Part shown: positions 1 to 29,504 of the stretch, one piece after another
How positions within the stretch are numbered: position 1 is the first letter of the stretch
Layout of the letters: every line of letters begins with the position of its first letter
Assembly: GCA_002714465.1 (NCBI GenBank)
Contig: PAXL01000034.1
Coordinates: forward strand, 1 to 29,504
DNA: 29,504 bases
From: Gemmatimonadota bacterium
Lineage (GTDB): Bacteria; Latescibacterota; UBA2968
Direction of reading: 5' to 3'
Position numbers and translations under genes: made by a program
The notes under the pieces: model-generated
What the model was told of the DNA's origin: nothing
The model's input: only the letters and a program-made list of their open reading frames with translations
The model's database searches: none

Positions 1-23
1 CATCTCGATACGGAACGATACCC

Positions 24-209
24 ATGATCGACATACAGAAACTCAAGGAACTCGTGCGACTGATGGTCGCCAATGAACTCACCGAGATCGATCTTCACGA
101 CAGCGAGGAACAGGTCACGATTCATCGGCCCAGCGTGTACGCATCTCCTCAGGTCACTCAGGCGGCCGCCATCGCGCCGCCTCCGGTCCCGGTTGCCGCC
201 CCCGCCCCC
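24..209 (+). pseudogene. accB: AccB N-terminal fragment (biotin carboxyl carrier protein), truncated
   Basis: The first ~62 codons encode the conserved N-terminal block of the biotin carboxyl carrier subunit of acetyl-CoA carboxylase (MIDIQKLKELVRLMVANELT, then an acidic DLHDSEEQVTIHR stretch), followed by the start of the usual Pro/Ala-rich linker. The biotinyl domain with its MKM lysine motif is missing. From about base 205-212 the frame runs antisense through a PhyH gene on the other strand, and the remaining residues up to the stop at 296 are a shadow of that gene. The start is ATG at 24 with only a weak GGAA upstream. In the family, this subunit carries biotin for fatty-acid synthesis in the cytoplasm and is normally followed by accC, which is absent here. 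The fragment cannot work as BCCP. It marks either a rearrangement or an assembly join. Confidence 0.75.
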
Positions 210-212
210 ACG
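205..212. other. Head-on junction between accB and PhyH fragments
   Basis: The plus-strand accB reading and the minus-strand PhyH reading both lose their family sense within a few bases of each other, inside a C-rich tract. The precise crossover is blurred because the proline/alanine linker of accB and the TPW of PhyH are both GC-rich. A small microhomology would explain either a deletion/inversion endpoint or a metagenomic mis-join. Confidence 0.6.
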
Positions 213-621
213 GCGTCGCTGCTTCCGGGCTCTGCCACTTCATGTAGTCTTGATGCCAGTAGAGAGGCGGCCCAAACCCGGGCTTCGAAAGGATGATAAC
301 AGTCTCGTCCGATGAGAGATTCTCCAGCCCGATCTGGCTGCACGCTTCAACCTGACGCGGCTGATCGAGGATATCTGCCGCGAATGGATCGGGAAACCGG
401 TTGTCCATGGTCGGTGTGGCCTCGGTCCAGCTGCGCTCGGTCTTGACAAAGATATCGCTGCCCTGATATCGCACCTTGTTAGAAACCTGCACACGGTCGA
501 AAATGCCATTGGACCACGCCTTGAGTCTGTCCAATAAATCCGAATCCATCACACAGGGCACGATGGTGAATCCTGACTCTATGAGTTCGTCACGTTTGGT
601 GAGTGCGTGTGCGTTTGTCAC
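208..621 (-). pseudogene. PhyH-family Fe(II)/2OG oxygenase, 3' truncated
   Basis: This is the N-terminal part of a phytanoyl-CoA dioxygenase (PhyH, PF05721) family protein of roughly 138 residues. The start region has the usual 'ESGFTIVPCVM' entry helix and strand, and the iron motif H-x-D is present in YWHQDYM. The distal His and the 2-oxoglutarate-binding Arg are lost because the frame enters the antisense of an accB linker near 205-212, after the residues TPW. I chose GTG at 621 because AAGGA lies 7 nt upstream (629-633); the longer TTG start at 645 has no such site. It is the last gene of the minus-strand run and lies 132 nt downstream of the lyase-PhyH fusion gene. The protein as it stands would not bind iron properly, so it is either a broken gene or half of an assembly chimera. 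The substrate cannot be predicted. Confidence 0.7.
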
Positions 622-753
622 GTGTGAATCCTTTCTGAACACCAAAAACAGGTGGTGGTCGATAACACCCGGCTCTACTCGGGTTTGGATACGCCCAAGA
701 CGTGACAGAGAGAGGGTAAGCCCTACTCACTGGCAGAAACCCGAGAGATTCCA

Positions 754-2922
754 CTAACCGACTCTGAAAGCCCAGCCGTCCCAGATATTTTCGGGCGTCG
801 CTGGCACATCTTCACGGAAGTTCTTGGTATCGACCCACCATTGGCGATTCGGAGCAGGACCGTGAGACAGGTTGAAATAGGACGTAAGTCCGTCTTTCTG
901 GTATTCACACGGCACGATATACCTGACGACGGGTTGGTCGTGCTCTGCGGAATAGTTGATGCCTGGACCGTGCACGAGTCGAGGGTGCCAGAAGACGACG
1001 TCACCGACTTTTCCGTGAAATTGAACGGGCGTAACCCTCCTTAGAATCTCGTCCCTCGCCTTGACGTAGTCGTCTGCAAGATCGTCGTGCAGAGGTCCGT
1101 GGACGGTTCGGTGGTATGGGTGGCTCATGTAATGAGAACCGGGCCAGATCGTGAAGCCTCCACAATGCGGAGGCAATGTGTCCGCGAAAACCATCGCGGA
1201 GAGTTGTGCACCGGTATGGTCTCCGTGCGGTCCAAGCTTAGCATCTCGGTCGGGTGACTTCGGGAAGATGCAGTAGACACCTCGAACGCGATTCGCTCGC
1301 TTAACCGGCCCCCCAATGAACGACTCGACAGTTTGTTGCATACGCGGATTGTTCGCGATTTTGTCCACAAAGAATGGTTGTGTACCGATCGTCCGCGACC
1401 GCATCTTCCAAGAACCGCGCCGGAAAAGCCCGAGGTTGTCCCTATCCTCAGCTGTCCATTCCCCTTGTGGGGCATCGATCCATGTAGTGGGATCGTCTCG
1501 CTTCACCAGATCTCGGGGAACATTCTCCCAGACGTGGTCGACGACACGGGAGAATGTCTCCTTCTCGTCTAAGAGGCCACGTTTGACGAGGAATCCCTTC
1601 TCCTTGAAGAACTCGATCTCGGCTTCTGTAAGTGTTGTCTCCCCGTTCGTGAAATCCGGATCCACCAACGGTTCCGGATCCTTGAAGACGACATCCTTCC
1701 CGATAGGCAATCCGTGCAGACGTTGTCCCTCAAACGGGGGATTAAGCAGGTTGTCTAGCTGTCTCGCCTTCTCCTGATCACCCACACCCGCGAGATCAGC
1801 GTCGATCGGCTCGTAACCCTTGTTCAAATACTGATAGGCTGCAAGACGTAGACAACGGAACGCACGCTCCCACTCGAAAGGCTGAATTTGTGGGAATGTC
1901 CATTCCTGCTCACCTGTCCAATAGGGAAAAAGCCAATCGAGTGCACATTTGATCGATCGCCTATCGTCAGTCTCGAAGTTGATCAGGTCGATCCCCCATT
2001 GCCGGCCGATCTCCGCAAGTTCGAGCAGAAGCGACAGGTTCATGCTCGAGTATCCGAGGGCCTTCGTCCGAGCAAGCTCTCTCGGCTGTTGACCGTCGGG
2101 CTCGATCTGCTGAGCTATCCGACGGTCACCTACGCCCTCGAGCACAACGCGCGCCAGATCCGGCTGCCCCACGAAAAGCGCATAGGTCGACACCTGCACA
2201 TCATACGCGCTCGAGTGGTTATTGCCGTGCCGCGCTTCTGCAACGCCTAGAGGTTGCGTCAGCATCCATTCGAGAAAAGCGTGGAACCAAGCCTGCAGGC
2301 CGTGCATGTCTTCCGTTGACCAATTTTCCGATTCTCGAAGAAAACTGATCGCCGGAAGCATCTCGCGTGCGAATGCCGCCGTCTCAATCAGCCCGAAGTT
2401 CGTGCCATCGGTGATCCCGGGTCTTGCCTGTCCAAACGTGAGATGGGGATTCATCTTCGTTTTGGGATCCAGAAACCACGTTCGTAGCTGCAATGCCGCC
2501 CGCGACGCGTAATCCTCGCGCCCCGTGAATCCATATGCGAATCCGAGGCTCTTCACCGTTGAAACGAGCTTCCCTAGGAGCGGTCGATCTGTCGTCTGGG
2601 CTTCGGGATTGGGTTCCCCATCCCGTCGGATGTAGGGCAGGCCATCTGGCTTATCGGGGTCAGGCCACCAGTAAGCCCCAACGCTCATGTAATCGTGCTT
2701 GTCGCCACTAGGAGGTAAGATCGGCTTGTTAACGATCGTCAGAGGCTCTTGCTTCAGGGCTCGTTCCGCATCCACCAGTAGAGCCTCAAGTGCCTGTCCG
2801 CACGGGCTCTCCTCCCTCTTAGAGGACGAACGTGCTCGGCTGATGTAGTCCGAATCAACCGTGAAAATCGGGTCAGTAGGCGTATAGGGTTTGAGCAGGT
2901 TGGCTTCTTCTTCTGGATACAT
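754..2922 (-). CDS. Fusion protein: alginate-lyase domain + PhyH Fe(II)/2OG oxygenase
   Basis: The 722-residue protein has two enzyme domains. Residues ~60-370 match the alginate lyase family (PF05426, an alpha/alpha toroid): the 'SVGAYWWPDPDKPDGLPYIR' block (80-99), the catalytic-region NNH (234-236) followed by YDVQ, and 'ARTKALGYSSMNL' with a likely catalytic Tyr291. A linker (~375-430) leads to a complete PhyH domain (431-722) with His566-x-Asp568, distal His651 and Arg667 for 2-oxoglutarate. The start is ATG at 2922 because AGGAG (2930-2934) lies 7 nt upstream; the longer frame to 3042 reads non-homologous sequence. No signal peptide or lipobox is visible, unlike most alginate lyases, so a cytoplasmic role on imported oligosaccharides is likely. 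Known families suggest beta-elimination of a uronate glycan plus hydroxylation, but the coupling of the two is inference. An aldo/keto reductase lies upstream in the same direction. Confidence 0.85.
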   Translation of the reverse strand: MYPEEEANLLKPYTPTDPIFTVDSDYISRARSSSKREESPCGQALEALLVDAERALKQEPLTIVNKPILPPSGDKHDYMSVGAYWWPDPDKPDGLPYIRRDGEPNPEAQTTDRPLLGKLVSTVKSLGFAYGFTGREDYASRAALQLRTWFLDPKTKMNPHLTFGQARPGITDGTNFGLIETAAFAREMLPAISFLRESENWSTEDMHGLQAWFHAFLEWMLTQPLGVAEARHGNNHSSAYDVQVSTYALFVGQPDLARVVLEGVGDRRIAQQIEPDGQQPRELARTKALGYSSMNLSLLLELAEIGRQWGIDLINFETDDRRSIKCALDWLFPYWTGEQEWTFPQIQPFEWERAFRCLRLAAYQYLNKGYEPIDADLAGVGDQEKARQLDNLLNPPFEGQRLHGLPIGKDVVFKDPEPLVDPDFTNGETTLTEAEIEFFKEKGFLVKRGLLDEKETFSRVVDHVWENVPRDLVKRDDPTTWIDAPQGEWTAEDRDNLGLFRRGSWKMRSRTIGTQPFFVDKIANNPRMQQTVESFIGGPVKRANRVRGVYCIFPKSPDRDAKLGPHGDHTGAQLSAMVFADTLPPHCGGFTIWPGSHYMSHPYHRTVHGPLHDDLADDYVKARDEILRRVTPVQFHGKVGDVVFWHPRLVHGPGINYSAEHDQPVVRYIVPCEYQKDGLTSYFNLSHGPAPNRQWWVDTKNFREDVPATPENIWDGWAFRVG

Positions 2923-2929
2923 CTGAATA

Positions 2930-2934
2930 CTCCT
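2930..2934 (-). promoter_or_regulatory. Ribosome binding site fixing the fusion gene start
   Basis: AGGAG on the minus strand, 7 nt before the ATG at 2922. It decides for this start over the 40-codon-longer open frame. Confidence 0.7.
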
Positions 2935-3188
2935 GTGGCTGCTGGTCAGGTTGCAACCTATGGTAACGTTGTGGCTGCCCGCCTTCGCTTTGCTGCGGCT
3001 GTATGAACACTGGTTATTCGAGATGACTGGCGCCACTACCAAGCACCACGTTTGATCTTATACGGATGCACACAGGGCGGCCAGTCGCATATTGGCCAAG
3101 AGCCATTCCTCAGGTAGCGTTCACTCCGACCCTTTCGCCATATCGTGTTATCCAGTCCCTGACCAGTCCGGAGGCCAGAAGCACAGGG

Positions 3189-4121
3189 TTACCCTGTCGT
3201 CTGGAACCCGTGCTGATCGCGATGATACTGAGAGTCATAAGTCTGCATGCTCTTATACCATTCGTAGCGGCCGTCGGATGCCTCTTTATAGACACTGCCC
3301 AACAACTCTTGCTGTTCCGCATCCGGCATCTGTGTAAAACCGCGCGCGATGGCGAGGTCCTGCTCAAGGTTTTCCTGGGACTGGATCCCGCAGATAAGCG
3401 TACTGATGGGTTGAGACAGTGCGTAGCGTCGGCATTGTTCGGCAGTCAAACCGAGGTCGTAAACAAACTGCCCGCGGCCGCCCAGCGATTTCATGCCGAT
3501 CACTCCGATCCCTCTTCGGTTGAGCTCAGGTAGTATCTCTTTCTGGAAGCTTCGGTAGTGGGTATCCAGAACCGTGACAGGCATCTGACACGTATCCCAA
3601 TCGAAATCCATCTCCAGCATACGTTTCAGGATGTGTGGGCTCTTGTGTCCCGTGAACCCGATGTGTCGAATCTTACCCGCCTCCTTGGCCGCGGCAGCCG
3701 CCTCGATAGCACCTTCCGCCTGAAAGATCCATTCCGGGTCGTTGTCGTAGTTCACTTCGTGGAATTGCCAGACATCGATCACGTCCGTCCTGAACCGAGC
3801 CAGGCTCTCGTTCAGCTGTGCTTCAGCAGTCAATCGATCGCGCGCACAGACCTTCGTCATCAGAGTAACCTGGTTACGACGACCCACCAACGCCTGACCC
3901 ATACGGCGCTCAGCCTCGCCCTGATGATACTCCCAAGCGTTGTCCATGAACGTCATGCCCGAGTCGATCGCCTCATGGACAAGCCTGACGGTCTCCTGCA
4001 CGCTCATGTCCAGACGCACACTATGTCCCCCGCCAAACCCGACAATCGAAACTTCGAGACCTGTCTTCCCCAGTTCCCTGACCGGGATCCCTGCACTGTT
4101 CCGCTTGATTTCGCTCATCAT
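3189..4121 (-). CDS. Aldo/keto reductase
   Basis: This is a 310-residue NAD(P)H-dependent oxidoreductase with the (beta/alpha)8 aldo/keto reductase fold (PF00248). The opening 'RELGKTGLEVSIVGFGG' and the tetrad Asp60, Tyr65, Lys90 and His121 (in FMDNAWEY, MTK and WQFH) are all present, so it should be catalytically intact. The C-terminal region has the common 'SLGGRG' and CGI-type block that contacts the cofactor. It most resembles the 'predicted oxidoreductase of the aldo/keto reductase family' groups that act on sugars or small aldehydes in the cytoplasm; the substrate is not deducible. The start at 4121 gives MMSE; the second Met is equally possible, with an AGGA about 10 nt upstream. The gene is 60 nt behind the sulfatase and 266 nt before the lyase-PhyH fusion, all in one direction, suggesting a shared catabolic task. 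Confidence 0.9.
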   Translation of the reverse strand: MMSEIKRNSAGIPVRELGKTGLEVSIVGFGGGHSVRLDMSVQETVRLVHEAIDSGMTFMDNAWEYHQGEAERRMGQALVGRRNQVTLMTKVCARDRLTAEAQLNESLARFRTDVIDVWQFHEVNYDNDPEWIFQAEGAIEAAAAAKEAGKIRHIGFTGHKSPHILKRMLEMDFDWDTCQMPVTVLDTHYRSFQKEILPELNRRGIGVIGMKSLGGRGQFVYDLGLTAEQCRRYALSQPISTLICGIQSQENLEQDLAIARGFTQMPDAEQQELLGSVYKEASDGRYEWYKSMQTYDSQYHRDQHGFQTTG

Positions 4122-4181
4122 ACGCTTTCGTCCTAGAGATTATCTTGTTCTCACTGCTACCATATTAGCGCCTGGTTCCGT

Positions 4182-6167
4182 TCAAGCCAGTTCGATTCTC
4201 CTTCTCGTTCTCTCGAACACCCACCGCTTTGCAATCACGTCTCGCTGCGCGTCAAGCATCCCGTCAAACTGATGGGTCTCGATGTGTGGCTTGTGCTCTG
4301 ACCCAAACATACTGCTGTTCGCCTCGGCAGAGCGCAAGACCTCTATCAGTGACTTCAGGGGCCGAAGCTGGTCACGAGTACAATACGAAAGGTAAGCGCC
4401 TGCGCGGAGTCGCGCCCACAGGATTTCGTGCTCCAGACATCGCGTTAAGGCGGCGAGCGCGGCCGATCCTTCTCCCGCACTAACCAGACATTCCGCGGCA
4501 GCCAGACTAACACTGATGGATGCGTCATCGAGGAGGGGAAGCAGACCCTCGACGGTCTGTGTGTCCGTATCGTATGAACGAAGCCCGGTTGCCGCCCAGT
4601 ATCTGACGGCGCTGTCCGGATCCGTCAGCCGGAGTAGCAGCTCCTGTCGTCCATCCTCACCCAACCTGGGCAGATCAGCAGTCTCGAGAATCCGCGGAAA
4701 ATTATCACAACGAAGACCGACCTCTCGACTGACGCCGTTATACTTTGCAGCACGCTCACAAATCTCTGTCTCTTCAAGCAAACCCAAATCATCCGTATCA
4801 ATCATCCATTTGTAGAGTTCCTCTATGAGCTCCTGTTTGATCTCAAAGTGACCTGGATCGTCCGCGAGGTTGTGAATTGATTCAAGATCACCTTGGATGT
4901 CGTAGAGTTCTTCGTGAGGCTTGTGATCTTGCCATACCAGGTACTGTCGGTATTCATCTGGAAACCCCTGCCCTCTGACCATTAAAGGCGGATCATACAT
5001 AAGGAAGACACCATCCGGATCGTGAAGCTTCTGTTCGCCCGGCAAACACGATGTCTCCCAGAAGTCACGCTCGGGAGTCCCATCCTCAGGAATAGGTGAA
5101 AAAAAACCCCCGTCCGGATAGAATGACGCGTAGGGTTGGTGCGGCAAAAAATTTCGGATGTAGCGATACCGGTGGGTTCGGATCGTGCGAATCATTTCGG
5201 GGTTGTTGTCTAGCCTGTCTCGAGCCGAGCAGACATACTCCCTGGATTCGTAATTCGAACCACACAGAGTCCGGCCCTGGACATGCTCTGGGATCGATAT
5301 ACCTGCCAGATGAAGTATTGTCGGTGCGAGATCCATGTGCAGGACAAGATCGTGGATCTTGCTGCCGGGATCGCTCGGTGCGAGATGACGGTACTTCGAC
5401 GGAAACCTGAGAATCAGCGGTATGTGGAGCCCGTCGTCATACGCGTGGATTTTACCACGGGGGTAACCCGACCCGTGATCGGCCCAGAAGGCAACAATCG
5501 TGTCTTCCGACAAACCCTCGGCTTCCAGCTTGTCGAGAATCTCTCCGACTTGCTTGTCAACGTTCGTGATCGCATCGTAGAAAAGTGCCATCCGCTCACG
5601 AAACAGCGGTGTATCCGGAACAAACGACGGAACCGGTGCCTTTTCGGCGTCGTGGAGTTCATCGTCGTCCAGCAAGTTCGATCTCTGACTGCGCGCCTCC
5701 TCCGGTGTAAGCTTGAACACACTGGCGTGCGCACTGCCAAGCTTGAAGCAGGCGAAGAAGGGTCTGTCTTTGGATCGGCTTTCCCAGAAATCGTCTGAAT
5801 CTAGGAACGATTCATACTCCTCCCGCGTGACGTAGAGATTGAGGTCTTGATCCGGCCTTGTGCACGCGTAGCCAGCATCCAAGAGCATCTTAGGAAGCAA
5901 CTCGACTTCTGGCGGCCGGATCACGGCGCTGCGATGGTGATGCGTACCCAACGTCGTCGGATGCATTCCGGTGTAGATGCTCATGCGAGACGGCGAGCAG
6001 ATCGGTCCGACCGTGAAGGCGTTCGTGTACCGGATCCCCTGAGACGCCAGCCGATCAATATTCGGGGTTCTGGAGTAGGTGTCTCCGTAGCACCCGTAGT
6101 TGCGTGCACTCGTGTCGTGGGAGCTGATCCACAGAATGTTCGGTCTGTTCCTAGCGGATCCGCTCAT
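4182..6167 (-). CDS. Sulfatase (S1 family, N-sulfoglucosamine-sulfohydrolase-like) with C-terminal HEAT-like region
   Basis: This is a 661-residue arylsulfatase-fold enzyme (PF00884). The formylglycine signature Cys57-Ser-Pro-Ser-Arg61 followed by MSIYTG is intact, so the Cys-type nucleophile should be matured by an FGE-like enzyme not found in this window. Metal-site residues are Asp18 in 'SSHDTS' and Asp230-His231-Gly; the 'GYPRGK' block (~234-239) resembles the heparan N-sulfatase-like branch, which is my subfamily guess. Residues ~500-610 form short helical pairs rich in Leu/Ala (DPDSAVRYWAATGLR, then DDASISVSLAAAECLV), like PBS-lyase HEAT repeats, an uncommon extension. No signal peptide is seen, so the protein is likely cytoplasmic. 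It overlaps the upstream FAH-family gene by 4 nt (ATGA), so translation is probably coupled. The role is to remove sulfate from a glycan or a sugar derived from one. Confidence 0.9.
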   Translation of the reverse strand: MSGSARNRPNILWISSHDTSARNYGCYGDTYSRTPNIDRLASQGIRYTNAFTVGPICSPSRMSIYTGMHPTTLGTHHHRSAVIRPPEVELLPKMLLDAGYACTRPDQDLNLYVTREEYESFLDSDDFWESRSKDRPFFACFKLGSAHASVFKLTPEEARSQRSNLLDDDELHDAEKAPVPSFVPDTPLFRERMALFYDAITNVDKQVGEILDKLEAEGLSEDTIVAFWADHGSGYPRGKIHAYDDGLHIPLILRFPSKYRHLAPSDPGSKIHDLVLHMDLAPTILHLAGISIPEHVQGRTLCGSNYESREYVCSARDRLDNNPEMIRTIRTHRYRYIRNFLPHQPYASFYPDGGFFSPIPEDGTPERDFWETSCLPGEQKLHDPDGVFLMYDPPLMVRGQGFPDEYRQYLVWQDHKPHEELYDIQGDLESIHNLADDPGHFEIKQELIEELYKWMIDTDDLGLLEETEICERAAKYNGVSREVGLRCDNFPRILETADLPRLGEDGRQELLLRLTDPDSAVRYWAATGLRSYDTDTQTVEGLLPLLDDASISVSLAAAECLVSAGEGSAALAALTRCLEHEILWARLRAGAYLSYCTRDQLRPLKSLIEVLRSAEANSSMFGSEHKPHIETHQFDGMLDAQRDVIAKRWVFERTRRRIELA

Positions 6168-7093
6168 CCGTCTGCGTATTTGCCCGTCAGTTGAGGTGTC
6201 GCACCCTGTTCTCCCAAATCGGCGCGCTCCGCTCGAGTCTCACGTTTCCAGGTCCGGTTGAGCGCATCCTCTACCTTGAACGTCAGTCGTCCGAGTCCTT
6301 CGATCTCCTGCTCCACAACATCACCGTTCTGAAGCGGGTGGAGCTGCCCGTGGTTCACACCCACTGCGATCACGTCGCCCGCATCGAGTGTCGAGTTGGC
6401 CGTTACGAAAGCGACCGTTTCTGCGATCGTGTAGGCCATGTCATCGGTGTTGTAGTCGTGGGTCACCTTTCCGTTGTTCCATTGCTTGACGTGCAACTTA
6501 TGCGGATTCTCAATCTCATCCGCTGTCACGATGTAAGGCCCAATTGGCGCGAAGGTGTCCTTGCACTTCATGAAGTACGGCAGCCCCATACCGGCAGCCA
6601 GACCCCTAGCGGATCCATCACAGAAGTTCAGGTAGCCGAAGACATAGTCCATCGCTTCTTCGACCTTCACCTTAGTCGCCCGCTTCGAGATGACCAGAGC
6701 CATCTCTGCCTCTCCTTCGAAGATCGATGCTGGCACATCGGGCAATTGCATGGTGTCCCCATCACCGATCATCGCATATGAGCTTTTGAAAAACGCCGTT
6801 TGCGCCGGCTTCTCCGGCAGCGTTCCGAACTCCATGTAATTTCCGGCCATACACACGACCGATGTCGGCTGGGGCGTCGGGGCACGCAACCTCACGCATT
6901 CAAGATCGATGGCATCTGAACTCTCAATCGCAGACTGAAACTGCGGTTTGTAATCGGCCCATTGAGAAATGACCGTAATCAGAATCAGCTGAGGAGGGAA
7001 CCCGTCGACGTTCTCGACGAGTGAATCAAGAGCAACGACACCATCGTTGGTAACAGCGCAGAGTCGGAAATCATCGAAGAAGGTCAGCTTCAT
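6164..7093 (-). CDS. Fumarylacetoacetate hydrolase (FAH) family protein
   Basis: This 309-residue protein contains the FAH catalytic domain (PF01557). The metal ligands are visible as Glu128-x-Glu130 in 'FEGEAEMALVI' and Asp159 in 'NFCDGSARG'. Family members hydrolyse or decarboxylate beta-diketo or 2-oxo acids, for example fumarylpyruvate, acylpyruvates, or 2,4-diketo-3-deoxy-sugar acids in the non-phosphorylative L-fucose and L-rhamnose routes. The neighbours (SDR, sugar isomerase-like, sulfatase) favour a sugar-acid substrate, but this is inference. The start at 7093 has GGAG 7 nt upstream. The stop overlaps the sulfatase start by ATGA, and 41 nt separate it from the upstream TIM-barrel gene. 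The N-terminal ~70 residues are the variable lid region seen in many FAH proteins. Confidence 0.88.
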   Translation of the reverse strand: MKLTFFDDFRLCAVTNDGVVALDSLVENVDGFPPQLILITVISQWADYKPQFQSAIESSDAIDLECVRLRAPTPQPTSVVCMAGNYMEFGTLPEKPAQTAFFKSSYAMIGDGDTMQLPDVPASIFEGEAEMALVISKRATKVKVEEAMDYVFGYLNFCDGSARGLAAGMGLPYFMKCKDTFAPIGPYIVTADEIENPHKLHVKQWNNGKVTHDYNTDDMAYTIAETVAFVTANSTLDAGDVIAVGVNHGQLHPLQNGDVVEQEIEGLGRLTFKVEDALNRTWKRETRAERADLGEQGATPQLTGKYADG

Positions 7094-7134
7094 AGTTTTG
7101 CTCCATTGGGCAAAGAGTAATGTTCGTAGGCAGG

Positions 7135-7992
7135 CTAGCTCTTCTTTACTGAATACCCGGCAGCTTCGAGAAGTTCAGCGATCCGATTGACTGCCTTGAT
7201 GTAATTCTCGCGACCCGAGACATGGAACTGCTCTGAGTGCAGTAGGTGCGGCTCCGCCGTGATGCAGCCTGAGTAGCCCATCTCGCGCAGGCGCTTGAAG
7301 ATCTCAGGATAGTCGCACTTCCCGTCACCCGCGATGCAGTATGTGCTCGTATCGCCCGGTTCCTTGATGTCTTTCACGTGAACGTTGACGACGTAGTCCT
7401 TAAGTGTCTCGAAAATGTCGATACCAACTTCTCCATGCGCTCCAAAGTTGCCGGGATCGAAATTAAGTCGAAAGTTCGGCGAATCAACCTCCTGAAGCGC
7501 CTTCAGAACCTGCGGTAGCGTGCAGACAGCAGAGGTTCGGTTGGGTGGATTTTCGAGAATCAGGGTCTTTCCCCCAGCCTCCGCGATCTCGGCCATCGCC
7601 CGATACATATCGGTCGCGACAGTGAACCAATCGGTACCTGCCTCTCCCTTCCTGTAGCCCATCGTCCTCAGAAAAGAGGTCCCGATGTAGTCGGCTCTCT
7701 GAACGGCGCGCGTAATATGCGAGATGTTTTCCTTACGTAGGGCTTCGTCGGGGAGTGCGCGTCCGACCTGACCCAAATAGGTCGTGACTTCGAAGCCTCT
7801 CTCTTTGACCCGATCCGCCACTCGCAGGAATGTGTCATCATCCATCTGGTCAACCATCTCTCCGTAAGCAGCGCGAAGCTCGATGAACTTGATCCCAAGC
7901 ACATCGAGTACATCTAGGCCCTCATCCAAGTCCCACGATGGGCTAGGCTCGTCGTTCACCCCTGCAAGACGCACTGTTGATGAATCACTCAT
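7135..7992 (-). CDS. Sugar phosphate isomerase/epimerase-like TIM-barrel protein
   Basis: This 285-residue protein is of the xylose-isomerase-like TIM-barrel family (AP endonuclease family 2, PF01261). The divalent-metal ligands typical of the family can be placed at Glu147 (LILENPPN), Asp179 (NFDPGNF), His205 (VNVHVKD) and Glu247 (TAEPHL). Members isomerise or epimerise keto sugars, inositols or sugar acids, sometimes acting as dehydratases or lyases; the exact reaction cannot be read here. I chose ATG at 7992 (MSDSS), with GGAAG 7 nt upstream; the longer frame to 8037 would overlap the SDR gene end. The gap to the SDR is 22 nt, so the two are probably co-transcribed. Confidence 0.85.
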   Translation of the reverse strand: MSDSSTVRLAGVNDEPSPSWDLDEGLDVLDVLGIKFIELRAAYGEMVDQMDDDTFLRVADRVKERGFEVTTYLGQVGRALPDEALRKENISHITRAVQRADYIGTSFLRTMGYRKGEAGTDWFTVATDMYRAMAEIAEAGGKTLILENPPNRTSAVCTLPQVLKALQEVDSPNFRLNFDPGNFGAHGEVGIDIFETLKDYVVNVHVKDIKEPGDTSTYCIAGDGKCDYPEIFKRLREMGYSGCITAEPHLLHSEQFHVSGRENYIKAVNRIAELLEAAGYSVKKS

Positions 7993-8014
7993 CTTGGTTC
8001 TTCCCATTTCTCGA

Positions 8015-8794
8015 TTAAATGCCGGCGCCGCCGTCAACAGTGATCATCGATCCCGTGATCATCGAAGCTTCGTCGGTGGCTGCGAACAGGAACGTTTTCG
8101 CGATGTCCTCAGGCTCACACAACCGCCCTAGAGGTGTCGAAGCCTTGCGCCGCTCATAATTCTTGGGGTTGTCGATACTCGTCTCCCAGCTGTTCGGGCT
8201 GTGCTCGGAGTCATTGCGAATGAAATTGGTGTCGACGTGACCCGGCGAAATCAGAACACACCGGATATTGTCCTTCGCGTAGGATGCCGCGGCACTTCGC
8301 GTCAGCGCGACGAGACCAATTTTACTAACACCGTAAGCAGGGCTTGTACGGCCCTGTCGGATCGAGGCGAGTGACCCGACGTGGAGGATCACACCACGAC
8401 CCGCGCGTCTCATCGCGGGCACGACGGATTTAATTCCAACAAAGCAGGCCGTCAGATTGACGTCGATCACGTGCCGCCACATCTCTTCGGTCTGCTCGTC
8501 GAAGCTCACACGGTACTGGCTGCCCGAAAGGTTGATCATCAAATCCAGATGTCCAAAGGCTTCCTCTGTCGCGGCCACGGCGCCTTCCCATTGTGCTGTT
8601 TCGCAGACATCCAAGTGTGTTGCTATTGCGCTCCCCCCGCCTTCCACGATCTGGGCAGCCACAGCTTCCGAACGCTCCAAATTGACGTCAGCCACACATA
8701 CGGATGCGCCTTCCTGCGCGTAAAGTCTTGCTGTTGCGCTACCCATCGATCCTGCACCGCCCACGATCAGAGCCGTGCGTCCCCCAAGCCTCAT
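8015..8794 (-). CDS. Short-chain dehydrogenase/reductase (SDR)
   Basis: This is a 259-residue classical SDR. The Rossmann glycine motif is GGAGSMG (12-18), the NxxG-type motif is NLSG (88-91), and the catalytic set is Asn113, Ser141, Tyr154 and Lys158 (YGVSK). Asp36 ('ADVNLE') after beta-2 favours NAD over NADP. The protein ends with the usual ITVDGGAGI. Typical substrates are sugars, sugar acids or cyclic alcohols. It is the first gene of the minus-strand cluster and has a strong site (AGGAGG, 7 nt before ATG), so the cluster promoter should lie in the 8795-9191 intergenic region. With the FAH-family and sugar-isomerase-like genes it fits a non-phosphorylative deoxy-sugar or uronate route, which is inference only. 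Confidence 0.92.
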   Translation of the reverse strand: MRLGGRTALIVGGAGSMGSATARLYAQEGASVCVADVNLERSEAVAAQIVEGGGSAIATHLDVCETAQWEGAVAATEEAFGHLDLMINLSGSQYRVSFDEQTEEMWRHVIDVNLTACFVGIKSVVPAMRRAGRGVILHVGSLASIRQGRTSPAYGVSKIGLVALTRSAAASYAKDNIRCVLISPGHVDTNFIRNDSEHSPNSWETSIDNPKNYERRKASTPLGRLCEPEDIAKTFLFAATDEASMITGSMITVDGGAGI

Positions 8795-9191
8795 CGTTGT
8801 CCCTCCTGATTCGACATCGATATATTCTGGCTGCCCCCGGAAATTATGCGCATCGTCCGACTACCACTGGAAATGTTGCAGTCGATCGTCGCTCGCAGCC
8901 CCTCTACATTTACCAACCCCTAACGATTGAGGGGCGTACGTATTGACGTGATCGGTCCTGTCGGAGCTTCTCACACGCGGTCACAATCGATCATTTCAAA
9001 CTTCATATAAAACCGGTTGTCATACAGGCTATCATGCGGGAGTTTGTCGTTAAACGCGACTGTCCTTTTGAGCGTATAAAACCAAAAAGCAACCACCAGT
9101 ATTAAGAGAGGACCGCGAAACCCGTCGGTGTATACCAATAAGGATCGCAGCATAGCTGAACCACCTGTCACCACGCCACACGGAACCTGAT
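8795..9191. promoter_or_regulatory. Divergent intergenic region between SDR cluster and ankyrin gene
   Basis: This stretch of 397 bases separates two divergent genes and must hold the promoters for both. It contains the strong Shine-Dalgarno of the SDR gene at its left end and AT-rich patches such as TATATCG on the minus strand near 8817. I could not match a well-spaced -35/-10 pair. A minus-strand open frame at 8971-9174 ends with residues that faintly recall the C-terminus of beta-propeller glycosidases, but this is too weak to call a gene. Confidence 0.4.
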
Positions 9192-10016
9192 ATGGACCTG
9201 AATATTTTTTTCAGTAGCATCCGGAACGGCAAACTCAGCGATGTTCGTGACCAACTGGCCAAGAGCCCTTTTCTCGCGAATATCCGAAACCCTGACAAGG
9301 ACGCTTGGGACGAGTCAACACCACTCCACACAGCCGCAAAAGCGGGGCATCTAGACATGATCAAGCTACTCGTGGACAACGACGCCGACGTCTACACGAG
9401 CCCGATGGCAAGTTATCCACCTGTTGTGATTGCCGCGTGGAACGAGCAGCAAGAAATCGTCGATTACTTTCTGAACGAAATCCCGGACAAGGCCTCAGGC
9501 ACGAACGGCCTGGGCATTACCATCACGCTTGCGGCGCGACAAGGGTGGACCCACCTCGTGCGGAAACACATCACATACGATCCACTGGCCGTGCACCAGC
9601 GTGGATGGATCGGCGACACCTCTATGCATTGGCCCTCACACAATGGGCATATCGAGATCATCGAGATGCTCTTGGATGCGGGAGCAGACATCGAGGCGGA
9701 CGAGATCAATTGGGTCGGCGGAAAGCCGCTCCATTGGGCTAGTGAACACGAACCAGAAAGCGTGAAGGTTCTGCTATCTAGGGGAGCCAATGTCGACTCG
9801 CTCAACCTCAAGGAAGGATCGGACTATTTCGGATACACACCGCTCATGATGAATGCGTCGCAGAAAAATGATTGCGCCGAGTCCACGGAACTTCTGCTGG
9901 AAGCGGGCGCGGATGCAGGCAAAAGGAATCCGGCGGGAAGAACAGCACTTGAAATTGCCGAGGGGAAAAAGCTTAGCCGGATTCCTGCGGTCTTGAAGTC
10001 AGCAAGCTCATCTTAA
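9192..10016 (+). CDS. Ankyrin repeat protein
   Basis: This 274-residue protein is built from ankyrin repeats: 'STPLHTAAKAGHLDMIKLLV', 'TSMHWPSHNGHIEIIEMLLD', 'KPLHWASEHEPESVKVLLS', 'YTPLMMNASQKNDCAESTEL' and 'RTALEIAEGK', plus a degenerate repeat at ~75-125. The repeats span most of the chain (~40-270), with a short N-terminal cap (MDLNIFFSSIRNGKLSDVRD) that looks like a first half-repeat. No signal peptide, transmembrane segment or enzyme domain is seen. Ankyrin repeats bind other proteins, and in sponge symbionts such proteins have been discussed as host-interaction factors, but lack of a secretion signal leaves the role open. It stands alone on the plus strand, divergent from the SDR cluster, with a 313-nt gap after it. 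The Shine-Dalgarno site is weak. Confidence 0.9.
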   Translation: MDLNIFFSSIRNGKLSDVRDQLAKSPFLANIRNPDKDAWDESTPLHTAAKAGHLDMIKLLVDNDADVYTSPMASYPPVVIAAWNEQQEIVDYFLNEIPDKASGTNGLGITITLAARQGWTHLVRKHITYDPLAVHQRGWIGDTSMHWPSHNGHIEIIEMLLDAGADIEADEINWVGGKPLHWASEHEPESVKVLLSRGANVDSLNLKEGSDYFGYTPLMMNASQKNDCAESTELLLEAGADAGKRNPAGRTALEIAEGKKLSRIPAVLKSASSS

Positions 10017-10329
10017 CCTTTTCGCCAAACTCTTGGTAATACGATGTCCTCGATCACTTTCCCTTATCGAGCGAGAGGGCAAAGAAGCTTGGAGAAAAAG
10101 CAAAGAGGGGGACAAAGTCTAAATGCAGGGGGGCAAAGCTCTAGAGATCAATTTGACGTCAGAATTCGCTTCTCTGTACTCACAACATCGCATTCCCCTT
10201 TTCAGCTCTTCTAGATTGCACACCTACTTCCAAAATTCTTCTATTTGATTTACCTTGCAGTGGGATCGCCATTATATCTAAACCCTACTAAGAAAAATCC
10301 ATACCCAAATCATACAGAAGGAGGCATAG
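10017..10329. other. Intergenic region with two similar G-rich repeats
   Basis: No gene is seen in these 313 bases. Around 10098-10145 two related units occur in tandem, roughly AGAGGGGGACAAAGTCTA and AGGGGGGCAAAGCTCTA, about 30 nt apart. The right half is AT-rich and probably contains the promoter of the following reductase gene, though I found no well-spaced hexamers. The strong AGGAGG site lies at 10319-10324. Confidence 0.45.
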
Positions 10330-11466
10330 ATGGCCGACTCGCCAAGTCCTTGGGCGAGAGTTGAAGAAGGCGCGCGCATCCAAGAAGGTGCACCCGCAAT
10401 CCAGAGACCGAGCAAAGAGCAAATCGTCGGGTTCCCCGATGAAGCGGCGACGCTGATCGACGAATCCTGGTCCTCTCAGAAAGCCCTTATCGAGTCGAAT
10501 GAATACGACGCATCCTGGCTCAACGGTCAGCACCTCGTTATCGTCGGCGGCACGGGACGTGGACTCGGCGGCGCGGTATCGATCTGCGCGCTCCACAACC
10601 TCGACCGGCTCGGGAGCTTGACCGTCATCGGACGTGACATCAAACGTTCGATGGAGTTCGAGTTCGGAACAGCGCTGCAAGCGAGAGCATCAGAATACGC
10701 AGACAAGTTCCATTGGCTGAACAACGGTATATCCGTCGAAGGTAACGAATTCGACAGTATCGTCGAAATTCTCAAGGCAAAGTGCGCCAAGGACATCATC
10801 TACGTGAACGGGGTCGCGGCCGCAAGTTCTGGATTGATGCCGGGGCTACCTCCTGTGTATGTGAAGGACATAGACGAGGACGGCACGTACTACTGGCAGT
10901 TGACTGAGCTTCCCGAACGTAGCATTGAAGCGACACGCAATTTCATGGGTACGCTGACGATCCAGTTCCCAGACGCGCTCGAAGCTGCAGGTATAAGCGT
11001 CGAGGTGTCAGCTTATGCTGATTGGCGAGGGAGTCTCGATCGCGGAAGCCGGGATCCGGCCTCACCCACATACGGTCGGTGGGGATCCTACTCGACGAGT
11101 CTGTATCTGCCGAAAGACTTGATCCAAGACGCTACACGGAAGGCCTATGCGGAAGGGCGCAAATGGATCGATATCTTCTTCCCAACGATGCGGACTAGAG
11201 CGCTCCCGTTCATCCCGGGCGGGATGGTCATGGCCGATGTCTACGACAACGTGCTCGGACGGGCGGGTGTGGACCGTGTGGACATCCCCGAACTTGGTGT
11301 CGGAATGGTGCATCAGATCGGTCAGCGGCTGAACGACAAGGACGACAATCCATTCCCAAGGCTAGATGCGTATGAGGCCCCGTTCGATGAGTGGATTTAC
11401 GAGGTGCTGCTGCTGATCAACGATGACGAGAGCAGCAAGTTCTTCAGGAAAAACTGGGTGGGTTAA
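10330..11466 (+). CDS. Putative NAD(P)-dependent reductase, FabV (trans-2-enoyl reductase)-like
   Basis: This 378-residue protein has a single recognisable nucleotide-binding motif, GGTGRGLGG (73-81), after the strand 'QHLVIV', and a likely cofactor-specificity segment 'LTVIGRD' (98-104). Total length, the far-in position of the Rossmann motif, the 'DIIYVNGVAAASSG' strand, and a Tyr-rich segment with Y-x7-K (YSTSLYLPK) resemble the FabV/TER enoyl reductase family, which uses Y-x8-K. Similarity is only by eye, so a distinct SDR-like family is possible. FabV enzymes reduce the enoyl group in fatty-acid synthesis; here neither neighbour is a fatty-acid gene. The start at 10330 is supported by AGGAGG with a 5-nt spacer. 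The gene converges on pdxJ with only a 38-nt gap. Confidence 0.5.
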   Translation: MADSPSPWARVEEGARIQEGAPAIQRPSKEQIVGFPDEAATLIDESWSSQKALIESNEYDASWLNGQHLVIVGGTGRGLGGAVSICALHNLDRLGSLTVIGRDIKRSMEFEFGTALQARASEYADKFHWLNNGISVEGNEFDSIVEILKAKCAKDIIYVNGVAAASSGLMPGLPPVYVKDIDEDGTYYWQLTELPERSIEATRNFMGTLTIQFPDALEAAGISVEVSAYADWRGSLDRGSRDPASPTYGRWGSYSTSLYLPKDLIQDATRKAYAEGRKWIDIFFPTMRTRALPFIPGGMVMADVYDNVLGRAGVDRVDIPELGVGMVHQIGQRLNDKDDNPFPRLDAYEAPFDEWIYEVLLLINDDESSKFFRKNWVG

Positions 11467-11504
11467 CGAAAGACAGAAAGGTACACTTAAAAGCCCCGGG
11501 ACTT

Positions 11505-12239
11505 CTAGTATCCTAAGACCTCTAAGTACGCATCTACTGTCTTCTCCAGACCCATGAAGATCGCATCACCGATCAGGGCATGTCCAATCGACACTTCCAG
11601 TATGCCAGGAATCGTCACGAACTCTCCTAGGTTCTCCAGGTTCAGATCGTGCCCTGCGTTCACTCCAATGTCGCTGTCCTGGGCCGTCTTTGCGCCATCA
11701 GCGAACTCCCGAAAAACGGCTGCCACGTTCTGCTCTCTGTGGGCGGTAGCATAGGGCTCGGTATACAGCTCAATTCGATCCGCGCCGATCTCGGCAGCCA
11801 CCTGAATTTGGGCCGGAACGGAATCCATAAATAAGGAGACACGGATCCCCAGATCCTTCAGATCCCCGATGATCGGCTTGAGGCGCTCGACCGTCTCGGG
11901 GTCGTTCAGGTCCCATCCGTGGTCTGATGTGAACGCATTCGGATCGTCCGGCACAAGAGTCGCCTGATCGGGCTTCGTCTCCTTCACAATCTGGAGCCAC
12001 TTCGGATGCGGGTTCCCCTCGATGTTGTACTCGATCCCGTCACGCCCTCCGATGAGGTCGGCGAGGGCGTATGTGTCCGCGTAGGTAATGTGTCGCTCAT
12101 CGGGGCGCGGATGCACGGTGATCCCGTGACAACCCGAGTCCATACAGACTTCTGCAGCCTGTGTCACGCTCGGGATACCGATTGTTCGGCTATTCCGCAG
12201 TAAGGCGACTTTGTTGACGTTTATGCTGAGTTTGGTCAT
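11505..12239 (-). CDS. pdxJ: Pyridoxine 5'-phosphate synthase PdxJ
   Basis: This is a 244-residue TIM-barrel enzyme that condenses 1-deoxy-xylulose 5-phosphate with 3-amino-2-oxopropyl phosphate to make pyridoxine 5'-phosphate in the DXP-dependent vitamin B6 pathway. The hallmark sequences are all present: N-terminal 'LSINVNKVALLRN', 'GITVHPRPDERHI' with catalytic His43, 'EYNIEGNP' with Glu74, and 'GVNAGHDLN' with His197, followed by the 'EVSIGHALIGDAIF' phosphate-binding end. Length equals the usual ~240 residues and no residue appears missing. The gene lies 188 nt downstream of pdxH in the same direction, giving a small B6 module. Pyridoxine phosphate from PdxJ is the substrate PdxH oxidises, so the pairing makes sense. 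Confidence 0.97.
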   Translation of the reverse strand: MTKLSINVNKVALLRNSRTIGIPSVTQAAEVCMDSGCHGITVHPRPDERHITYADTYALADLIGGRDGIEYNIEGNPHPKWLQIVKETKPDQATLVPDDPNAFTSDHGWDLNDPETVERLKPIIGDLKDLGIRVSLFMDSVPAQIQVAAEIGADRIELYTEPYATAHREQNVAAVFREFADGAKTAQDSDIGVNAGHDLNLENLGEFVTIPGILEVSIGHALIGDAIFMGLEKTVDAYLEVLGY

Positions 12240-12427
12240 TTCTGTTCCTGAATAGCCATCAGTTTACGCCGGCCCAACGACACCCCGTCCTAGTAGATGT
12301 TTAGACGCGGTTGATCCTCTCGCGCTTAGCAGGAGAGGGGTGATTCGAATGGCGAGCTATGCGGGCCAGAGGATAACAACACTAGGGGTTGCTTTTTACC
12401 TGCTTCCCCCTGCTCACACGCAGTTTT
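12240..12427. other. Spacer between pdxH and pdxJ
   Basis: No gene is seen. A weak inverted pair CCTCTC/GAGAGG near 12316-12338 could form a small hairpin, but no T-run follows on either strand, so I do not call a terminator. Confidence 0.3.
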
Positions 12428-13051
12428 CTAGGGCTGCAGCCTTGTGATCGACCATCCCCGCCCAACAGGGTTGTACTGAAAACGATCGTGCAGGCGACTC
12501 GGACGGCTTAGCCAGAATTCGAAGCGGCTGGGCTTCACACGATACCCACCCCACGAATCTGGCAATGGGATGTCGGAGCCCTCAGGGAACTGCTTCCCCA
12601 GTTCGGTCACCCGATCGCCCATCTCCTCCCACGTATCGACCTCGGCACTCTGCGTCGACACGATAGCCGCGAGACGGCTGCCGTGGGGTCGTGTGTCCCA
12701 GTAATCTTTCGACTCATCCTTGCCCATACGCCCCGCCTTACCTTCAATCCTAATCTGCCGATACAACGATTTCCAGTGGAAGGAGAGCGAGACATGCGGG
12801 TTCCCATCCATATCAGCGGCCTTCGGGCTGTCGTAGCTCGTGAAGAACTCCACACCTCGCGAGTCGAATCCTCGCATTAATACGATCCTTACGGTCGGGA
12901 TGCTGCCTGCCGATACCGTCGCCAGAGACATCGCCTCAGGCAACATGTCGTCTGACGCTTTGGCCATTTCATACCATTTCCGCAGCTCCAGGATCGGATC
13001 CTCTTCCAACTCGGCGGGATTGATCGATCCCTCTTGAAAGTCGATCGTCAT
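12428..13051 (-). CDS. pdxH: Pyridoxamine/pyridoxine 5'-phosphate oxidase PdxH
   Basis: This 207-residue FMN enzyme makes pyridoxal 5'-phosphate from pyridoxine or pyridoxamine 5'-phosphate. It shows the family order: N-terminal 'DPILELRKWYEMA', 'AMSLATVS..PTVRIVLMRG' (FMN-binding RIVLxK/R region), 'VEFFTSYDSPKA', 'PHVSLSFHWKSLYRQIRIEG', then 'YWDTRPHGSRLAA' and the C-terminal dimer segment 'FEFWLSRPSRLHDR' and 'GWSITRLQP'. Length is near the E. coli protein (218). The substrate-binding R-x-H motif is visible as RLHDR. The start at 13051 gives MTIDFQEGSINP; an earlier start is not open in a sensible way. It is followed by pdxJ on the same strand. Confidence 0.97.
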   Translation of the reverse strand: MTIDFQEGSINPAELEEDPILELRKWYEMAKASDDMLPEAMSLATVSAGSIPTVRIVLMRGFDSRGVEFFTSYDSPKAADMDGNPHVSLSFHWKSLYRQIRIEGKAGRMGKDESKDYWDTRPHGSRLAAIVSTQSAEVDTWEEMGDRVTELGKQFPEGSDIPLPDSWGGYRVKPSRFEFWLSRPSRLHDRFQYNPVGRGWSITRLQP

Positions 13052-13453
13052 TCTTGTTCCTCTTCAGTTGGTGTTCAGCGGTCCTGATTACGAATGTGAA
13101 TATACCACACGAGCATCAATAGCGGTGCCCAAGCAGAATCATTGTGCGATCCGGTCCGCGTCGGTGTGCTGAGAGCTATCCTATTCCAAACTGCTGCCAT
13201 AGTGCGGCGCGTTATCCTTGGTTCCGCTCTACCCGGGGCGGCGCGTCTGCTCACGCTCCGGCTTGCCCCGGGCTATTTACTCCACGCCCCTTCGGGGGGG
13301 CTCCCACATCTCATCCTTCTTTGTGTCTTAGAACCGGAGTATGCTACAAGCGTAGCCTGGGAGTAGTTCATATCCTTGAATCCCAACTTGTGGTCACCGC
13401 AGACCGGCCCTAATATCAATCGCATTCAGAGACAACAAAAGAGAGGGCAGAGT
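13052..13453. other. Intergenic region holding a structured repeat-like element
   Basis: These 402 bases separate the divergent pdxH and Ldh_2 genes. Small open frames at 13142-13413 have no credible start site and follow the GC-rich hairpin element, so I treat them as chance. The only distinct structure is the two-hairpin element at 13231-13300, listed separately. Promoters for both flanking genes are expected here but not identified. Confidence 0.5.
13231..13300. repeat. Two-hairpin GC-rich intergenic element, copy 1
   Basis: CCCGGGGC (13232-13239) pairs perfectly with GCCCCGGG (13265-13272), followed 12 nt later by a second short hairpin, CCCC-TTC-GGGG (13287-13297). The same order of a long CCCGGGG-armed hairpin and a compact C4/G4 hairpin, with a similar spacer, occurs at 28960-29013. 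Similar GC-rich elements are scattered in intergenic DNA of some environmental bacteria as far as I recall; function is unknown. Confidence 0.5.
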
Positions 13454-14455
13454 ATGGAGCGCATACCGTTCGAGACTGTCCAGGCTGAGTTCAGACGTGT
13501 CTTGGAGTCGGTTGGATTCACAGTAGAAAAGGCTGATCGATGTGCGTGTCTTTTCGCAGAGAACACGCTGGACGGTGTATACTCGCACGGTCTGAATCGG
13601 TTTCCGGGGTTTGTCAGAGGTGTGCAGGCCGGCAAGGTCACGACGGATGTCGAGCCGGAGTGCACGCACAGTCTTGGAGTTATCGAGCAGTGGGACGGCA
13701 AGACAGGTATCGGGTTGCTGAACGCCGAAATTGCGATGGGTCGTGCTATCTCGATCGCACACGAGCACGGGATGGGGTGTGTGGGCCTAAGGAACACGAA
13801 CCACTGGATGAGGGCTGGGGCCTACGGCCTGCAAGCAGCCGATGCCGGCTGTATCGGGATCTGCTGGACGAACACAACGGTCCTTATGCCGCCCTGGGGC
13901 TCGGACATAAAGAAAATCGGTAACAATCCGCTGACACTTTGCGTCCCATACCGAGGGAAACACGTTCTGCTCGACATGGCAATGAGTCAGTACTCGAACG
14001 GGAAGCTCGAAGTGCTCGCGCGACGCGGTGAAAACTTGCCGTTGCCTGGCGGATACGACACCGACGCTAACCTGACCACCGACCCGAAGGCCATCCTCGA
14101 TTCGAAGCGAGCGCTTCCGATTGGATACTGGAAGGGATCCGGGTTGGCCCTCGTACTCGACCTAATCGCGACCCTCGTCACGAGCGGTGATTCGACGTCT
14201 GTGATCGGTTCCCGATCCGACGAGACCAACGTTTCGCAGGTCTTCATCGCAATCGACGTCGGATCGCTTGCCGGATCTCAGATCGTGGAAGAGACCGTCG
14301 ACCGCATCGTAAAGGACTTCCAAGACGTTCCGCCTTTGGATGGTGTGAACGAGATTCGCTACCCGGGTCAGGGCATGCTCGCCATCAGAGAGGACAACCT
14401 GATGAACGGCATCCCAGTCGACCCCGATCTATGGACCGAAGTCTTAAACATGTAG
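13454..14455 (+). CDS. Ldh_2-family dehydrogenase, 2,3-diketo-L-gulonate reductase-like
   Basis: This 333-residue NAD(P)-dependent oxidoreductase belongs to the malate/L-lactate dehydrogenase family 2 (PF02615), a non-Rossmann fold. It is closest by eye to YiaK/DlgD: the opening 'ERIPFETVQAEFRRVLESVG', 'ENTLDGVYSHGLNRFPGFV' with catalytic His45 (His44 in YiaK), 'GLRNTNHWMRAGAYG', 'GICWTNTTVLMPPWG' and 'GNNPLTLCVP'. Length matches YiaK (332). YiaK reduces 2,3-diketo-L-gulonate in ascorbate/L-gulonate use; related enzymes reduce other 2-oxo acids, so the substrate is tentative. I chose ATG at 13454 (MERIPF) because family proteins start there; a GAGAGG lies ~8 nt upstream and the longer frame from 13376 is not family sequence. 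It fits the sugar-acid theme of the window. Confidence 0.88.
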   Translation: MERIPFETVQAEFRRVLESVGFTVEKADRCACLFAENTLDGVYSHGLNRFPGFVRGVQAGKVTTDVEPECTHSLGVIEQWDGKTGIGLLNAEIAMGRAISIAHEHGMGCVGLRNTNHWMRAGAYGLQAADAGCIGICWTNTTVLMPPWGSDIKKIGNNPLTLCVPYRGKHVLLDMAMSQYSNGKLEVLARRGENLPLPGGYDTDANLTTDPKAILDSKRALPIGYWKGSGLALVLDLIATLVTSGDSTSVIGSRSDETNVSQVFIAIDVGSLAGSQIVEETVDRIVKDFQDVPPLDGVNEIRYPGQGMLAIREDNLMNGIPVDPDLWTEVLNM

Positions 14456-14868
14456 TCTTTTACATTCTGCACTTAAAACTCATCACTCGTAACTCGGTTT
14501 CTAGATGTTCTGAAACTACCACACATTTACTCTCCGCCACCTCGCACCTAACCGTGCGTATACGGTCATCAACGTGTCTCGCCACACGGGGTCGGGAGAT
14601 CCCTTTTAGACACGGGTGGTGGTCTCTAGGAGCCAAGCAACTAGAGGGAATACGGGCTGAACACGCACAATACGGTCCTCATTGATAGTCTTGCCCAGAA
14701 ACCGAAGACGGTGACGCCACTCACGTTCGACTATCGGACCCGCGGCAGTACGTATGTCAGTTCGACCCGCATCCGTCAGCCGGCCTCAATTTCACTGATA
14801 TGAGGCCCGGCGGAACACCCGGACGAAGTTTCCACAGCGAATCCACAGACCCGGAGCAATCAAAACCT
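14456..14868. other. Intergenic region with a gene remnant
   Basis: No intact gene is visible in these 413 bases. The right part (14645-14803) holds a heparinase-like fragment listed separately; the left part (14456-14640) reads into stops in all sensible frames, and I see no structure in it. Confidence 0.45.
14645..14803 (+). pseudogene. Possible remnant of a heparinase II/III-like lyase
   Basis: An open stretch of 52 codons, bounded by TAG at 14642 and TGA at 14801, has no start codon. It reads 'GLNTHNTVLIDSLAQ' near its beginning. A (S/T)HNTVxxDG/S core followed by Q is a hallmark of the C-terminal beta-sandwich of heparinase II/III family polysaccharide lyases. The following residues (TPLTFDYRTRG) are not diagnostic. 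If correct, this is a decayed lyase gene whose body is lost, sitting directly before another toroid-type protein. The match rests on one short motif, so it is tentative. Confidence 0.35.
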
Positions 14869-16374
14869 ATGCCTGACACTTCATTCCACAATCTCTCACC
14901 CCACGCCAAAGACCTGGCCGAACAATCGCTCAGCTGGTCCGAACCTTATTGGGATCCCGAGTCAGCTCTGTTGCTCTCCAGCAAACCAGGAGAAGGGGTT
15001 TCGAATCCTAGATCGATCGTGAGGAACTCGGTCTGGCTCGCCGTTGGATTCCTGCTTAGGAACGGCAAGGGAGACACCGACCGTGCCGTACGCACCCTAC
15101 ACGCGATCATCGACGCACAGATCGACGAACCCGGCGTGCCCTATCACGGCACCTACTACCGATGGATAGGCGAGCCGAACCCACCCGGGATGGACGCGGT
15201 AATGTGGCGAGACTTCGACCCGAACTGGCGCCAGTTCATCGGTCTTGGACTGGCTACTACAATAGAGGAATACGAACACCGACTTCCAGCAGACCTGATC
15301 GAACGCATCGACAGGTCGCTCGAACTCGCGGTTATCGGTGAACCACCGAATCGATGTCCACCACGATACACAAACATCGCTCTGATGAAGGCAGCTCTCA
15401 ACGTTTGGGTCGGGAAACGCCTGAATCGGTCGGATATGGTCGAGTATGGTGAGACATTCGGGCGAGAAATCTACGACCTGTTCCGCCAAACCGATGCCTA
15501 TGCGGAATACAACTCGCCGACCTACTACGGCACGAATTTTTACGCCTTGGGGTTTTGGCGGAGATACCTAGATGGATCCCCGTTGCACGAATGGGGCGCT
15601 TATATGGAAGCTGAACTCTGGAGGGACACGGCTGCCTACTACCACGCAGGGCTGCGCAACCTATGCGGGCCATTCTCACGCAGCTACGGAATGGACATGA
15701 CGCGCTACACTGCACTCGTCACCCTAGCCTTCTGGATGGCCTTCGGTAAGGACATCACACCGTTTCCTGCACAGGACCGCAGCCTGACCACCCGGCAGGG
15801 AATCGACCACGAGTTCGTCTATGGACCATGTATGGCCATCTACGACTCGAACGCGCCCGACGACGTGCTCGAATCATTCAGGACCTTCATCGGACCAAGA
15901 CGGCGCGAAAAGCAGATCATGACCGAGCCAGATCGGGTCGCCACAACGTGGATGCAAGACGACTACATGCTCGGCGCGGAATCCACAGGTGGATATGTTT
16001 TCCAGAGCTACCAGTTTCACCCGGTCACGGCACACTGGCTCTGCGAGAACGGAGAGGTTGGCTGGCTGCGCCTCAAACACATCGGCTCAATCGATGCGCG
16101 AGCGGATGAGGGCCGGGTCACCATCGCGGCACCAACGAGCAAAAATATCTCCGCACGTGAAGGAGATAGCACAACCTTCACGTTCGAGTTCTACGCACCA
16201 AGACTGACCGAGGGTGACATCACTGCGGATACTTGGCGTCTAAATGGGATGTCCGTTTCTGTTAAGACAGACCTATCGGATGTTCACGTGCAGAAAGAGA
16301 AATCCGTTGTCTCGGCCACGTACACAAGTACTTTGGACACCGCCAGTTTCGAACTCACGTTCCGTAAGCAATAG
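14869..16374 (+). CDS. Unnamed alpha/alpha-toroid (six-hairpin glycosidase/lyase-like) protein
   Basis: I do not recognise a named family. The 501-residue protein has paired amphipathic helices over residues ~1-350 with short aromatic-rich turns: 'VPYHGTYYRWIGEPNPPGMD', 'MWRDFDPNWRQFIG', 'PPRYTNIALMKAALNVW' and the striking 'YAEYNSPTYYGTNFYALGFW'. This is how (alpha/alpha)6-toroid polysaccharide lyases and six-hairpin glycosidases look, followed by a beta-rich C-terminal part (~400-501) like their beta-sandwich. Candidate catalytic residues are Asp/Glu/Tyr in those aromatic blocks, not verified. No signal peptide is evident. I chose ATG at 14869 (MPDTSFHNLSPH), with GGAG ~12 nt upstream; ATG at 14800 has no site. 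The stop is 4 nt before the PhyH start at 16379, so the two are probably translated together. Confidence 0.75.
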   Translation: MPDTSFHNLSPHAKDLAEQSLSWSEPYWDPESALLLSSKPGEGVSNPRSIVRNSVWLAVGFLLRNGKGDTDRAVRTLHAIIDAQIDEPGVPYHGTYYRWIGEPNPPGMDAVMWRDFDPNWRQFIGLGLATTIEEYEHRLPADLIERIDRSLELAVIGEPPNRCPPRYTNIALMKAALNVWVGKRLNRSDMVEYGETFGREIYDLFRQTDAYAEYNSPTYYGTNFYALGFWRRYLDGSPLHEWGAYMEAELWRDTAAYYHAGLRNLCGPFSRSYGMDMTRYTALVTLAFWMAFGKDITPFPAQDRSLTTRQGIDHEFVYGPCMAIYDSNAPDDVLESFRTFIGPRRREKQIMTEPDRVATTWMQDDYMLGAESTGGYVFQSYQFHPVTAHWLCENGEVGWLRLKHIGSIDARADEGRVTIAAPTSKNISAREGDSTTFTFEFYAPRLTEGDITADTWRLNGMSVSVKTDLSDVHVQKEKSVVSATYTSTLDTASFELTFRKQ

Positions 16375-16378
16375 CTCA

Positions 16379-17170
16379 ATGTCTATACCTAAAGACCACA
16401 GCTACCTCTTCGACCTGCAAGGTTTCATCGTGCTGGAGGACGTGCTAACTCAAGAGGAGTGTAACGTCATTCTGGACGTGTTGTCGGACCTAGAGGCCAA
16501 GGAATATGAGGACACGTGGATCGAGGCGATCGGTGGCGGAAGACCAACAAAGGAAGCACAGCGAGAAAATCAAATCCGGCTGAACGGGCTCCCCAGACTG
16601 GACCCGATCTTCGATTCGTTGATCGGTCATGATCGCGTTCTCCCCTACCTGCATGAGTTCGTCGGCGAACCCCAGCTGATCAATACTTGGTCGATCTCAA
16701 AAAGCAAAGGAGCAGCATTCAGCGGCTGGCATAGAGGCATCCCAACCACGGACCACGCGTATAGAAACGGTATCATTCGGACGCGGATGCTCAACACTGT
16801 TTACTTCCTAAAAGACAACGGCCCGGAAGACGGGTGTGTCGTCGCCATTCCGGGCTCGCACAAAAGCAACATCGATATCGACCTCCAGGCTCGTCCTGCT
16901 TACGAGATGCCGGGCGCGACCCCGATCACCGGGCGGGCCGGTGACTGTTTGATCTTCTCGGAAGCCACACTGCACGACGGTCTGCCCAAGACCACAGACG
17001 GTGTGCGAACAAACCTCTACTACAACTACGTCCACGCACACTATAACGTGATGACCCGAGAGCCCAGAAACTGCCACCATTTCTACTTCCCGCCCGAGGT
17101 TCGCAGTCGGTTTGACGACACTCGCCTGGAGCTCACCCAGTGGATGGATCTGGCGAGATGGGACTATTGA
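16379..17170 (+). CDS. PhyH-family protein with H-x-G in place of H-x-D
   Basis: This 263-residue PhyH (PF05721) double-stranded beta-helix protein has the entry 'FDLQGFIVLEDVLTQEECNV', the family core 'DNGPEDGCVVAIPGSHKSN' (147-164), a distal His199 in 'FSEATLHDG' and Arg210 for 2-oxoglutarate. At the facial triad the usual H-x-D reads His118-Arg-Gly120 (GWHRGIPTTDH); Asp125 is five residues on. Loss of the carboxylate ligand is the known signature of Fe(II)/2OG radical halogenases (SyrB2 has Ala, WelO5 has Gly), although a bacterial PhyH subgroup with HGG-type motifs exists whose chemistry I do not know. The start ATG at 16379 lies 4 nt after the toroid gene stop; the Shine-Dalgarno is weak, consistent with coupling. 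The alcohol dehydrogenase follows 47 nt later. Confidence 0.85.
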   Translation: MSIPKDHSYLFDLQGFIVLEDVLTQEECNVILDVLSDLEAKEYEDTWIEAIGGGRPTKEAQRENQIRLNGLPRLDPIFDSLIGHDRVLPYLHEFVGEPQLINTWSISKSKGAAFSGWHRGIPTTDHAYRNGIIRTRMLNTVYFLKDNGPEDGCVVAIPGSHKSNIDIDLQARPAYEMPGATPITGRAGDCLIFSEATLHDGLPKTTDGVRTNLYYNYVHAHYNVMTREPRNCHHFYFPPEVRSRFDDTRLELTQWMDLARWDY

Positions 17171-17217
17171 GACTACAGTTTTTCAGGGAGAAGTGAAACA
17201 TCGACAGGGTCGAAAAG

Positions 17218-18147
17218 ATGAGTTCTGAAATGCCACGAACAATGTCGGCAGTCATCTGCCACGCGCCGGAGGACTATCGCCTCGAGGAGCAGGCGGTTCC
17301 TAAACCCGGAGCGGAAGAGGTAGTGATACGAGTGGATTCCGTGGGAATCTGTGCGAGTGACCTGAAATGTTACTTGGGCGCTCCGATGTTCTGGGGGGAT
17401 AATACGCGGGAGGGCTACTGTCAGGCGCCGATCATACCGGGTCACGAATTTGTGGGGACGGTCGCCGCCCTCGGCGACGGCGCGGCTGCGAAGTATGGTC
17501 TCGAGATCGGAGATCGTGCGGTTTCTGAGCAGATCGTCCCCTGTGGAGATTGTCGATACTGTCAGTGCGGCCAGTACTGGATGTGTGACGTGCACGACAT
17601 CTACGGGTTTCGCCAGGCAACCTTTGGTGCGATGGCGGAGTATATGCGGTTTCCGGCAAAGGCACTCAACTACAAGGTCCCCGAATCGATCCCGTCGCAC
17701 CACGCAGCGTTCATCGAACCCCTCGCCTGCTCGATTCACGCGGTCCAAAGAGGCAAAATCGAGCTTCAGGACGTCGTCGTCATAGCGGGTGCGGGCCCCC
17801 TCGGACTCGGCATGATCGCAACAGCCAGGATGAAAAATCCAGCCCTGCTGATCTCGCTCGACCTGAACGACCAGCGCCTGGAGATCGCCAAAGCCTGCGG
17901 AGCTGACCTAGGAATCAACCCGTCAACGGTCGATGCCGTTGACGAAGTCCTTGCGTTGACCGAGGGCTACGGCTGCGACGTCTACATCGAAGCGACCGGA
18001 CATCCTAACGCAGTCCTGCAGGGCCTCCAGATGATCCGAAAGCTAGGAACCTTCGTCGAGTTCAGCGTGATGCGTGAACCCGTCACGGTCGACTGGACCA
18101 TCATCGGCGACACGAAAGAACTCAACATCCACGGCTCGCACCTCTGA
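17218..18147 (+). CDS. Zinc-dependent alcohol dehydrogenase (MDR), truncated by in-frame TGA
   Basis: These 309 residues make up most of a medium-chain dehydrogenase related to sorbitol/threonine/polyol dehydrogenases. Catalytic zinc ligands are Cys45, His76-Glu77 and Glu167; the structural zinc site is Cys109, 112, 115 and 123 (CGDCRYCxCGQYWMC); the NAD-binding loop is GAGPLG (191-196). The frame stops at TGA (18145-18147) right after 'NIHGSHL', but the same frame continues with recognisable family sequence to TAA at 18303, so about 51 C-terminal residues are cut off. Family members have Gly at this place (GSHLGPxCYP), so a single GGA-to-TGA change explains it. The missing end includes the last catalytic-domain helix and would probably destabilise the enzyme. 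The start is ATG at 17218 with AGGG 8 nt upstream. It follows the H-x-G PhyH gene. Confidence 0.88.
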   Translation: MSSEMPRTMSAVICHAPEDYRLEEQAVPKPGAEEVVIRVDSVGICASDLKCYLGAPMFWGDNTREGYCQAPIIPGHEFVGTVAALGDGAAAKYGLEIGDRAVSEQIVPCGDCRYCQCGQYWMCDVHDIYGFRQATFGAMAEYMRFPAKALNYKVPESIPSHHAAFIEPLACSIHAVQRGKIELQDVVVIAGAGPLGLGMIATARMKNPALLISLDLNDQRLEIAKACGADLGINPSTVDAVDEVLALTEGYGCDVYIEATGHPNAVLQGLQMIRKLGTFVEFSVMREPVTVDWTIIGDTKELNIHGSHL

Positions 18148-18303
18148 CCGCACTGCTACCCTATCGCCATCCGGATGATCGAACAGGGCCTGATACCTCT
18201 AGACGATATCGTCACCCATCGCCTACCTCTTGCCGCGTTCCAAAAGGGGATCGATCTCGTTGCAGACGGCCAAAGCTCGATCAAGGTTACGTTGGAACCC
18301 TAA
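18148..18303 (+). pseudogene. Cut-off C-terminal tail of the zinc alcohol dehydrogenase
   Basis: Directly after the TGA, in the same frame, 51 codons read 'PHCYPIAIRMIEQGLIPLDD', then 'HRLPLAAFQKGIDLVADG', and end 'KVTLEP' before TAA. This is the normal end of a medium-chain dehydrogenase (the 'AF..G.....G...KV.L.P' close). No start codon or ribosome site belongs to it. It is expressed only if the TGA is read through, or is a sequencing error. Confidence 0.8.
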
Positions 18304-18408
18304 CGGTCGCAGAGAATCCAAAGCGGTGGAGCAGGTGTGGTAGCCCCTGCTCTTCTGCTTCACATAGAAATCTCAGAACCCGTATACACCACCCCCATAC
18401 TAAAACAG

Positions 18409-19269
18409 ATGATCACCAATTACTACCTCGGCCTCCCCATGTGGGCACACAAACTCTGGATCGGAGAGTTCTTCGCACCCAAAACGCCGCAGAGCAAGCT
18501 GCTTGGGGAGTATGCCAGCGTCTTCAACAGTGTCGAGGGAAACACGACATTCTACGCGAACCCTAAGCCGGAGACAATTCAGCGGTGGAGTGAAGAAACG
18601 AGCGCGCACTTTCGCTTCTGCTTCAAGTTTCCGAAGTTGATCACACACGAAAGGAAGCTTCGTAACGTCGGGCGAGAGGTCGTCGATTTTCTCGAGCTGC
18701 TCGACCCGATCGCGCATCAGCTAGGCCCGTTTTTAGTCGGATTGCCGGCTACGTTCGACCCGTGTTCGATGGATGTGCTGGCTGGCTTCTTGGAGATCCT
18801 GCCGGAAGATTTTTCTTATGCTGTCGAATTCAGACACCCTGCGTTCTTCCGTGAGGCGGAAGAGGACGCCAACAGGTTTCTCGAAGACCGAGGCGTGGAT
18901 CGGGTGCTCTTTCATACAAACACGCTCTTGGCGGTTCAGACGGAAGACCCGGATTTGATCGAGTCGCAACGACAGAAGCCGCACGTTCCGCATAGAACCT
19001 TTGCAACAGGACCCAGACCCTTTGTACGATTCGTGGGGCCACCCCACGTAGAGGATAATCTTCCTCATCTCGATAAATGGGCGGATGTGGTAGCGGGGTG
19101 GATACGGGAAGGGCGAGAACCATATGTCTTCCTACATCACGCACCGGTAGACTACCACGCTCCGCGGCTTGCGACAAATTTTCATGAGATGCTCGCATCC
19201 CGTATCTCCGTAGGAGAGATACCGGACTGGCCGATACATCGACAGCAAGATCAACTGACGCTTTTTTGA
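18409..19269 (+). CDS. DUF72 (YecE-like) family protein
   Basis: This 286-residue protein belongs to the DUF72 family (PF01904), a TIM-barrel fold of unknown function. Typical features are the opening 'YYLGLPMWAHKLWIGEFF', 'EYASVFNSVEGNTTFYANP', 'FRFCFKFPKLITHERKL', 'FLVGLPATFDP', 'YAVEFRHPAFF' and the near-end 'PYVFLHHAPVDYHAPRLA'. Length is close to other members. I chose ATG at 18409 (MITNYYLG) because the family motif begins at once; the longer frame from a GTG at 18337 is not family sequence. No convincing Shine-Dalgarno was found. It lies 105 nt after the end of the broken dehydrogenase. No relation to the neighbouring sugar or oxygenase genes can be claimed. Confidence 0.92.
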   Translation: MITNYYLGLPMWAHKLWIGEFFAPKTPQSKLLGEYASVFNSVEGNTTFYANPKPETIQRWSEETSAHFRFCFKFPKLITHERKLRNVGREVVDFLELLDPIAHQLGPFLVGLPATFDPCSMDVLAGFLEILPEDFSYAVEFRHPAFFREAEEDANRFLEDRGVDRVLFHTNTLLAVQTEDPDLIESQRQKPHVPHRTFATGPRPFVRFVGPPHVEDNLPHLDKWADVVAGWIREGREPYVFLHHAPVDYHAPRLATNFHEMLASRISVGEIPDWPIHRQQDQLTLF

Positions 19270-19304
19270 CACACAGCCTAAGAGCGCAAGGAGTCTTGTA
19301 TGTT

Positions 19305-19339
19305 GTTACCTCAACGAAACCCTCGCACGCTGAGGTTAC
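19305..19339. other. Hairpin between DUF72 and iron-ADH genes
   Basis: GTTACCTCA (19305-19313) and TGAGGTTAC (19331-19339) can pair over 8 of 9 positions with a 17-nt loop. No T-run follows on the plus strand, so it is not a standard intrinsic terminator. Confidence 0.3.
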
Positions 19340-19434
19340 CATCCTGCGCTAACACGAATCGATACCGACTAGGCGTCCGACCGCTTCAAGCTCGATTGTG
19401 AAGAGAGGGACGTGATACTCTTGGCGAAACGCTC

Positions 19435-20574
19435 GTGACGAACCGTCGAAATCAGATTGAACATTTTGGAGCGGGCTCCATCCGAAAGGCTGAAGCACTC
19501 CTGGCCGAGTATGGGATCCGTTCCTGCTTTCTGGTCGCGGACGGCGTCGCCTACGATGCATCAGGCGCGAGGAATCATCTCCAAGCAACATTTCGTCAGC
19601 TCGACCGTCTCACCACTTTTACGAACTTCGCGTCAAACCCGACCCTAGAGGCCGTCAAGTCCGCACTTGCGGCGGCAGAGGGATCGGTCTACGACTGTGT
19701 GATTGCGGTAGGGGGTGGCACGGCGATCGACATCGCAAAACTCGTCAGCGTCACCATGGAATCAGATCTCAACGAACTCATATCCGGTGCGACAGAACCA
19801 ACGCGCAAACCCCTCTTGCTTGCGATTCCCACGACGGCGGGCACAGGAAGCGAAGCTACACATTTTGCAGTGTTGTATATCGATGGCACCAAGCACTCGA
19901 TCGCCCGGCAGGACGTGCTTCCCGACGTTGCTCTGATCGATCCCGATCTCCTTGCGAGTGCTCCCTCATCAGTAATGGCGCACACGGGACTAGACGCGAT
20001 CAGCCAATGCATCGAATCTGCCTGGAGTATTCTCTCGACATCCGATTCAATCGACTTCGCACTCGAGGGATTGAAACTCGGTATCGACAACATTCGAGGC
20101 GCCGTCGACCTTTCCAACACCCTATCCCTCGAGGCAATGGCCAGATCCGCCCATCTCTCAGGAAAGGCGATCAACATCAGCAAGACTACAGCATCCCACG
20201 CGCTATCCTACCATCTAACGACCGCGTTTGGGATTCCTCACGGTCTGGCCGTCGCTTTGACCATCCCGCCGCTGATCCAATACAACGCCGCCATCTCAGA
20301 GACTGATTGCAATGACACTCGTGGTGCCGATTACGTCCGTAGTAGCGTAACTGAGGTGTGTGCACAGTTCACCGAGGTCACCTCCGATCAGACTGCTGGG
20401 GCGCTGACCCAACTCTTATCAGACCTAGGCCTCTCACCTCGCCTCCGAGATTACGGAATTTGTCGATCGGATCTGGGTTCAATTGTCGATGCCGTCAATG
20501 TGGAGAGACTCGGCAACAATCCACGAAGGATGAACCAGGCCGATCTGTTCGTTTTGGTTCAGGAAGCCTATTGA
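19435..20574 (+). CDS. Iron-containing alcohol dehydrogenase, phosphonoacetaldehyde reductase-like
   Basis: This 379-residue group III (iron-type) dehydrogenase (PF00465) has the NAD-binding 'VIAVGGGTAIDIAKLV', the family block 'LLAIPTTAGTGSEATHFAV' and the metal region 'HTGLDAISQCIES', with His residues in 'TASHALSYHL' and 'FGIPHGLAVAL'. The canonical D-x3-H metal pair reads D-x3-Q here, leaving one His ligand missing. The 'SEATHFAVLYIDGTKHSI' block reminds me of PhpC-type phosphonoacetaldehyde reductases, but other aldehyde reductases share it. The start is GTG at 19435; no strong Shine-Dalgarno is visible, but upstream codons are not family-like. It is 121 nt before a PhyH oxygenase gene on the same strand. 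Cytoplasmic; substrate unproven. Confidence 0.9.
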   Translation: MTNRRNQIEHFGAGSIRKAEALLAEYGIRSCFLVADGVAYDASGARNHLQATFRQLDRLTTFTNFASNPTLEAVKSALAAAEGSVYDCVIAVGGGTAIDIAKLVSVTMESDLNELISGATEPTRKPLLLAIPTTAGTGSEATHFAVLYIDGTKHSIARQDVLPDVALIDPDLLASAPSSVMAHTGLDAISQCIESAWSILSTSDSIDFALEGLKLGIDNIRGAVDLSNTLSLEAMARSAHLSGKAINISKTTASHALSYHLTTAFGIPHGLAVALTIPPLIQYNAAISETDCNDTRGADYVRSSVTEVCAQFTEVTSDQTAGALTQLLSDLGLSPRLRDYGICRSDLGSIVDAVNVERLGNNPRRMNQADLFVLVQEAY

Positions 20575-20620
20575 CTGCCGTTCACCCTGCCTTGCCCGAC
20601 GAAGCCTTAGCACCTACAGG

Positions 20621-20642
20621 ATGAGGTGGAGAGTAACCTCAT
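20621..20642. other. Small perfect hairpin before PhyH gene
   Basis: ATGAGGT (20621-20627) and ACCTCAT (20636-20642) form a 7-bp stem with an 8-nt loop between the iron-ADH and PhyH genes. No T-run follows, so this could be an RNA processing or attenuation element, or chance. Its arms share the core TGAGGT with the hairpin at 19305-19339. Confidence 0.3.
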
Positions 20643-20685
20643 GACCTACAGAGTTGAGAACTCCATAAAAAAGAATTCATAAAAC

Positions 20686-20690
20686 AGGAG
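20686..20690 (+). promoter_or_regulatory. Ribosome binding site supporting a TTG start
   Basis: AGGAG with a 5-nt spacer (CACCG) precedes TTG at 20696. No ATG or GTG in frame nearby gives a better placed start. Confidence 0.7.
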
Positions 20691-20695
20691 CACCG

Positions 20696-21454
20696 TTGCC
20701 AGACTTCAAAAAAGCAAAACAAGCCTTTGACCGCGACGGATTCGTCGTTCTCAGGAGTTTCCTAGGCGACGACGGAACGACTGACCTGATCGACAACGTC
20801 GATCGCTATATAAATAAAGTGGTTCCAACCGTACCGCCCGAGAACGCCTTCTACGAAGACACCTCAGATCTCTCGACGCTCAAACAGCTGCCACATATGC
20901 ATCTCCACGACCCTTATTTCAACCGGATGCTGAACAAGAGCCCGTTCCGTGAGCTTGCGGAAATGTTGCTGGATGGCGAAGTCGTACCGAAGAACGCACA
21001 ATACCTGTGCAAACCACCCCAAACAGGCCAAGCGACACCACCCCATCAGGACGGATACTATTTCATGATTGAACCTGTCGAGGGCCTTACGATGTGGATC
21101 GGGATGGATCACGCGGATGAGGAGAACGGATGTCTGCGCTACGTGAAAGGTTCTCACCGTCTGGGACTTCGTCCTCACAGTAGAACGCAAACACTCGGAT
21201 TTTCTCAGGGGATAACCGACTTTGGAACCGAGGGTGACTTAACTAACGAAAAAGCCTATACAGCATCTCCTGGCGACGTGCTCGCACATCACGCCCTTGC
21301 CATTCATCGCGCTGACTCGAATCGGTCCATCGACCGCCCCCGTAGAGCAATCGGCCTAGTCTATCTCTCCTCCTGCGCCAAAGAACGCACGGAAGAGCTC
21401 TCCGAATACCGCCGTAAACTCGCAGACGACTTGACCTCAAAGGGTCGTATCTAG
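20696..21454 (+). CDS. PhyH-family Fe(II)/2OG dioxygenase
   Basis: This complete 252-residue PhyH enzyme begins 'FKKAKQAFDRDGFVVLRSFL', as is normal for the family. Iron ligands are His117-x-Asp119 in 'TPPHQDGYYF' and distal His204 in 'HHALAIHRAD'; Arg216 or Arg217 in 'DRPRRAIGLVY' binds 2-oxoglutarate. The core 'DEENGCLRYVKGSHRLGLRP' is typical. Enzymes of this family hydroxylate small molecules, for example phytanoyl-CoA, ectoine or 2-aminoethylphosphonate (PhnY). The neighbouring phosphonoacetaldehyde-reductase-like gene makes a phosphonate substrate conceivable but unproven. Translation starts at TTG with a strong AGGAG. It is convergent with sthA across 189 nt. Confidence 0.9.
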   Translation: MPDFKKAKQAFDRDGFVVLRSFLGDDGTTDLIDNVDRYINKVVPTVPPENAFYEDTSDLSTLKQLPHMHLHDPYFNRMLNKSPFRELAEMLLDGEVVPKNAQYLCKPPQTGQATPPHQDGYYFMIEPVEGLTMWIGMDHADEENGCLRYVKGSHRLGLRPHSRTQTLGFSQGITDFGTEGDLTNEKAYTASPGDVLAHHALAIHRADSNRSIDRPRRAIGLVYLSSCAKERTEELSEYRRKLADDLTSKGRI

Positions 21455-21643
21455 CCAACACAACCTCTATCAACGTTGGCACAAGTACTTGGACACAGTG
21501 CACTTTTAACCTCAGGCAGCTGCTGTAAGCTATTAGTGCCTGCACAGACACTTTCTGCGCTAATCCAGCCGTACACAGCGAAGCCCCGCCATTAGGCAAG
21601 GCTCTTCCTCCGTTTTTCCGCTCTTCGCTCAGTGCTCTTCGCC

Positions 21644-23017
21644 TCACTTCACCCGATTCAACCCGTTCAGCGCCGCCACACGATACGCCTCGGCCATCGT
21701 CGGATAGTTGAACGTCGTGTTGATAAAATACATCAGCGTATTCGCTTCACCTTCCTGTGCGATGATCGCCTGTCCGATGTGGATGATCTCGGACGCCTGA
21801 TACCCGAAGCAGTGGATTCCGAGAAGTTGGAGCGTCTCCTGGTGGAATAGGATCTTGAGCATCCCCGTTTTCCGCCCTGTGATCTGCGCACGCGCCAGGT
21901 GTCGGAAGAACGCGTGGCCCACCTCATACGGAATCTTCTTCTGCGTCAGTTCCTTCTCGTTCATCCCCACGGAACTGATCTCGGGAATTGTATAGATCCC
22001 CGTAGGCATATAATCGATCAAGTTCGTGTCACACAGCCCCTCGACCATGTGTGTAGACGCGAAACGACCCTGATCGTAAGCTGCGCTCGCCAGATTGGGG
22101 AACCCGACGACATCCCCGACTGCGTAGATGTGCGGTTGTGCCGTCTGGTAGTTCTCGTTGACGACGATCGAACCACGCTCATCCGTCTTAATCCCAAGTG
22201 CCTCAAGCCCGATCCCGGACGAGTTGCCCGTACGGCCCTGTGCCCAGAGGAGCATATCGCTCCGAATCACCTTGTTCGACTTCAGGTAGAGGCGCACCTC
22301 ATTGTCATCCGCTTCCACCTTCTCGTATTCCTCGTTGTGACGAATCACCACGCCCTGATCTCGCAGGTGATAGGCAAGCGCATCGATGATCTCGTCATCA
22401 AGGAAAGACAATAATTGATGGCGGCTGTTGATCAGGTTCGTTTTGATCCGGAGCCCCCGAAAAATCGATGCATATTCACACCCAATCACACCCGCGCCGT
22501 AGATCGTAATCGTTCTCGGATTCTGGTCGGTCTTGAGGACCGAGTCGCTGTCAACGACACGCGGATTTCCAAAGTCGACATCCGGCGGGTGATACGGGTG
22601 AGATCCCGTTGCGATCAGGAAACCAGAAGCTGTGAACTGCTCGGTCCCGCCAGCGCTCAACTCGACCTCCACCTTGTGTGGACCGACGAATCGTCCCCGT
22701 CCGTTGTAGACATCCAGATCGTTCCGGTCGTAGTGCCCCTGCCGTACATCGACTTGCTGCTTGATCACGGCTTCGGCGTTCACCAACAAGGTTTGATAAT
22801 CCTGCTCGTTGAACGTTCCCGTATCTGCAAGCATCTGGATCGACTGGCGCAGCGCCTTGCTCGGGATCGTGCCGCGATGAGTGCAGTTCCCCCCAACAAG
22901 CGGCTTATCCTCGATAATCGCCACCTTCTTGCCGGACTTCGCCGCCTTCATCGCCGCCCCTTCACCGCCGGGGCCGCTACCAATCACGACAACGTCGTAG
23001 TCAAACTCTTTAGCCAC
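21644..23017 (-). CDS. sthA: Soluble pyridine nucleotide transhydrogenase SthA
   Basis: This 457-residue FAD flavoprotein of the pyridine nucleotide-disulfide oxidoreductase family has FAD motif GSGPGG (13-18) and '[16 protein letters not shown]'. Here the second redox Cys of lipoamide dehydrogenases is replaced by Thr50 (Cys45 remains), the mark of SthA, which moves hydride between NADPH and NAD without a disulfide. Other blocks are the NAD domain '[17 protein letters not shown]', the FAD '[15 protein letters not shown]' and a complete dimerisation domain ending '[18 protein letters not shown]'. Length matches E. coli SthA (466). It balances NADPH/NADH in the cytoplasm, which suits a cell with many dehydrogenases. 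The start at 23017 is preceded by a 148-nt spacer containing an 8-bp inverted repeat (23084-23091/23123-23130). Confidence 0.95.
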
Positions 23018-23083
23018 AATGGACCTGCCTGTTGTGCTCTGCCCTCTATCTCAACCCAACTTCTGCGCCTACTCGAGCCCGGA

Positions 23084-23130
23084 AGGCGAGCAGGTGAGTG
23101 GGAGCAACTGCAAATTCCCCCCGCTCGCCT
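23084..23130. repeat. 8-bp inverted repeat in the sthA leader
   Basis: AGGCGAGC (23084-23091) and GCTCGCCT (23123-23130) are perfect inverted copies separated by 31 nt, upstream of sthA and downstream of the small hypothetical gene. It could be a regulator site or a hairpin in the sthA leader; no T-run marks it as a terminator. Confidence 0.35.
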
Positions 23131-23165
23131 CTGCTCGAATAACGGGACCCGTAAAACACTTCGCG

Positions 23166-23576
23166 TCAACTACCGAGTATGATGTTCCCTCCTCCCGGTG
23201 CCCCACCCGCCTGACCCGGACCGGTGATATTCGGCGGTCCCGTCTTTGGCACGACAATACGGGAGGACTCCTGTCGCTGAATCTCTTTTGCCTCCTCGAT
23301 CATCTTTTCGATCGCATCCTTGATCGCGTCCGGGAACTTCTGGAGGGCTTCCTCAAGCGAGGCCGCTTCGATCTGCGTGCTCACAGGCACAGGTCCCATT
23401 TGCGACATGATCTGCGCGGAGCCGGTATAGATCGCGGGTCTCGAGTCGTCCTCCGAGCCATCAGTCTTAATCGGAATCAGCCGACGGATCGACGCCACCT
23501 TCAGATCAGTGAACGACTCTTCTCGGTACATGTTCTCTGTATCGACCTGAATCTGGTCGAGTCCCTGCTGGTTCAT
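23166..23576 (-). CDS. Small hypothetical protein with Gly/Pro-rich tail
   Basis: I do not recognise a named family. The 136-residue protein is soluble-looking. Residues ~10-70 contain 'MYREESFTDLKVASIRRLIP' and 'IYTGSAQIMSQMGPVPV', probably a small beta domain; ~70-105 is a long amphipathic helix (SLEEALQKFPDAIKDAIEKM and following); the tail from ~112 is Gly/Pro-rich (TGPPNITGPGQAGGAPGGG) and likely disordered. It has no signal peptide, membrane segment or Cys cluster. The start overlaps the stop of the TauD gene by 4 nt (ATGA, 23573-23576), so translation is coupled and the two proteins probably work in one process or at matched levels. The codon pattern looks coding throughout. Confidence 0.8.
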   Translation of the reverse strand: MNQQGLDQIQVDTENMYREESFTDLKVASIRRLIPIKTDGSEDDSRPAIYTGSAQIMSQMGPVPVSTQIEAASLEEALQKFPDAIKDAIEKMIEEAKEIQRQESSRIVVPKTGPPNITGPGQAGGAPGGGNIILGS

Positions 23577-24409
23577 GCCTCCTCCTTTGGAAATATCGCC
23601 GGATCTCCCTCGGGAAAGCCGACAGCTTGAGTCCGTCTCATCAGACGGCGCTTGGTCTCTTCTACGGTTGTTCGTCGATGCTGCGTCGTCCGGTTATCCC
23701 AAATCACGAGGTCCCCTGGCTGCCATCCGTGCATCCAGACGAACCGATCTTCTGTCGTGTAGGACCGGAGCCGCGCGATCAGAGATTCACTCTCTTCGTC
23801 ATTCTCATCGACGACACGAGCTGCGTGATTCGAGCTGAAGTAGAGGCTCTTCCGTCCAGACTCCGGGTGCGTGATCACGGCCGGATGGCTGACTGGTGTA
23901 TCGGATCGGTAGCTCGCCTTCGCGTGTCCATAGACAATCGACACAGATTCCAAGCGTTCACGCGATTGCGCGTCTAGCGCGTCGTACGATGCGATTCCGC
24001 TCGCCCAGAATGTTTGCCCACTGTCGCTCGGCGCTTCAACGGCATAAAGAACGGACACGGTCCCAGCCTCGACACAGAACGCTAGATCCGAGTGAAAGCT
24101 CACCTCGGAGTTTCCGAGTGCTCCAATCGGTTGACCGTCCTCTTCGACATTAGAGATCACACAAATCTCGGGCAACTTACCGACGTTTTTCACGTTTGTT
24201 GGGTGCGGTACCGGATCGCAGAACACTCGACTGAAAGTGACCTGCTGTTCTTCATTCAACTCTTGATCCCGGAACACCAGGACCGAATGCTCCCAAAAGG
24301 CCCCCTGCAGATACAGCCGATTCCTTTCAGAAACGCACTGCGACACATCAACTCCGCTCACATACGCTCCAAGTGCCGCCCCGGTCGGTTCTATAAGCAG
24401 ATCAGACAT
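23573..24409 (-). CDS. TauD/TfdA-family Fe(II)/2OG dioxygenase
   Basis: This 278-residue enzyme (PF02668) starts 'MSDLLIEPTGAALGAYVSGV', the standard TauD opening. Iron ligands are His106-x-Asp108 in 'VSFHSDLAF' and His244 in 'DNRTTQHRR'; the 2-oxoglutarate Arg is in the following 'RRLMRRT'. The family covers taurine, alkylsulfate (AtsK), 2,4-D and other side-chain oxygenases; the aromatic/thiol pocket residues do not let me choose. I chose ATG at 24409; the frame stays open to 24520 but that part is not family-like. It lies 122 nt downstream of ettA, and its stop overlaps the next small gene by ATGA. Confidence 0.9.
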   Translation of the reverse strand: MSDLLIEPTGAALGAYVSGVDVSQCVSERNRLYLQGAFWEHSVLVFRDQELNEEQQVTFSRVFCDPVPHPTNVKNVGKLPEICVISNVEEDGQPIGALGNSEVSFHSDLAFCVEAGTVSVLYAVEAPSDSGQTFWASGIASYDALDAQSRERLESVSIVYGHAKASYRSDTPVSHPAVITHPESGRKSLYFSSNHAARVVDENDEESESLIARLRSYTTEDRFVWMHGWQPGDLVIWDNRTTQHRRTTVEETKRRLMRRTQAVGFPEGDPAIFPKEEA

Positions 24410-24531
24410 ACTCTTTAAAGGTAACTCGTCACGATCCTCTCGACATGTCTCCATCAGACAGAATTTCGGGACTGCACTCGAAGTAGAACACCTATAGCCA
24501 AAACCGAAGCTGCCATACAATCTTCTGTCTT

Positions 24532-26214
24532 CTATCCTCTGGTGAGTCTCCTGTACTTGATCCGATGCGGCTGATCCGCCTTCTCACCCAAACGCTGACG
24601 TCGATCCTCTTCGTACTGGCTGTAATTCCCGTCGTAGAACACGACCTGGCTGTCTCCCTCGAACGCCAGGATATGTGTAGTCAACCGGTCGAGGAACCAA
24701 CGGTCGTGACTGATCACAACCGCGCATCCGGCAAAGCTCTCAAGCGCCTCTTCCAGAGCCCTCATCGTATTGACATCCAGATCGTTCGTCGGCTCATCAA
24801 GAAGAAGCACGTTCGCACCTGACTTTAGCATCCTGGCAAGGTGCACTCGATTCCGCTCGCCACCGGACAGCTGGCTCACGAGCTTCTGCTGATCCCCTCC
24901 CGAAAAGTTGAACCGGGCGACGTAGGCGCGTGAGTTCACCGCTCGTCCGCCGAGGTCGATCACATCCTGCTCGTCGGAGATGACCTGCCAGATCGTCTTC
25001 GCAGGATCGAGGTCATCCCTACCCTGCTCGACGTATGCCAGCTCGACGGTATCGCCCAACCGTATATCTCCTGTATCCGGATCTTCACCTCCCGTGATCA
25101 TCCTATATAGCGTCGTCTTTCCTGCGCCGTTCGGCCCAATCACACCCACGATGCTTCCGGGTGGGAGCGCAAACGACATATCTTCAACGAGAAGCTGGTT
25201 GTCATACCCCTTCGTCACCTTGTCGGCCTCGATCACGACGTCTCCGAGCCTCGGTCCCGGTGGGATAAAGATCTCCAGCTCTTGCTCCTTTTCGAGCTGG
25301 TCCTGCCCGAGCATCGCCTCATACGACGAGATGCGGGCCTTGGACTTCGCGTGCCGACCACGAGCAGACATCTGGATCCATTCGAGCTCGCGCTGCAGTG
25401 TCTGCCGGCGACCGCTCGCTTCTTTCTCTTCGGTCTCCAGCCGCTTCTCCTTCTGTTCCAGCCAGGACGAGTAGTTCCCCTTCCACGGAATCCCCCGCCC
25501 TCGATCCAGCTCTAGGATCCACCCGGCGACATTGTCGAGGAAGTAACGATCGTGGGTCACGGCGATTACCGTACCTTCATATCTTTTCAGGTGTTGCTCC
25601 AGCCATCCGACCGTTTCTGCGTCCAGATGGTTTGTCGGCTCATCCAGAAGCAGGATGTCCGGCTTCTGCAAAAGGAGTCGGCACAGGGCAACCCTTCGAC
25701 GCTCTCCTCCTGAAAGCACATCGACCTTCGTGTCCGGTGGTGGACAGCGCAGCGCATCCATAGCCTGATCGAGCTGCGACTCCAGATCCCATGCGTTTTT
25801 CGAATCAATCTGTTCCTGAAGCACGCCCTGACGCTCGATCAGCTGGTTCATCTCATCATCGTCCATCGGCTCTGCGAACTTCTCGCTCATCTCGTTGTAT
25901 TCACGAACCAGATCTACGAGCTCCCGCGCGCCCTCTTCGACGATATCCTTTACGGTCTTGCTGTCATCCAACTCCGGTTCCTGCGGCAGATACCCAACTG
26001 TGTGTCCAGGAGCCAGATGCGTCTCCCCGTTGAACTTCGTGTCCACACCGGCCAGAATCTTCAACAACGTGCTTTTCCCGGAACCATTCAGCCCCAAGAC
26101 GCCGATCTTCGCCCCGTAGAAATAGGACAGGCTGATGTTCTCAATGACTGGCTTCTTGTCGTAGTACTTACTGACTCGAACCATCGAGTAGATAATTTTC
26201 GGCTCGTCGCTCAT
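24532..26214 (-). CDS. ettA: ABC-F translation factor EttA (energy-dependent translational throttle)
   Basis: This 560-residue ABC-F protein has two ATP-binding cassettes and no membrane segment. Cassette 1 has Walker A GLNGSGKS (41-48), signature LSGGERRR (167-174) and Walker B LLLDEPTN (188-195); cassette 2 has Walker A GPNGAGKT (360-367), LSGGERNR and LLLDEPTNDLD. The linker ~240-305 ('GIPWKGNYSSWLEQKEKRLE' and 'ELEWIQMSARGRHAKSKAR') is the P-site tRNA-interaction motif diagnostic of EttA. EttA binds the ribosomal E site and gates the first peptide bond according to ATP/ADP level. Length is as in E. coli (555). The start at 26214 has only a weak site. It follows a decayed glycosidase fragment by 59 nt. 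Confidence 0.96.
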   Translation of the reverse strand: MSDEPKIIYSMVRVSKYYDKKPVIENISLSYFYGAKIGVLGLNGSGKSTLLKILAGVDTKFNGETHLAPGHTVGYLPQEPELDDSKTVKDIVEEGARELVDLVREYNEMSEKFAEPMDDDEMNQLIERQGVLQEQIDSKNAWDLESQLDQAMDALRCPPPDTKVDVLSGGERRRVALCRLLLQKPDILLLDEPTNHLDAETVGWLEQHLKRYEGTVIAVTHDRYFLDNVAGWILELDRGRGIPWKGNYSSWLEQKEKRLETEEKEASGRRQTLQRELEWIQMSARGRHAKSKARISSYEAMLGQDQLEKEQELEIFIPPGPRLGDVVIEADKVTKGYDNQLLVEDMSFALPPGSIVGVIGPNGAGKTTLYRMITGGEDPDTGDIRLGDTVELAYVEQGRDDLDPAKTIWQVISDEQDVIDLGGRAVNSRAYVARFNFSGGDQQKLVSQLSGGERNRVHLARMLKSGANVLLLDEPTNDLDVNTMRALEEALESFAGCAVVISHDRWFLDRLTTHILAFEGDSQVVFYDGNYSQYEEDRRQRLGEKADQPHRIKYRRLTRG

Positions 26215-26273
26215 ATGGCGTCTTTGTCCTTAACGCTTAGACCATCTGACTGCGCTTCTGCAAGCTTTCCTGA

Positions 26274-26550
26274 TCAGTCCAAGAACTGATTATCACTCTC
26301 AATTCTTTCACATATCGCGGTGCCGATCGCATAGTACTTCTGCGTAAACGGCGGCTTCGTTCTCGAAGCGTAATACATCCGTAACGAGCCGTCGGGTTGC
26401 ACGTGGATCGACTGGCTCGTCGTGTAATGGGATTCCCAGCCGCGATCTGGATTCGGCCCAAACACGAGGTTGTCAGAATGTTTGGTCCAGTTTATACCGT
26501 CCTCGCTTGCCGGTCCCGTACACGAAGTGATCCCATCCACCCTGAATAGA
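26274..26550 (-). pseudogene. Frameshifted C-terminal remnant of a beta-propeller glycosidase
   Basis: The fragment reads 'ASEDGINWTKHSDNLVFGPN' and 'QPDGSLRMYYASRTKPPF', ending 'YAIGTA' plus a short tail. The S-x-DG-x-xW and MYYxxR patterns are typical of the blades of GH32/43/130-type five-bladed propellers that handle plant or algal glycans. About 20 codons upstream, the sense reading moves to another frame ('GGWDHFVYGTG'), showing a frameshift, and nothing of the N-terminal blades remains before 26550. The rest of the gene has been lost, so it is a decayed gene. Its stop at 26274 is 59 nt before ettA. It is consistent with the glycan-use theme of the window. Confidence 0.6.
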
Positions 26551-26708
26551 TTTGAATAGTGGATTAGTAGAAATAACGACCGTATATCATCCGGATCCCC
26601 ACCCAGACCCGTCGAAACGAAAAAGCTATAAGCCTTTGAATTACAAAGATTTCGGGTTTAAGTATAGATCAGGCCATGAAAATAAAGCCGCGTCCGTTGT
26701 AGGCCAAC

Positions 26709-26733
26709 AAAAAAGCCCGGGAGGAACCCGGGC
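26709..26733 (-). terminator. Intrinsic terminator of the 27701-26770 gene pair
   Basis: On the minus strand GCCCGGG (26733-26727), loop TTCCT, CCCGGGC (26721-26715) is followed at once by six T (26714-26709). A perfect 7-bp GC stem plus U-run is a classical rho-independent terminator. It lies 37 nt after the stop of the CPXCG gene and ends that transcript before ettA. Confidence 0.85.
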
Positions 26734-26769
26734 GAAGAACATAGCACAAAGGCGCGGCCGAAGACGGCT

Positions 26770-26952
26770 CTAGCCGGGCTCGGCTGTGAACGAAGTAACC
26801 TGGTCCGTGTCGGAATCAACTCGGTAAGTGATAGTCAACGGTCGACAGCAGACCTCACAGTCCTCAACATACGATTGCTCCTCCACACTCGTATCAAGAA
26901 CCATCGTAATCTCTTCCCAGCAGCACGGACACTTAAAACGGTGCTCGACCAT
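26770..26952 (-). CDS. CPXCG-motif cysteine-rich protein
   Basis: This 60-residue protein belongs to the 'CPXCG motif-containing cysteine-rich' family (PF14255). It has two Cys pairs, 'FKCPCCWEEI' near residues 8-11 and 'DCEVCCRPL' near 32-36, suited to one zinc or iron site, between beta strands; the C-terminal is 'TYRVDSDTDQV'. Function of the family is unknown; it is small and cytoplasmic. The start ATG shares its A with the TGA stop of the upstream gene (TGATG), so expression is coupled. The intrinsic terminator follows at 26709-26733. Confidence 0.85.
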   Translation of the reverse strand: MVEHRFKCPCCWEEITMVLDTSVEEQSYVEDCEVCCRPLTITYRVDSDTDQVTSFTAEPG

Positions 26953-27701
26953 CAGGCCACAACACCGATCGGCTCGTAACCGGAGATTTTCCCTATCGTC
27001 ACACTCGTATCGTTCTCCGCCGACCGTGCGTACTGTATCCCGCTTTTCTTCCTCTCCAAAGAAACGATGGCACCCATCTCACGCAGGCAGTAAGCCATCT
27101 TCTGAGCCATGAATCGGGGCAAGTTGCACGCCTTCGCAAGGTCTGTTGTCGTGAAAGGTTCGGCAACCGAGTCAGGGATCAGCCCGGCCATATCACGTGG
27201 GTGCGCGAACCGTCGGCTTTCGACTACGCTTAGCAGCCTGCGCTCCTCTCGAACGAAGTCGCGCTTCCATCGACGTCCTCGCTTCCTCCCGTCCACAACA
27301 CGAAGCTCTTCCTCCTGAATCATCGCTACTTCCAGCGAGAAATTTCGCTCAGCCATCAGCTTTGGAAACGTCACGAGTTCGCCGAACACATCCTCGATCC
27401 TGCCTCTCTTGGGGGATTTGCGTCGACTCAGTTGTTCCCCATCAGGGCTGGTTCGCACGATCCACTTCTCGTAGGACACGGGATGCACGAGCCTTACAGG
27501 ATGCGACTCTACCAACTTCTTGAGCTTCGCTCGCATCTTCGTGAAATTCCGCGTCTGGACCTCGATCAGAATCCCGTCTACGATCGCGTCAATAATAAAC
27601 CCATCCATTGGAACTTCGTACTCGGCACCGGGACCGGCCGCCCACTCCTTGAGCCCCTTATGCAGTGGATTCTCGTTGTATGTATTTATGCCTTCAGTCA
27701 T
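26952..27701 (-). CDS. Conserved-looking hypothetical protein, possible PD-(D/E)xK-like nuclease fold
   Basis: I do not know a named function. The protein has 249 residues if ATG at 27701 is used (MTEGINTYNENPLHKGLKEW); the frame is also open to ATG at 27764. Residues ~30-85 contain 'VPMDGFIIDAIVDGILIEVQ' then 'MRAKLKKLVESHPVRLVHPV', where an acidic residue followed after a turn by E-x-Q looks like the core of PD-(D/E)xK-type nucleases, but a structural match is not shown. A basic region (~95-175) and a winged-helix-like C-terminus with 'FTTTDLAKACNLPRFMAQKM' (~190-215) suggest nucleic-acid binding. No ribosome site is convincing for either start. The gene is coupled to the CPXCG protein downstream. 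Confidence 0.7.
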   Translation of the reverse strand: MTEGINTYNENPLHKGLKEWAAGPGAEYEVPMDGFIIDAIVDGILIEVQTRNFTKMRAKLKKLVESHPVRLVHPVSYEKWIVRTSPDGEQLSRRKSPKRGRIEDVFGELVTFPKLMAERNFSLEVAMIQEEELRVVDGRKRGRRWKRDFVREERRLLSVVESRRFAHPRDMAGLIPDSVAEPFTTTDLAKACNLPRFMAQKMAYCLREMGAIVSLERKKSGIQYARSAENDTSVTIGKISGYEPIGVVA

Positions 27702-27857
27702 CTTTCGCGCAGCGAAGAGCTTGCCCCAAGCGTAGTCGAGAGTATCCTTCAAGTTTTGGACCATCCGTATTAATGATCGTCCCAGATTTTAGGCCTAACC
27801 CAATCCCCCGTCCAACCGCTACGCTCTACTCTTGCCGTCCCACCTCTGCCCCTCCTG

Positions 27858-28832
27858 TCATCCGTCCATCCAAGGATCGTAGAGTATCTTGATCGCCTTC
27901 TTCTCCTTCAGCATCTCCACACCTTCCGCGTACCGCGAGAAGGGCAACCGTGCACTGGTGAGCGGCTTCAGATCGAGCTTGTCCGCCCGGATCAGTTGCA
28001 CAGCTCGCTCTGCTGCCGATCGGTTGTGCGCGTCGTAGCCGATCAGCTTCAGCGCTCTCCGCCAGTGGTTCATCGTGAACCTCACTTCTTCACGGAGCAC
28101 GCCAAAGAGCGCAACGCTATCACGCGTTCGGTCCATCAGGAACTCGATAGAAACCGGCAGTCCCGTGCAATCTATCGCCACATCCAGGGCGCCATCGCTG
28201 AACCTGTCATCGGGGAAAGCATCCGATGTCGGCTCGAGGGCACGATCCGCCCCCATAGACAGCGCGAGTTCTCTCCTCGACGCCACCGGATCGAAGGCGA
28301 CCACTTCGCTGGCGCCGTAGGCCTTCGCCATCTGGATGGCGATCAGTCCGGCAGGCCCCAGCCCACCGACACCGAATCGCGTCCCGGTAACCCGTGAGAT
28401 CGACAGCAGCTGATCAATCGACACGTGCACGCACATCGCCAGTTCGGTCGGCGCCGTCGCCTCCTCCGTAAGGTCTTCTGGTACCTGGATCAGGTTGGCC
28501 GCATCAGCGATCGCATACTGCGCGTAGAAGCCCGGACGTTTAGGGCCCTGATCCCGCCAAAGAGACACGCTATCACCGACCTGCACACCGGCCGTTTCCG
28601 GTCCGACCGCTTCCACCTCTCCCGTCGCTTCGTGACCTGGCTGACCCGGTGTATACGGGTACTCGAGCTTCCCGCCCGGGAACATAGGTTCGCCGGCCAT
28701 GATGTGCATATCCCAATGCGGACAGGTCGTCACACCGAATACCTTGATCAGCGCCTGACCGGTTTGAGGCTCGGGTACGGGCCGCTCGGCCACTTCAGCG
28801 CGACCGGGCTCGACGATCTGTATGACATTCAT
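27858..28832 (-). CDS. Medium-chain zinc-binding dehydrogenase
   Basis: This 324-residue MDR enzyme (ADH_N and ADH_zinc_N) starts with 'NVIQIVEPGRAEVAERPVPE', then 'GVTTCPHWDMHIM' with the first zinc Cys, 'GQPGHEATGEVEAVG' with the His-Glu pair, and 'GVGGLGPAGLIAIQMAKAYG' (Rossmann loop). The structural four-Cys zinc cluster is absent in the middle segment. Ends with 'RYAEGVEMLKEKKAIKILYD', the usual close of these proteins. It is likely a sugar-alcohol or aldehyde dehydrogenase in the cytoplasm. I chose ATG at 28832; the frame is open further but reads non-family residues from the structured repeat area. The Shine-Dalgarno is weak (GAAAG). A second dehydrogenase of the same superfamily lies 189 nt upstream, so they may be a pair for one pathway. 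Confidence 0.9.
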   Translation of the reverse strand: MNVIQIVEPGRAEVAERPVPEPQTGQALIKVFGVTTCPHWDMHIMAGEPMFPGGKLEYPYTPGQPGHEATGEVEAVGPETAGVQVGDSVSLWRDQGPKRPGFYAQYAIADAANLIQVPEDLTEEATAPTELAMCVHVSIDQLLSISRVTGTRFGVGGLGPAGLIAIQMAKAYGASEVVAFDPVASRRELALSMGADRALEPTSDAFPDDRFSDGALDVAIDCTGLPVSIEFLMDRTRDSVALFGVLREEVRFTMNHWRRALKLIGYDAHNRSAAERAVQLIRADKLDLKPLTSARLPFSRYAEGVEMLKEKKAIKILYDPWMDG

Positions 28833-28959
28833 TCTTTCGGTCAAGAGTGTTCCTAACGCGATTGTAACCTGATCTGAATTCGACTCAGCACGACGTGCGT
28901 GATCCTGAGGCCTATCCGCACGAATAGAGCGGCGCGTCCTGGCTATCGGTATGCGAAAT

Positions 28960-29013
28960 CCCGGGGTAGCCTGCGGCAACCTCGGGCTGTATGATGCAAC
29001 CCCGTTGGGGTTT
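28960..29013. repeat. Two-hairpin GC-rich intergenic element, copy 2
   Basis: CCCGGGGT (28960-28967) pairs with ACCTCGGG (28979-28986), with one G-T pair and an 11-nt loop. It is followed after 11 nt by a compact hairpin, AACCCC-GTT-GGGGTT (28998-29012). The order and design equal the element at 13231-13300. It sits between two dehydrogenase genes; no U-run follows on either strand, so it is not a plain terminator. Confidence 0.5.
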
Positions 29014-29021
29014 AGATCTTC

Positions 29022-29504
29022 TTACCACTCTAAAATGACCCCCAGGACGGGCTTGCGTTTGGACTCAATCAGCTCCCAAGCCTCGGCTGCCTGATCGACC
29101 GGAAAACGATGCGTGATCAGTTCGGCAGTCTTCAGCACGCCTTCAGCGATCAGCTCCAGCGTCTTATCCATGCGGTCCTGGGCCCAACCGGACACGAGAT
29201 CGATCGACAGCTCGCCATACCTCGGCGGCTGAAGTCGGAGCTGGTCCTCCGTCCCGTAGAAGCCCGCGGACACGATGTGTCCATACTTCCGCATCAGGGC
29301 GTATGAGGCTTCGACCGCTGATACTGACCCTACTGTGTCGACGCAGACCTGGACGATCTTCCCATACCGGTCCAACGCGGTCTGGACCCAATCGGTCTCG
29401 TGCGCGTTCACGCAGATTCCTTGAGTGAACTTTGCCAGCCGATCCGGATGTCTGCCCACGAGCATCACATCCGCCCCTCGCCACGCCAGTGTCTGCGCCG
29501 CCCA
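29022..29504 (-). CDS. Medium-chain dehydrogenase, N-terminus beyond the window
   Basis: The C-terminal ~160 residues of an MDR-type dehydrogenase; the frame is open to the window end, so the start lies outside. Recognisable are 'AAQTLAWRGADVMLVGRHPD' (end of the NAD-binding fold, helix then strand), 'VQVCVDTVGSVSAVEAS', 'RKYGHIVSAGFYGTEDQLRL' and the terminal 'FPVDQAAEAWELIESKRKPV'. Middle residues remind me of BchC-like or polyol dehydrogenase branches, but no catalytic zinc ligand lies in the visible part. It precedes a second MDR gene in the same direction. Confidence 0.85.
   Translation of the reverse strand, partial: WAAQTLAWRGADVMLVGRHPDRLAKFTQGICVNAHETDWVQTALDRYGKIVQVCVDTVGSVSAVEASYALMRKYGHIVSAGFYGTEDQLRLQPPRYGELSIDLVSGWAQDRMDKTLELIAEGVLKTAELITHRFPVDQAAEAWELIESKRKPVLGVILEW

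Follow-up and report, generated by a model that had tools for sequence, protein, structure and literature searches.

The PL38 lyases BACOVA_01668 (PDB 3nnb and 3nfv) and BoPL38 (PDB 8bdq) have been solved as single-domain chains, and the catalytic residues of BoPL38 are H243 and Y298. Some 2-oxoglutarate (2OG) oxygenases are known to carry out O-demethylation. According to the available part of PMC3909097, genes of the PhyH type of Fe(II)/2OG oxygenase are strikingly abundant in Poribacteria, most of them without an assignable function. The available part of PMC12993501 names an alginate lyase and a dioxygenase as separate enzymes of Latescibacterota and does not describe their pairing, and that of PMC4454575 likewise describes no lyase-oxygenase pairing. 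Our literature search, which covered few subscription papers, found no description of a lyase-PhyH pairing and no paper containing both "phytanoyl-CoA dioxygenase" and "alginate lyase". This agrees with the first-pass annotation of the DNA studied here, which knew of no described enzyme with this pairing.

The window, that is, the whole stretch of 29,504 nucleotides that was analyzed, contains a gene in which a PL38-type lyase and a PhyH oxygenase are joined (754..2922, minus strand). The first-pass annotation had reported a single frame of 722 codons with its own ribosome site, giving no strand. The frame was borne out on the minus strand, where the ATG lies at 2922 and the stop codon ends at 754, and an AGGAG box was present at 2930..2934, 8-12 bases 5' of the ATG. 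The plus-strand reading of 754-2922 was rejected, as it is interrupted by stops and its longest ORF is 153 aa. A TTG farther upstream would extend the frame to 762 codons, but the ATG is favored, since all 19 rows of alignment A1 begin at the equivalent ATG. In the translated protein, Alginate_lyase (PF05426) matched residues 63-341 with an E value of 1.4e-77, above the curated cut-off, and PhyH (PF05721) matched residues 506-659 with an E value of 7.7e-11 (43.1 bits against a cut-off of 22). The predicted model of the two-domain protein had a pTM of 0.90.

The lyase half comprises residues 1-394 (1741..2922, minus strand), as delimited by Pfam, alignment and model. Residues ~17-398 of the model align with BACOVA_01668 (3nnb) in the PL38 (alpha/alpha) barrel fold, and it is on this fold and on PF05426 that the PL38-type assignment rests. 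Compared with BoPL38, residues Y84, D101, Q165, N235, H236 and Y291 correspond to Y91, D108, Q173, N242, H243 and Y298. The catalytic His and Tyr of PL38 are thus represented by His236, within Asn234-Asn235-His236 (2215..2223, minus strand), and by Tyr291 (2050..2052, minus strand), whereas Gly290 occupies the position of BoPL38 H297. Among the seven BoPL38 positions compared, the six other than H243 are mutated in the listed BoPL38 structures, and five of these six are kept in the window.

The PhyH half comprises residues 400-722 plus the stop codon (754..1725, minus strand) and shows the double-stranded beta-helix fold. By alignment, the presumed iron ligands are His566-x-Asp568 (1219..1227) and His651 (970..972), and the presumed 2-oxoglutarate anchor is Arg667 (922..924), all on the minus strand. 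Every active-site residue named by the first-pass annotation in the two halves was found at the number it had given. The triad and the arginine were also present in all 34 aligned stand-alone relatives of the PhyH half, taken from 120 listed; 212 such relatives were found in total. The fold gave no indication of the substrate. Oxygenases of amino acids, terpenoids, alkaloids and sugars ranked equally as best PDB matches, and the best match by sequence was SnoN at an E value of only 0.0088, so that no substrate was assigned. The window holds three further Fe(II)/2OG-type oxygenase genes, two of PhyH and one of TauD type (16244-17170, 20696-21454 and 23573-24520).

About 5.8 billion proteins were searched, 7998 candidates were scored and 1048 matches were obtained; the following counts refer to the best 120 of these 1048. 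They include 36 fusions with both Pfam domains and full query coverage, namely that of the window and 35 others 62-79% identical to it, as well as three fusions with an incomplete PhyH part (P0038-P0040) and 81 lyase-only proteins. H566, D568, H651 and R667 are kept in all 36 fusions, and N234-N235-H236 and Y291 in 35 of them. A scan of bacterial and archaeal genome contigs, for which the PhyH half supplied two peptide patterns, found 65 loci. The fusion was present in 10 of them, although in one of these, L009, it is cut by the contig edge. Eight of the 10 are labeled Latescibacterota or Latescibacteria and two Gemmatimonadota or Gemmatimonadetes. In the Latescibacterota group of 64 genomes (those grouped by phylum with G003, to which locus L003 belongs), which takes in both Gemmatimonadota-labeled fusion genomes, 12 genomes carry the fusion. 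Among the matches listed for these 64 genomes, we found no case in which the same two genes are adjacent yet unfused, and the PhyH genes near unfused lyases were of other kinds only. At L126:2585-4608, the frame of a PL38-like lyase (30% identical) overlaps with a PhyH gene of the same strand, and the arrangement may be an unfused version that involves a different PhyH subfamily.

The junction lies at residues 394-402 (1717..1743, minus strand), which matches the end of stand-alone lyases and the beginning of stand-alone PhyH proteins. It was viewed in alignment A2, in 24 of its 94 rows (6 fusions, 13 stand-alone PhyH proteins and 5 stand-alone lyases). All five displayed lyases end at the column of residue 393, P0059 having 5 residues beyond it. 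Of the displayed PhyH proteins, 12 of 13 start at residues 392-399 and one has 15 extra residues. Some fusion members carry small in-frame insertions at the junction. The segment of codons 375-430 that had been taken for a linker is therefore the N-terminus of the PhyH protein itself, and the halves are joined without a spacer. The first-pass annotation had proposed looking for recurrence with the same boundary, which was indeed found, in the 35 other fusions and, for the boundary, in 19 fully aligned rows; its converse, that homologs always exist as two separate genes, did not emerge from the comparison.

The lyase halves of the fusions form one clade (SH-aLRT 99; tree of 100 rows). The PhyH halves need one label change, with weak support (42; tree of 154 rows). 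Among eight close genomes, omega ranged from 0.10 to 0.28 in the lyase half and from 0.07 to 0.36 in the PhyH half; that is, purifying selection acts on both. One member deviates. In L008 (UBA6620, P0030; L008:10001-12046), the lyase half has decayed in frame, with Tyr291 lost, NNH reading DHH and segments missing, including one of 30 residues, while the PhyH half is intact and 80% identical to that of the window. Separately, G003 contains, upstream of its intact copy, a second copy with a large internal deletion that joins lyase residues 1-156 to PhyH residues 587-722 (L088:1477-2403).

The absence of a signal peptide had been taken to indicate a cytoplasmic role. We examined this by hydropathy only, as the highest 12-residue mean in the first 40 residues, with a threshold of 1.6 of our own choice. 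None of the 36 fusions had a hydrophobic N-terminus (highest mean 1.28), in contrast to 54 of 64 stand-alone lyase relatives at or above 1.6. The fusion protein is thus probably cytoplasmic. Since the four nearest stand-alone lyases (P0057-P0060) were also below the threshold, the lyase was probably already cytoplasmic when it was fused.

In the window, the fusion is preceded on one strand, in order, by a short-chain dehydrogenase (SDR; 8015..8794), a xylose-isomerase-like TIM barrel resembling sugar epimerases (7135..8037), a protein of the FAA-hydrolase family (6164..7093; Pfam and PDB), a sulfatase with HEAT repeats whose best PDB matches are named S1_8 sulfatases (4182..6167) and, as the next gene upstream, an aldo/keto reductase (3189..4121; Pfam), all on the minus strand; the SDR and the TIM barrel were recognized by profiles. 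The PDB relatives of the FAA-hydrolase include HpaG/HpcE-type enzymes, maleylpyruvate hydrolase and L-2,4-diketo-3-deoxyrhamnonate hydrolase. Farther away, an Ldh_2-family gene (13376-14455) scored above the NCBIfam cut-off for 3-dehydro-L-gulonate 2-dehydrogenase; Ldh_2 genes also adjoin PL38-like lyases in L121 and L124.

Of the 64 genomes, G009 is the closest to the window (ABC-F 92%, dihydrolipoamide-dehydrogenase-like protein 89%). On this comparison, made within the one phylum group, the window probably belongs to that phylum too. G009 has a cluster with relatives of the FAA-hydrolase (88%), the epimerase-like protein (83%), the aldo/keto reductase (82%) and the sulfatase (69%), and for the SDR matches of 28-29% only; its fusion lies on a different contig from this cluster. 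Matches to the window sulfatase (E <= 1e-120) occurred once each in 21 of the 64 genomes and in 10 of the 12 fusion genomes. In seven of the 12 the match was on the contig of the fusion at a distance of 3.8 to 19 kb, although in G002 and G005 a single frame covers only part of it. Because these seven genomes are closely related to each other, they and the window amount to about two independent cases of linkage. In the G003 group, the fusion is also close to a BNR_4 protein with weak similarity to ulvan lyases of PL25 (E 5.9e-5) and to a protein containing PL4 domains II and III, for which the PDB gave no match. Another neighboring protein, of ~670 residues (L005:2132-4153), had no Pfam match and a best PDB E value of 0.15.

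These surroundings were compared with 20 control regions from 4 genomes, the positions of which were picked by hand. Sulfatases were found near 10 of 12 fusion loci (21 genes in 197 kb) and in 5 of 20 controls (5 genes in 280 kb). The p values of 4.6e-5 by genes and 0.0019 by loci are overstated, since the loci are partly syntenic copies; when the loci were merged by eye into 6 syntenic groups, the comparison became 4/6 against 5/20 (p 0.084). Of 5 stand-alone PhyH loci, 4 also had sulfatases nearby (8 genes in 87 kb), and L012 was one of the four. Sulfatases were not enriched at the stand-alone lyase loci (4/13, 6 genes in 142 kb, p 0.13); these 13 were drawn from 16 listed lyase-only places, three partial ones being omitted. 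PhyH genes, in turn, were near 8 of these 13 loci, with 16 genes in 142 kb, and in 5 of 20 controls, with 9 genes in 280 kb; counted by loci, likely syntenic ones included, the p value is 0.041. Other PhyH genes were not enriched around the fusion loci (8 in 197 kb, p 0.40). Each of 11 Latescibacterota-group genomes has at least 98-126 PhyH matches, and a PhyH gene nearby is therefore weak evidence.

From these findings we infer that both halves are active and share a pathway. Our working view, to which we give about an even chance, is that the fusion is a cytoplasmic bifunctional enzyme for the catabolism of sulfated uronate glycans in Latescibacterota. Oligosaccharides would be imported and desulfated, in the window perhaps by the neighboring sulfatase. 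The PL38-type half would then cleave the uronate chain by beta-elimination, with His236 and Tyr291 as the putative base and acid, and the PhyH half, using Fe(II), O2 and 2-oxoglutarate, would oxidize a sugar belonging to that pathway, the likeliest candidate being the oligosaccharide in its cut or decorated form. The SDR, epimerase-like and FAA-hydrolase neighbors may convert what is formed into central metabolites. We consider it most likely that the two halves belong to one pathway; the nature of the substrate, the type of oxidation and a possible channelling are guesses. Several observations weigh against the working view: the decay of the lyase half in L008, the abundance of PhyH genes, the weaker sulfatase signal once syntenic loci are merged, the close kinship of the seven genomes with sulfatase linkage, the lack of enrichment of other PhyH genes around the fusions and of sulfatases around unfused lyases, the neighbors of L012, and the separate contigs in G009. 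More tentatively, the oxygenase half might act directly on the oligouronide cut by the lyase, in an undescribed Fe(II)/2OG hydroxylation, O-demethylation or SnoN-like epimerization, which we regard as possible but doubtful.

The strongest competing explanation is that the two enzymes are independent and sit on one chain solely for the sake of expression or stability, with a PhyH substrate unrelated to that of the lyase. The intact PhyH half beside the decayed lyase of L008, the 212 stand-alone PhyH relatives and the nearest neighbors of L012, which are luciferase-like monooxygenases and a thioesterase rather than glycan enzymes, agree with this, and with so many PhyH genes per genome an accidental fusion is plausible. 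However, the fusion has been retained down to ~62% identity with both halves under constraint, its lyase halves are one clade (in the PhyH tree, support for a single origin is weak), sulfatases accompany most stand-alone PhyH loci examined, and PhyH genes are often near the unfused lyases of the phylum. We thus consider independence rather unlikely. Given the L008 protein and the many unfused PhyH relatives, a claim that product must pass between the halves would go too far. The first-pass view that cleavage and oxidation are physically coupled is supported as regards a shared pathway and not as regards tight coupling, while its wider picture of a genuine, recurrent fusion with one boundary, intact active-site residues and a probable cytoplasmic location holds.

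It is less probable still that the order is reversed, the PhyH half first stripping a substituent such as O-methyl oxidatively and the lyase half then cutting. The sulfatase-rich setting suggests a decorated glycan, and 2OG oxygenases with such chemistry exist, but the tied fold matches of the PhyH half do not single it out. The idea that the lyase half is a mere glycan-binding module holding the substrate for the oxygenase suits the one family member without lyase catalytic residues; their retention in the other 35 of 36 fusions under strong constraint makes it very improbable. Finally, an assembly mis-join or frameshift, for which only the chimeric look of the window's left end (~base 230) speaks, is ruled out for practical purposes by the 35 other fusion clusters, the 12 of 64 genomes, the identical boundary in the fully aligned rows and the 8 contigs listed for the window's own protein cluster. 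Bases 1-645 do appear to be a chimeric contig end: a plus-strand start of ~230 bases, which we take to be that of the biotin carboxyl carrier protein gene accB, stops where a truncated PhyH gene (154-645, minus strand) breaks off.

In this group of uncultured bacteria, the joining of the two enzymes on one chain, with intact active-site residues in the window, suggests that acidic sulfated sugars may be degraded through an oxidative step not yet described. Attachment to an enzyme of known chemistry also offers a handle on the role of one PhyH subfamily, a question that is directly testable with one expressed protein. If direct action on the oligouronide were true, an O2-dependent modification would be built into uronate-glycan breakdown in Latescibacterota, and this might be a clue to the large number of PhyH genes in these and related phyla.

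Compared with known systems, the fusion combines known parts in a new architecture and does not represent a new type of system. Its lyase half shares the fold and the catalytic pair of the PL38 lyases, but those are single domains, whereas the fusions carry an oxygenase. Other multi-domain chains with PL38-like lyases have different partners. In the long lyase-only proteins P0041-P0056 (n = 16), all 8 scanned were tandem lyases, in which the partner is a second lyase, and in the frame L116:432-2870 of G059 it is an amidase (PF01425, E 7.6e-58), which L113 and L120 instead encode as a separate gene next to the PL38-like lyase. The PhyH half is 14-20% identical to SnoK, SnoN, KanJ, GriE, EctD and phytanoyl-CoA hydroxylase, differs from them in its His-to-Arg spacing of 16 residues, and has no close solved relative.
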